A DNA stretch of 64,000 nucleotides from Bordetella ansorpii. GTDB lineage: Bacteria; Pseudomonadota; Gammaproteobacteria; Burkholderiales; Burkholderiaceae_B. The stretch is taken from assembly GCF_900078705.1 (NCBI RefSeq), contig NZ_FKIF01000008.1:310001-374000 (forward strand), in the 5' to 3' direction. The notes below the pieces were generated by a model. The model did not search any database, was not told the origin of the DNA, and saw only the letters and a program-made list of their open reading frames with translations. Shown here in pieces: positions 1 through 64,000 of the stretch. Numbering within the stretch: position 1 is the stretch's first letter; each line of letters starts with the position of its first letter. Made by a program: the position numbers and the translations under genes.

Positions 1-1
1 C

Positions 2-592
2 ACCAAGGCCGGCGCGGAGCTGGTGGCGATGGCCAACCACTGGCCTTCGCGCACGGGCGGGGCGGAATTGAGCCGAGGCTTTCGGATGACGGCCGGCGAG
101 ACCGTCGGCTACTGGCACGAGCGTATCCGCGAGGAAAAAGGCGAGGATGCGGCGCTGATCGTGATGGGGGACTTCAACGACGACCCCTTTGATCCTTCCG
201 TGACGATCCATGCTGGCGGCACACGCGAGCTGTCGGATGTGCAGCGTGCCCGCAGCGCGCGGCTGTACAACCTGAGCTGGCAATATCTGGCGCAAGAGCT
301 CGTGGACGTGGCCGGCCAGATGCGCGTGGTCAACGGCACGATCTACTACCAGGGCGATGCCAACCTGTTCGATCAGATCCTGGTGTCGCGCGGGCTGCTG
401 CTCGATCGCGCGCCACTGGCCGTGGAACTGCCCAGCGCCCGCATCGAGGCGTTTCCCGAGCAGGTCTCCAAGAGCGTGGCCACGCCCGAACCGATTCGAT
501 TCGGGCTACCGCGAGGCAACGCCGGGAAAAACGTGAACGAGGATGGTTTCAGCGATCACTATCCGGTGTCGGTGGTGATCGTGGAAAACTGA
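2..592 (+). CDS. Endonuclease/exonuclease/phosphatase family protein, 5' truncated by window edge
   Basis: The reading frame is open from base 2, so the gene starts left of the window. The visible part begins with a VAMANHWPSR block, the conserved Asn-His strand of the family. It continues with GDFNDDPFDPSV, the metal-binding D-x-N motif, and ends with the C-terminal SDHYPVSVVI motif, the Asp-His pair of the active site. The family cleaves phosphodiester bonds in nucleic acids or small phosphates with a divalent metal. The specific substrate cannot be told from the fragment. It lies outside the presumed mobile element and is followed by a strong hairpin. It is not a duplicate of the minus-strand family member at 50710-51741; the sequences are clearly different. 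Confidence 0.85.
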   Translation, partial: TKAGAELVAMANHWPSRTGGAELSRGFRMTAGETVGYWHERIREEKGEDAALIVMGDFNDDPFDPSVTIHAGGTRELSDVQRARSARLYNLSWQYLAQELVDVAGQMRVVNGTIYYQGDANLFDQILVSRGLLLDRAPLAVELPSARIEAFPEQVSKSVATPEPIRFGLPRGNAGKNVNEDGFSDHYPVSVVIVEN

Positions 593-668
593 CCTGGCGC
601 ATTGGCCAAAACTCGAGGCCGGCCACCATGTCCCCCGGCGCGCGCGCGGGGATTGCGCGCAGGTGCGA

Positions 669-695
669 AAGGGCCGCCCCAGGGGGGGCGGCCCA
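669..695. terminator. GC-rich hairpin between converging genes
   Basis: A GGGCCGCC arm and a GGCGGCCC arm around a short C/G loop form a strong hairpin between the converging genes 2-592 (+) and the HU remnant (-). It probably terminates transcription from both sides. No long T-run follows, so the call rests on the stem and its position. Confidence 0.6.
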
Positions 696-719
696 CACCA
701 ACCATGAACTGGTCAGCTC

Positions 720-905
720 TTAGAGCGCGGCATCGCGCAATTTTTTCAGCGCACGCACCTTGATGCGAACGGTCGCCGGCTTCGCCGCGAAAACCTGTTC
801 TTCCTTGGTGAACGGGTTGATCCCCTTACGCTTGGGCTTGGCAGGGACCTTCTGTACACCAACCTTCAGCAGTCCCGGCAGCGTGAATTCGCCTGTGCCC
901 TTGGA
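720..905 (-). pseudogene. HU-type DNA-binding protein, C-terminal fragment only
   Basis: On the minus strand, about 60 codons ending at 720 read as GTGEFTLPGLLKVGVQKVPA, followed by KPKRKGINPFTKEEQVFAAKPA and a basic C terminus. This is the typical beta-arm and C-terminal half of betaproteobacterial HU-like nucleoid proteins (proline-tipped DNA-binding arm, RKGINPFT). The N-terminal helical half is missing. Upstream of about 905 the frame stays open to 977, but the residues (Trp/Cys rich) do not resemble HU. No N-terminal HU half was seen elsewhere in the window. I read this as a gene broken at the border of the accessory element. A deletion at the junction is possible, because the missing half is not found at the other end. 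Confidence 0.75.
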
Positions 906-1079
906 CGCGCAATGTGCGCACGCGCCGCGAAGCCAGCAGGAATTCGCGCCGGCCCAGGGGAAAGACACGCCACCCACGGTCGAGCAGCGCCCGGACGGCT
1001 CTTAGCCGCGACCTACGCCGCCTGCCCACCCCGCCGGCTCGGCAAGCCGAGAGCGTTGTGCGGTCTTGCCCTTCCCGTC

Positions 1080-1220
1080 ACCGTATCACGGCGCTCGAGC
1101 CGTAAAGGGCGACGCGCGTGCGCGCCGCGGCCTGGCGGCCGGCTGCGCCCCTGGACGGCTTGCGCTGCGCCGTGCTGGGTTCGATGCCGGGCAATTCCGC
1201 CCGTGCAACCGGAGATCCAC
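1080..1220 (+). promoter_or_regulatory. Structured leader, family I, copy 1
   Basis: This leader begins with the anchor ACCGTATCACGGCG (1080-1093), which is preceded by TTGCC exactly 13 bases before TATCAC. A CCTGGCGGCCGGCTGCGCCC block follows, then a hairpin CGGGC (1188-1192)/GCCCG (1199-1203), then AACCGGAGATC just before the start codon. GGTT (1178-1181) can pair with AACC (1207-1210) next to the GGAG ribosome-binding site, which suggests translational control. It is highly similar to 1666-1810. Confidence 0.6.
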
Positions 1221-1568
1221 ATGAATGCGCTTATCACCCCAGCCGAGCACGATGTGCTGGCAGCCAATGGCCATCTCTCACGCCAGGACCCCAGCTTCGA
1301 CCCGATGCCGGTGCTCAAGCTGTTCAGGCCCGACGCCAATGCCACCTGGCTGCTGACCGAGACTGACCCAGACGATGCCGACCGTGCCTATGGCCTGTGT
1401 GACCTGGGCCAGGGCACACCGGAATTGGGCTGGGTCAGTTTGCAGGAACTCATGGAGGTCCTTGGCCCCATGCGTATGCCCATCGCCCGCGATATGTACT
1501 TCGTCCCGCGACAGACGCTGAGCGCCTATGCACGTGATGCACAGCGGGCAGGTTCGATCGTAATGTAG
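1221..1568 (+). CDS. DUF2958 domain protein
   Basis: A 115-residue protein that begins MNALITPAEHDVL, contains PMPVLKLFRPDANATWLLTE and GLCDLGQGTPELGWVSL, and ends with the FVPRQTLSAYA block. I recognise this as the DUF2958 family, common on conjugative plasmids and ICEs of Proteobacteria, whose biochemical role is unknown. The start at 1221 is fixed by GGAG six bases upstream and by the conserved N terminus. The longer frame upstream runs through the structured leader and is not coding. It is the first gene of the accessory module and shares its leader type with the next gene. Confidence 0.85.
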   Translation: MNALITPAEHDVLAANGHLSRQDPSFDPMPVLKLFRPDANATWLLTETDPDDADRAYGLCDLGQGTPELGWVSLQELMEVLGPMRMPIARDMYFVPRQTLSAYARDAQRAGSIVM

Positions 1569-1665
1569 ATCGACCAGGCGCGCCGCCAGAGGGCGGCGCG
1601 CCTTTGAGCACCAGGTCGACACACCGACGTGCTGCACATAGGGGGGCGGTATTGCCGTGGGCCGC

Positions 1666-1810
1666 ACCTTATCACGGCGTTCTCGCCGGCAAGGGCGGGC
1701 GCGTGCAAGCACGCTTGCGGCCTGGCGGCCGGCTGCGCCCCTTGACGGCTTGCGCTGCGCCGTGCCGGTTCCGGCGCCGGGCAATTCCGCCCGAGCAACC
1801 GGAGATCGTC
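1666..1810 (+). promoter_or_regulatory. Structured leader, family I, copy 2
   Basis: This copy has the anchor ACCTTATCACGGCG (1666-1679), with TTGCC 13 bases upstream of TATCAC, as in copy 1. The last 80 bases are nearly identical to copy 1. The outer helix CCGGTT (1765-1770)/AACCGG (1797-1802) would bury the first bases of the GGAG at 1801-1804. The inner hairpin is CGGGC (1778-1782)/GCCCG (1789-1793). Confidence 0.6.
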
Positions 1811-2206
1811 ATGAACGACAAATCGCATGTTTCGATGGAGCAACACGTCTGCCTGGTCTGCGGCCAGGCTTTTGAAACCGGCTCCCTTCTGCTGGACAAG
1901 CGTTTGCGTGCCAGTTTGAAGCCCCACACCGTGACGGGTTGGGGACTATGCGCCGAGCATCAGAAGCTATTTGACGACGGGTTTGTCGCCTTGGTGGAGT
2001 GCGACCCCGCGCGTAGCGGCAATCCTTCGGCCGGCCGGGCCATCCAGCCCGAGCAAGCATATCGCACAGGGCGTATCGCGCACTTGAAACGGCAGGCCTT
2101 TACGCAGGTCTTCAGCGTACCGAGTGCCGACGGGTTGCCATGCGTCTTTGTCGAGCCGGGTGTCATAGACCTGCTCGCTGCGAGGGTGTCGCCAGCGGCC
2201 GGATGA
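1811..2206 (+). CDS. Hypothetical protein with CxxC/CxxH zinc-binding pattern
   Basis: A 131-residue protein. Its N-terminal third has CLVCGQAF and, about 40 residues later, CAEHQ, a spacing that would suit one structural zinc. The rest is mixed alpha/beta with no motif that I recognise, and no signal peptide or membrane segment is visible. The start follows GGAG at the end of a family-I leader, so it is probably co-regulated with the DUF2958 gene. Proteins of this look occur on ICE backbones, but I cannot name a function. Confidence 0.7.
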   Translation: MNDKSHVSMEQHVCLVCGQAFETGSLLLDKRLRASLKPHTVTGWGLCAEHQKLFDDGFVALVECDPARSGNPSAGRAIQPEQAYRTGRIAHLKRQAFTQVFSVPSADGLPCVFVEPGVIDLLAARVSPAAG

Positions 2207-2249
2207 TGCAGGCCAGAAGCGCCGCCTTGCAGCGGCGCTTCTGGCGCTA

Positions 2250-2999
2250 CTACGATGCCTGGCAGCCCGCGACCGCGGGCTCGGCCAGGAAATCGGGTAA
2301 GGGCAGGCGGGCGGTGCGCATGATGGACAAGATGGTGGCCTGGTTGGCCGTGATGACGGGCAGCCCCAAGTGTCCGAGCAACAGCGGCACGGCGTCCAGT
2401 GTCCGCCAAGCGGTGCACGGCAGCACCACGGCATCGGCACGTCGGTCGGCGTGGCGCATCACATGCTCGAAGACTTCGCGGGGCGTCTGGGACCACAGGG
2501 GCGGCGACTGCGGCGCAGGGCGGCTGTCGCCCACCAGGTGCGCGACCTTGAAACCGGCATCTTCGAAAAAGGCCCGCAACACATCGTTGTTCCAGCTCGG
2601 GTAAGGGGTGACCACCGATAGCCGCCAGGCGCTCAGCTCGGTGAGCCTGTCGATGATCGCCAATGACGGCAGCACCACGGGGCAGCCGGCTTGCGCTTCT
2701 AGGCGTTCGAGCAGTTGCATCGCACCTGCACGCTGCTCGAAGAATGATGCCGTCGTAAATCCGTAGGTCAGGACATCGGGACGGATGCGGCGCAGCAGTG
2801 CCGCGCCATTCTCCGCGGCCACGTTGGCCTCGATCATCGATTCGGCGCATTCGGCGGGATAGGCGTGGCGCGTGGCGACACGATGGCTATGGATGGTGGC
2901 GTGGCGAATCAGGCTGCGCCACAAGTCGGGCTCGAACACGACATTTCCGGCAGGAACCAGCGCGCCGATCCTGGGCAGCGTGGCGTCGTCCAAAGGCAT
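2250..2999 (-). CDS. Asp/Glu racemase superfamily enzyme (arylmalonate decarboxylase / maleate isomerase-like)
   Basis: A 249-residue protein. PRIGALVPAGNVVFEPDL at the N terminus and VVLPCTAWRTLDA near residue 195 match the two-lobed maleate cis-trans isomerase/arylmalonate decarboxylase branch of the Asp/Glu racemase superfamily. The second catalytic cysteine (LPCTAW) is present. In the first lobe the matching segment reads TYGFTTASFFE and has no cysteine. That is the pattern of arylmalonate decarboxylases, which use one cysteine, rather than of racemases, which use two. A perfect AGGAGGTG ribosome-binding site precedes the ATG. It is probably metabolic cargo, running against the neighbouring leader-controlled genes. 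The substrate is unknown. Confidence 0.8.
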   Translation of the reverse strand: MPLDDATLPRIGALVPAGNVVFEPDLWRSLIRHATIHSHRVATRHAYPAECAESMIEANVAAENGAALLRRIRPDVLTYGFTTASFFEQRAGAMQLLERLEAQAGCPVVLPSLAIIDRLTELSAWRLSVVTPYPSWNNDVLRAFFEDAGFKVAHLVGDSRPAPQSPPLWSQTPREVFEHVMRHADRRADAVVLPCTAWRTLDAVPLLLGHLGLPVITANQATILSIMRTARLPLPDFLAEPAVAGCQAS

Positions 3000-3132
3000 C
3001 TCACACCTCCTTCGTTCTTGTCCTTGATGGACCGGCCAGCATCGACGCGCGGTGCCGGTCGGATACAGCTCCGATCATAAACAACCGCGATGCGCGTGGT
3101 CGCGCGCCCAGCGCCAGCCGGCCTCGTGCTGG

Positions 3133-3720
3133 CTATCGTAGGCCGTTGTCCGCGTGATCGGGGAAAAACTCTCGGACGTCGGCCAGGAACTCGTCTTGCT
3201 GCAGCATCAGGATGAGCGCCTGCAAGGGTCGCGCGTCGGCGTAGGGCGCGTGAACCGTCTCGCCCTCGACGATGCGGCAGAGCAAATCGTCGTCATCCAG
3301 GTTGATGTGCGTGCGGCATGCCGCCGGCCGCTGCGCGTAGCTGGTGCATTGCCCTTCGGCGCCGAGAAACGGGCAGGGCGTGGTTTTTCCCTCTCTGGCA
3401 TCCAGGTTTTCCAGCACATCGGCATCGAGCAGGTCGCGGAGGGGGATGGCCTTCGCTGGCATGGTCATGGGTCGCGCATTTGCCTCGGCCAGCAGCCGTG
3501 CCTCGGCCGACGTGATCAGCAGCGGCAGATGGCAGCAATGGGCACAGCCACGGCGGCAGGCCGCCTGCGCCATCAGTGGTTCGGCCCACGTCGATGCCGC
3601 CCGATGCAGCAGCACCGTGCGCTGGCGCGGCGCGTTCGCGTGCGAAGCACGCACGAGCAGCAGCTTGACCGCGCGCAGGCCTTGGGCGGCGCGCTGCGTT
3701 TTGGCTTGCGCGCGCGTCAT
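3133..3720 (-). CDS. YkgJ family cysteine-cluster protein
   Basis: A 195-residue protein containing CRRGCAHCCHLP and, later, CPFLGAEGQC followed by RPAACRTH. This is the cysteine/histidine cluster of the YkgJ (CxxCC) family, thought to bind zinc or an Fe-S centre; its exact function is not established. The ATG at 3720 is chosen because it begins the family-like basic helix. A GTG at 3777, which would add 19 residues, is also possible. It lies 109 bases after the RES toxin gene on the same strand and could be in the same transcript. Confidence 0.75.
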   Translation of the reverse strand: MTRAQAKTQRAAQGLRAVKLLLVRASHANAPRQRTVLLHRAASTWAEPLMAQAACRRGCAHCCHLPLLITSAEARLLAEANARPMTMPAKAIPLRDLLDADVLENLDAREGKTTPCPFLGAEGQCTSYAQRPAACRTHINLDDDDLLCRIVEGETVHAPYADARPLQALILMLQQDEFLADVREFFPDHADNGLR

Positions 3721-3829
3721 CGCCACAGGCTCGCGCTGACGCTGCGCCGCCAGCAGTTGTATAGATGCAAGGGTCACGAATCGTGCTCGGTGGCGGCGCC
3801 GGGTTTGCCGGATGAGCCTGCGGCTCGCC

Positions 3830-4360
3830 TCAGTGTTTGGGCGCCAAGGTAGGCAGTACGTGGTTGGGATCGTACACCCGCAGTTGCGCGCGGGGCCGCA
3901 TCGAACTGCGGTAGAGCACCAGGTTCGTGCCGCCGGCCAGGGCCTGCGAGGGAAACAGGATGCCGTCCAGTCCGGCCGCCACCACGTCATCGGCCATGTA
4001 CCAGGTGGGAGGCTCGATGCCTTTGTTGAACCACTCGGCACGCCAGTCGACCCCGAAATCGGCCCACAAGGGCGGCCATGTCGCCGGGTCGAACCCGGCG
4101 CTCAGGTCAGCCACCCGCACGCCACGGACAAAGAACGTGCAGATCGTGCCAGGCGGCAGCCAGGGGTTGTCCTGCCGGTACTCGGCCAGCGCGGTCGCGT
4201 CGTCCACGGACAGGTATAGGGCTTCCTGGCCGGGGCGATTGAAGCGCCCGCCCTGGCGCGCAGCCCCAGCACCCGACAGCGGTGTGCCGGCATAGGCCGG
4301 CGAGATCACGCGGTAGAAAACGTCGTCGGCAGACTCACCGAGCAGCGTGGCCGGAATCAT
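3830..4360 (-). CDS. RES domain toxin (NAD-degrading type)
   Basis: A 176-residue protein with the RES signature spread over the N-terminal half: YRVISPAYAGTPLSG, then GGRFNRPGQEALYLS, then AEYRQ. The Arg, Glu and Ser of these blocks give the family its name. Characterised RES toxins (MbcT, ParT, Res) degrade NAD+ or modify a metabolic enzyme with ADP-ribose. The start overlaps the stop of the upstream antitoxin gene as ATGA, typical of translational coupling. With the Xre/MbcA-type protein it forms a complete type II toxin-antitoxin module, plausibly stabilising the element. Confidence 0.9.
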   Translation of the reverse strand: MIPATLLGESADDVFYRVISPAYAGTPLSGAGAARQGGRFNRPGQEALYLSVDDATALAEYRQDNPWLPPGTICTFFVRGVRVADLSAGFDPATWPPLWADFGVDWRAEWFNKGIEPPTWYMADDVVAAGLDGILFPSQALAGGTNLVLYRSSMRPRAQLRVYDPNHVLPTLAPKH

Positions 4361-4728
4361 CCGGCAGCGCCGCCCGCCACGGACTCCAGATAGGCGATGA
4401 CCGCATCGGCCCGTCCCTCTTGGATCAAGGTGTCGGCCGTCTTGTAATCGAAGGTGCGCAGCGGCTCGTTGCGCAGCAAGAAGGCGGCGCGTGCTTCATC
4501 GCCCGTCAGCTCGGTGGCCACAGCCAGTACCCGCACCATGTCCTGCAAGTATTTCTGCAACTGCGGCGCCTGCGGCCTGGCCGTTGGCGTATTGCGATGC
4601 ACGTGGGCGCGCTCGGCCAGCTCCTGAATCTGGAAGCCAAAAAATGCACCGACCCGCGCGGGCGACAGATACGGCGTGTCGGGTTCGCGGAATCGCTCGG
4701 CAAAGGGCGCTGACAAGATGGCAGTCAT
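4357..4728 (-). CDS. Xre/MbcA/ParS-type antitoxin, partner of RES toxin
   Basis: A 123-residue protein. The N-terminal part (SPARVGAFFGFQIQELAERAHVHRNT) reads as a helix-turn-helix. The C-terminal part ends in the ParS/MbcA toxin-binding domain (FLLRNEPLRTFDYKTADTLIQEGRADAVIAYLES), with its conserved P/F-x-T pattern and GRAxxVxxYL block. It should bind and silence the downstream RES toxin and repress the operon. The start at 4728 is taken because an extended upstream frame has no family similarity and runs through a promoter/operator-like region at 4764-4782. Confidence 0.9.
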   Translation of the reverse strand: MTAILSAPFAERFREPDTPYLSPARVGAFFGFQIQELAERAHVHRNTPTARPQAPQLQKYLQDMVRVLAVATELTGDEARAAFLLRNEPLRTFDYKTADTLIQEGRADAVIAYLESVAGGAAG

Positions 4729-4747
4729 GGCGGGTTCCCTGTGGGCA

Positions 4748-4785
4748 ACTTTAATGCAGCTATTTTGCACTGTAAATGCAAAGAA
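4748..4785 (-). promoter_or_regulatory. Likely promoter and operator of the RES/Xre operon
   Basis: TTTGCA (4764-4769) and TGCAAA (4777-4782) form an inverted repeat, and a further ATGCA copy lies at 4754-4758. On the minus strand TTTACA is followed after 16 bases by TTAAAG, a plausible -35/-10 pair. This island is AT-rich in an otherwise very GC-rich neighbourhood. An autoregulating Xre-type antitoxin would be expected to bind here. Confidence 0.5.
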
Positions 4786-4922
4786 ACGCAACCGCCGCGC
4801 CTCGCGTCGTGCACCGTTGCCTTGCTTCGCCGTCATATGGGGCAAACCACCCGGCGAGGAGCCACATGCCGATCGCGGTGTGCTCGGCCAACCCTGCGGC
4901 CGCGCAGGTTCGCTGTTCAAAG

Positions 4923-5186
4923 CTATTGCTCGAGCCAGTCAAGCAAGGTCTCTATATCCCTATACAACTGGCAAAGCGAAGCTTCGGCCATCAAGTGCCA
5001 TGTCGCCGAGAAATCCGACGGGTGCGCTTTGTCGACCAGTGCCTCAAGCTGCATGCTTACAGCCTCGAGCCGTCGTTTTTCTGCGAGAACTTTGCGTCGG
5101 TCGGTTGTCCAGGTCAGAGAGGGCAGAAAGAGGCCGCGTGGTGGTTCGTCAGGTGGGCGGGACTGGAGCGAAGCTGGGGTCGTCAT
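4923..5186 (-). CDS. Hypothetical protein, 87 residues
   Basis: A small, charged, mostly helical protein (TTDRRKVLAEKRRLEAVSMQ, then YRDIETLLDWLEQ) with no signal peptide or membrane segment. The ATG at 5186 is preceded by AGGAGG at good spacing, so translation is likely. It lies upstream of the RES/Xre operon on the same strand, about 195 bases away. I do not recognise a family. Confidence 0.6.
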   Translation of the reverse strand: MTTPASLQSRPPDEPPRGLFLPSLTWTTDRRKVLAEKRRLEAVSMQLEALVDKAHPSDFSATWHLMAEASLCQLYRDIETLLDWLEQ

Positions 5187-5346
5187 GTTGGCAATCCTCC
5201 TGGGATGAAGATTCCACGATAGGCGCGCACAACTCTGCTCGCCAGCCGAAATAACGACAAAGATGCGGGGATTTCGGCATCAGCCCTTGCGGCAGTCCAC
5301 AAGCTGGCGCTTCCGTCAGAGGCAGTTCAGCCGTGGTCGTAGCCAT
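5149..5346 (-). CDS. Possible small protein, 65 residues
   Basis: A short frame (MATTTAELPLTEAP, with CGLPQGLMP and CRYFGWRAELC) whose end overlaps the start of the 87-residue gene by 38 bases. It has three cysteines and no recognised domain. The evidence is only an ATG and reasonable composition, so it could be noncoding. Confidence 0.25.
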   Translation of the reverse strand: MATTTAELPLTEAPACGLPQGLMPKSPHLCRYFGWRAELCAPIVESSSQEDCQHDDPSFAPVPPT

Positions 5347-5643
5347 GCCGTGCGTGTCCGCGTGGCCTTGCGGCCGCGCGGTCGGGCTGTCGCGCTACAC
5401 GTCGAGCCCGCTAGCGGTCTCGCCCCAGACCCTCCGTTTGCACCTTCGGGTCGGGCTTTCATCCCTCACGCGAACCTCGCACCCCAAGGGTGCTGCGCGC
5501 TGACGCTTGCATGGCGCGCGGCCTACGGCCACGCAGGTTAGGGGCCGCAAGCGGCCCTGCGGCGCTCGCCGCGCGGCCAGCTCCACAGGCGACAGGCAAG
5601 GGTCACGGTGCGCCAAGCCTGCGGTTCGGGCCCGTAAGCACCG
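5347..5643. other. GC-rich noncoding stretch upstream of the ssb leader
   Basis: No convincing reading frame was found here. The sequence is rich in short GC palindromes. Its last 80 bases (GCGCTCGCCGCGCGGCC onward) resemble 14648-14721, so the homology with the other family-II leader begins before the anchor motif. It may hold the promoter of the ssb operon. Confidence 0.4.
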
Positions 5644-5897
5644 ACCGTACCACGCTGGTCTGTCGGTCAAGGGGGCTTTCATAAAAGTCGGCGCGAACCG
5701 CGCCCGCCGACTTTTACAAACCTTCCCCCATTGCCCGCCCGCCCTTGCGCGGTGACGTGTCGGCACGGGCGCGAACTCACAGGACTGGCGGCATACACCG
5801 ACGGCCCCGTAGTCGCAGATGAAGCTGAAACCCCCACGTGGGGCGGAATCTTCAGGCCCGGTCAGCCCAACCCCCCAACCCTGCAAGGAGTTTCATC
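5644..5897 (+). promoter_or_regulatory. Structured leader, family II, copy A (ssb operon)
   Basis: Ordered blocks can be followed into copy B at 14722-14977: anchor ACCGTACCACGCTG (5644-5657); CAAGGGGGCTTTCATAAAA; hairpin AAAAGTCGGCG (5683-5693)/CGCCGACTTTT (5705-5715); TTACAAACCTTCCCC; an ACAGGACTGGCGGCA block; hairpin CCCCCAC/GTGGGG at 5831-5843; then GAATCTTCAGGCC plus GGTCAGC (5846-5866); then AAGGAG before the ssb start. The two copies are 254 and 256 bases long. Confidence 0.65.
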
Positions 5898-6431
5898 ATG
5901 GCTTCCGTCAACAAGGCAATCATCGTCGGCAACCTCGGCCAAGACCCCACCATCCGCTACACCCCCGAAGGCGTGGCAATGGGCAACCTGTCCATCGCCA
6001 CCACCACGCGCTGGAAGGACAAGCAAACGGGCGAGGCCCGCGAAGAAACCGAATGGCACCGCATCGCCCTCTTTAACCGTCTGGCCGAAATCGCGGGCGA
6101 GTATCTCCGCAAGGGTAGCTCGGTCTACATCGAAGGTCGCCTGCGCACCCGCAAATGGCAGGACAAGGAAACCGGCCAGGAACGCTACACCACCGAAATC
6201 GTGGCCGAAAGCCTGCAAATGCTCGGCAGCCGCGACCGTCCCGCCGACAACTCCGCCGATAACGTCGACGCTGCACCGCCCGCCGAGAACGCCGCACCGG
6301 CTACCCCCGCGCCCAAGCGCACCGCGCGCCGTCCGGCCCGAGGCAAGGCCGCACAAGAAGCCGCCGACCACGCCGCCGCGCAAGCGGCCCCCGCGCTCGC
6401 GGACCTGGACGATTCGGACATCCCCTTCTAA
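5898..6431 (+). CDS. ssb: Single-stranded DNA-binding protein
   Basis: A 177-residue protein that begins [20 protein letters not shown] and continues with the SSB oligonucleotide-binding fold ([57 protein letters not shown]) to about residue 110. An Ala/Pro/Lys-rich linker follows, then the acidic tail DDSDIPF that docks partner proteins. It coats single-stranded DNA during transfer and replication of the element. The start is fixed by AAGGAG and the conserved N terminus. It is the first gene of a likely operon with the NrdH-like and ParB-like genes, behind a 254-base structured leader. Confidence 0.97.
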
Positions 6432-6491
6432 CGCACCCCGCGCCCGGCCCCGCAAGGAGCCGGGTAGCCACCCTGCACAGGAGTTTTCCGT

Positions 6492-6905
6492 ATGGACGTG
6501 AACCTCTACACCGATGCGCAGATCACCAGCCGCCTGACGCTGGCCGCGCTGGACCGCCACGGCATCCCCTTCAACCGGATATCGGCCAGCACACAACGCG
6601 AATCCCTGCGCGCCGCTGGCATTGGCGAACTGCCCGCGCTCTACGCCAAAGGCCCCTCGGCCCGCGTGTCGTGGTCCGGCTACCGCCCTGACCTGATCGG
6701 CCTGTTGGCCGAACTGATCATGCGCGGCCCGCTGGATTCGGCCGACCTCAACGACCCGGACAAAGTCGCCCGCGCCGTGCTGACCCGCGAACAAGCCGTC
6801 GCCTGCATCCGCGCCCATCAATTCAACCCCGCCGATTTTTTCGCCAGCCACGGAAACAGCCCGCTCTACCGGGGCAGCGTGGTTTCCCACTGGCTCGGCT
6901 ACTGA
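6492..6905 (+). CDS. NrdH/glutaredoxin-like protein lacking the redox CxxC
   Basis: A 137-residue protein. The N-terminal 75 residues align by eye with NrdH redoxins: NLYTDAQITSRLTLAALDRHGIPF matches the strand, active-site and helix region. ELPALY takes the place of the cis-proline strand, and VSWSGYRPDLIGLL matches the NrdH signature W-S-G-[FY]-R-P-D. Where NrdH has CxxC, this protein has no cysteine. A C-terminal extension (about 80-137) contains DPDKVARAVLTREQAVACIR. It is probably a binding or scaffold protein rather than a reductase. It sits 60 bases after ssb and 22 before the ParB-like gene. Confidence 0.6.
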   Translation: MDVNLYTDAQITSRLTLAALDRHGIPFNRISASTQRESLRAAGIGELPALYAKGPSARVSWSGYRPDLIGLLAELIMRGPLDSADLNDPDKVARAVLTREQAVACIRAHQFNPADFFASHGNSPLYRGSVVSHWLGY

Positions 6906-6927
6906 CCCGCGTACAAGGAGCATCACC

Positions 6928-9000
6928 ATGAAAGTGACCAATACCGAACTGGCCGCCGTCCAAGCCGCCAGCCCCCGCCTGGACATCCCCCACAACGCCC
7001 TGCGCCTGACCGATACCTACCAAGCGCGTGCGCGTGAAACCCTCAAAGCCGATCCCGAAGTCCGGGTGCTGCGCGCCACCATCTCGGCAATGGGCGGCAT
7101 GATCCTGCAAAACCTGATCGTCGTGGACAACGGCGACGGCACGTATGACGTGTGCGCAGGTGGCCGACGCTGGACCGCGCTGTCCATGCTGATCGAGGCC
7201 GGCGAACTGCCCGACAACCACCCGGTGCCGTGCCTGATCATCCCGGCGCGCCATGCGCTCAATGCCTCGCTGATCGAAAACATCGCCCGCAAGGCCATGC
7301 ATCCGGCCGATGTCTACACCACCTATGCACGCTTGCGCGCCGAGAACTGGTCGGTGCCGGAAATCGCCATCGCGCACGGCGTGAGCGAAGTGGCGGTCCG
7401 AAAGCTGCTCGCGTTGGGCGAAGTGGCCCCCTCGCTGATGGCGCAGTTCCGCCAAGGGCGGATCGAACTGGCCGACATGCAAGCCCTGGCCGCAGTGCCA
7501 GACCATGCGCGCCAGATCGCGGTGTGGAAGGCCGTATCGCACCGTTCGAACTACCGACGCGCAGCCGATATCCGGGAACTGCTGACCGGGTCGGATATAC
7601 GCGGCGATTCGGTCCTGGCGCGCTACATCACCGTTGCGGCCTATGAACGCGCTGGCGGCAACGTGCGCCGCGACCTGTTTGCCGAGCGCGGCGAGGACGT
7701 GTACCTGACCGATGCGCAGAAGGTGCATTCGATGGTGGTGGACAAGCTCAAGCGCACCAAGCTTGCCCGCGCAATCGCCAAGGAAGGCTGGGCCTGGGTC
7801 CAGTTCCAACCCCTGCTGCCGCACGCCGAACGGCGCGACTACGGGTCTATCCAAGCCGCGCTGCGCGAGCCGAACGCAGAGGAAGCGGCCCGATTTAAGG
7901 CAATTGAGTCGGACCAAGACGACCTGCGCGAACGCATCGACGCCTCGGGCATCGACGAAGACGACAAGGAAGATGACGAGGACGAGGACGACGGGCAGGC
8001 AGGCGCACCCGACAAGCCCGAAGCCGGCCAACATCCCTTGACCGTCCTACGCCAGAAATGGCAGGAACTGGACCGCGAGCGCCGCGCGCTGTACGAAACG
8101 CTGTGGGACTATCCCGCCGAACTCAAGCCGCTTGCTGGTGTCATCGTCCATCTAGACGCATCGGGCGAACCCGTCGCCAGCCGGGGGCTGGTGCGCGAAC
8201 AGGACCGCGAAGCCGTCAGCGCCTTGCTGCGCGTGCGCGGCGAAGCCCAAGCGCAGAGCGGCATCGACCTGCCTCGCACCAAGGCGCGTCCGCAGTTCAG
8301 CGCCGCCCTGGTCAATCGTTTGCAAGCTCAGCGCGTGATCGCCTTGCAGGCGGAAATCATGATCCGCCCACATCTGGCCCTGGCGCTGCTCATTGAGCAA
8401 CTGCTGGACCTGACACGCGGGGCCGATGTGTTCGACCTGCAAGCCGGCAGCGCGCACGCGGACTTGTGCAAGGTCGATGACGGTATGCGCGATTGCCCCG
8501 CATGGCGCGCCATGCAGGAGCGCCATACGACAGTCATGGCGGGATTGCCCGACGATGCCGACGCGGTGCTGCCCTGGTTGCTCGAACAGAGCCAGGACAG
8601 CCTGAACGCCATGCTGGCGATGCTTCTGTCCACGACCATCTATCGCATCGTGGCGCGCAACCACAGCACGCCCACCGGCCACCTGGATCGACTGGCCGAT
8701 ATCGTCGGTCTGGACATGACGAAGTGGTGGACGCCGACCGCGCAAAGCTACCTCAAGCACGTGTCCAAGGCGCAGATCGCCCAGGCCGTCACCGAAGGGC
8801 GCGACCCGAGCAGCGGCGCGAGCATCAACGGCATGAAGAAGGCCAACGCGGTACAGACCGCAGAAGCCTTGCTGGCCGGGTCCGGCTGGCTGCCGAACCC
8901 GCTGCGCCGACCCACGCCAGCCGCCGAGCCGCAAGCCGAGGACTCGGCCCAGGCTTCGAGCCAGCAGGACAGCCCCGTCGAGGCTGACGCGATGGCGTAA
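6928..9000 (+). CDS. ParB/RepB/Spo0J-like protein, long form
   Basis: A 690-residue protein. The ParB N-terminal nuclease/CTPase-like domain is visible: ILQNLIVVDNGDGTYDVCAGGRRW at 60-82 holds the AGGRRW box, and ENIARKAMHP at 117-126 is the second box. A helix-turn-helix with AIAHGVSEVAVRKLL (147-161) follows. An acidic low-complexity stretch (DEDDKEDDEDEDDG) lies near 345-358. The remaining C-terminal half is helical and unlike classical ParB. Such long ParB-like proteins are typical of ICE/plasmid accessory modules. No ParA gene is adjacent, so roles other than segregation (nuclease, regulation) are open. A ribosome-binding site AAGGAG precedes the start. Confidence 0.85.
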   Translation: MKVTNTELAAVQAASPRLDIPHNALRLTDTYQARARETLKADPEVRVLRATISAMGGMILQNLIVVDNGDGTYDVCAGGRRWTALSMLIEAGELPDNHPVPCLIIPARHALNASLIENIARKAMHPADVYTTYARLRAENWSVPEIAIAHGVSEVAVRKLLALGEVAPSLMAQFRQGRIELADMQALAAVPDHARQIAVWKAVSHRSNYRRAADIRELLTGSDIRGDSVLARYITVAAYERAGGNVRRDLFAERGEDVYLTDAQKVHSMVVDKLKRTKLARAIAKEGWAWVQFQPLLPHAERRDYGSIQAALREPNAEEAARFKAIESDQDDLRERIDASGIDEDDKEDDEDEDDGQAGAPDKPEAGQHPLTVLRQKWQELDRERRALYETLWDYPAELKPLAGVIVHLDASGEPVASRGLVREQDREAVSALLRVRGEAQAQSGIDLPRTKARPQFSAALVNRLQAQRVIALQAEIMIRPHLALALLIEQLLDLTRGADVFDLQAGSAHADLCKVDDGMRDCPAWRAMQERHTTVMAGLPDDADAVLPWLLEQSQDSLNAMLAMLLSTTIYRIVARNHSTPTGHLDRLADIVGLDMTKWWTPTAQSYLKHVSKAQIAQAVTEGRDPSSGASINGMKKANAVQTAEALLAGSGWLPNPLRRPTPAAEPQAEDSAQASSQQDSPVEADAMA

Positions 9001-9012
9001 GCGCCCTCACGC

Positions 9013-9172
9013 GCAGCGGCCCCAGGATCGGGGCCGCTGCGAAGGCGAAACCCCAAGCAGGGGCGCGGCGCGGCGGTCAAGGGTCGCTGCGCTTTACCCC
9101 TTGACCGCCGCGCCACCCCCTGCTGCGTCGTCGGCATCGGCACGAAGGGCACCCCTGGCCCTTCGTGCCGAT
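9013..9172. promoter_or_regulatory. Three consecutive perfect hairpins
   Basis: Stem 1 is 9013-9023/9030-9040 (11 bp). Stem 2 is GGCGCGGCGGTCAAGGG (9067-9083) with its exact complement 9098-9114 (17 bp, 14-base loop). Stem 3 is 9136-9150/9158-9172 (15 bp, 7-base loop). All are free of mismatches. The first may terminate the ssb-parB transcript. The other two lie in the leader of the next gene, and stem 2 shares the CAAGGG and CCCTTGAC elements with family-I leaders. Confidence 0.65.
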
Positions 9173-9209
9173 ACGGCCACCCCTGAACACCATGCAAGGA
9201 GTACCCGCC

Positions 9210-10514
9210 ATGCAAGACCTCACCGCCACCTACTCGCCCGAGGACAACAAGCTGCGTCTCTATAGCCTGCATCGCGTGGATGCGGACCTTTACCGCCGCC
9301 TCAAGGACGCAGGCTTTTCATGGGCACCCAAACAGGATTGTTTCGTCGCGCCCATGTGGACGCCAGAGCGCGAAGACCTGCTGCTCGAACTGTGCGGCCA
9401 GATCGAAGCGGAAACGACCACCGTTGCCCAACGTGCCGCCCAGCGCAGCGAACGGTTCGAAGACTATGGCGAACGCCGCCGCCAGGATGCCGAGACGGCC
9501 CGCAGCCGCGTCAGCGCCATCACCGCACATATTCCGATGGGCCAGCCGATCCTCGTCGGCCACCATAGCGAGCGGCGCGCACGCCGCGACGCCGAACGGA
9601 TCGAGCAGGGCATCCGGCGCGCCATCCTGGCCACCGATAAAGCGGCCTATTGGGACTGGCGTGCGCTGGGCGCAGAGCGCCATGCGCGCCAGAAGGCCGA
9701 CCCTGCCGTGCGGCATCGTCGCATTCGTACCCTGCAAGCCGAACAGCGCAAGCACCAGCGCACCCTGGACGAGGCCCAGGTCCGCTTGCGCATGTGGTCC
9801 GTCGAGGCCGTCTCGATCGAACAAGCCTTGCGAGTTGCCAGCGTGGCTAGCGTCTCGCACGCTTTCCCGCTCGCTGATTACCCGCGCTGTCCGCCAGCCT
9901 CGCAATATGAAGGCTTGATGTCCCTGTATGCCGCGCTCAAGGACGGGATTGTCGATCCCGCCCAGGCACGAGACATCGCCGCCGCGCAACTGCAACGGCA
10001 GATCGCCCGCGCGCAACGCTGGCGCGCGCATGTTGCGGGCAGGGTCGAGTATGAGCAAGCCCAGCAGGACGGCGACACCGGCGACCTTGCCCAGCAGTTT
10101 GACGTCGCCGCAGGCGGAAGTGTTCTGGTGGGCGGGGATTGGCGCGGCGTTCACCGCGTCAACCGCAGCGGCGGGTGCGTGGTGTCTTTGACCATCGATG
10201 CGCCCGCCTCGATGCATTGGGCCAAAACGATCAAAGTCGGCATTGAGGACGTCTCGGACTACCGTCCGCCTTCGGCCTGCGATCCGAAGCAAGCCAAGGC
10301 CCCGCCTATCGTCAATTACCCCGGCGAGGGCGTGCTGACTGTGACCGCCGCGCAATGGCGCGATACCCACCGCGACTACAAGGGCGTTCATACGGTCGAG
10401 GCTACCGCCGAACACGGTGCGTATCGCTGCCGCATGTTGATGCAACATGGCGCATCGCATCAGGTGTACCTGGGCGACAAGCCCCGCGTTGATCGGCCCG
10501 GGCCGCAAGCGTGA
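9210..10514 (+). CDS. DUF3560 domain protein
   Basis: A 434-residue protein. The N-terminal segment (YSPEDNKLRLY, then RLKDAGFSWAPKQDCFVAP) and the region around AHIPMGQPILVGHHSERRARRD match DUF3560, a family found on plasmids and ICEs. The central part is charged and helical (RIRTLQAEQRKHQRTLDEAQ). The C-terminal third holds beta-rich sequence (AAGGSVLVGGDWRGVHRVNR). Its function is unknown. The ATG at 9210 is chosen because it follows AAGGAG at nine bases; an upstream ATG at 9192 has no such site. It stands alone behind three long hairpins. Confidence 0.8.
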   Translation: MQDLTATYSPEDNKLRLYSLHRVDADLYRRLKDAGFSWAPKQDCFVAPMWTPEREDLLLELCGQIEAETTTVAQRAAQRSERFEDYGERRRQDAETARSRVSAITAHIPMGQPILVGHHSERRARRDAERIEQGIRRAILATDKAAYWDWRALGAERHARQKADPAVRHRRIRTLQAEQRKHQRTLDEAQVRLRMWSVEAVSIEQALRVASVASVSHAFPLADYPRCPPASQYEGLMSLYAALKDGIVDPAQARDIAAAQLQRQIARAQRWRAHVAGRVEYEQAQQDGDTGDLAQQFDVAAGGSVLVGGDWRGVHRVNRSGGCVVSLTIDAPASMHWAKTIKVGIEDVSDYRPPSACDPKQAKAPPIVNYPGEGVLTVTAAQWRDTHRDYKGVHTVEATAEHGAYRCRMLMQHGASHQVYLGDKPRVDRPGPQA

Positions 10515-10668
10515 GCCGCAGTAGGGCGGGCCTCGTTCCTCCCGCCTGTGCAGGGCGAGGGCGGGGCGGGTGGCCAAAATGTTGCATAACACGGTTCACC
10601 GCTCTGTCTTTTATTGCCAGTAAAAAGTGACGGTTAGTGCCGTCCCATGAACTGTCTGGAGTTGACCT

Positions 10669-11412
10669 ATGAAAGCCGGTCTCATCCTCACCATGCTCCT
10701 GGGTGGCTTGGCATCGACCGCCTACGCCTACGAGCCCCTTCAAAACGCGCAGATCAATCCTGACGGGTCACGCACGGTGCAGCGCGGCCAGCAGACCCCG
10801 CAAGCCAACGCCCAGCGCCAGCAGTTCTGCGAGGCGCGGGGCGGGGTGGACGTGACCAATGAAGGGAATGTCACGCTGTCGGCCGGGGCCGCAGACGTCA
10901 TCGTGTGCCAGTTCCCGGAGGGCACCAAGCCTGACACGGGTGGCTATGTGCCCGTCGATCCGCTGCCCGAAAGCAAGTCGCTGTCGCCCGATGTGCCGCT
11001 GCGCCCCGCGCCTTCCTTCGTTCCCGGGGCTGACGATGCGCAGGACGAGGACGAGCCGCTGTCGCATTTCGGGTTGCCGCCTGACACTGCGCTGGCCGCT
11101 GTTCCCTCGATTTCCGTCTATCCCGTCAACGGCTTTTCGGTCGTGGCCGGGCAAACCTTCTATGCCGCTGGCACCGTGGTCTTTGCCAACCTGGATCGCA
11201 CCATGCAGGGGACTGCTCGCTCTGCCATTCCCGCCTTGAATTGCAGTTGGCTGTGGGAAGGCGCGATCATCGGCGGCGGCGCGAACATTGGCGGCTACGT
11301 GGCGTGCCATACGAATAGTCCCGGTGTGGTTGCCACGCACATCGAAGGCTGCATCCGCACCTTCGGATGCGCGCAGGGTCAGGGTACGGTCGTCATCACG
11401 CCGAGAAGCTGA
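10669..11412 (+). CDS. Exported hypothetical protein, 247 residues
   Basis: The N terminus MKAGLILTMLLGGLASTAYA is a clear Sec signal peptide with an AYA cleavage site. The mature part has a Gln/Pro-rich stretch, then FCEARGG and VIVCQFPEG, an acidic linker and a C-terminal domain with four more cysteines (LNCSW, VACHTN, GCIRTFGCAQG). Six cysteines suggest periplasmic disulfides. No lipobox or membrane anchor is seen and I do not recognise a family. It is probably secreted to the periplasm or surface. It has its own 154-base upstream region, so it may be a separate unit. Confidence 0.7.
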   Translation: MKAGLILTMLLGGLASTAYAYEPLQNAQINPDGSRTVQRGQQTPQANAQRQQFCEARGGVDVTNEGNVTLSAGAADVIVCQFPEGTKPDTGGYVPVDPLPESKSLSPDVPLRPAPSFVPGADDAQDEDEPLSHFGLPPDTALAAVPSISVYPVNGFSVVAGQTFYAAGTVVFANLDRTMQGTARSAIPALNCSWLWEGAIIGGGANIGGYVACHTNSPGVVATHIEGCIRTFGCAQGQGTVVITPRS

Positions 11413-11455
11413 TCGTCTGCCCGGCGCGCCTGCTCTGGCAGAACGCGCCAGCGAG

Positions 11456-11474
11456 ACTTTCGCGTTGCGAAAGT
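11456..11474. promoter_or_regulatory. Perfect palindrome upstream of the VbhA/Fic operon
   Basis: ACTTTCGC (11456-11463) and GCGAAAGT (11467-11474) are exact complements around GTT. There is no T-run, so an operator or weak terminator is more likely than a strong terminator. It lies about 110 bases before the antitoxin start and 44 bases after the preceding stop codon. Confidence 0.4.
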
Positions 11475-11581
11475 GGTTTGCTGCTCGGGCCGTGCTGGCC
11501 CTTGGTGGCGCGGCGTGCGCCGCGCCGCCGCATCGCGCAGGACCGCGAAATTTCGTAAAATAGAGGCCTACAGGAGCTGCC

Positions 11582-11776
11582 ATGCTGACACCCAAAGAAA
11601 TCGAGCAACGCCGCCGTGATGTGGATGACGCGCTCGCCAGCCAACGGCTGGAAGGGCTCGAGCCGGATGCGCAGACGGTTCGCCAGATGCAGCAGTATGT
11701 CGACGGCCAGGTCGAACTGGCCGACGTTGTCGCGATCTTCGCGCGCCGAGTCGCCGGTGGCGAAGTACACGGCTGA
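11582..11776 (+). CDS. VbhA-like antitoxin of Fic toxin
   Basis: A 64-residue protein, about the usual length for VbhA antitoxins. Its helix carries S20-QRL-E24-G25, an exact match to the [S/T]xxxE[G/N] inhibitory motif by which class I Fic antitoxins block the ATP site of the toxin. The frame overlaps the Fic gene by 20 bases, the usual layout for such pairs. Upstream are a TAAAAT -10-like box and CAGGAG before the ATG. It is expected to keep the AMPylating Fic protein inactive in cells that carry the element. Confidence 0.88.
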   Translation: MLTPKEIEQRRRDVDDALASQRLEGLEPDAQTVRQMQQYVDGQVELADVVAIFARRVAGGEVHG

Positions 11777-12674
11777 CGACGCCTATTCGGACCCCGAAAC
11801 CGGGGTCCTCATCAACCGGCTGGGCATCCGCGACGAAGCCCTGCTCGCCAAGATCGAAGCGACCTACGCCATGCTGCGCGCCACGGAACTGGCGCGCCAG
11901 CCGCTCTCGGGCAGCTTCGATCTGGCCCACCTCCAGGCCATTCACAAGAAACTCTTTGGGGATGTGTACGACTGGGCTGGCCAGATCCGCACCGTCGATA
12001 TCGCCAAAGGCCGCACCCAGTTCGCGAGCGTCCACCACATCGAGCGCTACGCGCCCCAGATCACCGGCCCGCTTGCGCGCGAGAACTACCTGCGCGGGCT
12101 GGACGCCGACACCTTCAGCCGGCGTGCCGCCCACTATCTGGGCGAACTGAACGTGTTGCACCCGTTTCGCGAGGGCAACGGCCGCACGCTGCGTGCATTT
12201 ACCAGCCAACTGGCGCAGCAGGCCGGCTATCACATCGCGTGGTCCGGTATCAGCCGTGCCGACATGACCGAGGCATCGATCCAGGCCTATCACGCTGGTT
12301 CGGAGCTGCTCGCCGAGCTGATCCGGGCCAACGTGCGCGACGTGGCGTATGAACAAGCCGTGGATCTGGCCCGGACCGGCGGACAAGAGACGTTCGTAGC
12401 GCGGGCGCAGCCCGGGCAAACCTACCTGGGCGCGGTGATCGGCCAGACCGATACGTACCTGGTGCAGGCTGTGCGCGACGCTCCGCAGACCGTGGTGGTG
12501 CATCGGCGGCGCGCCTTGCTCGACAGCGAACCGCTCAAGCCGGGTGCGACCGTGGAGATCCGCTATCCCCACGGCGACGTGGGCCTGGTGCGGCTTGCAT
12601 CAGACGGGCTCGAGCGCCAGGGCGACGCGCCGCACGAACATCAGCGCCAGGCCGACCGCGACCTGGAGCGTTGA
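11757..12674 (+). CDS. Fic domain AMPylase toxin with C-terminal KfrB-like domain
   Basis: A 305-residue protein starting with GTG inside the end of the antitoxin gene. The upstream ATG frame is a shadow. The Fic core holds GQIRTVDIAKGRTQFA (75-90) and the complete motif HPFREGNGRTLR (135-146), with catalytic His135 and both arginines, so it should be active. Known relatives AMPylate topoisomerases or other targets. Residues 217-282 (GQTYLGAVIG, then VEIRYPHGDVGLVRLA) match a KfrB-like domain. Two conjugation-module proteins (23336-24361 and 30046-30603) carry the same domain. Bartonella VbhT has a BID translocation domain at this place. A role of KfrB in docking to the transfer machine is my inference. 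Confidence 0.9.
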   Translation: MAKYTADDAYSDPETGVLINRLGIRDEALLAKIEATYAMLRATELARQPLSGSFDLAHLQAIHKKLFGDVYDWAGQIRTVDIAKGRTQFASVHHIERYAPQITGPLARENYLRGLDADTFSRRAAHYLGELNVLHPFREGNGRTLRAFTSQLAQQAGYHIAWSGISRADMTEASIQAYHAGSELLAELIRANVRDVAYEQAVDLARTGGQETFVARAQPGQTYLGAVIGQTDTYLVQAVRDAPQTVVVHRRRALLDSEPLKPGATVEIRYPHGDVGLVRLASDGLERQGDAPHEHQRQADRDLER

Positions 12675-12713
12675 GCCGGCGCTGAACGGGGCGGGGCGGT
12701 CCTGCATCCCGGC

Positions 12714-12870
12714 ATCCTGACACGGCGATCCTTGCGCTCAAGGGCGGCGCGGCAATGGCTGCGCCGTTGCCGCTTGCGGCCGACGGCCGGTGCTTCGCAC
12801 CCCTTGACCGCAGCGGCTGCGCCGCGTTCTCCGGTCCCGGGCATGCCCGCCCGACAACCGGAGACCCACG
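12714..12870 (+). promoter_or_regulatory. Structured leader, family I, copy 3
   Basis: This is a diverged copy. The anchor-like ATCCTGACACGGCG (12714-12727) is followed by CAAGGGCGGCGCGG and its partner region CCCCTTGACCGC (about 12800). The end has a CCGGTC...AACCGG helix around a CGGGCATGCCCG palindrome, directly before GGAG and the start at 12871. Sequence identity to copies 1 and 2 is partial, but the order of elements is kept. Confidence 0.5.
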
Positions 12871-13098
12871 ATGAGCCTGTTCAACGTTTGGCGCCACGGC
12901 GCTGCCATGAAAACCACCGTCATCGCAGGCAACTGCCAGCAGGCCGTCGATCGGTTCTGCCAGCGCCACGGCTACGCTGATCACGCCGAGTACTGCCGCC
13001 AGCGCCGCTTGGCGCAGACCGACATCCACGTCCAAGCCGTCTATGCGCCATGCCAGGCACGCGGCGGTTGCTTCGCGGGCGACTGCTGCCTGCGCTGA
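12871..13098 (+). CDS. Hypothetical protein, 75 residues, Cys-rich C terminus
   Basis: A small protein with GNCQQAVDRFCQRHGYADHAEYCRQ and a cysteine-rich tail (CQARGGCFAGDCC). Eight cysteines in 75 residues suggest metal binding. An internal Met13 (MKTTVIAG) is a second possible start, but the ATG at 12871 follows GGAG and a family-I leader. No family is recognised and no neighbour shares its direction closely except the later methyltransferase. Confidence 0.6.
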   Translation: MSLFNVWRHGAAMKTTVIAGNCQQAVDRFCQRHGYADHAEYCRQRRLAQTDIHVQAVYAPCQARGGCFAGDCCLR

Positions 13099-13478
13099 TC
13101 GGGCCAGCGACGCCGGCCATGTAGCGCCCTGCGTGGGCGCTATTTCGGCGCGGCTATCGCAGGGCGCTTCCTGCGTCGCCGAGGCATCCATCCCGCCGTC
13201 GGCCACATTTTCCTAAACATCGTTCCAAGTGCTTTGCACTGCCCGGTGCCCACCGTCGCCGAGGGGGCCTGGCGCACAGGCGGCAATCGGCTCGCAGGGC
13301 GTTTTAGCCGATCGCCGCCTTGCAAGGGCTTTCGCGGCATAAACGGTCCCCCCGGCTGCGCCGGGACCCACCATTTATTCCACGTCCCTTGCGCGCGTGT
13401 GGCCCGCCTCGGCGCGGTCTGCCCCGTGCAGTGCAAAGGGGCGGACAAGCCGCCCCGGCTGCGCGAGGGAGCCTACTC
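13099..13478. other. Noncoding leader region of the methyltransferase gene
   Basis: No convincing gene was found. A long imperfect hairpin is formed by GGCGGCAATCGGCT (13279-13292) and AGCCGATCGCCGCC (13306-13319), with 13 of 14 positions paired. It is followed by TTGCAAGGGCTTTC and CATAAA, which recall the CAAGGGGGCTTTCATAAA block of family-II leaders. The region may be a diverged structured leader for the genes at 13479-14572. Confidence 0.4.
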
Positions 13479-14117
13479 ATGGGCCGATTCATCCTGGGCG
13501 ACTGCCTGAAAGTCCTGCCCGAATTTCCAGACCAGTGTGTGAATTTCATCCTGACCGACCCGCCGTATCTGGTCAATTTCCGCGACCGCACCGGCCGCAG
13601 CATTGCCAATGACCAGGACGGGGATTGGTTGCTGCCGGCGTTTGCGCAGTGCCACCGCGTGCTGCGCCAGAACGCCCTGTGCGTGTCGTTCTACGCATGG
13701 AACCGGGTGGATCAGTTTTTCGCGGCGTGGCGTAAAGCCGGATTCCGTGCGGTCGGGCATTTCGTCTTCACCAAGTCGTATGCCTCCAAGACCCGCTTTG
13801 TGCGCTATCAACACGAGGCCGCGTATCTGCTGGCCAAGGGCCAACCGGATATACCTGCCAGCCCGCCGCCGGACGTGCTGGCCTGGCGATACACGGGGAA
13901 CGCGCACCATCCCACGCAAAAACCGGTGTCGTGCCTATCGGCGCTCGTCCAGGCGTTCACGCAGCCCGGCGACATTGTGCTGGACCCGTTTGCCGGCTCG
14001 GGCTCGACCTGCGTTGCTGCACATCAATGCGGCCGGCGTTACGTGGGCATCGAACTGGAGCGGCGCTATCACGATGCGGCCGTCGCGCGCCTGCAAACCA
14101 CTACTCGGGAGGCATGA
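13479..14117 (+). CDS. DNA methyltransferase, beta-type N4/N6 (orphan)
   Basis: A 212-residue protein. The catalytic motif LTDPPY lies at 25-30 and the S-adenosylmethionine-binding motif LDPFAGSGST at 168-177. Motif IV before motif I, and NAHHPTQKP before motif I, mark the beta class of amino-methyltransferases. The protein is short for the class and contains no obvious separate target-recognition domain. No restriction endonuclease gene is near, so it is probably an orphan enzyme, for example to protect the element from host restriction or to set a methylation state. The start is at the first ATG after GAGGGAG. Its stop overlaps the next start (ATGA). Confidence 0.92.
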   Translation: MGRFILGDCLKVLPEFPDQCVNFILTDPPYLVNFRDRTGRSIANDQDGDWLLPAFAQCHRVLRQNALCVSFYAWNRVDQFFAAWRKAGFRAVGHFVFTKSYASKTRFVRYQHEAAYLLAKGQPDIPASPPPDVLAWRYTGNAHHPTQKPVSCLSALVQAFTQPGDIVLDPFAGSGSTCVAAHQCGRRYVGIELERRYHDAAVARLQTTTREA

Positions 14118-14572
14118 ACATGGCAAAGCCCACACTTTCGCAGACGGCACAGGAGGAGATCGCCGGCATCGCGGACACCGTGCTCGGCATCCACACGCTA
14201 GAGGCGCAGTACGTGGATCGACTGGATTTTCATGACCTGTCGGTCTGGTCCATCAAGGCTGCACTCGAAGCGGCGTATCTCGCCGGCATGGTGGATCACC
14301 ACCGAGGTGATGAGTCCGGCGCTACCGATCCAGGAACCAGTATGGATAAGACCAACGAGCAGCAATTGCTGGACTATCTGCGCGGCTACGCGCGCAGCCA
14401 CCCAGCCAACTTGCACCAGTTGCGCGAGTACATGCGCTGGCCGGCGATGGCGCGCGCGGAACGGGACAGGCGGGCGAGCCGCTTGCTGGACGTGCTGCCC
14501 GATGATCTTCTGCACGCGATTGCCGAAGGTGAACTTGACGTCAACGTCGTAGCGCGGCGGCTGGACGGATAG
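14114..14572 (+). CDS. DUF6900-type protein
   Basis: A 152-residue protein. The first 60 residues (MAKPTLSQTAQEEIAGIADT, then YVDRLDFHDLSVWSIKAALE) match the small plasmid/ICE family I know as DUF6900. The second half (QLLDYLRGYARSHPANLHQL) is a helical domain that could be a separate fused unit; an internal ATG at 14342 precedes it. The start overlaps the methyltransferase stop as ATGA, so the two are translationally coupled. The function is unknown. Confidence 0.7.
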   Translation: MNMAKPTLSQTAQEEIAGIADTVLGIHTLEAQYVDRLDFHDLSVWSIKAALEAAYLAGMVDHHRGDESGATDPGTSMDKTNEQQLLDYLRGYARSHPANLHQLREYMRWPAMARAERDRRASRLLDVLPDDLLHAIAEGELDVNVVARRLDG

Positions 14573-14721
14573 CCGTTGTGGCCCTGCGCCTAGCGTGGGG
14601 CCATTTCCAATTCAGGGGCCGCCGCCGGCGGCCCGATGGCGCTCGCCGCGCTGGCCGAGCGGGTCCGCAACTGCGGTTGCGTGCCGCTGCCACGCCCGCC
14701 GTTCGTCACCCAACTTCACCG
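14573..14721. other. Noncoding stretch preceding the family-II leader copy B
   Basis: No gene is seen. It is rich in GC palindromes (CCGCCGCCGGCGG near 14620). From about 14640 it resembles the stretch before copy A at about 5565-5643, so homology begins before the anchor motif. Confidence 0.4.
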
Positions 14722-14977
14722 ACCTTACCACGGCGCGCCGGCCTGCAAGGGGGCATTCATAAAGCCCGGCGCCGCTGCGCGCGCCGACCTTTACAAACCT
14801 TCCCCCTTTTCCGGCGGGCGCGCCGTGGTCGCGGACGGCAGGGCGACGAACTAACAGGACGGGCGGCAAGAGCTTAGATGCCACCGCACTGCGAAGCCCC
14901 CGCTCGAACCCCCACACGGGGGCTCGGAATCTTCAGGCCAGGTCAGCACGACCATCTCGCCTTCAAAGGAACAGACC
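14722..14977 (+). promoter_or_regulatory. Structured leader, family II, copy B
   Basis: It follows copy A block by block: anchor ACCTTACCACGGCG (14722-14735), CAAGGGGGCATTCATAAA, an imperfect version of the hairpin, TTACAAACCTTCCCC, an ACAGGACGGGCGGCA block, hairpin CCCCCAC/CGGGGG at 14910-14922, and GAATCTTCAGGCC plus GGTCAGC (14927-14947). AAAGGA precedes the ATG. Confidence 0.65.
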
Positions 14978-15661
14978 ATGAACTCTCCGACACCATCAGC
15001 AATCCCGGCCGATCTGCTCGCCTACGTGCGGCGCGAGCTATTGGAAGCCTCACCCGTACAGATTGCCGGCCTGCTGTACGACCTAAGCGACGGCGAAATC
15101 GCAGGCGGCATCGAGAACGATTGGCCCTCCCAACAAGAGCGCCCGGAACGTGACCCGCTCGTCGCAGCAGTGGGCATTGCCCGTGCCGAATTTCGTGCCG
15201 CGCATCCTGACGTGTTGGCACCCGAGGAACTGTTGCACGCATTGCGAGGCCAGGTGGCAACGCGGCTGTTCTTGGAGCCCGACGATGAGGCGTTTATGGC
15301 GCAGTTCGGCAACAGGGGCAGGTCCATACCCGACGCCATCTGCTTGCGCATGCTCATCGAACGCGCCATCGTTCGACGCGCCGCGCAAGACCTGCTGGCA
15401 GCCGGTTGCGAACTCCGCATTCACGATGGCGAGCCCTGGGCCTGCCCTCTCACCTCCGATCTGGCCGACGTGATGAACGCTGTCATGGCGACCGATGAAG
15501 ACCTGATGTTTGTCTTCTCGCCGACGGATCGCCACCCGCGCGTTATCAGGTTCGTCTACGGCAACGACGGCTGGGACGTGATCGCCGACTACCACACCAG
15601 CTTGGAGCGCTTGCTGGCTGGGGCAGATGCACTGGCCGAGCGTTTTGCCGACCTGCTCTAG
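14978..15661 (+). CDS. Hypothetical protein, 227 residues
   Basis: A soluble, mostly helical acidic protein with no signal peptide. The N-terminal part (IPADLLAYVRRELLEASPVQ, then YDLSDGEIAGGIENDWP) and the central DAICLRMLIERAIVRRAAQD look like helical packing. The C-terminal part (DLMFVFSPTDRHPRVIRFVY) has beta strands. No known family is recognised. It is certainly a gene: strong codon bias, AAAGGA before the start, and a family-II leader shared with the ssb operon. That implies co-regulation with DNA-processing functions. Confidence 0.75.
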   Translation: MNSPTPSAIPADLLAYVRRELLEASPVQIAGLLYDLSDGEIAGGIENDWPSQQERPERDPLVAAVGIARAEFRAAHPDVLAPEELLHALRGQVATRLFLEPDDEAFMAQFGNRGRSIPDAICLRMLIERAIVRRAAQDLLAAGCELRIHDGEPWACPLTSDLADVMNAVMATDEDLMFVFSPTDRHPRVIRFVYGNDGWDVIADYHTSLERLLAGADALAERFADLL

Positions 15662-15802
15662 ATGGCGCATCGTCAGCCCATGCCGGGCTGCGGCCTGGCG
15701 CCTGGCACGGGCTGGTCAGGCCGATGTCATCTTCCCAACCGGCAGGGCTATAGACGCCTTCGGATTGCGTCACGCCGGAACCATGCCTTTATGTCGGGCT
15801 CT

Positions 15803-15848
15803 GAATCTCCAGCCGAGGTCAGCCTTGGCACGCTCAGGAGCAGAATGC
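15803..15848 (+). promoter_or_regulatory. Short leader element related to family II
   Basis: GAATCTCCAGCC plus GGTCAGC at 15803-15823 repeats the last conserved block of the family-II leaders with two changes, at a similar distance from an AGGAG and ATG. The upstream blocks are not clearly present. Confidence 0.5.
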
Positions 15849-16109
15849 ATGAACAGGATCATTTCCTACACCTATATTGCGCGTACCTGGCGAATGACCC
15901 GCCTCTTGGCGCGGCGTGACATTAGCTGGCACAGCTACAAGCTGTCGTTGCGCCCGACGCAGGTCACTGTCGCCACGGTGCAGGGTTGCCAGGTGTTCTG
16001 TGACCGCGACGATGAGCGTCTGTTTTTCGGCCTGGACGCCTCGGAGCCCGTCATAACCGACGCAGATAGGCAGCGTGAGGCTGGCATCGATTCCAGCCTA
16101 GAACCTTGA
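15849..16109 (+). CDS. Hypothetical protein, 86 residues
   Basis: A small protein (MNRIISYTYIARTWRMTRLL, then SYKLSLRPTQVTVATVQGCQ, then FFGLDASEPVITDADRQREA). It is mixed alpha/beta with a basic N terminus and acidic C terminus. No membrane segment, signal peptide or known family is seen. The start at 15849 follows CAGGAG and the short family-II-like leader element; the longer frame upstream runs out of the preceding gene and is not coding. Confidence 0.6.
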   Translation: MNRIISYTYIARTWRMTRLLARRDISWHSYKLSLRPTQVTVATVQGCQVFCDRDDERLFFGLDASEPVITDADRQREAGIDSSLEP

Positions 16110-16657
16110 CCCAAGGTTGCTTTAGGCGTGCGATGGCGGCCTGCGGCATCCCCACCAGCCGATGGCTGGTGGGGCCGTCTGGCTGACGCTGCGGGGCGCG
16201 CTGCGCCAGCCCCGCCAGGCTCCCCGACCCTTAAGGATCGGCCACCGCAGGGCGGCGGCACGGCCCTTAAGGCTTTCGGAAAGCCTCACACATGACGCAC
16301 CCGGCGGGTGCTGCAAGTGCTTGATTTTGCAGCAGTGCCTTTCTCGTCCGAGAAAAACGCCGTGCCACACTATGGGCACAGACTTCGCGATGAGCCAAGC
16401 CTGGCGCGGCTTCGCTGTGGCACAGTCGTCGCCAGTCGGCGCTGCGGCGCTTGCGTGCATGCCGGAGTGGGTCAAACAGGTGCTGTGTTGGCGTTGAACC
16501 GGCTGCGCGGCGATTCGTTTAGGCGCCAGACCGATTCGTCGGGGCGTCACAGTGGCGGCGGTGAGGTGCCAGACCGGCGGCGCTGCGATGGCGTAGGCCA
16601 CGTGGCGGCCGCAGGCGCGCACCGCTAACCGCTGGTCGACTGCCTGTACATGCCACT
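16110..16657. other. Noncoding region with hairpin and short repeats
   Basis: No convincing gene is seen. CCCCACCAGCC (16150-16160) and its exact complement (16164-16174) form an 11-bp stem with a three-base loop, a likely terminator for the preceding gene. CCCTTAAGG occurs twice, at 16228-16236 and 16264-16272. A GGCTTTCGGAAAGCC palindrome lies at 16271-16285. The rest, 16300-16657, is unassigned. Confidence 0.5.
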
Positions 16658-16957
16658 TCAAGCGGTGTCGCGGAGGGAGCGGGCGGTACGACCAGGGTCT
16701 TGCCTGCAATCCAAGACACGCCAGACCTGGATCTCGTCGTCCTGGAGGCGATAGTAGATGGCATACGGGAAGCGATCGGACAGCGCACGGAAATAGCCGA
16801 AAACCTTCAGATGGATACCCGCGTACAGCAGCAAAGCGTCGATGTCAGAAAACAGCGAGTCCAGGAAGTAGTCGCCAAGCCCTTCCTGCTGCCTTTCGTA
16901 AAATTGCCGTCCCCTGTCGAGGTCTTCGATCGCCAGGGATAGGATGCGCAGTTTCAA
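16658..16957 (-). CDS. ParE/RelE-superfamily toxin
   Basis: A 99-residue protein of typical ParE size. LRILSLAIEDLDRGRQFYER and GDYFLDSLFSDIDALLLYAG are the two N-terminal helices, followed by the strands FPYAIYYRLQDDEIQVWRVL, DCRQDP and the C-terminal tail. ParE-type proteins poison DNA gyrase; RelE-type relatives cut mRNA. The start is taken as TTG at 16957, which overlaps the antitoxin stop as TTGA. The longer ATG frame would extend 14 residues into the antitoxin gene and breaks the homology. Confidence 0.85.
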   Translation of the reverse strand: MKLRILSLAIEDLDRGRQFYERQQEGLGDYFLDSLFSDIDALLLYAGIHLKVFGYFRALSDRFPYAIYYRLQDDEIQVWRVLDCRQDPGRTARSLRDTA

Positions 16958-17166
16958 GACCGCGCACGCTGGCGCAGCGTGTCTTTGGCCTCTGCCCAAT
17001 CAACCATGCGCGCCGAACCGTTCGAAAGTTCGGTCTCGGCCTGTTGGAGCGCCTCGTTGTGCCAGATGGGAGAAGTCAGATCGGCGGCATTGGCTGACAG
17101 GTCACGCCAGAGTGCCTCCATGACGCGGAGCTTCTCGGCACGGGATAGGTTTTCAAGGGTGAACAT
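16954..17166 (-). CDS. Addiction-module antitoxin, partner of ParE-type toxin
   Basis: A 70-residue protein with LSRAEKLRVMEALWRDLSA and ending SPIWHNEALQQAETELSNGS, the pattern of the short addiction-module protein family whose members pair with ParE/RelE toxins. It lies immediately upstream of the toxin gene with stop/start overlap. It is expected to neutralise the toxin and, like other members, may bind its own promoter in the 119-base gap upstream. Confidence 0.85.
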   Translation of the reverse strand: MFTLENLSRAEKLRVMEALWRDLSANAADLTSPIWHNEALQQAETELSNGSARMVDWAEAKDTLRQRARS

Positions 17167-17285
17167 GGCGACTTCCTCGACATTATTGGCGAAGTGGTGT
17201 CCATTTTAGCGGATCGCACCTTGCCCAGGACCGATGGCCGTCAAGGGCATCGGCTGTGGTAGGTAAACACCGCGGCGCTTCGCTA

Positions 17286-20117
17286 TCAGCGGGCTGCGGT
17301 CATTTCGGCTGCCGCCGGCTCCAACACCGGCGCTTTTTGTCTTGCGGGCCGGCGCAACCCGATGTCCAACGCGGCGCTCTTGTCTTCGCGCCGGTCGGCG
17401 GCGGCGGGAAGCTTAGATTTGCTGTTGGTGTATATCTCCGCGGAGTGGCGTGCCCGTGAGATACCCACGTAATAAACGTCCGACTTAGTGGTCCTGCTGT
17501 AGCTCTCCGCGTTGATGAGTACGCGATCAGCGGTCAGGCCCTGCGCACTATGCACTGTCGTCGCGTAGGCTCTATCCAGATGAACCGGATGGTCCGCGGG
17601 CAGGGTGACTGTCCGAGCATTGTTTCGGATCGTGATCGTGTTGGGCGAGACGCCCACGACTTCAAAGCGGCCACCGTTGACCAAGTCGCGTGCGGCGTCG
17701 TTGCGCGTGACTCGAACCCAGGAGCCCACCGACAGTTCAGCGCGTACCGGCTGGTACACAGAGAGCCTGGTTGCCCGAAGGGGATTGAAGGTGAGCCTTT
17801 CCGCTGTCGACAGGTTTTCCACCGTCAAGGCGTTGCGCATCGTGTCCCGACCCACGATGCGATAGGCTTGGCCGGCTTCCAGTCCCGACGCATAGCTGCG
17901 CTCGGGCTGGATGACATCTCCGTCTACGTAATAGCGGGCGTAGCGGCGCTGTGCCTGCGTCGTATCGCGGCGCGTCAGAAGGTCGTATTCATGGCCTTTC
18001 CCGTCCAGGCCGGATGCTTCGTGGACCGCCTGGTTGATCCGATTGCGCGAATCGTTCGTACCGGTCAGGATGAGCGTGTCGCCGCCCACCTGCACGTAGC
18101 GGGCGGCAACTCCCCAGTACCGCTTGCCATCGTCAGCAATCTCATGGACTGATTGCAGGATGCCCAGCGAGGCCGATGCCTTGCCCTCTGCTGCCAGCTC
18201 GACAGCGCGTCGCAACCTGGGATCATCCTGGCGCACGATCTCAGACATGCGAGCCGTGGCCATGCCAGCGTCTTGGAGTTGATGAAATGGCCTGCCCGCC
18301 TCAACAGCTTTGGTCTGCTCGGTGTCGCCCAGCAATACCGTGCGCGCGCCAGCCGACTCCACGCGCTGGAGCAACTTCTCCATCAGTCTGCTGGGAACAA
18401 CCCCTGCCTCGTCGACGACCAGAATCGTGCGCTCGTCCAGCTCAAGCCTCGCCGCGTTACGGGCTTCGAGCATGGACGCCACTGTGTTGGCTTCTATACC
18501 CAGTTCTCGTAGTGCTCGGACCTGTCCGCCATAAGAGGCCAGCGCGTGAAGCTTGTATCCATTGGCCTCGGCAAGTGCTTTGACCTGAGCGAGCATGTAG
18601 GATTTGCCGGTGCCGGCAAGGCCCTGCACGCCCACAACGCGGTGCGCTGTGCCCAATATCATTTCCGAAGCCGCGCGTTGTCCAGGTTTCAAAGACAGCC
18701 CAGCGAGTTGTGTGGCCAGCCGCGGTGCGTCGATGATCGGCGTAACCTGACCTCGGCCTTCGCGCTCGATTTGCAGGATTCTTTTCTCGCGCGTGCGTGC
18801 GGCCTCCGTTGTGAAGTGCGGCTCCACGGCGACGAGTTGCCCGCGAGCGATAAGGTCACGTACCGATGCCGCCGCTTCCTTCGGCGTCAATCCCGAGCGA
18901 ATCAAGGTTTGGTTCCACGCGGCCTTGTCGCGTACCGTGCCAAACTCCTGGGATGCCTCTCGATAAAGCTGGGTGCCTAAGATCAGGCGCCCTGCATTGG
19001 TCTGCCGGCGTATCTCGGTCTCAATGGTGTGTGTGTCAGTGCGCCCGCCAACATGCCCGAGCGCCGTTGAAAGCAGCGCGCTTGCACTCATGTTCGCTTC
19101 GCGTTCCGTCAGGTGACGAATTGCCCAGTTCACGGCGTGCTCGGCGATACCTTGCCCAGTATTGACCCGCAAGCCCGAGGATGTTTCTTGGCCCAAGTTC
19201 CGATCGTGCGTCCGCAGCGGTCGCATCAGCTCCAAACCGGCCTCTCGGGCCTGCTGTTCCCAGGCGGCCTGTAGTACCGCGCGGGGCAAGTCTGTCGCCT
19301 TCGCCTGGCGGGTGGCCAGCGTAATCGCTTGCTTCGTGCCGTGGCTGGCTGTTTCGCGCGTCAGGTGGCGATGCTGAAGTTCGGCGTTGATCTGCGCAGT
19401 CCGCTTCGAAAAAACTTCGATCTGCTGACGCGAGATGTGCGCCAGCTCGATATGGCGTCCTTCCAGTCGTATGGAGTAGCCCGATAGCTGTAGCTGTCGA
19501 GCCAGTTCGTTGGTGTAGATGGCGTCGAGCAGGTTGCGGGCGCGGAATATTTCTTCGTTCGACATCGCCACCCATTTGCCGTCGGCGCGTTGGGTCAGGT
19601 TCATCACGATCGCGTGCGTGTGCAACTGTGGGTCCGGCGGCGCACCCTTGGTGGGACGTGCTGTCTCGTGGCGCCATGTCGCGGCCACGATGTTGCCGGT
19701 ACTCTCGATATGTACTCGGCCGTCCACGCGCTGGCGGGCATAGGCGTAATGACGTTCCATATGAGCCAGCGCGGCTTCGACGGCCCGATCATGAGCAGCC
19801 ACCACGGCTGGGTCCTTTCCGACCAGCGCCTGAATCGTCACCGATTTCGGCGCCGAGAATGTCAGGTCCAGTCCTGCGCGTGCACGAGCATCGGACCGAA
19901 TGGATTTGGCCAGGGCGACGCCTTCACCGAATTCGCCGCGCAGTGCAGCGCGGAATTGCTCGGGATCGACGGGGCCGGACAGACCCAGGGCGGCTGCTCC
20001 GCGGCCGAGCCAGCGGGACGCATCGCCATCGCGGCTGTAATAGTCGTCTTTCTGCTCCGCGTAGTAGTGCGTCGTTTTGGCGGCCGCACTCCTATGCAAT
20101 ACCTTGCGGGAGATCAT
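17286..20117 (-). CDS. traI: TrwC-type conjugative relaxase-helicase (MobF family)
   Basis: A 943-residue protein. The relaxase domain carries tyrosine pairs at 18/19 and 26/27, the positions of the catalytic tyrosines of TrwC, and LDLTFSAPKSVTIQA (83-97). The metal-binding triad is His150 with PQLHTHAIVMN (His166, His168). The helicase domain has Walker A GLAGTGKS (499-506) and a later ILVVDEAG Walker B, and C-terminal VHSAQGLTADRV is typical of RecD-like helicases. It nicks the transfer origin, stays on the 5' end and unwinds the strand. The ATG at 20117 is chosen because it gives the family N terminus. It overlaps the coupling-protein gene by 26 bases. Confidence 0.96.
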   Translation of the reverse strand: MISRKVLHRSAAAKTTHYYAEQKDDYYSRDGDASRWLGRGAAALGLSGPVDPEQFRAALRGEFGEGVALAKSIRSDARARAGLDLTFSAPKSVTIQALVGKDPAVVAAHDRAVEAALAHMERHYAYARQRVDGRVHIESTGNIVAATWRHETARPTKGAPPDPQLHTHAIVMNLTQRADGKWVAMSNEEIFRARNLLDAIYTNELARQLQLSGYSIRLEGRHIELAHISRQQIEVFSKRTAQINAELQHRHLTRETASHGTKQAITLATRQAKATDLPRAVLQAAWEQQAREAGLELMRPLRTHDRNLGQETSSGLRVNTGQGIAEHAVNWAIRHLTEREANMSASALLSTALGHVGGRTDTHTIETEIRRQTNAGRLILGTQLYREASQEFGTVRDKAAWNQTLIRSGLTPKEAAASVRDLIARGQLVAVEPHFTTEAARTREKRILQIEREGRGQVTPIIDAPRLATQLAGLSLKPGQRAASEMILGTAHRVVGVQGLAGTGKSYMLAQVKALAEANGYKLHALASYGGQVRALRELGIEANTVASMLEARNAARLELDERTILVVDEAGVVPSRLMEKLLQRVESAGARTVLLGDTEQTKAVEAGRPFHQLQDAGMATARMSEIVRQDDPRLRRAVELAAEGKASASLGILQSVHEIADDGKRYWGVAARYVQVGGDTLILTGTNDSRNRINQAVHEASGLDGKGHEYDLLTRRDTTQAQRRYARYYVDGDVIQPERSYASGLEAGQAYRIVGRDTMRNALTVENLSTAERLTFNPLRATRLSVYQPVRAELSVGSWVRVTRNDAARDLVNGGRFEVVGVSPNTITIRNNARTVTLPADHPVHLDRAYATTVHSAQGLTADRVLINAESYSRTTKSDVYYVGISRARHSAEIYTNSKSKLPAAADRREDKSAALDIGLRRPARQKAPVLEPAAAEMTAAR

Positions 20118-21690
20118 CGGGTGCCTCTGCGGAGGGGAGGGTTGACGAGATCCGATGCGACTCGATGAAAGCGGGCGTGCGCTCGACAAATTGCATCGGT
20201 TTAAGCACGAAACGGGAGATCGGCCGCGCGCCGGAGAATGCGAGATAGCCGTTTAGGTCGGGCAGCGTCTGCACCTGCGCAGGCGTCACGACGCGCTCTG
20301 TGCTCCTGACCATGCGTTCGCCGGTCGTGCGGCTGCCGATTTGTCGGCTGTCGGTGTATTCGGGCCTGGCCACTTCGTGTTCGCCCAGGCTCTTGGACAT
20401 TTCGTCGGCCGTTTCGGGATCGGTTTTTGAACCACCGAGCACGACCAGCGAGCGGAACGATGCGCGGATCGTTTGCGCAACACGCTCGCCGTAGATGCTG
20501 GCCAACTGCGACACGCTTTGCAGGCCGGCGACGATGCGCAGCCCATGCTTGCGGCCTTTCGTCAGCGCGTCCTCAAGCGTGGGCAACTTCTCCAGCGACG
20601 CCAACTCGTCGATCACCAGCCACCACCGGCGGTAGTAGTTCTCGGGCATCGACAGGATGGATGTGCAGAACACGTCGACCCAGGCAGAAACCAGTGGCTT
20701 CATGGCGGGCGCCATGTCCTGACGCCAGGTGATGAAAAGATTGCCGCCGCGCTCATCCTCCATCCAGTCGCGGATGCTGAAGTTGCCCGGGGGCATGCTC
20801 ATGTGCTCGCTCAGCTTGTTCGACAGGACGAACCGCGCGGACGTCAGGGCCTTGCTGGCTTCGTTCGAACCCGCGAACAATGATTCCGCCAGCGTGCCGG
20901 TCAGAAAAGCCCGCAGGTCCTGATGGTCGGCAATCGTGCACCAGCGAAAAAGCTGCTCGATGGAGGGGCAGCCGAGCGAGAACAGCTTGCGGGCCGCTTC
21001 GCGCAACAGCAGCCTGCCGAACTCGTTCCATTCTTCCGCGTTGGCGTCCGCGCCCAATGGCACTACCGACTTGGCGAACCTTTTCCAGTCGTAGTCCGCC
21101 CGCACCTCGTTAAAGAAGCTCCATCCTTCGGTGCGGGAGTCGTAGGGATTGAGCACGACGTCCCCGGGCCGCCAGAATTTGGAGAGCAAATCGCCATTGG
21201 GATCGACCAGGACCATGCGGTCGCCTCGCCGAAGCGCCGAAAAGACGAGCCGCCGCAGCAAGATCGTCTTGCCGCTGCCGGTGGCGCCGTTGAGCAACAG
21301 GTGCAGCGTCTCAATCCTTGTGGGCATCGGTACGCCAGCGACATCGATTTGGCTGCGGAACCATTCGCTGCATGCGCGTCGCAATGAGCGGTAAGGTACG
21401 ACGCGAGTACCTCGGATGAACTTCCGATATCCCGCCCCGTCGTAGCCTTCCGTGTGCGACCTGTCGCGCAACAGGGTGATGATGATGAGCAGCGCGAGGG
21501 CAACGCCCGCGCCAATGGCCCACATCAGAATCGGGTAATCCGGTGTGGCGCGAACGGCCGCAGAAAGGATTCGATAATCCAGTTGCCGTATGCTGATCCC
21601 GCTGGTGTAGATGATGCAGGTCAGCCAACTGGAAAGGGGGCAAAGCACGAGGGCCAGCACGGAAAGGCGCCGGCGTATGTCGGGTGCCAT
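20092..21690 (-). CDS. trwB: TrwB/TraD-type conjugative coupling protein (VirD4 family)
   Basis: A 532-residue protein with two N-terminal membrane segments (LSVLALVLCPLSSWLTCIIY and ILMWAIGAGVALALLIIITL). The motor domain follows with Walker A NGATGSGKT, a Walker B-like MVLVDPNGD, and WWLVIDELASLEKLPTLEDA. It links the relaxosome to the type IV secretion channel at the inner membrane and pumps DNA. The ATG at 21690 follows GAGGTG. A GTG three codons earlier overlaps that site and is less likely. The order stb genes, coupling protein, relaxase recalls R388, but no TrwA gene lies between them. Confidence 0.95.
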   Translation of the reverse strand: MAPDIRRRLSVLALVLCPLSSWLTCIIYTSGISIRQLDYRILSAAVRATPDYPILMWAIGAGVALALLIIITLLRDRSHTEGYDGAGYRKFIRGTRVVPYRSLRRACSEWFRSQIDVAGVPMPTRIETLHLLLNGATGSGKTILLRRLVFSALRRGDRMVLVDPNGDLLSKFWRPGDVVLNPYDSRTEGWSFFNEVRADYDWKRFAKSVVPLGADANAEEWNEFGRLLLREAARKLFSLGCPSIEQLFRWCTIADHQDLRAFLTGTLAESLFAGSNEASKALTSARFVLSNKLSEHMSMPPGNFSIRDWMEDERGGNLFITWRQDMAPAMKPLVSAWVDVFCTSILSMPENYYRRWWLVIDELASLEKLPTLEDALTKGRKHGLRIVAGLQSVSQLASIYGERVAQTIRASFRSLVVLGGSKTDPETADEMSKSLGEHEVARPEYTDSRQIGSRTTGERMVRSTERVVTPAQVQTLPDLNGYLAFSGARPISRFVLKPMQFVERTPAFIESHRISSTLPSAEAPDDLPQGIA

Positions 21691-21705
21691 GATGATCACC
21701 TCAAG

Positions 21706-22101
21706 TCATGGAGCGGCGATCCAGAGACCGCCCAAGGCAATGCCAGCCAGCGCTCCGCCTATGAATCCGGCGACCAGGCCCAGCACTGCGGTCAGCCAGG
21801 CGTGTCGGAGCGCTGCCTGCCTGTAGGAGACTGTTGCGGCTTGGAGTGCACGGGTAGCAAGGTCCATGTCGCGGGCGCTGCGCGAAAGTCTGCGTGCCGT
21901 TTCTTCGTCCGCAGAGGGGCCAGAGCTTGCTTCGGATACCTTGAGGCGAGCCTGGTCAGATTGGCCCTGGCTGCGTTGCATCAGCGCGTCCGCAGTCTTT
22001 ATCGCCGTCTCTACCCGATCCATGAGCGGGGCGATCTCGCCGAGTACATCGCGGTACAGCACATCCAGTTTGCTGCGGGGAGGGGGAGCTTGCTCGCTCA
22101 T
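21706..22101 (-). CDS. StbC-like membrane protein
   Basis: A 131-residue protein. A cytoplasmic helical part (LDVLYRDVLGEIAPLMDRVE, then SRSARDMDLATRALQAATV) leads to one long or two short C-terminal membrane segments (LTAVLGLVAGFIGGALAGIA). Position and shape fit StbC, the third gene of the stbABC operon of IncW-type plasmids, whose function is unclear. I name it by context, since no strong motif is visible. It lies 10 bases after the StbB-like gene and 15 before the coupling-protein gene. Confidence 0.6.
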   Translation of the reverse strand: MSEQAPPPRSKLDVLYRDVLGEIAPLMDRVETAIKTADALMQRSQGQSDQARLKVSEASSGPSADEETARRLSRSARDMDLATRALQAATVSYRQAALRHAWLTAVLGLVAGFIGGALAGIALGGLWIAAP

Positions 22102-22111
22102 GGCGGCTGGG

Positions 22112-22819
22112 TTAGGAGAGCAGCGCGGCAAAGACACTGTCGAGCTGCTGATGGACCGGGCGTGCCAGCGCGCGCAGCGCAATCAGTTCGGTGTAGCGCG
22201 CAATCTCCTTTTCGTCGGTAGGCTTGGCCTCGCGCAGCAATTGGCGGTAGTCGGTGGTGTCGGCCAGGACTTCGGAGATAGTGATGCGGCGATTGGCCAG
22301 CAGGTCGAAAACGTCGTTGCGGTAGATGGCGGCCAGCGGATTGGGCTGGAAGGTCTGGTTGACCCGGGCGTAGCCGAAGATGGGCGCGAATTCGTCTCGA
22401 ACGTCTATCTCGACGCGATTGAAGACCACGCGAATTCGAGGCGCCTGAACCCCGAGTGCCACCAGCGCTTCGATGGTCTTAAGTGTTTCTCGCTGGGCTT
22501 TACCCGATGGGATGACGGGAAGCACGAAATAGTCGATCTCGTCATGCGACTGGTCATATCGGACCATGTGAGCCAGAAAATCCTCGACGTTGGTGGCCCC
22601 GACATCAACGATGGCAGCTTCGCAGGTCAGCAGCCGGCGGAACAACAGCCCGAACTGCTCACCGCGCATCTGTTCCACGGTCAGTCCCAGGTCTGCGCCG
22701 GTCTCGTTTGTCGATTCGACGGCGATGATGTCGGCGCTGGGAATTCTTGGCGCAAGCACGTGGCTGGCAACGACGGTCTTGCCGACCGAGCCGCTGTAGT
22801 TCAGAACAACGATGTTCAT
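22112..22819 (-). CDS. stbB: StbB-like ParA-family ATPase
   Basis: A 235-residue protein. MNIVVLNYSGSVGKTVVASH contains a deviant Walker A loop (GSVGKT), as in ParA/MinD-type ATPases. CEAAIVDVGAT is the Walker B-like strand, and RIRVVFNRVE fits the base-binding strand. It resembles R388 StbB, which is needed for conjugation and counteracts StbA in plasmid positioning. It lies three bases downstream of the StbA-like gene. The lysine at the start of the classic ParA loop (K-G-G) is absent, so ATP use may differ. Confidence 0.75.
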   Translation of the reverse strand: MNIVVLNYSGSVGKTVVASHVLAPRIPSADIIAVESTNETGADLGLTVEQMRGEQFGLLFRRLLTCEAAIVDVGATNVEDFLAHMVRYDQSHDEIDYFVLPVIPSGKAQRETLKTIEALVALGVQAPRIRVVFNRVEIDVRDEFAPIFGYARVNQTFQPNPLAAIYRNDVFDLLANRRITISEVLADTTDYRQLLREAKPTDEKEIARYTELIALRALARPVHQQLDSVFAALLS

Positions 22820-22822
22820 GGG

Positions 22823-23245
22823 TTAATTCCCCTCTTGCTTAGCGATGCGGGCCAATTCGGCCAGGTCGGGTGCAGAGGCGCGGCGTAGCCGCACCAGATC
22901 CCCTTTGTTGCTGACGGAGGCGGGCGAAGCCTGCGCGCAGTGCTGCGATGGCGCGGTCGTATCGGGAGGCGTCCGTTGGCCCGGTGAGTGGGACGTAGGC
23001 TGAGCCTGACGCTTGCGCCAACGACGCAAAGCGGACTTCAGCCCAGCCAGGGTGATCGGCAGATCACGCGCAACCAGTTGATCGACGATGTCTTGGCGTG
23101 CAACGCCAGAGGCCACCAGTTCGGCGATGGTCGGCATGAGAAGGCGCAAGCGGGCGCGGCGCGAGCCGCTGGCCAGGCCCGCCAGCTCACTCTTTAAAGG
23201 GTCGATATGCACGAGGATCTCCAGCACAAGACGATGCGTCTGCAT
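22823..23245 (-). CDS. stbA: StbA-like DNA-binding protein
   Basis: A 140-residue protein. LMPTIAELVASGVARQDIVD followed by ITLAGLKSALRRWRKRQ reads as the helix-turn-helix domain of StbA-type proteins, ending in the characteristic Arg/Trp/Lys helix. The C-terminal 60 residues are Ser/Pro/Gln-rich and likely disordered. In R388, StbA binds repeats next to the transfer origin and controls plasmid positioning. The gene precedes stbB-like and stbC-like genes in the same order. The assignment rests on the domain pattern and synteny. Confidence 0.65.
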   Translation of the reverse strand: MQTHRLVLEILVHIDPLKSELAGLASGSRRARLRLLMPTIAELVASGVARQDIVDQLVARDLPITLAGLKSALRRWRKRQAQPTSHSPGQRTPPDTTAPSQHCAQASPASVSNKGDLVRLRRASAPDLAELARIAKQEGN

Positions 23246-23335
23246 CCCTTGCGTCCTGCGGTTATTGATGGGTGATTAAGAGGACGAGCGCGCTGCTGGC
23301 AAAGGCGGATCGATCATCGACATGATGCAGACCAG

Positions 23336-24361
23336 CTACTTTTCCAGGTCGCTGAAACCTTCGTTTTGACGAGAAGCGTCTGTGCGTTGCAGGTCTGGGT
23401 TTGTTGACCCCTCGGCAGCGTGGATGACACCGACTTGCCCGTAGGGATACCGGATGTCTACGCGCGTCCCTACCAAGGACGACAGTTCTGCGCCCGCAAT
23501 GCGGCTGATGTCGTGGCTTATCCGGGCGCCATCCTCCAAACGCTGGATCACCTTTGACCCGACGATGCTTTCTAAGACGCCGGTGTATTGTTGTCCAGGA
23601 AGCGTCTTCGCTTCGGCGGGCCGTTCCTCGAAAGCCGAAATCGTTGCCGCAGAAGCTACAGGGGCAACCATCGATTCGCTCGGCGTTGGATAGGTGTAGC
23701 CGCTGGGAAGCTGTCCGTATGGTACGAATTGCTTGGCCATTTCATGGCTTGCACGATAGTTGTCGGCGAGGTTGAATGCCTCCTGCATTGGCATCGTATT
23801 GAAGCGCGGACCTTCGGCATCTTCGTGCAGCAAGACTGTGTTTTCCAGCACAAGCGCATTGCCCGCCTTGTCGATGGCGAGGATTTGCATTGAGCTGCGC
23901 TCTCCAGCTTCCGAGTTGAAAATGGCGTGGTGTGCGTTGGAGGGCTCGCGATCTGCCTCGTAGATCTCGCCTCTGTACTGTGCGGGCACCGTTTCTTGTA
24001 GATTCGGCGCGTCTAAGACGTAGGTGAAGCGATCGAGGACCTCCGCATCTTGTGGCAGGTCGTGTACCGATGCACCCGTCCAGCCGGCAACTTGCGTGTT
24101 CAATAAGTGTATATGATCCTCGACGGGGTCTTCCCATTCCCCATTGAGCTTGAGTTGGGAGATATCGACATATTCGTCTGTATCGAAATCGGGCTCGAGG
24201 ATTTCGACTCCGTCAGGGTCCACCAGTGGTATGTGCTCCGGCGGCGCCGGCGGGCTTGCTTCGGGCTCCACGGGACTACCTTGCTCTTTCCTGGCCGCGC
24301 TATCGGCTTCGTCATGGCGAAACACGCGCGCGATGCGGTCCATCATTGCTGAGATTTTCAT
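23336..24361 (-). CDS. KfrB-like domain protein of the conjugation module
   Basis: A 341-residue protein. Residues 1-60 are charged and Pro/Glu-rich. The middle (80-215) is a folded region I do not recognise, with NAHHAIFNSEAGERSSMQIL and ALVLENTVLLHED. Residues 254-316 (PGQQYTGVLES, then VIQRLEDG, then VDIRYPYGQVGVIHAA) match the KfrB-like domain also present in the Fic toxin and in the virB8-virB9 insert. It sits between the candidate origin and the stb genes. There is no membrane segment or signal peptide. A role in DNA processing or positioning is possible, but only from context. Confidence 0.65.
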   Translation of the reverse strand: MKISAMMDRIARVFRHDEADSAARKEQGSPVEPEASPPAPPEHIPLVDPDGVEILEPDFDTDEYVDISQLKLNGEWEDPVEDHIHLLNTQVAGWTGASVHDLPQDAEVLDRFTYVLDAPNLQETVPAQYRGEIYEADREPSNAHHAIFNSEAGERSSMQILAIDKAGNALVLENTVLLHEDAEGPRFNTMPMQEAFNLADNYRASHEMAKQFVPYGQLPSGYTYPTPSESMVAPVASAATISAFEERPAEAKTLPGQQYTGVLESIVGSKVIQRLEDGARISHDISRIAGAELSSLVGTRVDIRYPYGQVGVIHAAEGSTNPDLQRTDASRQNEGFSDLEK

Positions 24362-24499
24362 GGCGGTCCCTCTGGTCTGGAAATCTGGTGCGCCGTGCTG
24401 GATGGGCTGCGGGCCGAGGCGCGGCGTGAGGACCGGCAGTGCTCGAAAGGATCAAATCGTCAGGCTGACGATTGAGTCTGCCAAGAGCAGCGTTTCGCG

Positions 24500-24697
24500 C
24501 GCGACTCTCTCTCTATACCTGTTTGAACCTATAACCACCTATATATTGATGGTCCCGTTTGTGGGCTTATTCAGGGTTCCGAAACCGGCATGATTCACCG
24601 TCCCGTATCCGGGATGATTTGGCCGTTGAACCGGGATCATTCCGTTTTTGGAACGGTTCCCAAAACGGTATTGCTCCGCCTGGGTTATCCACAGCCG
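24500..24697. other. oriV: Candidate replication origin: iteron-like repeats and DnaA box
   Basis: A perfect DnaA box TTATCCACA lies at 24685-24693. Three repeats of the type A[AT]CCGG[GC]AT[GC]ATT lie at 24583-24595, 24607-24619 and 24629-24641, spaced 24 and 22 bases, about two helical turns. A GGAACGGTTCC palindrome is centred near 24655, and an AT-rich stretch lies at 24505-24550. The region directly follows the Rep-like gene. The remaining part of the gap (24362-24500) shows nothing clear. Confidence 0.55.
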
Positions 24698-25483
24698 CTA
24701 TCCATCCCCCGCTGCCCGGCGCTCCAGTTCGATATGGGCACGCGCGAGGTAGGCTTCCGTAGACTCACCGGGTGCGGCCTCGATACCGGCAGCGCGAGCT
24801 TGTGCCAGAAGCCATGCCTGTCGGCTCTGTGTCGTCTGGATGGGTCTTGCGCCCCGGGATGATTCGTCGGTGCGATCGGGCGCTTCGCGTAAGACCCATA
24901 GCCGCCAGCTTGCGAACCAGTCTGCGCTGTAGCCGGCCGCGCCGGGTTTGGAGCGCCAGTAAGCGTGGAATGTCGTGGCCATTGCTTCAATGCGGCTCAT
25001 ACTCCATCGGGGGCGCACACGCCGGGCCCATTCCCGCCAGTCACCGGGGAGTGTCCACTGATCGGGCAGGCGGGTGCCGGCGTCGTAGGCCGGGTTGCGA
25101 AGATGCTTGTAGGCAGACGCATGGGGCGAGGGCGCAGGGCGAGCGGGAAGGCTGGTCAGCGCATGTTCCTGGACCGAAGGAGCGGTCCCGCAGATTGGCT
25201 GCTCTGCTGGCTGACCGTTCAGGCGCCATACCGTTATGCGCCGCGTGGAGCCAGCGCGCAGCCCGGAGTCCTTGATAATTCCAATCGCGCAGAGACGTTT
25301 CAGGGCGTCTAGAATGGTCTTGCGATCCAGATGCGTCGCGGCTGCGAGGTCATCCACGCTGGCGTAGGCCGTCCAGTCCTCGGCGTTGTATCGCACACCC
25401 CAGGCAAGAACCAGCAGGACCAGCTTGGAGGAGGGGCGCTCGGCATCTACCTGCAAGGCCCAGTTGACGGCGGCCACACTCAT
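24698..25483 (-). CDS. Winged-helix replication-initiator-like protein
   Basis: A 261-residue protein. The N-terminal 85 residues (SSKLVLLVLAWGVRYNAED, then YASVDDLAAATHLDRKTILD, then ALKRLCAIGIIKDS) form a winged helix-turn-helix of the kind in phage O and plasmid replication proteins. After a variable linker the C-terminal part (WTLPGDWREWARRVRPRWSM, then ADWFASWRLWVLRE) resembles the DnaT-like domain that recruits replication proteins. It is followed at once by a DnaA box and iteron-like repeats. It is probably the initiator of the element, though a transcriptional regulator cannot be excluded. Confidence 0.7.
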   Translation of the reverse strand: MSVAAVNWALQVDAERPSSKLVLLVLAWGVRYNAEDWTAYASVDDLAAATHLDRKTILDALKRLCAIGIIKDSGLRAGSTRRITVWRLNGQPAEQPICGTAPSVQEHALTSLPARPAPSPHASAYKHLRNPAYDAGTRLPDQWTLPGDWREWARRVRPRWSMSRIEAMATTFHAYWRSKPGAAGYSADWFASWRLWVLREAPDRTDESSRGARPIQTTQSRQAWLLAQARAAGIEAAPGESTEAYLARAHIELERRAAGDG

Positions 25484-25591
25484 ATCGATCCCCTGTGCAG
25501 CGGTAGAAGATTACCGGGTAAGTTTGACGATGACGGTTCAGCGGACCCAGCGGCACATGCATTGGCTAGGGTCGTGGCCGATGACCCTGGG

Positions 25592-25870
25592 TCAGGGTTC
25601 TTCGCTTTGCGCAATGCCTTTGATGGCACGAAGACCGGGTAGGCCATGCCGCTCGTAGAACTGCCGCCGGGCGATGAGCCACGCTTTGTACGGCCATTTG
25701 GAAGGCTGGCGGTCCCCCCAGGGATATGCTGCGGTGATGGCCCGGTGGATGTCTTCTGGCGTGTGGCCAGCGGCCCGGCCGGCCTCGAGCGCCTGCTGCA
25801 TGATGGCGTAGGCAATGGCGGTTCGAGATCGGCGCGGCGATTGCGCTGGCTTTGATCTGGAGCGCGGCAT
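25592..25870 (-). CDS. Hypothetical protein, 92 residues
   Basis: A small basic protein (MPRSRSKPAQSPRRSRTAIA, with AYPWGDRQPSKWPYKAWLIA) with a positively charged N terminus that could bind nucleic acid. The ATG at 25870 follows AAGGAT. No family is recognised. It lies between the phosphoribosyltransferase fusion and the Rep-like gene on the same strand, and may belong to the replication unit. Confidence 0.6.
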   Translation of the reverse strand: MPRSRSKPAQSPRRSRTAIAYAIMQQALEAGRAAGHTPEDIHRAITAAYPWGDRQPSKWPYKAWLIARRQFYERHGLPGLRAIKGIAQSEEP

Positions 25871-25938
25871 GGCTGATCCTTAGATTTGCTCGACCAGGGA
25901 TTTAGGTATACGCAAGCGTTCGTGTTTTCACGTTGCTC

Positions 25939-26937
25939 CTACGACCTGATGCTGGGGTTGGACAGGTGGTGACACGGCTGCCGGGGCGATGGGGGAGCAT
26001 CCTGTATGCGTCTGGGCATACGCCGGGCGCTGCGATAGTGCCAAACCACAACGGCGGGGTCTTTGGCGATGGTGACGGCTTGCGCCAGGTCGCTCTCGAA
26101 GAATTCGACAATCCGATGCGTGCAGAGCATGCGCGCCTTGAAGGTGCTTGGCGGTTCTTGCTGATCAGGTCGAAGCAGAAGCTTGCCAGGTGTAATTCCG
26201 TGGCGATGGAGCCAGCGGCGGGTTCGCGCTTCATCTGTTGTCAGCCTGCCGCTGACGATCCAATCGCCATCTCTCCATTGTGGCGGCCTGGCGAGCGGAG
26301 CGAGCTGGTCGCGTCGTTGTAACGTGACCTCTAGGCTTCGGAAATAGTCCCGCTTTGGCAAGTCCGCGACGAAAACTCCGTCTAGATCGAAAGCGGTGCG
26401 CCAGTATGGGCAGTCCAGATCCATAGCCGAGGCCTGTCGTTGTGCATCGGTAGGGCCGGCCTGCGCCCTCTCCCAGGGAAACCAATGCCGCTCGCCAGGG
26501 GAAAGACGCACACCGATATCGGGAACGATTCGACTAAGGTCGTCACTACACACGACCATGATGTCCGCCGCTATGCCACGGGTGTGCAACTTGGCTGCGA
26601 CGTCGAGCAATGTGTTCCCCTTGCCGGCGACATCCTCTACGAGAAGGACCCGGCGTGTCGCAAAACTGGAAGGCAGGTGTACGTGTCTTGATCGCCGGTC
26701 GTAATAGGCCACACGCAGCGGTAGGTCGGTGCTTTGGGCGACCATGCATGCGAGGTACAGGCCACCGCGGGCTATGCCCACCACCGCGTCATAACCGCGG
26801 TCCATGATGAAGCGACGATGCAGCAATGCCAGCGTTTCGATGTCCTCGTATCGAAACAGGCGCCGGCGCTCACCGCCAATAAGAAGGGGAATACCGAGGC
26901 GGCCGAGACGGGGAAGCGCTTCCATATACCGCTCCAT
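25939..26937 (-). CDS. Phosphoribosyltransferase-HAD hydrolase fusion protein
   Basis: A 332-residue protein. Residues 1-160 are a type I phosphoribosyltransferase: YDAVVGIARGGLYLACMVAQ (49-68) and the PRPP loop VLLVEDVAGKGNTL (97-110). Residues 178-302 read as a HAD-type domain: motif I FDLDGV (183-188), motif II IVSGR (227-231), a lysine at 267 and FFESDLAQA (279-287). The fusion would link making or salvaging a nucleotide-like compound to dephosphorylation. The substrate is unknown. It sits 33 bases after virB11 on the same strand, an unusual place. A second ATG at 26925 has the better ribosome-binding site. Confidence 0.8.
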   Translation of the reverse strand: MERYMEALPRLGRLGIPLLIGGERRRLFRYEDIETLALLHRRFIMDRGYDAVVGIARGGLYLACMVAQSTDLPLRVAYYDRRSRHVHLPSSFATRRVLLVEDVAGKGNTLLDVAAKLHTRGIAADIMVVCSDDLSRIVPDIGVRLSPGERHWFPWERAQAGPTDAQRQASAMDLDCPYWRTAFDLDGVFVADLPKRDYFRSLEVTLQRRDQLAPLARPPQWRDGDWIVSGRLTTDEARTRRWLHRHGITPGKLLLRPDQQEPPSTFKARMLCTHRIVEFFESDLAQAVTIAKDPAVVVWHYRSARRMPRRIQDAPPSPRQPCHHLSNPSIRS

Positions 26938-26970
26938 TGTCAGGGAAGGTAATCTGGCTCTGATGCGGAT

Positions 26971-27993
26971 CTACTGGTTGGCGAGCCGTGTCGCGGCCAT
27001 CGAGTCGTAGTGCAGTTCCACTACGCGCCTGTCGGCCATGTAAATGACCAAGTCCAAGGTGCGGTGCAAATATTCACGGATCGCCGGCAATGCCATCTGC
27101 TGGCCTGCTGGTGACTGCTTGACGAGCCAGGCAATGCGGTCGAACGTGCCGCGGGCATCGTTGGCATGGGTCGTCGTAATGCCGCCGGGATGGCCAGTAT
27201 TCAGTGCGCTCAGATACTCCCAGGCCTCGGCACCCCGCAGCTCAGCGAGAAACACCCTGTCTGGGGAGCTACGCATGCAAGCCGCGAGACAATCGGTCGC
27301 CGATACCCTGCCAGCGTCCGGCCCGTAGAGCATGTGTACGCGATTTGGATGGTTGGGCAGAAACAGCTCGTGAACATCCTCGATGGTGATAAGGCGCTCA
27401 TCGACTGGAACCAACTCCATGAGCGAGCGTGCGAAGGTGGTTTTGCCGGACCCGGTGCGCCCAGCGATGACGATGTTGCAGCGCAGTTGCACCGCACGGG
27501 TGAGAAAATCAACCATGCGGCACTCGTGTTTTAGCGCCAGCAATTCGGCTTCGCGCTCGGAAAGGGGCGCGGCATCGGCTGAAGGAATGGGGCTGACATC
27601 GCGCCAATTCTCAAACGCGCCTTCGGCCTCCAGAACAGCGAGGGACTTGACCACCAGGCCGTGTTTGCGGATGTTCAGCGACAGCGTGCCGTCGATCACC
27701 GCCGGTGGCTGTGCGACTTGACCCCGTTCGCCATTGGGCAGCGTCATGGACAGAATGGGTGCAGGCGCCAGTCCGTTGTAGACCGTGATGGCATCTGCCA
27801 GGGCAGCGAGATAGTCGTAGGTCAGAATCGCAGCGACATGCTGCTGCCAGCCTGATCGGCCACGCACGAACAGCACACCCGGCCGCGGAATGGCGATTTC
27901 GGTCACGTCCCGGTCATCCAACCAGCTTTGTATTGGGCGCAGCAACTGACGCACCGCCAGCGCCCGCCCATCCTGATCTGGGCGATCTTGCAT
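26971..27993 (-). CDS. virB11: VirB11 type IV secretion ATPase
   Basis: A 340-residue hexameric traffic ATPase. The Walker A IAGRTGSGKTT lies near residue 176-186 and IEDVHELFLP (Asp box) near 204-213. The Walker B-like strand is DRVFLAELRG, followed by the His box NTGHPGGITTTHAN. It works at the inner-membrane base of the channel with VirB4 and the coupling protein. The ATG at 27993 follows AGAAGGAT. A TTG seven codons earlier is less likely. It is the last virB gene of the operon. Confidence 0.95.
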   Translation of the reverse strand: MQDRPDQDGRALAVRQLLRPIQSWLDDRDVTEIAIPRPGVLFVRGRSGWQQHVAAILTYDYLAALADAITVYNGLAPAPILSMTLPNGERGQVAQPPAVIDGTLSLNIRKHGLVVKSLAVLEAEGAFENWRDVSPIPSADAAPLSEREAELLALKHECRMVDFLTRAVQLRCNIVIAGRTGSGKTTFARSLMELVPVDERLITIEDVHELFLPNHPNRVHMLYGPDAGRVSATDCLAACMRSSPDRVFLAELRGAEAWEYLSALNTGHPGGITTTHANDARGTFDRIAWLVKQSPAGQQMALPAIREYLHRTLDLVIYMADRRVVELHYDSMAATRLANQ

Positions 27994-28023
27994 GGGTCCC
28001 GATCCTTCTGGCAAGGCGCGTTG

Positions 28024-29181
28024 TCAGCGGTTCGTTGGCACCAACTGGTAGACGCTGCTGAAGTCCAAGTCGCGCGCAACGAAGACGCCGATCCGTTCAG
28101 CCTGGTTCTTATATAGCGTGGGAGGGATGTTTATCGAGTTCTCGAGCACTTTCTCTACCGCGCCCGCAGCCGCATCCCCGGTGCTGTCAAAGCGGATGGA
28201 GTCGCCGTTACGGTTTCGTTCGGAGACCCAGTTGCCGAAATCGTCGATCAGGCTGATCATCACAGCGCCACCAAAGCGTTCCCAGAAATGGCTGTCTATC
28301 GCGCCATCCAGCCCCGCCTCGCCTAATGGACCAGTGCCGGGAGAATCCAGCTCGATGGCTACGCCGTTCGGTGTTTCCATGCGCGACCACACCACGCCGA
28401 TTCGGCGCTGCCCCTGCGACAGCGAGCCCCGCTGGTAGCCGACGAACAGCGTGCCAGCATCGATCAGCACGACTCTGCCGTTGGCAGATCGGACTTCGCG
28501 GGGGGTGTGGCACGTCACCATCCCAGCCTGGGCGCTGACCAGGCGAGTCTGCATGACGCAATCGATCATGGCACCCTGGGTGAGCAGGTAGTTACGGTCC
28601 GGCAGCAGCCTGGCCGACGACCCGGTTAATCGAAGTGGTTGCAGGCCGTCGGCCATCGGCCCGGAGTCGACTGCCGGCGGCGGAGCCGAGTTCGATGGTT
28701 CAGCGCCGTTCTGCTGCCGGCCTTCTCGTTCTCCAGCCAGCGGACTGCTCAACCGTCGTTGCTGCACCATGTCGGGCAAGGATGCAGTGACCTCGGGTAC
28801 TGTCCAGAAAGCACGTGAAGGAGGATCGGCTTCCTTCGAAGGTTCTGGGTCAGGCGCTGGCGATGTGGGCTCAGGCGGTGGCGCCGTAGGTGCTGGCGCC
28901 GGTGGCTGCAACTTCAGCCGTGGAAGGACGTTCTCGACGCGGGCAGCATCGGCGGACTTCTTCTTGCCCTCAGCCGTGTGCAGTGCCCGCCAGGTCAGTC
29001 CCCCCAGCGCGCCGACGACGATCACCATCAGCAACAGCATGAATGCCTTGGCGCCGCGCGGGGGCGTGCGGCGTGGCGTGTCGGTGAAGCCGGGGCCGCG
29101 CGCGCCAATGTCATCAGCCGCGCTGCGCTCCAGCTCATCCACGGCATCGATGGCCGCAGGGCGACGTAGAGGCCATTTCAT
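28024..29181 (-). CDS. virB10: VirB10 channel scaffold protein
   Basis: A 385-residue protein. A short cytoplasmic part is followed by one membrane helix (AFMLLLMVIVVGALGGLTW) near 46-65, then a long Pro-rich periplasmic linker. The TrbI/VirB10 beta-barrel domain begins around 190 (LPDRNYLLTQGAMIDCVMQT, then GRVVLIDAGTLFVGYQRG) and ends with IPPTLYKNQAERIGVFVARD. It spans both membranes and forms the core complex with VirB7 and VirB9. The start overlaps the virB9 stop as ATGA. Confidence 0.96.
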   Translation of the reverse strand: MKWPLRRPAAIDAVDELERSAADDIGARGPGFTDTPRRTPPRGAKAFMLLLMVIVVGALGGLTWRALHTAEGKKKSADAARVENVLPRLKLQPPAPAPTAPPPEPTSPAPDPEPSKEADPPSRAFWTVPEVTASLPDMVQQRRLSSPLAGEREGRQQNGAEPSNSAPPPAVDSGPMADGLQPLRLTGSSARLLPDRNYLLTQGAMIDCVMQTRLVSAQAGMVTCHTPREVRSANGRVVLIDAGTLFVGYQRGSLSQGQRRIGVVWSRMETPNGVAIELDSPGTGPLGEAGLDGAIDSHFWERFGGAVMISLIDDFGNWVSERNRNGDSIRFDSTGDAAAGAVEKVLENSINIPPTLYKNQAERIGVFVARDLDFSSVYQLVPTNR

Positions 29182-30008
29182 TGGGATGGCTCCTCACGGA
29201 TGATGCGCTTTACATCGGGGCTGACCGTACCGGTTGGAAGTGGTTGTGCGCGGCTTTGATGTGCTGCCTCGTTGTGTATGGCAAGCACCTGCTGACCCAG
29301 CCTCAGCCGCCACAATGCCGTTACGCGGTCCACCACTACCGTGCGAGGGTTCGCCATGTGCCGGTTGGCGATGACTTCCTGGCCGTCAGCGTCGACCTGG
29401 TAGATCTGCGGCAACTCCTGCCCCGGTGCAAACTCGAACCACGTGCTGGCACCGTCATCCCACGCATGAATGGGGGCAATGGATCGATGGCCGCTCATGG
29501 TGTAGGCCTGCCAGTTGTGCACCGCCTGAGCGGCGCCCAGTGCCTGCGCCACCTGCTGGCGCTCTGCGCTTTGACGAGCGGCTTCCCGCTCGGTGTCAGG
29601 ATGGCGGATGGTCAGTTTGTAAAGGGCTGATGTGTGGCGGTCGTGGGAATACGAGAGCCGAAAGGCGTAATTGCGCCGGTCCGTCAGGACGATGAGATTC
29701 GTATCGGCTTGCTCTGCCCGCGGCTTGAGCAGGATGCGGTCTCCCCGTTCTGCGAACTCATAGGCGCCGCTGTCGCCAAACGCATGGCTGACGTACTTTT
29801 CGCCGGGCTCCAGCTCGATGAGCGTCGCGGTGCCCAGCACTGTATCGACCTGGATCACGTCCAGTGGGTTGTAGGCGACAAGGCGCACGCGGTGGTCGTA
29901 GTCGGTGGCCACTGGCCGGTCCAGGGCCCAGGACGGGGCGGGCAGCAGGTATGCGGCGGCAACGGCCAGCCATGCTGCCTGTCGGAAGCGTAGGGATGTC
30001 ATTGGCAT
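29178..30008 (-). CDS. virB9: VirB9 core complex protein
   Basis: A 276-residue protein with a signal peptide ending at SWA (MPMTSLRFRQAAWLAVAAAY...). The N-terminal domain has VRLVAYNPLDVIQVDTVLGT and ELEPGEKYVSHAFGDSGAY, typical of VirB9/CagX. RPRAEQADTNLIVLTDRRNY and the C-terminal FVVDR-like barrel strands follow. It is an outer-membrane core subunit that joins VirB7 and VirB10. The start at 30008 is chosen for the signal peptide; the longer frame upstream overlaps the KfrB-domain gene. Confidence 0.95.
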   Translation of the reverse strand: MPMTSLRFRQAAWLAVAAAYLLPAPSWALDRPVATDYDHRVRLVAYNPLDVIQVDTVLGTATLIELEPGEKYVSHAFGDSGAYEFAERGDRILLKPRAEQADTNLIVLTDRRNYAFRLSYSHDRHTSALYKLTIRHPDTEREAARQSAERQQVAQALGAAQAVHNWQAYTMSGHRSIAPIHAWDDGASTWFEFAPGQELPQIYQVDADGQEVIANRHMANPRTVVVDRVTALWRLRLGQQVLAIHNEAAHQSRAQPLPTGTVSPDVKRIIREEPSQ

Positions 30009-30045
30009 AATTCTCCGAACAGGCCCAGGCCGGGCCGCGGACGCT

Positions 30046-30603
30046 TCAGCGAGCGTGTTCCATCGCCGTTTCGTGGGGCTTTTCCAAGCGCATGGCTGCG
30101 CGGTCGTGTTCGGTGGCGGGTTCGATCCGTTGCACCAGGCCGACGCCGCGAGGGGAAAAGGGATATCGGATCGACACGTCGTCGCGGCCAAGCTCCTGTG
30201 TCGCACCGGTCAGCCCGCGACGTCCGTGGAGGATGTAGTCGCCATTTTCGGCACGCTGCACGGCATAGTCCGGCGTGAACCCGACGATCGGCCCTCGGTA
30301 CTCGCGGCCGGACTCGGGGCGTCCAACTTCTGTATCGCGCTCGCTGTAAAGGGCGATCGGCGCGCGTTCTTGATCGGCTCTACCTTCGAAGCGCTTGTGC
30401 ACGACTTCGGCCACGGCCAGCACCTGGGGCATGCGTAGATCCGCATCTTTGGGCACGTGATCCCGCCACAACTGGGTGGCGCCGTACAGGTCGTGGCGAG
30501 CGGCCCGCTCGACGTCGTTTAGCAGGGCGACGCGCTCGCTGTTCGAGAGGGCATCAGCGCCTTCGAGACGCCGGGCCAGTTGGTTCAGTTCCGTCTGGTT
30601 CAT
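30046..30603 (-). CDS. KfrB-like domain protein inserted between virB8 and virB9
   Basis: A 185-residue protein without signal peptide or membrane segment. Residues 1-80 are helical (LNQLARRLEGADALSNSERV, ALLNDVERAARHDLYG). Residues 97-160 (ESGREYRGPIVGF, then YAVQRAENGDYILHGRRG, then VSIRYPFSPRGVGLVQRI) match the KfrB-like domain of the Fic toxin and of the protein at 23336-24361. It lies four bases after the virB8 stop, so it is co-translated with the channel genes. Canonical virB operons have nothing here. It may be a cytoplasmic factor for the secretion machine or the relaxosome. Confidence 0.7.
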   Translation of the reverse strand: MNQTELNQLARRLEGADALSNSERVALLNDVERAARHDLYGATQLWRDHVPKDADLRMPQVLAVAEVVHKRFEGRADQERAPIALYSERDTEVGRPESGREYRGPIVGFTPDYAVQRAENGDYILHGRRGLTGATQELGRDDVSIRYPFSPRGVGLVQRIEPATEHDRAAMRLEKPHETAMEHAR

Positions 30604-30607
30604 GAGG

Positions 30608-31345
30608 TCAGCTCCCGGTTTCATCGTCAACCGCGTAGCTGACGACTTGGAAACCCAACGGGTTCGCTCGCGCGACGGCTTCCGTCAGCGGTTCGTCGAC
30701 ATAGCGGTAAGCGAGCGTTGCGATACGATGTCGTGGCGGCGGGTTGGTGCCGCCGTTGACGTGTTCCTGGCTGGAGAAGCGCACGACGGCGGTCTGGTTC
30801 GGCCCGAGCGTGATAGACCGTATGTCCACGTTGATGCGTGCCCGGTCGCCCAGGCGCTTGTCTAGGGCGTTGGCCCCTTCGAAGCGACGGTAGTAGGCGC
30901 GCTGGACATCCGGCGTGCTGAATAGCGCGCAGGTGTCGTAGTGCAGTTGAATGGTGTTCCATTCATAGGACTCGCACGCCCTAACATACTGGGTCACGAA
31001 GTATCGGCCGATGCGTTCGCCAAAATCTTCTGGCGCCTCCCGCAGCCGGGTCAGGTGGGCGACAGCGCCTGTCACGCTGTCGACCCCTACCACCCGCAGT
31101 TCGGGCGGCTCCTTCAGCGGTGTGAGTCCGGCAACTGCGACGATAGCCAACCCGGCCAATGTGAACGCTGCATAGGCGGTTTGCCAGGCGCGCTTACGTG
31201 AGGCGAGCAATTCATGTACCCAGTCCCGTTCGTGGCCTCGCACACGCTCGAGTTCGGTGGCCAGTTGGTCGCGGCTGACAGGCGCTTCGAAGTCCATGAC
31301 CGGTGATGGGGCGCCGGTCTCGTCGGTGTCCTCGGGCAACGTCAT
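30608..31345 (-). CDS. virB8: VirB8 inner-membrane assembly protein
   Basis: A 245-residue protein: cytoplasmic N terminus, one membrane helix near 54-74 (TAYAAFTLAGLAIVAVAGLT), then a periplasmic NTF2-like domain with RYFVTQYVRACESYEWNTIQ and PDVQRAYYRRFEGANAL. The C-terminal strands (TAVVRFSSQEHVNGG, HRIATLAYRYVDEPLTEAVA, NPLGFQVVSYAVDDE) end with the usual NPLGF block. It nucleates assembly of the type IV channel. The start overlaps the stop of the VirB7-like gene (ATGA). Confidence 0.95.
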   Translation of the reverse strand: MTLPEDTDETGAPSPVMDFEAPVSRDQLATELERVRGHERDWVHELLASRKRAWQTAYAAFTLAGLAIVAVAGLTPLKEPPELRVVGVDSVTGAVAHLTRLREAPEDFGERIGRYFVTQYVRACESYEWNTIQLHYDTCALFSTPDVQRAYYRRFEGANALDKRLGDRARINVDIRSITLGPNQTAVVRFSSQEHVNGGTNPPPRHRIATLAYRYVDEPLTEAVARANPLGFQVVSYAVDDETGS

Positions 31346-31491
31346 GGGCGGGTCTCCGTCACAGGCGCGTTGGGTGGGCTAGCGTTCACTGGCACGCGCG
31401 GGCCCTCGGGGGGCAAAGGCGGTTTGGGTGGCGAGAAGCCGCAGGCGGCCAAGCCGGCCGCTGCGACCAGGGCAAGAACAAGATTGCGCAT
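31342..31491 (-). CDS. virB7: VirB7-like small lipoprotein
   Basis: A 49-residue protein. MRNLVLALVAAAGLAACGFS is a lipoprotein signal with lipobox LAAC, and the mature part is Pro-rich (PPKPPLPPEGPRVPVNASPP). The size, lipobox and place between virB6 and virB8 identify it as the VirB7 outer-membrane lipoprotein. The short start at 31491 is used, since the longer frame overlaps virB6 and spoils the signal peptide. Confidence 0.85.
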   Translation of the reverse strand: MRNLVLALVAAAGLAACGFSPPKPPLPPEGPRVPVNASPPNAPVTETRP

Positions 31492-31582
31492 AGGGAACTC
31501 CGTGTCGCACGGTGTGCGCCGGCGGCGTAGAGGAAGGGATGAGGTCGGCAAGGGCGGCCCTGCGCTGCGGGAGTTGGTGCCG

Positions 31583-32524
31583 CTACGGGCGAGGGCGAGG
31601 GACGATGGGTTTGTTCTGGGAACCAGCGGCGGAGCGAGCGGTGTTGACCGAACGCTCAATTGCGCGAGCTACCTCCAGACTGGCGCCACTGGCCAGAGAG
31701 GAAGCGATGGCAGGGACTTGCCAGAGGATCAGGCCGGAGGCCACTGCCACCAGGCCGACGCCGACGAGAATGCCGAAGATGTTGCGGGCATTGGCGTTCT
31801 GCGCGTCGTTGATGATCGCCGCCAGAAGCTGGTCGTAGACCCCCATCAGGATTCCAAAGACCAGGCTGAACAGCGCCATGATCAATGCGTATTGCAAGAT
31901 CTGGCCGACCCACTTTTCGAAGATGCCGCGGGTGAAGCTGAAAAGCACACCGAAAATCACCAGTGGTCCCACGCAGGCCAACAATGCTGTCGCGACTTTC
32001 GTGGTCACCAGCAGCGCGGTGCCGATCGCAGTGAGAACCACCGTCGCAAGCCCTACCGCGACAGCCACGAGGCTGAACGCCAGTGCGCGACTGATCGACA
32101 GGCCGTCGGTTGCACCATTGAGCAGATGCGTCGAAGCTTCGGCCCCCTTCGCCGCGCTTTCCCCCAAACGACTTTCCACTGACTGGCCCGAAGCGGTAAA
32201 AACGTCAGCAAGGTCAGAAGGCAGCGCGATGATCAACTGCACGATCTCGGTCTGATACAGGCCGCCCATCGTGGCGATACTGACCACCACGCCTATCACG
32301 AAGCAGCGATGGACGAAGTCCATAACCGGCATTTGGATGGCGCCGCGCATGATGGCCCAGCCATAGAGCAGCATCGTCAACGACAGGGCAACGGTGACAA
32401 TGGGCAGAATGGCCGTTGTGGCATCGGTGACGGCTGTTGCCACTGTGCTTTCGAGAAGCGGATCGATGGTGTCGCTGAGCCACTGAACCGCTTGGCTCAG
32501 AACGAACTGAGGAGCGGCCGCCAT
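31583..32524 (-). CDS. virB6: VirB6 inner-membrane channel protein
   Basis: A 313-residue protein with at least five hydrophobic segments (AILPIVTVALSLTMLLYGWA, CFVIGVVVSIATMGGLY, ALAFSLVAVAVGLATVVLTA, LLACVGPLVIFGVLFSF, NIFGILVGVGLVAVASGLIL). The TrbL/VirB6 block LLACVGPLVIFGVLFSFTRG with the WVGQILQYALIMA segment that follows is characteristic. It forms part of the substrate path in the inner membrane. The start at 32524 lies five bases after the virB5 stop. Confidence 0.93.
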   Translation of the reverse strand: MAAAPQFVLSQAVQWLSDTIDPLLESTVATAVTDATTAILPIVTVALSLTMLLYGWAIMRGAIQMPVMDFVHRCFVIGVVVSIATMGGLYQTEIVQLIIALPSDLADVFTASGQSVESRLGESAAKGAEASTHLLNGATDGLSISRALAFSLVAVAVGLATVVLTAIGTALLVTTKVATALLACVGPLVIFGVLFSFTRGIFEKWVGQILQYALIMALFSLVFGILMGVYDQLLAAIINDAQNANARNIFGILVGVGLVAVASGLILWQVPAIASSLASGASLEVARAIERSVNTARSAAGSQNKPIVPRPRP

Positions 32525-32528
32525 TTGT

Positions 32529-33251
32529 TCACTCCAGTGCGGCCTGGCCGCGAAGCGCGCCGGTATCGAACCATCCCTGCTGCGCCAGCGCATTCTCCTG
32601 CTGGCTGATGAGCAACCGCTCTGCCTCGGCCTGCTGGCGCATGAGCGCCAGCCGCTGCGCGTCCACTTCGATGCTGCGGCCTTCGATCGCCACACGTGCT
32701 TGCAATTCGGAGATGGCCTTGGGGTCTTGTGTCCGGCTGATCTGCCGTTGCAGCTCATCGACTTGCTCCTGCCGCATATCCAGACCTTCATAGGCCCGTT
32801 CGCCCAGAGCTTTCGTCGTTTCGGCGAACTGCTGCACACGCTGTAGCAGCCCTTGGCGATCAAGGCTGTAGCGGCCAGACAGCCGCTCTTCCCCCCGGAT
32901 GCGCTCGATCGACCGTGATAGCCCGTCGCCGCTCATTTCGGCTTGGCGCCAGATTCGTTGCACGTCCTCGGGCAGAGACCGGCGTATTGCCGGATTGCTC
33001 ATGAGATCGCCGAAACCTCGTATCCCGGTAATCGAGTCGTACTGGCGGCGGGCCGCGTCTAGCTGTTCCCTCGCCACGGCGATCTGCTCGACGAATTTGG
33101 CGACTTCTTCGAGGTGGTGGGTGATGCTTTGCTTGATCGACGTCCCGTCCACCACGGGTATGCCGGCGGAGCGCGCCTGGTGGCACGCGGTAACGCCGAT
33201 AACCGCCGCGAGCGCAGCCATCAGAATGGGCTTCGAGGTCTTGAGCGTCAT
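32529..33251 (-). CDS. virB5: VirB5 minor pilus protein
   Basis: A 240-residue protein with an N-terminal export signal. VTAC at residues 20-23 could serve as a lipobox, and a signal peptidase I site after RSA is the alternative. The mature protein is a long helical coiled-coil protein (EEVAKFVEQIAVAREQLDAA, DSITGIRGFGDLMSNPAIRR, QEQVDELQRQISRTQDPKAI), as in VirB5/TrbJ pilus-tip adhesins. The ATG at 33251 overlaps the virB4 stop (ATGA) and follows AAAGGAGC. Confidence 0.9.
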   Translation of the reverse strand: MTLKTSKPILMAALAAVIGVTACHQARSAGIPVVDGTSIKQSITHHLEEVAKFVEQIAVAREQLDAARRQYDSITGIRGFGDLMSNPAIRRSLPEDVQRIWRQAEMSGDGLSRSIERIRGEERLSGRYSLDRQGLLQRVQQFAETTKALGERAYEGLDMRQEQVDELQRQISRTQDPKAISELQARVAIEGRSIEVDAQRLALMRQQAEAERLLISQQENALAQQGWFDTGALRGQAALE

Positions 33252-35689
33252 GATGTGCTCCTTTGCGCCTGACGGGCGCGTTCGAGGTATATCGGCAGCC
33301 AGTCGACAGGGTTGTCCCCCACTTCGGCGATCGCCTGTTCGGCAAGGGCGGACATATCGGCGGACCCGGAGAACACCAGTAGGGCATCGTCGCAACCGCG
33401 AAGATCAAGCTCTGCCGTGACGGTGCCAGTCCCCTGTTTAATGACGAACTGCCGGCTGAACTCGCCGAGCGCACGGACCATCTCGAATTCCGATCGCGTC
33501 AGCTTGAAGCCCTCGATGTAGTCCGCCGCAGTTGCCTTCGTGTTGGCGAGATAGATGACCGTAGCGCTTTGTTGGACGAGCGATTTGCCCACCGGGCTGG
33601 CCAAGATCGCGTCGGGTTCTTGCGTGGCGAACAGCAGAATCCCGTTCTGCTTGCGAATGGTTCTGCTCTTGTTTTGCACCAGGTCCTGAAAGTACGGGAC
33701 GCGCAACGGGTGCTGAACCTCGTCGAAGATGTAGGCGAATTTCCTGCCGTCGAGCATCTGCTCGGTGCGATACAGCAGGTAGGTCGTGGCGGCTGCCTGC
33801 ACGATCTCGTCGTCGAACAGCTCCGTGAGATCGAAGCCATACAGGCTGTTTCGTGACAGGTCCAACCTATCGGCCGGGTTGTCCAGCAGCCAGGCATATT
33901 CGCCGGCGGCGCACCAGCGAAGTAGCCTCGTGTGCACCGAAGGGCGCGCCTGCTCGCCGGAACGCTCGCGCGCCGCGACCGGGTGTGGCAGGAACTGGAG
34001 CAGCGTGCTCAGGCGGCGATCTGGCGGGTCGATGAAGGCCATCAGTTGATCCACCGCGCGCGCAATCTCCCGATAGTCGTGCGTTGTCACCGTGTCGCCG
34101 CCAGAGCGAGTCAGCAGCACTACCAGGCGCCGCAGAAAGGCGAGATTTCCTGGCGTGGGCGGCAACTGAAACGGGTTCCAGCCCGTTGGTTCGCCCATCG
34201 CCAGAGGAAAATATCGACCCTCCAGTGCCCTGATCGCTACCTCCAACCCTCGGTCCTTGTCGAACACCACGACCGTAGGTGCAAATTTCTGCATCTGCGT
34301 GAGCAGGTGTCCCAGGATGACGGTTTTGCCCACGCCAGACTGCCCGATGAGCATCGTGTTGCCCAGCCGTCGCTTGCCGGTTTCATCGACTTCATCGAGC
34401 GACTGGTGGCATGAAAAGTAGAAGGGGGTGTTGCTGGTGGTGGGCAGAACGGTGAGCGCCGGGCCCCAAGGGTTGCCGGTCGGTTTGCCGCTGACATAGT
34501 TGTGCTGCGATGCACAGCACAACCAGTTCAACGACGTGACCGGAACTGGCCGAGGCCGCCATGACCAATTGCCTGGAAACTGCGCCCACCAAGCTGCTTC
34601 CAACGCCAGGTCGACGGGTTTACCAATGATCGCGCTGTCGACCAGGCGAGCAACCACCGCTGCACTGCGATCGCGCACGGTATCGGCCGTCTCGCCCCAC
34701 ACTGTGACCGTCGCATGGTGTTCGCCCATGAGCATGCGTCGAGACGCGAGATCATCGATGGCTGTTTCCAGTTGCTGCACCTGGCTCGCGGCTCCATCGC
34801 CGGAGTCCGTCAGCAGCCGGCGGTGCTGCTTTAGGAAAGACAACCCCACGGGCACGGATAGCGGACTGAACGACTGCGTTAAGAGAAACTCGAACGGCAG
34901 AGTCAAAAGCTCGTTCAACTGGCCAGGTTGTGTCTCGTCGTCGGGATAGTCCCTGATCTCGACCATCCCGAACCGCCTGGACCAGTTCGGTCCGCGCAGC
35001 TCGCCCACTTCGCCCCAGCGGGGGAAGATGGGTTTGCAGGCAGCCATGTAGTCGGCCAGGTGACTGCGCAAGATCGGCACAATGCTCGGCGTGCCGTTGA
35101 CCAGGCGGGCAAGAAATTCGGCCGGCGCCGAGTACATCAGTCCTCGCCGCTCGACGGTGCTCAGCAATTCCCCGTTGTACGGGCGCAGCGCGTTGCCCAG
35201 CGTTCGGTTCGCATCGCCAAGGCGGCGAATGGCTTGAGCTTGCCAGCGTGCGATATCAGCGTTGGAACGCTTTTCAAATCGCGCGAGCATCGCCAAAGTC
35301 GGATCGATGACCGGCCGCGCTAGGACGGTCAGGTAAAGCTCGTTGAGCATGGGTTCACGCTCGCCGAAGGTTCTCGCGTAGCGTTGCGCGTAGTCCTGCG
35401 CGAACGGCTGGGGATATGCGCTATCGGGATACTCGGTCACCCGCCTGCGCACGATATGTGTCCAGTAACCGAATCCCGCACCGAGGCCGCGCACGACGTT
35501 GTTCAGCTCTCGAATCCAGGCCCGCTGCTCGTCGGCGGGGGCACCCTCGAAAGAGCGTCCCCCAAGCTGCCATATCGACAAATACTCGAGGCTGCGCGTG
35601 GCGACAATCGTGGATGTGACGTGATGCGTATAGGGCAGGTACTCGGAGATTGGCGTTTGGCGCGGTGCTACCGCCAGTGGCTCGTTCAT
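33248..35689 (-). CDS. virB4: VirB4 type IV secretion ATPase
   Basis: An 813-residue protein. The N-terminal CagE/VirB4 domain has FGYWTHIVRRRVTEYPDSAY and RPVIDPTLAMLARFEKRSNA. The C-terminal motor has Walker A MLIGQSGVGKTVILG, FDKDRGLEVAIRALEG, and Walker B FAYIFDEVQHPLR, followed by NGILLFATQEPDAI. It powers pilus assembly and channel function. The ATG at 35689 overlaps the virB3 stop as ATGA; the longer upstream frame covers virB3 and is a shadow. Confidence 0.97.
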   Translation of the reverse strand: MNEPLAVAPRQTPISEYLPYTHHVTSTIVATRSLEYLSIWQLGGRSFEGAPADEQRAWIRELNNVVRGLGAGFGYWTHIVRRRVTEYPDSAYPQPFAQDYAQRYARTFGEREPMLNELYLTVLARPVIDPTLAMLARFEKRSNADIARWQAQAIRRLGDANRTLGNALRPYNGELLSTVERRGLMYSAPAEFLARLVNGTPSIVPILRSHLADYMAACKPIFPRWGEVGELRGPNWSRRFGMVEIRDYPDDETQPGQLNELLTLPFEFLLTQSFSPLSVPVGLSFLKQHRRLLTDSGDGAASQVQQLETAIDDLASRRMLMGEHHATVTVWGETADTVRDRSAAVVARLVDSAIIGKPVDLALEAAWWAQFPGNWSWRPRPVPVTSLNWLCCASQHNYVSGKPTGNPWGPALTVLPTTSNTPFYFSCHQSLDEVDETGKRRLGNTMLIGQSGVGKTVILGHLLTQMQKFAPTVVVFDKDRGLEVAIRALEGRYFPLAMGEPTGWNPFQLPPTPGNLAFLRRLVVLLTRSGGDTVTTHDYREIARAVDQLMAFIDPPDRRLSTLLQFLPHPVAARERSGEQARPSVHTRLLRWCAAGEYAWLLDNPADRLDLSRNSLYGFDLTELFDDEIVQAAATTYLLYRTEQMLDGRKFAYIFDEVQHPLRVPYFQDLVQNKSRTIRKQNGILLFATQEPDAILASPVGKSLVQQSATVIYLANTKATAADYIEGFKLTRSEFEMVRALGEFSRQFVIKQGTGTVTAELDLRGCDDALLVFSGSADMSALAEQAIAEVGDNPVDWLPIYLERARQAQRSTS

Positions 35690-36051
35690 CGGTCGGTTCC
35701 TCGCGCTTTGGTCCACGGCCGGCGCGGATAGGCCAGCAGCGTGTAGGTCGACCCGTTCCAGAAGCGCTGATTTCGGTTCATGGCCTTGGTGCGCAGCCAC
35801 AGTTCGATGATTCGAAACGCGCGATCGTCTTCGCGTGCAATGATGGCCATCAGCGGATACAGGGCGGGGATCAGTGCCCAGGCGTAGATCGAAAGCATTC
35901 CGAGGCCGGCGCTGACCATGACAAGCGCAATGAAAGGGCGGGTGGGCACGCCGCCGGCGATCGTTGGGACGCGCGTGGCGCCTTTGAAGACGGGGAATGC
36001 GCTTTCCGACTTGGCTGGATCGGTGTGGCCGTGGTCGATCTGTGGGGTCAT
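35686..36051 (-). CDS. virB3: VirB3 inner-membrane protein
   Basis: A 121-residue protein. KGATRVPTIAGGVPTRPFIA followed by a hydrophobic hairpin (LVMVSAGLGMLSIYAWALIP) is the VirB3/TrbD pattern: a short N-terminal part, then closely spaced membrane segments. It associates with VirB4 in pilus assembly. The ATG at 36051 follows AGAGGC, ten bases after the virB2 stop. Confidence 0.9.
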   Translation of the reverse strand: MTPQIDHGHTDPAKSESAFPVFKGATRVPTIAGGVPTRPFIALVMVSAGLGMLSIYAWALIPALYPLMAIIAREDDRAFRIIELWLRTKAMNRNQRFWNGSTYTLLAYPRRPWTKARGTDR

Positions 36052-36060
36052 TGCTGCCTC

Positions 36061-36372
36061 TCAGATGAACATCATCGCGACGAACTCGGCGGCCGATCCT
36101 GCGATCACGATGCCGACGAACCAGTGAAATAGGGTGTCCTTGCGGATCATGTCAGCGGCGTAGAGGATGCCAAGCAGCGCCAGCGCGATGATCGCGATGA
36201 TCGGGATCAGAATTTCAACGTTGTCCTCGATCATCTGTAGGAACGACCTGGCGCGAGTCAGGCCTTGGGTGTGGCCTTGGGCAGATACGAGCAGGGAGAA
36301 CAGCGCCAATGGCATGCGGGTGAAAGCGCGAGCGCGCGAGGGCGCCCGCCGAAACAGGTCGGCAGGTTGCAC
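36061..36372 (-). CDS. virB2: VirB2 major pilin
   Basis: A 103-residue prepilin. The long basic signal sequence ends near SAQGHTQG. The mature part has two membrane helices (ILIPIIAIIALALLGILYAA and WFVGIVIAGSAAEFVAMMFI) around a short basic loop (DMIRKDTLFH), as in VirB2/TrbC pilins. The start is a GTG at 36372, supported by CAGGAG at proper distance. An ATG 19 codons later has no such site. It is the structural subunit of the conjugative pilus. Confidence 0.9.
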   Translation of the reverse strand: MQPADLFRRAPSRARAFTRMPLALFSLLVSAQGHTQGLTRARSFLQMIEDNVEILIPIIAIIALALLGILYAADMIRKDTLFHWFVGIVIAGSAAEFVAMMFI

Positions 36373-36454
36373 GATGAACTCCTGGGGAGAGCGCCAGTTC
36401 CGGCGCAGAGATGTGGAAACCGCTGGCTTCGAGCGGGACTACTGCGCGCCAGGC

Positions 36455-37126
36455 TTATTGCTGATGGGGGTCTGCTGCGCCAGTCGCTGGGGCATGATCT
36501 TGTCGCGGAGCCATCGCGTCGGGCGCGGGGTTGGCAAACACATCCGTCGCCGCCTCGGCATCGGCTGGTTGTTCGGCGGAGCCGTCCTCGGCGGTCTTGC
36601 TGCCAGGCGCAAGGCCAGACTGGCTATGGTCCGCCCCTTGCTTTCTGATGGCCGGGATCTTCACGGGCTTGGTTGCTTCTGTTCTTGCCAGCAGCTTGCG
36701 CACGTACCCGTTGGTCACGCCACGTGTGAAGGTGCCGGTGTTGTAGCAACTGAGCGCCGCGACAAGGGCGGGGTCTCCCGGCGCATACTTCTTGGCGGCC
36801 CGCTGATAGCAGTCAGCCAGCACGGTCTGGACCGCTTGCAGGTTCGAGCAGGGGTCGAAGACGGTCTCGATGTCCAGGCCCAGCCAAGACCAGTTGCGCA
36901 CGTTGATAGAGCCCAGCCCGGCGTCGAAGTCGATGCCGTCGTTTCGCAGCGCTTGGGCTGTGGCCACTGCTTCTTCGCGGGATCTCGGGTAGATCGAGCG
37001 CGGTGTCGAGCCGTTGACGCCAATCGCGTAGGGGTGTGCGCTCGATTCGTGTTTGACGACGGCCTTCAGCGTGTTGAGGTCTACGTGCGGCGCGCAGGCG
37101 AGTGCAAGAGCTGCAAGATCAATCAT
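36455..37126 (-). CDS. virB1: VirB1-type lytic transglycosylase
   Basis: A 223-residue protein. NTLKAVVKHESSAHPYAIGV holds the catalytic glutamate in the HESS block of SLT enzymes. FDAGLGSINVRNWSWLG and LVAALSCYNTGTFTRGVTNG, with YVRKLL after it, complete the goose-lysozyme-like fold. The C-terminal tail is disordered. No classical signal peptide is seen at the chosen ATG, though MIDLAALALACAPHVDL is hydrophobic. It opens peptidoglycan for channel assembly. The gene lies 82 bases before virB2 and 49 after the TrbM-like gene. Confidence 0.92.
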   Translation of the reverse strand: MIDLAALALACAPHVDLNTLKAVVKHESSAHPYAIGVNGSTPRSIYPRSREEAVATAQALRNDGIDFDAGLGSINVRNWSWLGLDIETVFDPCSNLQAVQTVLADCYQRAAKKYAPGDPALVAALSCYNTGTFTRGVTNGYVRKLLARTEATKPVKIPAIRKQGADHSQSGLAPGSKTAEDGSAEQPADAEAATDVFANPAPDAMAPRQDHAPATGAADPHQQ

Positions 37127-37175
37127 GGCGGAGACTCCTTGACCGGGAAATCGAGGGGGGGTAGGGCTTTCTGGT

Positions 37176-37757
37176 CTAGGCGCCGCCGTTGCCGGAATTC
37201 ATCTCCTGTTTGGCGCGCTCCAACTGCTCTTGGTATTTGCGCAGCTCGCTTTCGTAATCAGCACGCTCAACCCAGTAGCCGCCATCCTGTGGGGTGCCGA
37301 TATAGATCGGGGCCGAAGCGGCCAGGTCTGCGGTGTAAGGCGTGCTGTACATCGTCTGGCAGTAGGTCGGCATCTTGTCCGTGACGTATCGGCGGCCGGT
37401 GTCGGTCGTATAGCCCAGCGCCGCATTGAGCGAGACCGCGTCGCAGCGGCCGGCGCCATCAACCAGTGCGCGGGCAAGCGAAGACATCTCGGGGTCGTCG
37501 CGAACCGTGGGGCACTGCGCCAGGAATGCGCGGCGCGCGTCGAGGGTGTCCGAAAACTTCCGGTGTTTGATGCCGAAGTAGTGCCCCAATGAGGGGGAGC
37601 ACTCGGAGGGGCGGGTGCCAGAGGACAGGCACAGCAGCGCTTCGCAGGCCAGGCGGGTTGTGCCTGTGAGCGTGGGGATGTCCTGGGGCATCGCCGGGAA
37701 ATGGGCGAACGCGGTCGCGAGGGCGGCAATCGCCGCTCCCGAGTACGAGATGCGCAT
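37176..37757 (-). CDS. TrbM/KikA/MpfK family conjugal transfer protein
   Basis: A 193-residue protein with a signal peptide (MRISYSGAAIAALATAFAHF, then PAMPQ). ACEALLCLSSGTRPSECSPS followed by SLGHYFGIKHRKFSDTLDAR is the conserved core of the TrbM/KikA family, with several cysteines suggesting periplasmic disulfides. IncN and IncP plasmids need family members for efficient mating, though the mechanism is not known. The C-terminal helix (ADYESELRKYQEQLERAKQE) is coiled coil. The start at 37757 is chosen for the signal peptide. It heads the virB-like operon. Confidence 0.88.
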   Translation of the reverse strand: MRISYSGAAIAALATAFAHFPAMPQDIPTLTGTTRLACEALLCLSSGTRPSECSPSLGHYFGIKHRKFSDTLDARRAFLAQCPTVRDDPEMSSLARALVDGAGRCDAVSLNAALGYTTDTGRRYVTDKMPTYCQTMYSTPYTADLAASAPIYIGTPQDGGYWVERADYESELRKYQEQLERAKQEMNSGNGGA

Positions 37758-37899
37758 GGGGAGGCTCCGAGAGGGGAGGAGAATTCGAAACGGGAGAGCG
37801 TGCCTACCAGTTCGGCGCCCTACGGCGGGACATCGATGGCGTCGGGTGGCATCTAGTTCTTGCGCCGACGAGGGATTGTCGGGGTCAAGGCCACTCTCC

Positions 37900-38256
37900 C
37901 TAAGACTGCGAGGCGGGCGACCAGGGGCGCAGCCCCATCCTTTCAATATCTGCGTGGGCGCTGCGCAGTTGGGACGGGGGGACGATTGACCTGAGCAGCA
38001 AAAGCACTTCCAGGGTCACAGCAGTGGTGGGTTCGGTGGCCTTGGAGATCGGGTCGCTTTGAGGCGACTCGCCGTCCAGAACGGCAAGCCGCAGTTGGGC
38101 AAGTTCGTCTGCGATGCGATCCGCTGCCTCCAAGCGTCGACGCAGGAAATCCGATAAACGTAATCCTGCCGCCACAGCCTCGGCTTCGTACCTACGGTAC
38201 TGGTCCTCGGAGATGCGAAAGTGCATTGCTCGGCTCATCGCGGTGTGGTTATCCAT
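37900..38256 (-). CDS. MobC/relaxosome-accessory-like ribbon-helix-helix protein
   Basis: A 118-residue protein. MHFRISEDQYRRYEAEAVAA followed by GLRLSDFLRRRLEAADR is a ribbon-helix-helix DNA-binding domain, like MobC/TraJ-type relaxosome proteins and like TrwA. The C-terminal part has a leucine-rich helix (VTLEVLLLLRSIVPPSQLR). It may bind the transfer origin or repress the transfer operon, taking the place of TrwA, which is absent next to the relaxase gene. The ATG at 38256 follows GGAGATG. It is the first gene of the minus-strand conjugation block. Confidence 0.65.
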   Translation of the reverse strand: MDNHTAMSRAMHFRISEDQYRRYEAEAVAAGLRLSDFLRRRLEAADRIADELAQLRLAVLDGESPQSDPISKATEPTTAVTLEVLLLLRSIVPPSQLRSAHADIERMGLRPWSPASQS

Positions 38257-38307
38257 AGAGGCATCTCCAGAGGGAGCGGACGAGCTGGCACGGGGGGGCA
38301 AAGGCAA

Positions 38308-38644
38308 GTATCTGGTGAGGCGGGCTCGAGCGTTCGGTCGGGCCGATCAAGGGGTGGTCAGAGGCAATGGACCCTCACCGAGGATTCGAATACACTTCCG
38401 GGAGCCATATCGGCCCCGCGGTAGCCTCCGGTGGTCTACATTGACGAACGTTTGTGGACGATCCGATTTGTAGGCATCGCTGTAGGCATTCTGAGGGTGA
38501 TCCCTCGGAGAGCCGCGTCAAACCTAGCGGTGCGGCACCCCCTCTGCCGCCAGATTCAAAAGCCCGCATAACGCTTGTTATGCGGGCTTTTCGCTTGACG
38601 GTCAGCCGCTGAAAATCGAATTTCGATGATGCCCGAAGCACGCG
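38308..38644. other. Candidate right border region of the element
   Basis: No convincing gene is seen. TGTAGGCAT is repeated at 38470-38478 and 38481-38489. CCCTCTGCCGCCA (38540-38552) looks like a tRNA 3' end just before a terminator, but no T-arm or other tRNA part is visible. The change from plasmid-type to chromosomal genes happens across this stretch. Confidence 0.35.
38558..38591. terminator. Bidirectional intrinsic terminator
   Basis: AAAAGCCCGCATAAC (38558-38572) and GTTATGCGGGCTTTT (38577-38591) are exact complements around a four-base loop, with A-run and T-run flanks. It would end transcription from both sides. Confidence 0.85.
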
Positions 38645-38911
38645 TCACGCGAAAAGCTTGATGGCGCCGCCGATTGCCGCAAAGATGCCGCTGACGATCA
38701 GCAACGGATACCAGACGGTTTCTTTGGTGATTTTTCCTGCCTCCGCACTGATTCTGCCGGCCCCCGCAGTGATCTTGCTCGTTTCCGCGGCGATTTTGCC
38801 AGTTTCCGCGATCAGCCTGGCGATCTCCGCGTCCGTTTTCTTGCGGAGCGCCTCACGTGTCCCGGCAATTTCCGTCGTGTTGTCATCCATGATTGGCTGC
38901 ATCTTTCGCAC
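38645..38911 (-). CDS. Small coiled-coil protein with C-terminal membrane helix
   Basis: An 88-residue protein. ALRKKTDAEIARLIAETGKI is followed by near-repeats of the type [KR]I[ST]AE[AT]xKI, giving a regular amphipathic helix. It ends with one membrane segment (YPLLIVSGIFAAIGGAIKLF). The start is at 38911, or at Met8 (38890). The function is unknown. It may belong to the chromosome next to the element border rather than to the element. Confidence 0.6.
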   Translation of the reverse strand: MRKMQPIMDDNTTEIAGTREALRKKTDAEIARLIAETGKIAAETSKITAGAGRISAEAGKITKETVWYPLLIVSGIFAAIGGAIKLFA

Positions 38912-39099
38912 GCCAGATCTGTCACCTCAGCAGGTTAGAGATTTGTCAGGCCAGAGGGAGACTTGAGCGCCAATTCGGACACTCTTACCCTCCGCTGCGC
39001 TCGCGGACGCCCAAGCAATGCCCCCCTGCCACCCCCAGGGACTTTGCTCCGCCGAGCATCACTTTGAACTACGCTATCTGCCTGCCCCCGGAGAATGCC

Positions 39100-39750
39100 A
39101 TGTCCAAGATCACCATCGATTTCGTGTCCGACGTTGCTTGTCCCTGGTGCGCGGTAGGCCTGGGCGGCCTGCTGACCGCCATCGATCGCGTGAAGGACGA
39201 GGCCGACGTCGAGTTGCGTTTCCAACCCTTCGAACTGAACCCCGACATGCCCAAGGGCGGTCAGAACACCATCGAGCGGCTGATGGCCAAGTACGGCTAC
39301 ACCCGTGAACAGGTGCAGGCCAATCGCCAGGTCATCACCGAGCGCGCGGCGGCGGTCGGCATGAAGATGCGCATGGCCGACGACAACCGCTCGTTCAATA
39401 CCTTCGACGCGCACCGCCTGCTGCACTGGGCCGGCCAGCAGGACCCGGCCAGCCAGACGGCGCTGAAGAAGCGCCTGCTGGAGGTCTACCACTACGAGAA
39501 CCTGGACACCAGCGACGCGGACGTGCTGGCCCGCGCCGCCGCCGAGGCCGGCCTGGATCAGGCGCAGGCGCGTGAAGTGCTGGCCTCGGATCGCTACGTC
39601 GATGAGGTGCGCAAGGACGAGGCGCTATGGCGCGACCGCGGCATCACGTCCGTGCCGTCGGTGATCCTGAATGGCAAGTATCTGGTGTCGGGCGGCCAGC
39701 CGCCCGAAGCGTTCGAGCAGGCCTTGCGGCAGGTGGCGCAAGAAGGCTGA
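39100..39750 (+). CDS. FrnE-like DsbA family oxidoreductase
   Basis: A 216-residue cytoplasmic protein with a thioredoxin fold. It begins ITIDFVSDVACPWCAVGLGG, with the CPWC redox motif at about 14-17. A helical insertion follows (MADDNRSFNTFDAHRLLHW), and the cis-proline strand GITSVPSVILNGKYLVSGGQ leads to the C-terminal helix. There is no signal peptide, so it belongs to the FrnE/2-hydroxychromene-isomerase-like branch rather than periplasmic DsbA. It probably acts as a dithiol oxidase or isomerase in stress. It is a single gene followed by a terminator. Confidence 0.92.
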   Translation: MSKITIDFVSDVACPWCAVGLGGLLTAIDRVKDEADVELRFQPFELNPDMPKGGQNTIERLMAKYGYTREQVQANRQVITERAAAVGMKMRMADDNRSFNTFDAHRLLHWAGQQDPASQTALKKRLLEVYHYENLDTSDADVLARAAAEAGLDQAQAREVLASDRYVDEVRKDEALWRDRGITSVPSVILNGKYLVSGGQPPEAFEQALRQVAQEG

Positions 39751-39833
39751 AGGCCCACCGCTCGACTCATCGGTCCAGCCGGCCCAATACCCCTGGATCG
39801 TTGACGTCTTTCTCGCGATAGCCGTTCACGAAA

Positions 39834-39868
39834 AAACCCCGCGGGCGCTGCGCAGGCCTGCGGGGTTT
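39834..39868. terminator. Intrinsic terminator between converging genes
   Basis: AAACCCCGC (39834-39842) and GCGGGGTTT (39860-39868) are complementary around a GC-rich loop that itself holds a small stem. A-run and T-run flanks fit termination of both the FrnE-like gene and the GntP gene. Confidence 0.8.
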
Positions 39869-39895
39869 CTCATTCACGGCCGGGAACGCATCCGC

Positions 39896-41302
39896 TTAGA
39901 AACTGCCGAACAACGTCCCCAGCGTAATCACCAGCGCCAGCGCCGGCAGCGGCACGAGGATGGTCACGGTCGCGATGTCCCGGTACGACTGCCGGTGGTT
40001 CAGCTTGCAGATCGCCAGCAGTGTGATGATCGCGCCGCAATGCGGCAGGGTGTCCATGCCGCCCGCCGCCATCACGGCGACCCGGTGCAGCAGTTCAGGG
40101 CTGATGCCCGCGGCCTGCGCCATGCTCAGGTAATCCGCGCCCAGCGTCTGCAACGCGATGCTCAACCCGCCGGATGACGACCCGGTGATGCCGGACAGCA
40201 CGTTCATCGCGATGGCTTCCGAGATCAGCGGGTTGCCCGGCGATACGTTCAGCACGGCATCGCGGATGATGGCGAAACCCGCCAGGCTGGCGATGACCGC
40301 GCCGTAGCCGACCTCCGATGCCGTGTTGAACAGCGGCAGCATGAAGCCGAAGATGCCCTTGTTGACCGATTCCTTCAGATTCGTCCAGCGGCCCAGCCGC
40401 ATGATGACCAGGGTGATGCAGGCCAGCGCCAGGGCGATGATCAGCGACCACAGGCCCATGGCTTTTTGCGGATCCACGCCGGCGAAACGTTCTTTCAGGA
40501 ACGAGAAGTCGGTCTGCGGGAAGACGACGTAGGTGAACAGCGCGTTGATGCCGACCACCAGCAGCAGCGGCAGCACGGCCATCGGCACGGGCATGACGGA
40601 CCAGCGGCCGTGCTGCGCGGGTTGGCCGTCCTGGCCTTGCTCGTCGTTGTCTTCGTGTTGGCCGAAACCTTCGCCGGCCGCTTTCGCCTGCGCGGCGCGG
40701 CGCTGCAGCCACCACAGGCCCACGGTGAACATGAAGCACGCGCCGATCAGGCCCAGGCCAGGCGCGGCGAACACGTTGGTGCCGAAGTAGGGGATGGGAA
40801 TCGCATTCTGGATGGCCGGCGTGCCGGGCAGGGCCGTCATCGTGAAGGTGAACGCGCCCAGGGCGATGGTGCCGGGGATCAGCCGCTTGGGCACATCGGC
40901 GGCCTTGAACAGGCTGACGGCCACGGGATACAGCGCGAAAGCCACCACGAACAGCGAGACGCCGCCGTAGGTCAGCAGTCCGCAAGCGAGCACGACCGAA
41001 ATGATGGCGCGGCGCTGGCCCAGGCTTTGCACGATCCAGCGGGCCAGGGTGTTGGCGGCGCCGGAGTCGGCCATCAACTGGCCGAACAGCGACCCCAGCA
41101 GGAAAATGGGCAGGAACTGCAGCACGTAACCGCTGAGCGCGGCCATGAACGTGGAGGTGTAGATAGGCAGCAAGAAGCCGCCGTCGCCCGAGAGCACCAC
41201 CGCCAGCGCGCCCATCACCGGCGCGAGCAGCAGCACCGTGACGCCGCGGTAGGCGAAATACATCAATAACGCCAATGAAATGACGATGGCCAGCATACCC
41301 AT
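39896..41302 (-). CDS. GntP family permease
   Basis: A 468-residue membrane protein with about 12 hydrophobic segments. Recognisable blocks are FLLGSLFGQLMADSGAANTL, TYGGVSLFVVAFALYPVAVS, GAFTFTMTALPGTPAIQNAI, and GITGSSSGGLSIALQTLG, followed by MAAGGMDTLPHCGAIITLLA. GntP proteins take up gluconate or other small acids with protons; similar genes accompany hydroxy-acid and D-amino-acid catabolism. The start at 41302 gives the usual MGMLAIVISLALLMYFAYRG. It lies divergent to the YitT-like gene. The substrate cannot be told from sequence. Confidence 0.9.
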   Translation of the reverse strand: MGMLAIVISLALLMYFAYRGVTVLLLAPVMGALAVVLSGDGGFLLPIYTSTFMAALSGYVLQFLPIFLLGSLFGQLMADSGAANTLARWIVQSLGQRRAIISVVLACGLLTYGGVSLFVVAFALYPVAVSLFKAADVPKRLIPGTIALGAFTFTMTALPGTPAIQNAIPIPYFGTNVFAAPGLGLIGACFMFTVGLWWLQRRAAQAKAAGEGFGQHEDNDEQGQDGQPAQHGRWSVMPVPMAVLPLLLVVGINALFTYVVFPQTDFSFLKERFAGVDPQKAMGLWSLIIALALACITLVIMRLGRWTNLKESVNKGIFGFMLPLFNTASEVGYGAVIASLAGFAIIRDAVLNVSPGNPLISEAIAMNVLSGITGSSSGGLSIALQTLGADYLSMAQAAGISPELLHRVAVMAAGGMDTLPHCGAIITLLAICKLNHRQSYRDIATVTILVPLPALALVITLGTLFGSF

Positions 41303-41853
41303 CCTGCGTTTCTCCGTTTTAGGTGTAAAGGCCGGATGATCGCAGGAAGAGGCCGAGGCGCGCCACCGTAAAGGGCTACGGATCGTGTCTGATCGCGCCA
41401 ATGCCCCTTGTGCGAGGGCAATCCCGACTCCCGGTGGCCATGCTTGCGCCAGTATTTCCGCGCGGCGTCGCCGTCATCCGTTGGATGGCGGGACAGCCGG
41501 TCCGCCTCGTTTCGTTCGTTGCATGTGCCGGCCGGCGCCGCCGAAGCGCCACACACCAGGCATGGCAGGCGGAAGCGCCATGACGTTACCCCGGCAATTG
41601 CGACGGAGCTGTCCTAAAATGCCTCCGTGTCAAAGGCAGTATTGCTTCCCGCCGCGCGGCGCTGGGCCACAAGCCCGTTTGCCACACGGCTTTGCTCCCA
41701 GATTACCCAGAAGGGAATGTATGGTTTTCGCCAGTCGCCGCCAATCGCCGGCGCATCCGGGCGCGCGCGCCAAGTCCGCCGCCTGTCGTCCCGCCACCCT
41801 GCCGGGCCGCCCGGCACATCCCCGTCCGCTCGCCCTCCCGACCAGGAGCGGCC
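41303..41853. other. Long intergenic region between divergent genes
   Basis: It lies between the divergent GntP and YitT-like genes and should hold both promoters. I see no convincing gene and no strong terminator or long repeat. Several open frames exist only because of the high GC content. Confidence 0.4.
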
Positions 41854-42495
41854 ATGTCGCGTGACGGAACCGCCCTATCCCCAACCGCCGTCACCGCCGA
41901 CCGGGCCACGCCGCACAACGCGCTGGACGACATCTACGGCCTGTTCATCGGCGTGCTGTTCGCCGCGATGGGCATCAGCCTGCTGGCCAAGGGCGGATTG
42001 ATTTCCGGCGGTATCGCGGGCATGGCGCTGCTGGCCTCGCGGCTTACCGGATGGGCGCCCGCGCCGCTGGTGCCGTTGATCAACATCCCGTTCATCCTGT
42101 TCGCCTTCTACGCCATGGGGCGTTTCTTCGGCGTGAAAAGCCTGCTGGTCAGCGTGGCCATCGGGGCAGGAGTCAGCGTGATCTCGGCCTCGCTGGACGT
42201 CGCCCGCGTCCACAGCGGTTTCGCGGCCATCGCGGGCGGCACCTTCCTGGGCATGGGCATCCTGTGCCTGGCGCGGCACAACGCGTCGATGGGCGGCACG
42301 GGGGCGCTGACCCTGTGGATCCAGCGGCGCTACACCTTCAATGCGGGCATCAGCCAGATGATCTTCGACCTGGCGCTGTTCGCGGTGGCCGCGGCGTTCC
42401 TGCCATTGTCCAGGGTTCTGTGGTCGGTGCTGGGCACGGTGGCCATGAACGCCATGCTGGTCGCCTGGCACAAGCCGGGGCGGTACCGGGGGTAG
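41854..42495 (+). CDS. YitT family membrane protein
   Basis: A 213-residue protein with five or so membrane segments: DDIYGLFIGVLFAAMGISLL, GGLISGGIAGMALLASRLTG, LVPLINIPFILFAFYAMGRF, and NASMGGTGALTLWIQRRYTF near the GG-x-G block of the family, then SQMIFDLALFAVAAAFLPLS. YitT-like proteins are widespread, and their transport function is not settled. The ATG at 41854 follows AGGAGCGGCC. It is transcribed towards the LysR gene. Confidence 0.85.
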   Translation: MSRDGTALSPTAVTADRATPHNALDDIYGLFIGVLFAAMGISLLAKGGLISGGIAGMALLASRLTGWAPAPLVPLINIPFILFAFYAMGRFFGVKSLLVSVAIGAGVSVISASLDVARVHSGFAAIAGGTFLGMGILCLARHNASMGGTGALTLWIQRRYTFNAGISQMIFDLALFAVAAAFLPLSRVLWSVLGTVAMNAMLVAWHKPGRYRG

Positions 42496-42583
42496 GGAAG
42501 ACGGCCCGGCACGCCCGCGGCGCGCGGGCCTCGTCCGCCCCACGGATATACTGGCGCGACGTGTACACCTTCCCGTTCCGCCC

Positions 42584-43474
42584 ATGCGCCTGCGCCATCT
42601 GGAGATCTTTCACGCGGTGATGCGCACCGGTTCGGTCAGCGGCGCCGCCACCTTGCTGAACCTGTCGCAGTCCGCGGCCAGCAAGGCGCTGGCCCAGGCC
42701 GAGCATGCCCTGGGCCTGACCCTGTTCCAGCGCGTGCAAGGCCGCCTGGTGCATACCCGCGAGGCCGAGCAACTGTATGGCCAGACGACCTTGCTGTTCG
42801 CCCAGGCCGACAACGTGCGGCGGCTGGCGCGCAATCTCAAGCGCAATCCCGAAGGGCACCTGCGCATCGGCTGCATCCCCAGCTTCGGCCTGAGCGCCAT
42901 TCCCGGCGCCGTCCAGGCCTTCCGGCAGGAATACGCCAATATGCCCATGGAAGTGCTGACGGGCAACGGCGACGAAATGGTCGATGCCTTGCTGGCGCGC
43001 GAACTGGACGTGGTCATCTGCTTCGACATGCCCTTGCGGCCGGCGCTGGCGCGCCTGCCGCTGGGCGAGATCCGCGTGATGCATGTGTCGCCGGATACCG
43101 GACAGCCTGGGCAGGAAACCGGCCCGGCCGACCTGGAAACCCTGGACGCTTCGCAATGGATCGGCCTGGGCGGCAGCGATCCGGTGGCGCAGCAGATCCG
43201 GGATACCTGGGAGCGCCTGCAATCGCCCGATGCCGCGCCGATGCTGGAAACCCGCACGTATTACGTCGCCGCCGCGCTGGCGCGGCAGGGCCTGGGCTTC
43301 GCGCTGGTCGACGAGCTGACCGCGCGGGCCATGGGGCACGGCCTGCGGATGCGGCCGCTGGATCCTCCGGTCACTGTCGAGGCCGTGGCTTTCCATGTGG
43401 CGTCGGACGTGCGCTCCATCGCGCTGGATGCGTTCATCGACATCCTGCGCAGGCAGTTCGCCCGCGTGGGCTGA
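42584..43474 (+). CDS. LysR family transcriptional regulator
   Basis: A 296-residue protein. Residues 1-60 form the winged helix-turn-helix: MRLRHLEIFHAVMRTGSVSG, then AATLLNLSQSAASKALAQAE, then LGLTLFQR. The effector-binding domain begins LRIGCIPSFGLSAIPGAVQA and includes YVAAALARQGLGFALVDELT. It lies directly before the Bug-DadA-D-aminoacylase genes on the same strand and is likely their regulator, responding to a D-amino acid or N-acyl derivative (inference). Confidence 0.95.
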   Translation: MRLRHLEIFHAVMRTGSVSGAATLLNLSQSAASKALAQAEHALGLTLFQRVQGRLVHTREAEQLYGQTTLLFAQADNVRRLARNLKRNPEGHLRIGCIPSFGLSAIPGAVQAFRQEYANMPMEVLTGNGDEMVDALLARELDVVICFDMPLRPALARLPLGEIRVMHVSPDTGQPGQETGPADLETLDASQWIGLGGSDPVAQQIRDTWERLQSPDAAPMLETRTYYVAAALARQGLGFALVDELTARAMGHGLRMRPLDPPVTVEAVAFHVASDVRSIALDAFIDILRRQFARVG

Positions 43475-43606
43475 TCCTCACCGGGGGTAGTCAAAAACGA
43501 CTACCCCCCCATGCCTTTTTCCCTTGGCGCATGCCGCGCCGGCTTCGATACTGTGTCCAGGCGCCATCTTTCACGAGCGCCGCCACGACATATCAAGGGA
43601 AAAAAC

Positions 43607-44575
43607 ATGCGTACTTCGACGGTGCTTCGCTCTCTATTCGCCTTTGGCCTGGCATTCAGCGGCGCCGCCGCCCATGCGCAATGGCCGGACCGGCCCATCC
43701 GCATCATCGTGCCGTCGGCCGCCGGCGGCAGCCCCGACATCATGTCGCGCCTGATCGGCAAGGCGCTGGGCGACCGGATCGGCCAGGCCGTGGTGATCGA
43801 GAACCGTCCCGGCGCTGGCGGCAACATCGGCATGCAGACGGTGATGAACGCCGCGCCCGACGGTTACACCATCGGCTACGGCAACAACGCCACGCTGGCC
43901 ACCAACCAGTTCCTGTTCAACACGCTGCCCTACGACCCCAAGAAGCTGGCGCCCGTCATCAAGCTGGCCACCACGGCCAGCCTCATGGTGGTCAACGACA
44001 GTTCGCCGATCAAGAGCGTGCAGGACCTGATCGCCTATGCGAAGAAGAAACCCGACGGCGTGGTGTTCGGCTCGGGCGGCACGGGCACGACCAGCCATCT
44101 GGGCGCGGAACTGTTCAAGACGATGACCGGCATCAAGGGCATGCACGTGCCGTACAAGGGCGCGCCCCAGGCCATCAACGACCTGCTGGGCAACCGCTTC
44201 GATTTCATGTTCGATAATATCGCCTCGGTCGGACCCAGCGTGCAGGGCGGCCGCCTGCGCGCCATCGCGGTCACGTCGAGCACGCGTTCGCCGCTGTTTC
44301 CCGACGTGCCCACGCTGGACGAGTCGGGCGTGAAGGGCTTCCAGATGGAGGCCTGGGGGGCGTTTGTGGCGCCGCCGGGCACGCCGGATGCCATCGTCGC
44401 ACGATTGAATACCGAACTCAATGCGGTGTTGAAAGACGAGCAGGTGCGCAAGCAACTGGCGCAACTGGCATTCGTTCCCACGGGCGGCACCCCGGCCGAC
44501 CTGCGCACGTGGATGGCGTCCGAGCGCGGGAAGTGGGGCAAGGTGGTGCGCGAGAGCGGCGCAAAGGTGGACTGA
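43607..44575 (+). CDS. Bug-type periplasmic substrate-binding protein (TctC family)
   Basis: A 322-residue protein with a signal peptide (cleavage after AHA). WPDRPIRIIVPSAAGGSPDI (mature N terminus) and VIENRPGAGGNIGMQTVMNA are the Bug signature, with the acid-binding loops. HVPYKGAPQAINDLLGNRFD and RLRAIAVTSSTRSPLFPDVP complete it. Bug proteins bind carboxylates and some amino acids for tripartite or other transport. It lies between a LysR gene and a D-amino-acid dehydrogenase gene, eight bases before the latter, so its ligand may be a D-amino acid or N-acyl derivative. Confidence 0.95.
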   Translation: MRTSTVLRSLFAFGLAFSGAAAHAQWPDRPIRIIVPSAAGGSPDIMSRLIGKALGDRIGQAVVIENRPGAGGNIGMQTVMNAAPDGYTIGYGNNATLATNQFLFNTLPYDPKKLAPVIKLATTASLMVVNDSSPIKSVQDLIAYAKKKPDGVVFGSGGTGTTSHLGAELFKTMTGIKGMHVPYKGAPQAINDLLGNRFDFMFDNIASVGPSVQGGRLRAIAVTSSTRSPLFPDVPTLDESGVKGFQMEAWGAFVAPPGTPDAIVARLNTELNAVLKDEQVRKQLAQLAFVPTGGTPADLRTWMASERGKWGKVVRESGAKVD

Positions 44576-44582
44576 CGCAGCG

Positions 44583-45887
44583 ATGACCGAGATGTTCCAA
44601 GCAGGCGGCGCCGCGCCGGATCGCGACGCCTATTGGCAAGTCCGGCCCGCCGGCGATGCGCGGGGCAGCACGCGCCACGTCACCGTCATCGGCGCGGGCA
44701 TCGTGGGCCTGGCCTCGGCCGCCGCGCTGGCGCGGGCAGGGCGCCCGGTGACGGTGCTGGATGCGGCTGCCGCGCCGGGCCTGGAAACCAGCCAGGGCAA
44801 CGGCTGCCAACTGTCGTATGGCTACGTGGCGCCCCTGGCGCAGCCGGGCGTGCTGGCCGAACTGCCGAGGCTGCTGTTCGCCAAGGGGGCGCCGCTGAAG
44901 CTGGTGCCGCGCTGGGACCCCGCGCAATGGCGTTGGCTGATGTCCTTTCTGGCCGCCTGCCGCGCGGACCGCGCCAGGGAAGGCTCGCTTGCCCTGCTGA
45001 TGCTGGGCCGGCTGAGCCACCAGGAAACCGATCTGTGGGTGCAGGGCTCGGATGCGCGGGCGCTGAGCTTCGCGCGCAGCGGCAAGCTTGTGGTGCTGCC
45101 CTCCGAAGCCGCCATGGCCAAGGCCCGGAGGCAACTGGAACTGCAGGCCCCGGTCGGTCCGCTGCAGCAGGCCTTGAGCGCCGATGAATGCCTGCGGCGC
45201 GAGCCCGCGCTGGAGCGATTCCGCTCACGCATGGCCGGCGCCATCCACACCCCCAGCGAGTGCGCCGTCGACAGCGAGGCGCTGTGCGCCGACCTGAGAA
45301 CCCGTCTGGAGCAGCGCGGCGTGCGGTTCGAGTTCGGCACGCGTGTGCAGGGCTTTCGCCGCCACCGGAACGGCCGTGTCACGCATCTGGTCACCGGGCA
45401 GGGCGCGCGCGAGGTCGAGGACGTCGTGCTGGCCACCGGCCCGCACAGCGCGGCCATGGCGCGCATGCTGGGTTTCGCCGTGCCGGTGTATCCCCTGAAA
45501 GGCTACAGCATCACCGCGCCGATTCTCGATCCGCATGCCGTGCCGCGCGCCAGTGTGACGGATGCCGCGCGCAAAGTGGTGTATGCCCGCCTCGGCCAGC
45601 GGCTGCGCGTGGCGGGCGTGGTCGAGATCCGCGGCTACGACCGGCGGCTGGACGCATCGCGCATCGACGAACTGGTGGCGCACACGCGCGAGGCCTTCGG
45701 CGACGCGGTGGACCTGGAGTCGGTCACGCCCTGGATGGGATTGCGGCCCGCCACGCCGACCTCGGTGCCCATCATCGGCAGGTCGCCTGTGGATAACGTG
45801 TTTCTCAATATCGGGCAGGGCGCGCTGGGCCTGACCCTGGCGTTCGGATCCGCCAGCCGCCTGGCCGACGCGATGGCCGCGGCGTAG
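44583..45887 (+). CDS. FAD-dependent D-amino-acid dehydrogenase-like oxidoreductase
   Basis: A 434-residue protein. VTVIGAGIVGLASAAALARA (34-53) is the FAD-binding Rossmann motif. ETSQGNGCQLSYGYVAPLAQ and the C-terminal LRPATPTSVPIIGRSPVDNV followed by LNIGQGALGLTLAFGSAS match DadA-type D-amino-acid dehydrogenases. The enzyme would oxidise D-amino acids to 2-oxo acids and ammonia with electron transfer to the respiratory chain. It has a 30-residue N-terminal extension before the FAD fold. It stands between Bug and D-aminoacylase genes, which gives a coherent pathway. Confidence 0.9.
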   Translation: MTEMFQAGGAAPDRDAYWQVRPAGDARGSTRHVTVIGAGIVGLASAAALARAGRPVTVLDAAAAPGLETSQGNGCQLSYGYVAPLAQPGVLAELPRLLFAKGAPLKLVPRWDPAQWRWLMSFLAACRADRAREGSLALLMLGRLSHQETDLWVQGSDARALSFARSGKLVVLPSEAAMAKARRQLELQAPVGPLQQALSADECLRREPALERFRSRMAGAIHTPSECAVDSEALCADLRTRLEQRGVRFEFGTRVQGFRRHRNGRVTHLVTGQGAREVEDVVLATGPHSAAMARMLGFAVPVYPLKGYSITAPILDPHAVPRASVTDAARKVVYARLGQRLRVAGVVEIRGYDRRLDASRIDELVAHTREAFGDAVDLESVTPWMGLRPATPTSVPIIGRSPVDNVFLNIGQGALGLTLAFGSASRLADAMAAA

Positions 45888-45922
45888 CGGCGACGCGTCT
45901 CAAGGCCCACACAACATCGGGA

Positions 45923-47392
45923 ATGGACATGAGCACCTCGCAGAAGTATGACCTGCTGATCGTCGGCGGCACCGTCATCGACGGCACGCGCCGGCCGCGT
46001 TTCGACGCCGACGTCGGCGTGAAGGATGGCCGCATCGTGGCGGTGGGGGATCTGTCCGGCCATGACGCGGACCTCGTCCTGCCCGCGCACGGCAAGATCG
46101 TGGCGCCGGGCTTCATCGATTCGCACACGCACGACGACCAGGCCGTGCTGACCCAGCCCGACATGCCCTTCAAGGTGTCGCAAGGAGTCGCCACGGTCGT
46201 CACGGGCAACTGCGGCATCAGCCTGGCGCCCTTGCGCGCCGACGCCGCACTGCCGTCGCCGCTGAACCTGCTGGAAGCGGATGGCGGCGAGCGCTTCCCC
46301 ACCTTCCGCGCCTATGTCGACGCGCTGCGCGCGCGCCCGGCGGCGGTCAACGTGGTGCCCATGGTGGGACATACCACCTTGCGCGTGATGGCCATGCAGG
46401 ACCTGGACCGCGCGGCCACCGAGCCGGAGGTGCGGGCCATGCGGGCGCTGCTGCAGGAGGCGCTCGATGCCGGCGCGGTGGGCATGTCCACCGGCACCTA
46501 CTATCCGCCCGCCGCCGCGGCCACGACACAGGAGGTGGTCGAGGTGTCGCGTCCGCTGGCGGCGAAGCAGGCGCTGTACGTCACCCACATGCGCAACGAG
46601 GCCGACCGCTGCATGGAGTCGCTGGAAGAGACCTTCTCCATCGGCCGGGAAGTGGACACGCCGGTGCTCGTGTCGCATCACAAGCTGATGCGCGAGGCCA
46701 ACTTCGGCAAGTCGGTGCAGACGCTCCAGCGCATCGAGCAGGCCATGCGCTGCCAGTGCGTCAGCCTGGACTGTTATCCCTACACCGCCAGTTCCACCAT
46801 GCTGCACCTTGACGAGGAGCGCCTGCAGGGCAAGGTGGTGATCGCTTCCAGCGGCGCGTTTCCCGGCATGCAGGGACGCGACCTGCAGGACATTGCCGAC
46901 GAGTGGGGCGTGTCCCGCGTCGAGGCCTCGCGCCGCCTGCAGCCGGCCAGCGCCATCTACTACAGCATGGACGAGCAGGACGTGCAGCGCATCCTGGCGT
47001 TCGAGCCCACGATGATCGGTTCCGACGGCATCCCTTCGGGCGACCGTCCGCATCCGCGGTTGTGGGGCACGTTCCCGCGCGTGCTGGGGCGCTACAGCCG
47101 CGACATCGGGCTGTTCCCGCTGGAGACCGCGGTGTGGAAGATGACGGGGCTGACGGCGGGCGTGTTCGGCCTGGAAGGGCGCGGCGTGATTGCCGAAGGG
47201 CATCACGCGGACATCACCATCTTCGATGCCGAGACGGTGCACGATACGGCGGACTACGACAATCCCATGCGGCCGGCGCGCGGCATCGAGGCGGTGGTGG
47301 TCAATGGGGCGGTGGCGTATCGCGATGGCGAGCATCTGCATACGCGCTCGGGGGCGGTGCTGGGGCGTATGCCGGGACGGGCGCAAGGCTAG
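45923..47392 (+). CDS. N-acyl-D-amino-acid deacylase (D-aminoacylase)
   Basis: A 489-residue amidohydrolase. DLLIVGGTVIDGTRRPRFDA and GRIVAVGDLSG form the small beta domain. GKIVAPGFIDSHTHDD (58-72) is metal motif I, and TVVTGNCGIS includes the cysteine metal ligand of D-aminoacylases. Later come YVTHMRNEADRCMESLEETF, TMIGSDGIPSGDRPHPRLWG and the C-terminal ADITIFDAETVHDTADY block. It splits N-acyl-D-amino acids into acid and D-amino acid, the substrate of the upstream dehydrogenase. It may start at 45923 or at the Met at 45929. Confidence 0.93.
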   Translation: MDMSTSQKYDLLIVGGTVIDGTRRPRFDADVGVKDGRIVAVGDLSGHDADLVLPAHGKIVAPGFIDSHTHDDQAVLTQPDMPFKVSQGVATVVTGNCGISLAPLRADAALPSPLNLLEADGGERFPTFRAYVDALRARPAAVNVVPMVGHTTLRVMAMQDLDRAATEPEVRAMRALLQEALDAGAVGMSTGTYYPPAAAATTQEVVEVSRPLAAKQALYVTHMRNEADRCMESLEETFSIGREVDTPVLVSHHKLMREANFGKSVQTLQRIEQAMRCQCVSLDCYPYTASSTMLHLDEERLQGKVVIASSGAFPGMQGRDLQDIADEWGVSRVEASRRLQPASAIYYSMDEQDVQRILAFEPTMIGSDGIPSGDRPHPRLWGTFPRVLGRYSRDIGLFPLETAVWKMTGLTAGVFGLEGRGVIAEGHHADITIFDAETVHDTADYDNPMRPARGIEAVVVNGAVAYRDGEHLHTRSGAVLGRMPGRAQG

Positions 47393-47504
47393 CAAGCGGG
47401 CCGTGGCAATCCCGGGCTCTACGCCCGGACGCAATGCCCGGCCGTGTGCGGGGGGGGCTCGGTACGTCGCTTTCTGAATGTGCCTGGGCGCGGGTTTCGC
47501 GCCT

Positions 47505-47834
47505 TCACGGCCCTTGCACGTGCCGAACCCACATCGGCGCGAGCCAACCCAGCAAGCCGCCGATCACGGCCGCCATCGCGGCGGTCGATAGCGAACTGGA
47601 CAGCCAGCCGGCCAGCATGAACCCGGCAATGGCACCGCACGAGGTCTGGTAGAGCGCCGCGTGGCGAAACGCGTTGGGCTCGAACTCGGGGGCGGCGATC
47701 AAGCCCAGCAGCAGGCCAAGCGTGGCGGCCATGACGCCCTGCGCCATCTTGCCGCCGCCAGTCGCCAGGCCGATCAGACCAAACAATGCAGCGCCGCCCA
47801 GTGCGCACGACAACGATATCTTCAGGGCTTTCAT
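47505..47834 (-). CDS. Small hypothetical membrane protein
   Basis: A 109-residue protein with about four short hydrophobic, glycine-rich segments (ISLSCALGGAALFGLIGLAT, GVMAATLGLLLGLIAAPEF, TSCGAIAGFMLAGWLSSSL, AAMAAVIGGLLGWLAPMWV). No family is recognised. It is convergent with the D-aminoacylase gene and stands alone. Confidence 0.6.
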   Translation of the reverse strand: MKALKISLSCALGGAALFGLIGLATGGGKMAQGVMAATLGLLLGLIAAPEFEPNAFRHAALYQTSCGAIAGFMLAGWLSSSLSTAAMAAVIGGLLGWLAPMWVRHVQGP

Positions 47835-48123
47835 GCCTGTACGGTGAGGCCTATGGGAACCGCCACCTTATCATCGATGGCGGTTCAAGACGTCCGCTCA
47901 GCCCTGCCCACGCGGCTGCCGTACCGAACCGCCAACTCGCTTCGCAGGGGCGGGTACGCACGGTGGCCAGGCCAGGTCCGGCAGTGCCGGCTGCATGGTC
48001 GCCGGCGTCGTTCACATGTACGATATCGAGCGCGAGGCCTGCCTTGCTGCAGCGGCCGCATCGTGCCCGTCGCGATACCCGGCAACGGCACGGTGGCTGC
48101 CCGCAACAACAGACCATCATCCA

Positions 48124-48267
48124 TCAGCGCCAATAAGGACCCCGGTCGTATCGGTCGTGGTAATAGCGATCATGGTAGTGATGATGGCGATGCCCCGGCA
48201 CGACGATGCAGCCGTGCAGGGTCAGCGCCAGGGCGGCCAGGATCATGGTCAGTTTCAGCTTGCGCAT
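48124..48267 (-). CDS. Small His/Tyr/Arg-rich lipoprotein
   Basis: A 47-residue protein. MRKLKLTMILAALALTLHGC is a lipoprotein signal; the lipobox LHGC is slightly unusual. The mature part (IVVPGHRHHHYHDRYYHDRY) is dense in His, Tyr, Asp and Arg and suggests metal or surface binding. AAGGAGCTCAAC before the ATG supports translation. The 289-base gap between 47835 and 48123 shows no other gene. Confidence 0.6.
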   Translation of the reverse strand: MRKLKLTMILAALALTLHGCIVVPGHRHHHYHDRYYHDRYDRGPYWR

Positions 48268-48512
48268 GTTGAGCTCCTTGTCTCGCTGTGAAACCCTGGG
48301 ACGGTGGCCTTCCCGTGATGCCGCCGCTTCCGGGCTCCTCATAGCCATGAGACTCCAATCCCCCTGCGCTGTCTGGCCTCTGCAACGCGCTGCAATGGTT
48401 GGCCGCCACCGTGCTGTATGGCGATGTAACGCCGCCTGCAGGCGCCCGCGGGAAACGTGCCAAAACGTGAGCAAGCTATACTTGCCGGCACCTTTTCGCC
48501 GCATTCGGAGCC

Positions 48513-49535
48513 ATGCTGAATCGACTTCTGGCCTCACGCCCGGTGACCCGGCTGTTGCGGTACGCCTACCGCTACACCCACCCGCGCGCCATGCGCCATA
48601 ACCAGGCGTTCTGGCCGCTGGTGGCTGTCCGGCGCGACGAGAACGCACGCCTGATCGAGTGCAGGATCCGCGGCGCGTCCTATTCGCCGGCGCTGACCGA
48701 CCTGGATGAGGTGCCGCGCCACCCCGGCCAATCGTGCCATCTGATCCTCAGCGGACCCTCCGTTGCCCAGATCGACTATTCCTTGCTAGACCTGGGCAAC
48801 GTCATGGGGGTCAACGGATCGATCGCGCTGCAGGCGCGTTTTCCCGAGCTGAAATTCAATTATTACGCCATGCTGGACACCGGCTTCATGAGCCGGCGCC
48901 GCCACATGGTCGAGCAGATCCTCAGCCAGGATCTGCTGCTGTTCACCACCCCCGAGGCCGTGAAGTGGATTGCGCTGAACGTGCCGGCCAGGCGCATCGC
49001 CTGCCGCCTGGCCGTGTTCGAGGAAGTGCACCAACGCACGATGCAGCCGCGGCCCACGCCAGGGCAACTGACCGAGCAACTGCGCGGCGATCCGGATCTC
49101 ATCCTGTTCGACGCCTACCGGCCCGTGCATGCGCACGGCTTCAGCCTGGACGTGCGGCGCGGGCTGTTCGGCGCGGGCACGGTGGCCTACAGCGCCCTGC
49201 AGTTCCTGGTCTGGCTGGGGTTCGGTCGCATCTACATACACGGGCTGGACATGAAGAACGCCGCCAGCCAGCCGCGTTTCTACGAAACCGAGAAAGACCG
49301 GCTGGGCACGGCGTTGGATCGCCAGTTCGCCGGCCATATCGAACCCGCCTTCCGCGATGCCAGCGTGCTGCTGCGCCAGCGCGGCGTGCAGGTCTACAAC
49401 CTGTCGATGGATAGCGCCCTGGGCGACGACGTCTTCCCGAAGATCGATTGGCGGACGTTGATTTCGTCCCGCCACTTCCAGGCGGACGGTGTCGTGCATT
49501 CGGACTCCCCGGCGGCGGACGCAGTTCGTCCATGA
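48513..49535 (+). CDS. DUF115/MptE-like domain protein, probable surface polysaccharide biosynthesis
   Basis: A 340-residue protein. The block CHLILSGPSVAQIDYSLLDL followed by VMGVNGSIAL resembles the DUF115/MptE-like fold (G-P-S ... N-G-S) found in glycan-modifying enzymes. Later FGAGTVAYSALQFLVWLGFG followed by IYIHGLDMKN fits the same family, with the G-x-D near the second core. The start overlaps nothing upstream. Its stop overlaps the start of a GT4 glycosyltransferase gene (ATGA), so the two are coupled. A role in LPS core or capsule synthesis is inferred from this pairing. Confidence 0.65.
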   Translation: MLNRLLASRPVTRLLRYAYRYTHPRAMRHNQAFWPLVAVRRDENARLIECRIRGASYSPALTDLDEVPRHPGQSCHLILSGPSVAQIDYSLLDLGNVMGVNGSIALQARFPELKFNYYAMLDTGFMSRRRHMVEQILSQDLLLFTTPEAVKWIALNVPARRIACRLAVFEEVHQRTMQPRPTPGQLTEQLRGDPDLILFDAYRPVHAHGFSLDVRRGLFGAGTVAYSALQFLVWLGFGRIYIHGLDMKNAASQPRFYETEKDRLGTALDRQFAGHIEPAFRDASVLLRQRGVQVYNLSMDSALGDDVFPKIDWRTLISSRHFQADGVVHSDSPAADAVRP

Positions 49536-50656
49536 AGATTCTGTATACCAATTTCCACGGCGGCGACGGTGGTGGGCACACGACCTATGTCATGACCCTG
49601 GCCAACGCCCTGGCCGCGCGTCACGAGGTCACGGTGGCTGCGCCGGCTTCCAGCCGCCTGTTCGCCCGCGCCAGCGAGTCCGCCGCGCTGCGGGCCGTCG
49701 CCGTGCCGTTCTCGTCGCGCGTGAGCCGCATATGGCGGGAATGCCTGAGCTTTCGCCGGCTGCTGCGGCGCGAACAGTTCGACGTGGTGCACGTCAACGG
49801 CTCGTCGGACCATCGCCTGGTGATGCTGGCCATGCTGGGCATGGGCCGCCGCCGGCCGGGGGTGGTTTACACCAAGCACAACGATCTGTGGGCCGGCAGC
49901 GCCGGCAACCTGATCCGCGCCCGCCTGGCCACGGATCGCGTGGTGTGCGTGTGCGAGTACACCCGCCGCGCGCTGTCCGCGTCGCCCTACGGCAACTCCG
50001 GCCTGCGCGTGGTGCACAACGGCGTGGACACCGACCACTACGCCCCGGCCGATGCCGGCGCCGTGCAGGCCGCCCGGCGCCAGTTCGCTCCGCAGGCGGG
50101 CGAGGACGCGCTGCTGGTGGGCAGCAATGCCGGCACGCCCGACTACAAGGGCTGGATCGACATGGTCGAAGCCGTGGCCGAGCTGCCGGAAGAGAAACGC
50201 CGCAAGGTGTTCGTGCTGCTGGCGGGCCAGCCGCCCACCGATGCGCAGCACGAGCGGGTCCGCGCGCTGGGCATGGCTGACAACGTCATCTTCGCCGGGC
50301 TGCTGCAGGATGTGCGCCCGTTCATCGCGGCGTTGGACCTGGGCTTCGTGTTGTCCCATCAAGAGACCATTTCTTTCGCCTGCCGAGAAATGATGGCGAT
50401 GGGCAAGCCCGTCATCGTCAGCCGCGTGGGCGGCCTGCCCGAGAACGTGACGGATGGCCGCGACGGCTGGATCGTGCCGGCGCGCACGCCCAAGGCGGTG
50501 ACCCAGGTGTTGTCGGACGTTCTGGACGATCGCGAGGGGTTGGTCCGCATGGGGGCGCAAGCGCGCCTGCGCAGCCTGCGCGAGTTCTCGCTGGACATGT
50601 TCGTGCAGGGAACCGAGGCGGTCTACGAGGAACTGCGCCAGGAGCGCGCGCGCTAG
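49532..50656 (+). CDS. GT4-type glycosyltransferase
   Basis: A 374-residue protein with the GT-B fold. MKILYTNFHGGDGGGHTTYV is the N-terminal glycine loop, and RVVHNGVDTDHYAPA is the linker block typical of family 4. The C-terminal donor site is FAGLLQDVRPFIAALDLGFV, then SHQETISFACREMMAMGKPV, where the second glutamate of the E-x7-E motif can be seen. It transfers a sugar, probably to lipopolysaccharide or another surface glycan. It is translationally coupled to the preceding gene. The ATG at 49532 is fixed by the overlap and the conserved N terminus. Confidence 0.92.
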   Translation: MKILYTNFHGGDGGGHTTYVMTLANALAARHEVTVAAPASSRLFARASESAALRAVAVPFSSRVSRIWRECLSFRRLLRREQFDVVHVNGSSDHRLVMLAMLGMGRRRPGVVYTKHNDLWAGSAGNLIRARLATDRVVCVCEYTRRALSASPYGNSGLRVVHNGVDTDHYAPADAGAVQAARRQFAPQAGEDALLVGSNAGTPDYKGWIDMVEAVAELPEEKRRKVFVLLAGQPPTDAQHERVRALGMADNVIFAGLLQDVRPFIAALDLGFVLSHQETISFACREMMAMGKPVIVSRVGGLPENVTDGRDGWIVPARTPKAVTQVLSDVLDDREGLVRMGAQARLRSLREFSLDMFVQGTEAVYEELRQERAR

Positions 50657-50709
50657 TTCCTGCCCGGCACGCAGCCAGGCCCGAGGCCGCGGCGGGGCTT
50701 GCCGGCGCG

Positions 50710-51741
50710 CTACTTCGCCGGCCGGTACTTGAACGACGCCCGGATGATGCCGTGGTCGTTGGTGCCGCTGGTCTTGTGGTTGTCGAAGTTCAGGTGATCG
50801 TTGTTGACCAGCATGCCGTCGAACATCCAGATGCGCTTGCGGCTGTGGTCGTAGAACTCCTGGCTGACCAGGATCTGGTCCAGTGACTCGCGCTGGTCCT
50901 GGAAGACGTGGGTGTAGTAGACGTCCCGCGTGTCCCGATACTCTTGCAGGGTTTGCGCGGTGTACAGCGCCACGTCGCCGCCGCCCTGCGCATCGCCCAT
51001 CAGATAACGCGGCTGCCCGGTCAGGATGTTGGCCGTGTTGCTGTGCTGGTCGTCGTTGATGTCGCCCAGCACCACCACCGGCACGTCGGTGTTCTTCAAC
51101 TGTTCGGTCAGCAGGTAGCGCAGCGCGGCCGCCTCGGCGGTACGGCGAATGGTGGACAGCGCATTGCCCAAGGCGTTGCCGTGCTTGGCGTAATGCGTCT
51201 TGTCGGCCTTGTACCAGCCTTCGTTGTAGACCTCGGTGGGCCGCTTGGACTTCAGGTGGCACACGTAGAAGTGCACGTCGGGGCTTTTGTCGTGGGGGCG
51301 CGCCACGAAATGCAGCACGGGCCGCGAGAAGCCCGAGATGTTCACCTCGATCAGCGGGGTCTGCGGATCGTCGCCCTGCGACTGCAGGATGAAGCCCTCG
51401 GGGAAGTCCTCGATCCAGTCCGGTTCGCCCACCAGCAGGCCGCGGCGCACGATGGCGGCGCAGACGATCTTGCCGCCATCGGCATCCGCGGGCGTCAGCA
51501 CGTCGTACTGGTCGGTGGCCTCGATGCGTTCGAGGGCATCCGTCAGCGCCTGGGCGTGCCAGAGCTCCTGGAAACCGAACACGTCGGCCTGCATCAGGCC
51601 GATCTGGTGGGCCGTCCAGGCGATCTTCATGTCGTACTGCGCCTGCGACCAGCCATCCTTGTCCGTGTCGTAGATCGGCAGGCCGGGCAGGTTCAGGTTG
51701 TACAGATTGAACGTGGCGATATGGAACGTCGAGAGATTCAT
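50710..51741 (-). CDS. Endonuclease/exonuclease/phosphatase family protein
   Basis: A 343-residue protein. FHIATFNLYNLNLPG (Asn of the active site), VFGFQELWHAQALTDAL (metal-binding Glu), FYVCHLKSKRPTEV (His), VVVLGDINDDQHSNTANIL (D-x-N) and TSGTNDHGIIRASFKY (Asp-His) are the family motifs in order, all present. It should be an active metal-dependent phosphodiesterase or nuclease. There is no signal peptide, so it acts in the cytoplasm. It is a single gene, convergent with the glycosyltransferase. Confidence 0.9.
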   Translation of the reverse strand: MNLSTFHIATFNLYNLNLPGLPIYDTDKDGWSQAQYDMKIAWTAHQIGLMQADVFGFQELWHAQALTDALERIEATDQYDVLTPADADGGKIVCAAIVRRGLLVGEPDWIEDFPEGFILQSQGDDPQTPLIEVNISGFSRPVLHFVARPHDKSPDVHFYVCHLKSKRPTEVYNEGWYKADKTHYAKHGNALGNALSTIRRTAEAAALRYLLTEQLKNTDVPVVVLGDINDDQHSNTANILTGQPRYLMGDAQGGGDVALYTAQTLQEYRDTRDVYYTHVFQDQRESLDQILVSQEFYDHSRKRIWMFDGMLVNNDHLNFDNHKTSGTNDHGIIRASFKYRPAK

Positions 51742-51957
51742 GGCGGGCTCCGGGGTGGACCGCGTTCGAATCTAGTGCCGGCATATGACAGAAGGAATGC
51801 GTGAAATAACAGGAAAAACAATTGGAAATAAGTGACGTTGCCAGAAGATGCGCTGGGGGTGTCATTATGCGAATTCCGCTCAAGTTAAAGACAAACCCAA
51901 TTCACGCTGTTTTTCATATAAAGCTCGGTCGTCCTCTTTCCCCTGCCCGGAGTTGCC

Positions 51958-52998
51958 ATGTCCCCGTTGTTGCCCACTACGCTGGTCGGTTCGTATGCCC
52001 AGCCGGAATGGCTGATCGATCGCAAGCGCTTAGGCGACCGCTTCCCGCCGCGCGTGCGTGCCCAGGAACTGTGGCGCGTGGCTCCCGAACTGCTGGAAGA
52101 AGCGCAGGACGATGCCACGCTGCTGGCGATCCGCGCGCAGGAAGAGGCCGGCCTGGACATCGTGACCGATGGCGAAGTGCGCCGCGAGAGCTACTCCAAC
52201 CGCTTCGCCACCGCCCTGGAAGGCGTGGATATCGACAACCCCGGCTCGGCGCTGGACCGCAGCGGCCATCCCAACCCGGTGCCGCGCGTGGTCGGCAAGA
52301 TCCGCCGCAAGCATGCGGTGCAGGTGCGCGACGTGCAGTTCCTGCGCGCCCATACCGACCGCCAGATCAAGATCACGGTGCCCGGCCCGTTCACCATGGC
52401 CCAGCAGGCGCAGAACGATTTCTACGCCTCGGAAGCCGAGATGGCCATGGATTACGCCGAGGCCGTCAACGCCGAGATCCGCGACATGTTCGCGGCCGGC
52501 GCCGACGTGGTGCAGATCGACGAGCCCTATATGCAGGCGCGCCCCGAGAAGGCCCGCGAATACGGCGTGGAAGTGCTGAACCGCGCGCTGGAAGGCGTCA
52601 CTGGCCGCACCGCCGTGCACATCTGCTTCGGGTATGCCGCCGTCATCCACGCGCGTCCGAACGGCTACTCGTTCCTGCCCGAGCTGTGCGGCTGCAAGGC
52701 GCACCAGATCTCCATCGAGACGGCCCAGTCGAACCTGGACTGCTCGGTGCTGGAATCGCTGTCCAACAAGGAAATCATGCTGGGCGTGCTGGACCTGTCG
52801 ACCCATGAGATCGAGCAGCCCGAGGCGGTGGCCGCGCGCATCCGCCGCGCGCTGCCGTACGTGGCGCCCGAGCGCCTGATCATCGCGCCCGACTGCGGCC
52901 TGAAGTATCTGCCGCGCGACGTGGCCTTCGGCAAGATGAAGGCGATGGTCGAGGGCGCGAAGATCGTGCGTGCCGAACTTGCCGTGCGCCTGGCCTGA
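51958..52998 (+). CDS. Short MetE-like protein (cobalamin-independent methionine synthase family, C-terminal domain)
   Basis: A 346-residue protein. LLPTTLVGSYAQPEWL begins the barrel. IVTDGEVRRESYSNRFA, TVPGPFTMAQQ, and VVQIDEPYM (Asp-Glu-Pro at 188-190) follow. The zinc ligands His221-x-Cys223 (AVHICFGYA), Glu254 (ISIETAQSNL) and Cys313 (APDCGLKYLPR) are all present. It has only the catalytic half of MetE (about 750 residues), like archaeal core methionine synthases and 5-methyltetrahydropteroyl-type demethylases. It may transfer a methyl group to homocysteine or act on another thiol. A Bug receptor gene follows two bases later, so the two are one operon. Confidence 0.88.
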   Translation: MSPLLPTTLVGSYAQPEWLIDRKRLGDRFPPRVRAQELWRVAPELLEEAQDDATLLAIRAQEEAGLDIVTDGEVRRESYSNRFATALEGVDIDNPGSALDRSGHPNPVPRVVGKIRRKHAVQVRDVQFLRAHTDRQIKITVPGPFTMAQQAQNDFYASEAEMAMDYAEAVNAEIRDMFAAGADVVQIDEPYMQARPEKAREYGVEVLNRALEGVTGRTAVHICFGYAAVIHARPNGYSFLPELCGCKAHQISIETAQSNLDCSVLESLSNKEIMLGVLDLSTHEIEQPEAVAARIRRALPYVAPERLIIAPDCGLKYLPRDVAFGKMKAMVEGAKIVRAELAVRLA

Positions 52999-53000
52999 CC

Positions 53001-53957
53001 ATGATCCGCAGACTATTCGCCTTGTCCCTGGCGATGCTGCCATGCCTGGCCGCGGCGCAGGATTTTCCCACGCACCCCATCACCATCGTGGTGCCCGTGC
53101 CGCCCGGCGGGATCGTCGACCTGGCCGCGCGCCTGGCCAGCGAGCCGCTGTCCACCCACCTGGGCCAGCCGGTCGTCATCGACAACCGCGCGGGGGCCAG
53201 CGGCAACATCGCCTATGCCATGGTGGCGGGCGCGCAGCCCGACGGCTACACGCTGCTGGCCTCGTACTCGATGTACCACGTGGGCAATCCCTCGATGTTC
53301 ACCAACCTGCGCTGGACGTCCGGATCGTTCAAGCCGGTGGGCATGGTGGCCGTGTCGCCGCACGTGGTCACGGTGCATCCGTCGCTGCCGGTGCACAACC
53401 TGAAAGAGCTGGTGGCCTACGCCAAGTCCCATCCAGGCGAGGTCAACTACGCCTCGCAGGGCAGCGGCTCGGTGCCGCACGTGGGTACGGAACTGCTGAA
53501 GCAGATGACGGGCACGGACATGGTGCACGTGCCGTACAAAGGCTCGGGCCCCGCCATCCAGGACGTGCTGTCCGGCCGCGTCCAGCTGTTCGTGACGACG
53601 CCGCCGTCGGTGATCGGCCACATCCAGATGGGCAGGCTGCGCGCCATCGCGGTCGCCGGCCGCGAACGCCATCCGATGATCCCGGACGTGCCCACGGCTG
53701 CCGAACAAGGCTATCCCGGCTTCGAACTCGACGCCTGGGTCTCGCTGTTCGCACCGGCCGGCACGCCCGACGCCGTGGTCAGCAAGATCAGCGCGGCGCT
53801 GGAAGAGGGCTTGAAGAAGCCCGAGATCATCAAGACGGCGGAAGAGGCGGGGGTACGCGTCAACTATGAGAACCCGGAAAAGTTGGGCGAAACCGTTGCC
53901 CGCGACACCGCGCATTGGTCGCAGGTGATCAAGTCGGCGAACATCACGGTGAATTGA
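53001..53957 (+). CDS. Bug-type periplasmic substrate-binding protein (TctC family)
   Basis: A 318-residue protein with a signal peptide (MIRRLFALSLAMLPCLAAAQ). DFPTHPITIVVPVPPGGIVD and VVIDNRAGASGNIAYAMVAG are Bug signatures. HVPYKGSGPAIQDVLSGRVQ and RLRAIAVAGRERHPMIPDVP complete the fold. It is co-transcribed with the short MetE-like gene, so its ligand could be a methylated or sulfur compound (inference from context only). It is clearly different from the other Bug protein at 43607-44575. Confidence 0.94.
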   Translation: MIRRLFALSLAMLPCLAAAQDFPTHPITIVVPVPPGGIVDLAARLASEPLSTHLGQPVVIDNRAGASGNIAYAMVAGAQPDGYTLLASYSMYHVGNPSMFTNLRWTSGSFKPVGMVAVSPHVVTVHPSLPVHNLKELVAYAKSHPGEVNYASQGSGSVPHVGTELLKQMTGTDMVHVPYKGSGPAIQDVLSGRVQLFVTTPPSVIGHIQMGRLRAIAVAGRERHPMIPDVPTAAEQGYPGFELDAWVSLFAPAGTPDAVVSKISAALEEGLKKPEIIKTAEEAGVRVNYENPEKLGETVARDTAHWSQVIKSANITVN

Positions 53958-54364
53958 GCGGCGCCGCCTGCCGGCCGGTGTTGCTGGCGCCTTGTCGGGT
54001 TCCTCTGGCGCCTGCGTCATCACTGCGAACGCTCGTCCGCGCGCTGCGAGCGAGCGTTCCTGGCCATGCCGCAGGCTCACCGCAGCGGAATGCGGCGGTC
54101 GTAAAACGTCTGTTTCCCGATATCCGCCAAGATATCGCAACGCTTGAGAACCCCTGTTTTCCGACGCACCCCCGATGCCGCGGGTTCATTCAACACAAGC
54201 GCCCCGCAAGCAGCAGAGGGGTTTCAACCGGACAATTCGAGACGCCTTGAGCCTGCGGCATGGCGGAGGGGTCGCGCCCGGAGCGCGAAAGCGCGAGGAC
54301 GAGAATCCGCAGCCATGGCGCAGGCGCTCAAGAACTCAGAACTTCCCCCAGCAAAACCCGCCCT
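53958..54364. other. Intergenic region between converging operons
   Basis: No convincing gene is seen. An imperfect GAACGCTC/GAGCGTTC pair lies at 54027-54056 (TGCGAACGCTCGTCC versus GCGAGCGAGCGTTC) and may act as terminator for the Bug gene. The remainder shows nothing clear. Confidence 0.4.
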
Positions 54365-55438
54365 TCACCGCAACGCCTGAATCTCCCGGGCAATCCCCGC
54401 CAACGGCAGGGACCGCTCCACGGCCCCCCGCTTGACTGCCTCCCGCGGCATTCCATACACGACGCAGCTTTCTTCGTCCTGGGCCAGCGTGCGGGCCCCC
54501 GCCGTGCGCATCTCCAACAGCCCGGCCGCGCCATCATCCCCCATCCCCGTCATGATGATGCCCAGCGCGTTCGCGCCCGCATGGCGCGCCACCGATCGGA
54601 ACAGCACGTCCACGGAAGGGCGGTGCCGGTTCACCAGCGGGCCGTCCAGTACGTCCACCAGGTATTGCGCACCGCTGCGCCGCATCGTCATGTGCTTGCC
54701 GCCGGGCGCGATCAGCGCCCGCCCCGGCAGCACGCGGTCGCCGCTGCGCGCCTCGCGCACCTCGATCCGGCTGATGCCGTCCAGCCGCGCCGCGAAGGCC
54801 GCCGTGAACTTCTCCGGCATGTGCTGCACGATGACGATGCCGGGGCATACGCGCGGCAGGCTGCTCAGCACTTCCTCCAGCGCCTGCGTCCCGCCGGTGG
54901 AGGTGCCCAGCGCCACGACCCGTTCCGTGGTCTGCAAGGGCGCCTGGACTTCCACTGGCGGCAGGACCGCATCCGCGCTGTAGCGCGGCGCAGGGGCGGG
55001 CACGGGCAGGACGCGGCGCACGTTGGCGCGCGCCGCGCCCCGTATCGTGTGGATCAGGTCGGCGGCCGACTCGGCCAGGAACTGGCGCAGGCCCAGTTTG
55101 GGTTTTTCCACCACCGCCACGGCGCCGGCGGCCAGCGCGTCCAGCGTGACGCGGGCGCCTTTCTCGGTCAGCGTCGAGCAGATCACCACCGGCGTGGGCC
55201 GCTGCTGCATCAGCAGACGCAGGAAGGTGAGGCCGTCCATGCGCGGCATCTCGATGTCCAGCACGATGACGTCCGGCCAGGCCTGCTGCATGCGGGCCAT
55301 CGCCAGCACCGGATCGGCCACGGCGTGCAGCACGTGAATGCCGGGCACCTCTTCCAGCACACCGGCCAGCACCTGCCGCACCACCGCCGAGTCATCGACG
55401 ATCATCACCCCGATCGGGGCGGAACGCGTGTCGCTCAT
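54365..55438 (-). CDS. cheB: CheB chemoreceptor methylesterase
   Basis: A 357-residue protein. The receiver domain has [12 protein letters not shown] and the phospho-acceptor Asp61 in [13 protein letters not shown]. The catalytic domain has Ser180 ([12 protein letters not shown]), His206 ([17 protein letters not shown]) and Asp302 ([12 protein letters not shown]), the full triad. It removes methyl or amide groups from chemoreceptors when phosphorylated by CheA. It is the last gene of the nine-gene operon. The start overlaps the CheR stop (ATGA). Confidence 0.96.
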
Positions 55439-56244
55439 GGTTTCCGGTACACCGAAGGCATCACCTGCTGCACGGGCAGCGCCAGGCCGTGCAGGCTTTC
55501 CGAATGGCCGATGTACAGCCAGCCACCGGGCTTGATGCGCGACAGCACGCGCTCGACCACCTGGCGCTTGGTCTCGCCGTTGAAATAGATCAGCACGTTG
55601 CGCAGGAAGGCCACGTCGAACTGGCCCAGCTCGGGCAGGTCGGCGTTCAGGTTGGCATGCGTGAAGTGCACGTGCTCGCGCACGCCGCGGTCCACCAGCA
55701 GCGTGCCCTCTTGTGCGCCGCGCCCCTTCAGGCAGTAGCGTTTCAGGTACTCCTGGGGAATCTGCCGGGTCCGTTGCTCGGGGTAGTGGCCCGTGCGGGC
55801 GCGCTGCAGCATGCGGGTGCTGATGTCCGTGCCGATCACTTCGAAGGCGCCGCCTCGCAGGCAGTCCTTCAGCACCATGGCGATCGAATAGGCCTCTTCT
55901 CCGCTCGAACTGGCGGCGCTCCAGGCGCGGACGGGCTGCGGCCCGCGCCGCTGGGCGTTGTCGCCCCCGAAGGCGCTGGCCAGCAGCTCGAAGTGGCGCG
56001 GCTCGCGGAAGAAATAGGTTTCGTTGGTGGTCAGCAGATCGATGGCGGTCTGCACTTCCTCGGCGTGGCCGCCGCTTTTCAGCAAGGCGAAGTAGGCGCC
56101 GTAGGTCTGCGTGCCGCAGGCGTGCAGGCGCTTGGACAGGCGGCCGGTGACCAGCGCCTTCTTGGCCGGCGACAGGTTGATGCCCGCCGCCTCGAAGATG
56201 AAGCGCTGGAACTGGCCGAATTCCTGGTCGCTGATGGTTTGCAT
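55435..56244 (-). CDS. cheR: CheR chemoreceptor methyltransferase
   Basis: A 269-residue protein. The N-terminal helical domain ([29 protein letters not shown]) leads to [18 protein letters not shown]. The S-adenosylmethionine-binding domain carries [51 protein letters not shown] and [12 protein letters not shown]. It methylates receptor glutamates. It is followed by cheB with ATGA overlap, the usual adaptation pair. No tetratricopeptide extension is present. Confidence 0.96.
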
Positions 56245-56259
56245 GATGAATCCTTGCGT

Positions 56260-57522
56260 TCAGTCCGCGATGGGGGCGCGCGCGGGCGGCTCGCGCAGTT
56301 CGGCGATGCGCTCGGCATGCCGGCGCATCCAGCGGGGCACTTCCGCGCCGGTCATGGGCTTGCCGATGAAGAAACCCTGTCCGACATGGCAGCCCAACTG
56401 CTGCAGCAGCCGCCATTCCTCCATCGTCTCGATGCCTTCGGCGACCGACACCACGCCCAATTGCCTGGCCATGTCGATGGCCGACTTCAGGATGACGCGC
56501 AGGTTCTTGCGCTCGTTGGAATGGCGCACGAAGGCCCGGTCGATCTTCAGCTCGGTGAACGGAATGCGCGTGAGTTGCTGCATCGAAGAGAATCCCGTGC
56601 CGTAATCGTCGATCGACAAACCGAAGCCGCGCAGCCGCAGGCGCGCCAGCAGGCCACGCGCCTGGCTGTGCGAATCCACCACCGAACTCTCGGTGATCTC
56701 GAAGCAGATCTGCTCGGGCGTGGCTTCGGAATGCTGCACCAGTCTCATCAGGTCCTGTGTCAGACCGGGCCAGTCCAGCAGGCGCGGCGACAGGTTGACG
56801 GCGATCGACAGGCGCAGCCCGCGGCTGTTCCATATGCTCAGTTGACGCAGTGATTGCTCCAGCACGCGGAAGGTCAGCGGCTGGATCAGCCCGCATTGCT
56901 CGGCCGAGGGGATGAATTGTCCGGGCGAGATGGCGCCCAGTTCGGGATGCATCCAGCGGGCCAATGCTTCCATGCCGCGCACCAGCCCGGTGTGCATGTC
57001 CGCCTTGGGCTGGAAGTGCACCGCGATCTGGTCGTCGCGCAGGGCGGCCTCCAGCATGGCCGGCGTCATGGGCATGGCATCCGTGCGGCCCGAGGCGGGG
57101 CTGAAGCGGCCACGGCGCGTGGCGCGCCGCGACAGGGCTTCGGACAGCGCGTCCAGGGTCAGCGGCTTCTCCAGGCCGGCCAGCACCGAGACGCCCAGGT
57201 CGTTGCCGATGGCCAGCACCGAGTCGATCAGGGCGCTCTCGCGGCCGGAGGCGATGATGATGTCCGTCTCGGTTCCCCGGATGCGCAGCGCCTCGATCAG
57301 TTCGATGCCGTCCATGTGGGGCATTTCGATGTCGACGATCATCAGGTCGGGGGGCGCGGCAAGGGTGGCGATCAGATCCAGGGCCTGTACGCCGTCGCCG
57401 GCCTCGTGCACCCGCAGCGCGCCCAACTGGCGGCACAGCGCCGCCGCCATGCGGCGCTGCACGGCGCTGTCGTCGACGACCAGCACTGAACCGAGCGTGG
57501 GCCGGGAATCCCTGGGCGACAT
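56260..57522 (-). CDS. Response regulator with EAL domain (c-di-GMP phosphodiesterase type)
   Basis: A 420-residue protein. Residues 1-130 are a receiver with [12 protein letters not shown] and Asp64 in [13 protein letters not shown]. Residues 155-405 are an EAL domain: GMEALARW (184-191) keeps E-A-L, then [41 protein letters not shown] and [12 protein letters not shown]. The catalytic residues known from active EAL enzymes appear to be kept, so it probably degrades cyclic di-GMP under control of phosphorylation. Its place between cheW and cheR links this chemosensory system to c-di-GMP. Confidence 0.92.
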
Positions 57523-57540
57523 GGAACCGCGCTGGCCGGG

Positions 57541-58077
57541 TTACGCGACGTGCGCGAGCACGGGCGGGGGTTCGCCCTGTTCACGTAGTTGTTCGTGGAA
57601 TTGCTCAAGCACGCTGACCGACAATGCGCGATCGACCGACAGCAGGATCACGAAACGGCCGCGCACCTTGCCCACGCCCGACAGGAAATCGGGGCGGATA
57701 CCGGCGCCGAAGGCCGGCGGCGGCTCGATGTCGGCCGGCGCGATCTCGATCACCTCGTTGACCGCATCGACGATCACGCCCAGCACTTGCCGGCCGGCGT
57801 CGGCGTCGTCGATCTCCACGATGACAATGCAGGTGCGCTTGGTGACGGGTGAGGCCGTACGGCCAAAGCGCACCTGCAGGTCCATGACGGGCACCACGGC
57901 GCCGCGCAGGTTGATGACCCCGCGGACCGATGGCGGCATCAGGGGAACCACTGTCAACGCTTCGTACTCGATGATCTCCTTGATCGACAGGATGCCGATG
58001 GCATAGGTCTCGCCGCCCAGCATGAACGTCAGGTATTGCGAGGCCTCGGCGCTGTGTACGGAGGGTGCGGCGTGCAT
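57541..58077 (-). CDS. cheW: CheW coupling protein
   Basis: A 178-residue protein with the CheW fold: [85 protein letters not shown], and [20 protein letters not shown]. It couples receptors to CheA. The start at 58077 is chosen for the conserved domain; a much longer open frame upstream is a shadow of the receptor gene. It lies 14 bases after the mcp stop. Confidence 0.96.
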
Positions 58078-58091
58078 GGCGGATCTCCTGT

Positions 58092-59738
58092 TCAGTAGCG
58101 GCCGAACTGCGATTCGTCGGGGGCGTTCGCGCCCGCCAGCGCCAGCCGGCCGGTGGGCTCGACGGCGTGCAGTTCGGGCGCGCGGGCCGCCGCGGGCTTC
58201 GGCTTGTGGGCCGCGCGCACCGGGGCGCTGCCGCCGGCCAGCTTGAAGTACGACATGGCCTGTTGCAGTTGTTCGGCCTGCGAGCTCATTTCCTCGGCGG
58301 TGGCGGCCAATTCTTCCGAGCTGGAGGCGTTCTGCTGCGTGGTCAGGCTCAACTGGCCGACCGCGGCGTTGATCTGGCCCACGCCCGAGGACTGCTCTTC
58401 GGAGGCCGCCGTGATTTCCTGCACCAGATCGGAGGTCTTGCGGATGTTGGGCACCATCTGCTGCAGCAGTTTGCCGGCGCGTTCGGCCAGGTCCACGCTG
58501 GAGCTGGCGACGTCGCTGATTTCCTGGGCGGCCACCTGGCTGCGCTCGGCCAGCTTGCGCACTTCGGCCGCCACCACGGCGAAACCCTTGCCGTGCTCGC
58601 CGGCGCGCGCGGCCTCGATGGCGGCGTTCAGGGCCAGCAGGTTGGTCTGGTAGGCGATGTCGTCGATGATGCTGATCTTCTGCGCGATCTGCTTCATGGC
58701 CGCCACGGTGGACACCACGGCCTCGCCGCCCTCGGCGGCTTCGCTGGCGGCCTTGGTCGCCATGCTGTCGGTCACCTTGGCATTCTCGGTATTCTGCGCG
58801 ATGGAGGCGGTCATCTCTTCGATGGAGGCGCTGGTCTCTTCCACGCCGGCCGCCTGCTCGCTGGAGGCCTGGCTCAGCGACTGGGCGGTGGCGCTGACTT
58901 CCTCGGACGCGCTGGCAAGCGCTTCGGCGCTGCTGTTGACCTCCGACACCACCTGCGACAGCTTGCCGTTCATGTTCTTCAGCGCGGCCATCATGCTGGT
59001 GGTGTCGTTCTTGCGCGTGGCTACTTCGACGGTCAGGTCGCCGCTGGCGATGCGCTGCAGCACCGAGGCCGCGTACGACGGCTCGCCGCCCAGCACCTTG
59101 ATCAGGCCGCGGGTGATGAGCAGCGCCACCAGGGCGGCCAGCACGACGGAGGCGGCCGACAGTGTCATCACCAGCGTGCGCGTCTCGGCATAGACCACAT
59201 CGCCGCGGGTGTTGGATTCGTCCATCAGTTGGCCCTGGAACGTGGCGAAGTCCCGCAGCGCCGTCTCGACGGCACGGCTGGCCGCCGTCAGTTCGCTGAT
59301 GAGAAAGCGCTCGGCCTGCCCGCGATCCGTTTGCAGCAGCGTGTCGAACGTCTGCGCCTTGGCGGCAAGCGTGGCGCGTTGCGCGTTGATCGCCTTCAGC
59401 AACGCCTTGCCCTTCTCGGTGTTGACGGTGCGCTCCAGTTCGAGCAGGTTCCTGGCGCGCACTGCTTCGTTGTCCGCCAGGCGTTGCCGGCGGACGTCGA
59501 TCTCCGCGGGGTCGTTGGCCAGCAGGATGCCCATGTACTGCTGCCCGTCGTCGATGGAGCGTTGCAGGTTCTGGTTGGCCAGCACGATCTTGGGATAGCG
59601 GTCCTGCGTGACGTCGGTCAGTGCATCGTTGACGTCGTTCAGCCGCGTCAGGCTGAGTATGGAAATTCCCAGCAGCAGCAGAATGACGATGCCGAATCCA
59701 AGCGCCAGCCGGGTGGCGACTTTCATATTCCCGAACAT
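58092..59738 (-). CDS. Methyl-accepting chemotaxis protein with four-helix-bundle sensor
   Basis: A 548-residue protein. The first membrane helix is [21 protein letters not shown] helical periplasmic domain (about 35-190, 4HB type) includes [19 protein letters not shown]. The second membrane helix lies near 193-212 ([20 protein letters not shown]). HAMP and the long signalling hairpin follow, with the tip [40 protein letters not shown]. The C-terminal tail ends in ESQFGRY rather than the NWETF-type pentapeptide. A ribosome-binding site AAGGAG precedes the ATG. Confidence 0.96.
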
Positions 59739-59803
59739 GTAAAGCTCCTTGCCTTGGTGACTTGCCGGTTGTGGTTGCGGTGTGCCGTCCGATGGACGGG
59801 CGA

Positions 59804-61972
59804 TCATGTGGCGAGCCGGGAATGCTCGGCCGCGGTTGGGGTTCTTGCCTGTTCCATGAGCGCCGGCACATCCAGGATCAGCGCGACGTCGCCGCTGCCC
59901 AGGATGCTCGATCCGCTGATGCCGCGGACCTGCGCGAAGAGGCGTGACAGGGGCTTGATGACGGCCTGCGTTTCGCCCAGCAGCGTGTCGACCACCAGGC
60001 CGATGCGTTCGATGCCATGCCGCACCACGACGATGTTCTGGCGCGCGCCCGGTTTGCCGCCCAGGCCGAACATGTCGCGCAGGCGGATGAAGGGCAGCAC
60101 GCGGCCGCGCAGGTCGGTGTAGCTGCGGCCGGGCACGTCGTCGAAGGCCACGCATTCGTCGACCATGTCCAGCGGCAGCACGAAGCGCGAGGCGCCCACG
60201 CTGATCAGGAAGCCCTCGATGATGGCCAGCGTCAGCGGCAGGCGCACCACCACGGTGGTGCCCAGGCCGGGCCGGCTGGCGATCTCGACGCTGCCGCGCA
60301 GCGCCTCGATGTTGCGGCGGACCACGTCCATGCCCACGCCGCGCCCCGACAGGTCGGTGACCTGCTCGGCGGTGGAGAAGCCGGGTTCGAAGACCAGCTT
60401 GAAGACGTCCGCGTCGCTCAGTTCGCGGCCGGCTTCGACCAGGCCGCGCTGCACGGCCTTGGCCAGGATGCGGTCGCGGTCCAGGCCTCCGCCGTCGTCG
60501 CCGACCTCTATCACGATATGCCCGGATTCATGGCGCGCGTCCAGGGTGATCGTGCCCTGCGCGGGTTTGCCTTGCGCTGCGCGCGCCTCGGCGGTCTCGA
60601 TGCCGTGGTCCATGGCGTTGCGCACAAGGTGCGTCAGCGGATCGCTGATGCGCTCGACCACGGTCTTGTCCAGCTCGGTGTCCTCGCCGCGCACCACCAG
60701 CGCGATGTCCTTGCCCAGCGTGCGCGACACGTCGTGCACCACGCGGCGGAACCGGTTGAAGGTGCCGCCGATCTTGACCATGCGCAGTTGCAGGGCGTGA
60801 TCGCGCACCGACTCCACCAGGTCCGCGACCTGCGCACTGCATTCCTGCAGTTCGACGTTGCCCAGCCGGCGCGCGGCCAGGTTGGCGCCGGCCGATGCGG
60901 TGATCAGCTCGCCCACCAGGTTGATCAGGCGGTCGAGCTTGTCGGCATCGACACGGATCGATTGCGCGTGTTCCGATGGCTTGGCATCGCCCTGCGTGTT
61001 GGCGTTGGCGGACTTTTCCGGCGCGGCCGATGCGGGCGCCGCGGCGGCCTTGGCCACGACAGGCGCGGCGCCGGCGTGCGGGGGCACGGATGCGTCATCC
61101 GTCAGGCCGGCGTCGCATCCCGCCGTGGGCGGCATGGCCGTGCGCTGCGCGGCCGTCAGCGTCCCGCAGCGCACCAGCATGTCGGCCACCAGGCCAGGTT
61201 CCCCGCGCGCCTCGCACAGTTGCGCATAGGCTTCCTGGGGCGTGTCCGGCGGCAGGATGTGCACCGAGCAGTCGTCCACGATGAACTCGAACGTGCTCTC
61301 GATGGTGTGGCGGTCCGCGTCGGTGTCCAGGCCGATCTCGAAGCCCAGGTAGCAGGCTTCGGGATCCAGTCCGTCCAGCGGCGGCAGGTTGCGCAGGTCG
61401 CAGGCCACGCCGCTCAGGCGGCCCATGCGCTGCAGATAGCGCAGGAAGGAGAGCGGGTCCATGCCGTTGCGCAGTACGCCTTCGTCCAGCCGCAGCGAGA
61501 TGTGCCAGTGCCCGGCATCCGTGCGAGGCGTGCTGGCGCCGAGGCCGGCGGCGCTGGAGGTTTCCGTCCTGGCGTCCGCCGAGATCAGGTGGGCCGACAC
61601 CTGCCGCGCCAGTTCCGCGGCTTGCGCAGGCGCGTCCAGGCCGGCGGGATCGGGCATGCGTGCGGCTTCCTCGACCATCTGGCCGATGCAATCGCGGCAC
61701 GACAGCAAGAGGCCGATCAGGTCGCCGTCCAGCGCCATGCGGCCTTCGCGCACCTGATCCAGCAGGCTTTCCACGCCATGCGTGAATTCCACGATGGCGC
61801 CGATGCCGAACAGGCCGGCCGAGCCCTTGATGGTGTGCGCGGCGCGAAAGATCGCATTGATCTCGTCGGCCGGGTCGACGGCGTCGGGCACGTTCAACAG
61901 TGCCGCCTCCATCTCGGTCAGCAGCTCGCGGCTCTCGCTGATGAAGGTCTGCAGTGCCTGTTCCAGGTTCAT
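59804..61972 (-). CDS. cheA: CheA sensor histidine kinase
   Basis: A 722-residue protein. The Hpt domain has His46 in [16 protein letters not shown] middle region may include the P2 domain ([20 protein letters not shown]). The dimerisation helices start at [20 protein letters not shown]. The ATPase has the N box [12 protein letters not shown], then [11 protein letters not shown] and [20 protein letters not shown]. The C-terminal CheW-like domain has [12 protein letters not shown] and [14 protein letters not shown]. It phosphorylates CheY, CheB and probably the receiver-EAL protein. It is a complete kinase. Confidence 0.97.
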
Positions 61973-61982
61973 GGCGTTCTCG

Positions 61983-62333
61983 TCAGAAATCGGCGCTGGG
62001 CCGCGGCGCCTGCGTTTGCACGGCAGCCTTGCCCTGCGGGGTGTTCGACAGGTAGCCATCCAGGCCGAGCAGCGTCATGGCCTCGACCACCGCCACGCTA
62101 TGCCGCACCAGCCGCGTATCCATGCCCTGAGACTGTGCATAGCGCATGGTCGCCAGCAGGAGCTGCACGCCGGACGTGTCGATCTCGCTGACGCCGGACA
62201 GATCGATGTCCAGCGCCTGGGGCTCGGGCTGGCTGGCCAGGCCAGCCACCGTCCGCAGCAGTTGCTGGCGGGTATCCTGGGCGCGATAGATGTTCAGTTC
62301 GCCATCCAGGCGCAGCGTGTGAAAACGGACCAT
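61983..62333 (-). CDS. STAS domain protein (anti-sigma-factor-antagonist type)
   Basis: A 116-residue protein: LRLDGELNIYRAQDTRQQLL, then ALDIDLSGVSEIDTSGVQLL (with the serine of the D-[ST]-S-G motif), then LLATMRYAQSQGM and LLGLDGYL. STAS proteins act as phospho-switches; in chemosensory operons of this kind they are thought to take part in output or localisation. It lies between cheY and cheA. No kinase or phosphatase partner of the SpoIIAB/E type is seen in the window. Confidence 0.9.
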   Translation of the reverse strand: MVRFHTLRLDGELNIYRAQDTRQQLLRTVAGLASQPEPQALDIDLSGVSEIDTSGVQLLLATMRYAQSQGMDTRLVRHSVAVVEAMTLLGLDGYLSNTPQGKAAVQTQAPRPSADF

Positions 62334-62389
62334 CGGAACCTCCTGATACGGCAGATCGTGAAAGAAGCGGATCGGCAGCGCGTGGCGCC

Positions 62390-62761
62390 TCAGGGCGGCA
62401 GCAGCCGTTCGACGGCGCCCAGCAACTGCGCGGGCTGGAACGGCTTGACCATCCAGGCCTTGGCGCCCGCCAGTTGGCCTTCTTTCTTCTTGGCTTCCTG
62501 GTTCTCGGTGGTCAGCATCAGCACCGGCGTGAAGCGGTAGGCGGGCAGTTGCTTGACCGCTTTCAGGAAAGCGATGCCGTCCATGTTGGGCATGTTCACG
62601 TCGCTGATGATCAGGTGCACTTTCTGGCCACCGAGCTTGCGCAGCGCGTCCTGGCCGTCGCAGCCCTCGATCACGTCGTAGCCGGCGCCGCGCAGCGAGA
62701 TGCCCACGACCTGCCGCACCGAGGCGGAGTCGTCGACGATGAGAATGGTCTTGTTCGGCAT
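62390..62761 (-). CDS. cheY: CheY-like response regulator
   Basis: A 123-residue single-domain receiver: ILIVDDSASVRQ with Asp10/Asp11, the phospho-acceptor Asp54 in LIISDVNMPNMDG, Thr84/85 in VLMLTTEN, and Lys106 in WMVKPFQP. All functional residues are kept. It lacks an output domain. In this operon it may control flagella or, with STAS and EAL partners, another output. The start follows the preceding mcp gene by nine bases. Confidence 0.95.
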   Translation of the reverse strand: MPNKTILIVDDSASVRQVVGISLRGAGYDVIEGCDGQDALRKLGGQKVHLIISDVNMPNMDGIAFLKAVKQLPAYRFTPVLMLTTENQEAKKKEGQLAGAKAWMVKPFQPAQLLGAVERLLPP

Positions 62762-62769
62762 GGGGGTCC

Positions 62770-63909
62770 TCAGAAGAAAGTGATGTCCGCTTCGGCCTGT
62801 TGCGGAACAGGTGTCTGCTGCCGGTGCACGGCGCGTTCATCGGCCATGGCGTAGGTCTGTTCGAGCTCGCGCAGCAGCGGCTCGGCCGTGATCGGATGCA
62901 GTTCGTCGTCGTCGGCGCAGGCGGTGCCGTAGTCGCGCATGACTGCCGGCAGGCGATCAATGTTGGTCTGCACGTGGCTCATGATCTGGCTGACGCGGTC
63001 CTGGAATTGCAGTTGCACCAGTGCCTCGTTGACCTCGTCCTTGATGCCCTGGCTCTCCTGGCGCAGCAGTTCGGTCGTGCCCGACAGGTTCTCGGCGAAG
63101 TCATGGAAGCCCGACAGCACTTGCCGGATGGTGTCTTCCGAGGCCGCGATGGCCTGTTGCTCGTTGCGCGAGGACGCTTCGGCGGCGGCGCAGGTGGCCA
63201 CGATGGCCGAGCCGATCACGCGGATCTTCTCGGCGATGCGGCTGCCGGTCTCTTCGGACTGGCGTGATAGCGCTCTCACTTCCTGCGCCACCGTGGCGAA
63301 GCCGCGGCCCGTGTGGCCGGCGTGGGCGGCCTCGATGGCGGCGTTGACAGCCAGCAGATTGGTCTGCTGTGTAATCTGTGCGATGGCGCGAACCATTTCC
63401 TGCAGTTCGTCGACAAATCCTTGCAGGGTCTGCACCTTGTGCAGCATGTCCGCCTTGGCCTGAAGGCTTTCGCGCAGCGATGCCACGACGCCATCGAGCT
63501 GCCGCCGGCTGCGCGCCGAGATGGCCGCGGCGTTCTCGCCGCTGCCGCCCTGGTTCACGGACAGGTGCAGCGTCTGGTCCAGCCGCATGGAGATTTCGCC
63601 GAAACGCATCGAAAGCGCTTCGATGGCGGACGCCATTTGTTGCCGGGACGACTCGATCTGGCCCGACCACACCGGCGCAAGGTCGGCGCTGAAAGTTTCC
63701 AGGCCCTGAATATGCTGGTGCCGTTGGTCGGCACGCTGCCTTTGCCGGCGGCGCGCCAGCAGGCCGCTGGCCAGTCCTGCAAGAACCAGGACGGCGGCGG
63801 CGGCCAGGCCCGGGGCCCGCCAGGCATCGAACGCCGCGCAGCCGATGCCGCCAGCGGCGCCCAGTAACGGCGGCACGGTCCGCTCCGGGTCGAAACAGGT
63901 CAGGAACAT
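62770..63909 (-). CDS. Short methyl-accepting chemotaxis-type protein without periplasmic sensor domain
   Basis: A 379-residue protein. One or two N-terminal membrane segments ([33 protein letters not shown]) are followed directly by cytoplasmic helices. The signalling tip is [20 protein letters not shown] followed by [16 protein letters not shown]. The segment [20 protein letters not shown] near the C terminus is typical of a group of receptors linked to non-flagellar or accessory Che clusters. No HAMP or ligand-binding domain is visible, so it may sense the membrane or an intracellular cue. It is the first gene of the nine-gene minus-strand operon. Confidence 0.9.
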
Positions 63910-64000
63910 GGACGATTCCCTCCACGGGCTTTTGTCACGACTGGGTTAATAATTTGACGTTTGGTAACTTTTACGGCTCACTTCGCCGGGCGAGAACGGT
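63910..64000 (-). promoter_or_regulatory. Upstream region of the chemosensory operon
   Basis: The 91 bases before the first gene are AT-rich for this genome (for example TTAATAATTTGACGTTTGG near 63945) and probably contain the operon promoter. No clear regulator site can be named, and the window ends here. Confidence 0.4.

Follow-up and report, generated by a model that had tools for sequence, protein, structure and literature searches.

The window, the whole stretch of 64,000 nucleotides that was analysed, carries a gene for a core-only MetE-family methyltransferase, here called CORE, which by sequence comparison is a clade separate from MesD within a known kind, the core-only MetE enzymes with unusual methyl donors; the comparison took in MesD, MetE and the NCBIfam models. 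We propose that CORE would act as a zinc-dependent homocysteine S-methyltransferase serving methyl salvage in the catabolism of an imported compound, not housekeeping methionine synthesis, a reading we prefer but hold tentatively, at somewhat short of even confidence. A literature search of open-access full texts returned no description of the CORE clade or its operons.

CORE is a 346 residue open reading frame on the plus strand (51958-52998) with an ATG start, preceded at five bases by what reads as a likely ribosome-binding site, GGAG (51949-51952, plus strand). Pfam assigns residues 5 to 335 to the catalytic domain PF01717 (125.9 bits, cutoff 21), with a weaker match to the related URO-D family (36.1 bits), and at E ≤ 0.001 finds no N-terminal MetE domain (PF08267), confirming the initial annotation that this half of MetE is absent. 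The four zinc ligands it had named are likewise all present, His221 (52618-52620), Cys223 (52624-52626), Glu254 (52717-52719) and Cys313 (52894-52896), as the codons agree and the residues align with those of the MetE and MesD encoded in the same genome. Three further residues align with positions that hold homocysteine in MetE: Ser12 (51991-51993) with the homocysteine-carboxylate serine (E. coli Ser433, Ser22 in 3RPD), and Glu73 (52174-52176) and Asp188 (52519-52521) with the homocysteine-amino glutamate and aspartate (E. coli Glu484 and Asp599). PMC7857596 assigns these MetE residues to homocysteine binding.

Among 116 distinct CORE relatives of at least 55% identity, His221, Cys223 and Glu254 are kept in all 116 and Cys313 in 115, the exception being one R, while Glu73 and Asp188 are again kept in 116 and Ser12 in 115 (one gap); in total 103 of the 346 positions are conserved at 98% or more. 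This conservation makes it very likely that CORE activates homocysteine on zinc. Retention of Ser12, Glu73 and Asp188 favours homocysteine as the acceptor, and a special compound is therefore more likely to be the methyl donor than the thiol. The best solved match is 3rpd, both by sequence (E 2.7e-56) and by the fold of a CORE structure model of mean pLDDT 83.1 (TMq 0.87, 34% identity); according to PMC7857596, 3rpd is a MesD protein with selenomethionine bound.

With MesD (ACIAD3523 type; 3RPD; PRK09121) CORE shares the core-only MetE fold, the zinc ligands, the homocysteine residues and an occurrence in aerobic proteobacteria, but it was rejected as a MesD on identity, family cutoff, the want of an adjoining MesX and tree position. 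It scores 264 bits against NCBIfam PRK09121, where the cutoff is 392. Its identity to the MesD encoded in the same genome is 37%, with about 222 bits to that MesD and its kin, the MesD proteins compared; these values lie below the MesD threshold of about 55% identity/390 BLASTP bits given in PMC7857596. MesX (PF08908) is not beside CORE, the single copy in the genome lying on another contig where it adjoins the true MesD, and it is missing from 36 of 41 CORE-bearing genomes. In a tree of 50 rows drawn from sampled groups CORE forms one group (26 rows, support 93/96) and MesD another (11 rows, 99/99), the two being sisters at 89/85. Four loci (L054, L067, L080 and L114) have a tandem pair of CORE-type genes, the second of which falls in a separate branch of the clade.

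MetE was also rejected, as CORE shares its catalytic C-terminal half, zinc site and homocysteine residues but has no N-terminal folate half, and scores 111 bits against TIGR01371 where the cutoff is 930. CORE likewise stays under the NCBIfam cutoffs of PRK04326 (256.7 of 406 bits) and PRK00957 (122.9 of 258), which we take to be models for MesA/split MetE. The enzymes MesA, MesB, MesC and the split MetE of anaerobes and archaea are, like CORE, core-only, with no folate domain in the same chain, as described in PMC7857596; their hosts are anaerobes and archaea whereas the CORE host has an aerobic-type gene set, and MesB and MesC are compared here by description. Likened to CORE by description, too, is the Mes-like protein PGA1_c27430 of Phaeobacter inhibens, a core-only MetE relative in a proteobacterium (PMC12366255). 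DMSP was considered from this source as a CORE donor and set aside, as the P. inhibens mes-like mutant described there kept the shortening of lag by DMSP.

The genome that carries CORE (6.2 Mb, with the window on its contig C8) encodes besides it a full MetE, MetH and, side by side, MesD and MesX, and a housekeeping methionine synthase role for CORE is therefore unlikely. The same redundancy is seen across 41 CORE-bearing genomes, two of which (G023 and G356) appear to be one genome: the MetH activation domain is found in 38, the N-terminal domain of full-length MetE in 19 and MesX in five, and 39 have MetH or full MetE (the 38 with MetH and one more with full MetE). Matches of at least 60% identity to CORE occur in 12 of 101 sampled relatives, its own genome included, those at 37-41% identity being MesD-type; within the order, 300 genomes yielded 20 with a match at E ≤ 1e-110. 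A scan of species genomes gave at least 571 CORE relatives among 596 candidate stretches, the best 80 of which have 75-99% identity and come mostly from alpha- and betaproteobacteria, plus MAGs labelled otherwise; the leading Bordetella ansorpii locus matches the gene at 99%. Four of 220 plasmid records with a CORE match exceed 60% identity (Aminobacter, Nonomuraea and two of Roseomonas type), and relatives are annotated as uroporphyrinogen decarboxylase family. Given this patchy presence and the other synthases in the same genomes, CORE is an accessory gene, mostly without MesX in the host genome.

The host genome also has a fourth PF01717 protein. On contig C2 (859540-860277; L004:811-2319) a 502 residue protein combines a PF01717 half with a preceding N-terminal region weakly similar to TusA (18.6 bits, under the 28.6 cutoff), and from these matches it is possibly a sulfurtransferase-MetE fusion.

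Redundancy bears directly on the strongest alternative, in which CORE would be a conventional methionine synthase that works without folate and represents a fifth Mes family. Its methyl groups would be supplied inside the cell by methylcobalamin, by a corrinoid protein or by an unknown partner, and its Bug and catabolic neighbours would be incidental or only co-regulated. We judge this unlikely, though a serious contender. Its zinc and homocysteine residues are as in MetE and MesD, methylcobalamin serves the core synthases MesA and MesB in vitro according to PMC7857596, CORE is highly conserved over differing gene contexts, and a Cys/Met PLP-enzyme gene lies near CORE in three loci (L069, L156 and L163). 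Against it stand the patchy presence of CORE, its redundancy with MetE, MetH and MesD, and its tight operons with catabolic genes.

The operon in the window consists of only two genes, CORE and, on the same strand, a gene for a 318 residue Bug/TctC periplasmic solute-binding protein (53001-53957), flanked by an endonuclease-family gene and a chemotaxis-type region. The start of the Bug gene two bases past the CORE stop is as initially annotated, and 53957, the end given for that finding, is the end of the Bug gene and not of CORE. Promoter and terminator scans found none on the operon strand and one promoter-like and one terminator-like site on the minus strand, and an Rfam scan of 51700-52100 for an upstream methionine or B12 riboswitch gave only a sub-threshold match to an animal lncRNA (12.4 of 55 bits). 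The Bug protein matches PF03401 over residues 43 to 314 (242.8 bits), a domain shared at full length with its solved relatives, of which the terephthalate-binding protein 8hka is nearest (228.7 bits), followed by Bug27 (208 bits) and BugD (197.5 bits). Having a terephthalate binder as nearest solved protein gives a weak hint that the ligand may be an aromatic acid.

To call the Bug protein CORE's own dedicated receptor, as had been claimed, goes further than the genomes show. Eight Alcaligenaceae loci (L038, L039, L040, L042, L046, L049, L122 and L123) do carry an orthologous Bug gene (73-94% identical) at a distance of 2-83 bases behind CORE, although the genes around the pair differ among them, and to this extent the partnership stands. 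Carriers of the pair include the Achromobacter Root83 and Pollutimonas types. Against exclusivity, the genome has 135 TctC matches in its 6.2 Mb, which makes adjacency to some Bug gene weak evidence alone, and a chance Bug neighbour would be plausible at about 2% per gene. Nor does a TctA permease lie alongside, as in a tripartite tricarboxylate transport operon: the genome has five TctA matches, none beside the CORE-Bug pair and the nearest on contig C8 about 61 kb away. Five Alcaligenaceae-type loci (L059, L077, L082, L083 and L125) have no linked Bug gene close by, nor does L044, and in L043 and L127 a less similar Bug gene is upstream of CORE.

In other genomes CORE often adjoins genes of uptake and catabolism. 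Plasmid pUSP2 of Aminobacter MSH1 carries a row of IclR, a TRAP transporter, a CocE/NonD hydrolase, CORE, citryl-CoA lyase, a CaiB CoA-transferase and an extradiol dioxygenase; starting at the TRAP large permease, adjacent genes are separated by 1-17 bases. Two Roseomonas-type plasmids share one row, of TctC, intradiol dioxygenase, a branched-chain-type ABC transporter, an oxidoreductase, an NTF2-like protein and CORE, while loci of Variovorax, Mesorhizobium, Erythrobacter and Neorhizobium have other gene mixes. Some Rhizobiales-type loci have a YdiJ-like FAD/Fe-S dehydrogenase directly upstream of CORE, plus a BhcA-like aminotransferase.

A search within 8 kb of CORE found CaiB together with citryl-CoA lyase at 24 of 84 loci, compared with none of 38 random stretches and none of 20 MesD loci. 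Ring cleavage was represented, by a dioxygenase of the intradiol, LigB or gentisate type, at 25 of the 84, compared with two of the 38 random stretches and none of the 20 MesD loci. The pair and the dioxygenase occur together in 14 of the 84 loci, either in 35 and neither in 49. The 84 loci are related to one another and their counts are not independent, 18 of the windows are shorter than 12 kb at contig ends, and the query proteins of the search came from CORE loci themselves; the random stretches come from CORE genomes, partly from contigs holding an intradiol dioxygenase gene, and four are under 19 kb. Neither ring cleavage nor the CaiB-lyase pair was found in any of 28 usable further Burkholderiales loci of the CORE clade, a set of 29 from which L130 was dropped (its gene is MesD-like) and in which L124 repeats L082.

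The initial annotation had suggested an external methyl donor or thiol. The unlikely housekeeping role, the conserved CORE-Bug pair and the uptake and catabolic genes beside its relatives support an external compound, but the homocysteine-type residues favour a donor over a thiol, and from these sequence features the imported compound or its breakdown product is probably the donor and homocysteine the acceptor. In the methyl salvage we propose, Bug would bind an organic acid in the periplasm and deliver it to a TctAB-type permease encoded elsewhere in the genome. Zinc held by His221, Cys223, Glu254 and Cys313 would activate the thiol of homocysteine, itself positioned by Ser12, Glu73 and Asp188, roles suggested by the MetE and MesD structures. 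The thiolate would then be methylated at the expense of the imported compound or of an intermediate in its breakdown, so that methionine is formed and a demethylated acid is left; the latter would enter central catabolism, in relatives perhaps through ring cleavage, CoA-transferase and citryl-CoA lyase, as their neighbouring genes suggest. The folate domain, observed to be absent, would have no part in this reaction, and the rarity of MesX among CORE genomes suggests independence of that protein too. Against methyl salvage, the neighbour contexts are heterogeneous across loci, the operon in the window holds just two genes, and the many TctC matches make a chance Bug neighbour plausible; high conservation of CORE over these differing operons is more easily explained by a single shared donor than by many substrates.

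A more specific proposal is that CORE is a zinc/homocysteine demethylase acting directly on a methoxylated aromatic acid or quinol, or on a ring-cleavage product, without tetrahydrofolate, cobalamin, MesX or oxygen. This seems improbable to us, mainly because the conservation of CORE argues against a broad aromatic O-demethylase. Were the donor an aromatic methoxy group, the tetrahydrofolate-dependent O-demethylases LigM and DesA of Sphingobium SYK-6 would be functional analogues of CORE. They are not of its family, CORE being a PF01717 MetE TIM barrel with a zinc site whose nearest folds are MetE-type, whereas LigM and DesA have another fold. A 459 residue protein near CORE (L071:7576-8955; also in L053 and L076) was considered as a LigM/DesA-type O-demethylase and rejected as evidence: it has no Pfam match to E 1, no NCBIfam match to 0.01, no solved relative of note and no plasmid match.

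Also improbable is another zinc-thiol catabolic reaction that makes no methionine, either thiol addition to an electrophilic intermediate or a URO-D-like decarboxylation. Epoxyalkane:coenzyme M transferase adds a thiol to an electrophilic substrate in this manner, CORE operons do contain hydrolases and dioxygenases, and both the URO-D match of CORE and the uroporphyrinogen decarboxylase annotation of relatives point the same way. The residues that in MetE and MesD hold the amino-acid end of homocysteine (Ser12, Glu73 and Asp188) are, however, all but invariant, and the closest fold is that of a methionine-bound enzyme, with URO-D far lower in the ranking (TMq about 0.6).

Two loci, L053 and L071, encode close to CORE a relative of 7xg9 (E 8.3e-64 in L071), a methylenetetrahydrofolate reductase of known structure that is presumably from Sphingobium SYK-6; the two relatives are 66% identical to each other, and in L071 a formate-THF ligase follows. 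SYK-6 itself has metF and ligH in an operon with the O-demethylase gene ligM, according to PMC6888825. Weaker relatives of this MetF (35-39%) also occur near MesD, in four of 20 loci, and the MetF link is therefore not special to CORE and only a soft hint. Such genes would suit the idea of CORE as a pared-down MetE that has kept methyltetrahydrofolate as its donor, acting by itself or together with an N-terminal half supplied by another protein, but we consider this very improbable, given their presence near MesD as well, the lack of PF08267 in CORE, the lack of any separate N-terminal half among the listed neighbours, and an own-genome PF08267 search that matched only the MetE gene.

The methyl source of each core-only MetE enzyme is described as an open question in PMC7857596. 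CORE adds a further core-only group beside MesD, with an intact active site and mostly without MesX, and since the genes in its operons suggest particular catabolic substrates, the question of the donor becomes testable with defined clusters, the Aminobacter plasmid row among them. If the donor were an aromatic methoxy group, CORE would provide an added, cofactor-light route of O-demethylation useful in lignin conversion. Direct demethylation, should it prove true, would be a route unlike those of Rieske, P450 and LigM/DesA enzymes, taking lignin-type methoxy groups straight to methionine.

Several further gene arrangements were seen around CORE and elsewhere in the genome. A second MetE-like protein (390 residues) is encoded near CORE in 15 of the 84 loci; in L057, L062, L063, L065, L078, L094 and L099 a distant MetE-like gene of about this length directly follows CORE, and most of these seven have a TonB receptor, WrbA and a glyoxalase-fold protein nearby. 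A nicotinate-phosphoribosyltransferase-like gene lies 4 to about 110 bases upstream of CORE in three loci (L069:8773-9993, L156:1455-2675 and L163:8079-9377), the same three in which the Cys/Met PLP-enzyme gene lies further downstream on the other strand. Contig C6 of the host genome (about 1,139,400-1,142,600; L236) carries a row of CaiB CoA-transferase, citryl-CoA lyase and Bug genes next to a divergently oriented LysR-like gene; the row corresponds to the module that accompanies CORE in other genera, but CORE itself is missing from it. Within the window, a row at 43511-47392 comprises genes for a Bug protein, for a D-amino-acid dehydrogenase (398 bits to PRK00711, where the cutoff is 383) and for an amidohydrolase, and by these matches suggests the breakdown of D-amino acids served by a binding protein of its own.
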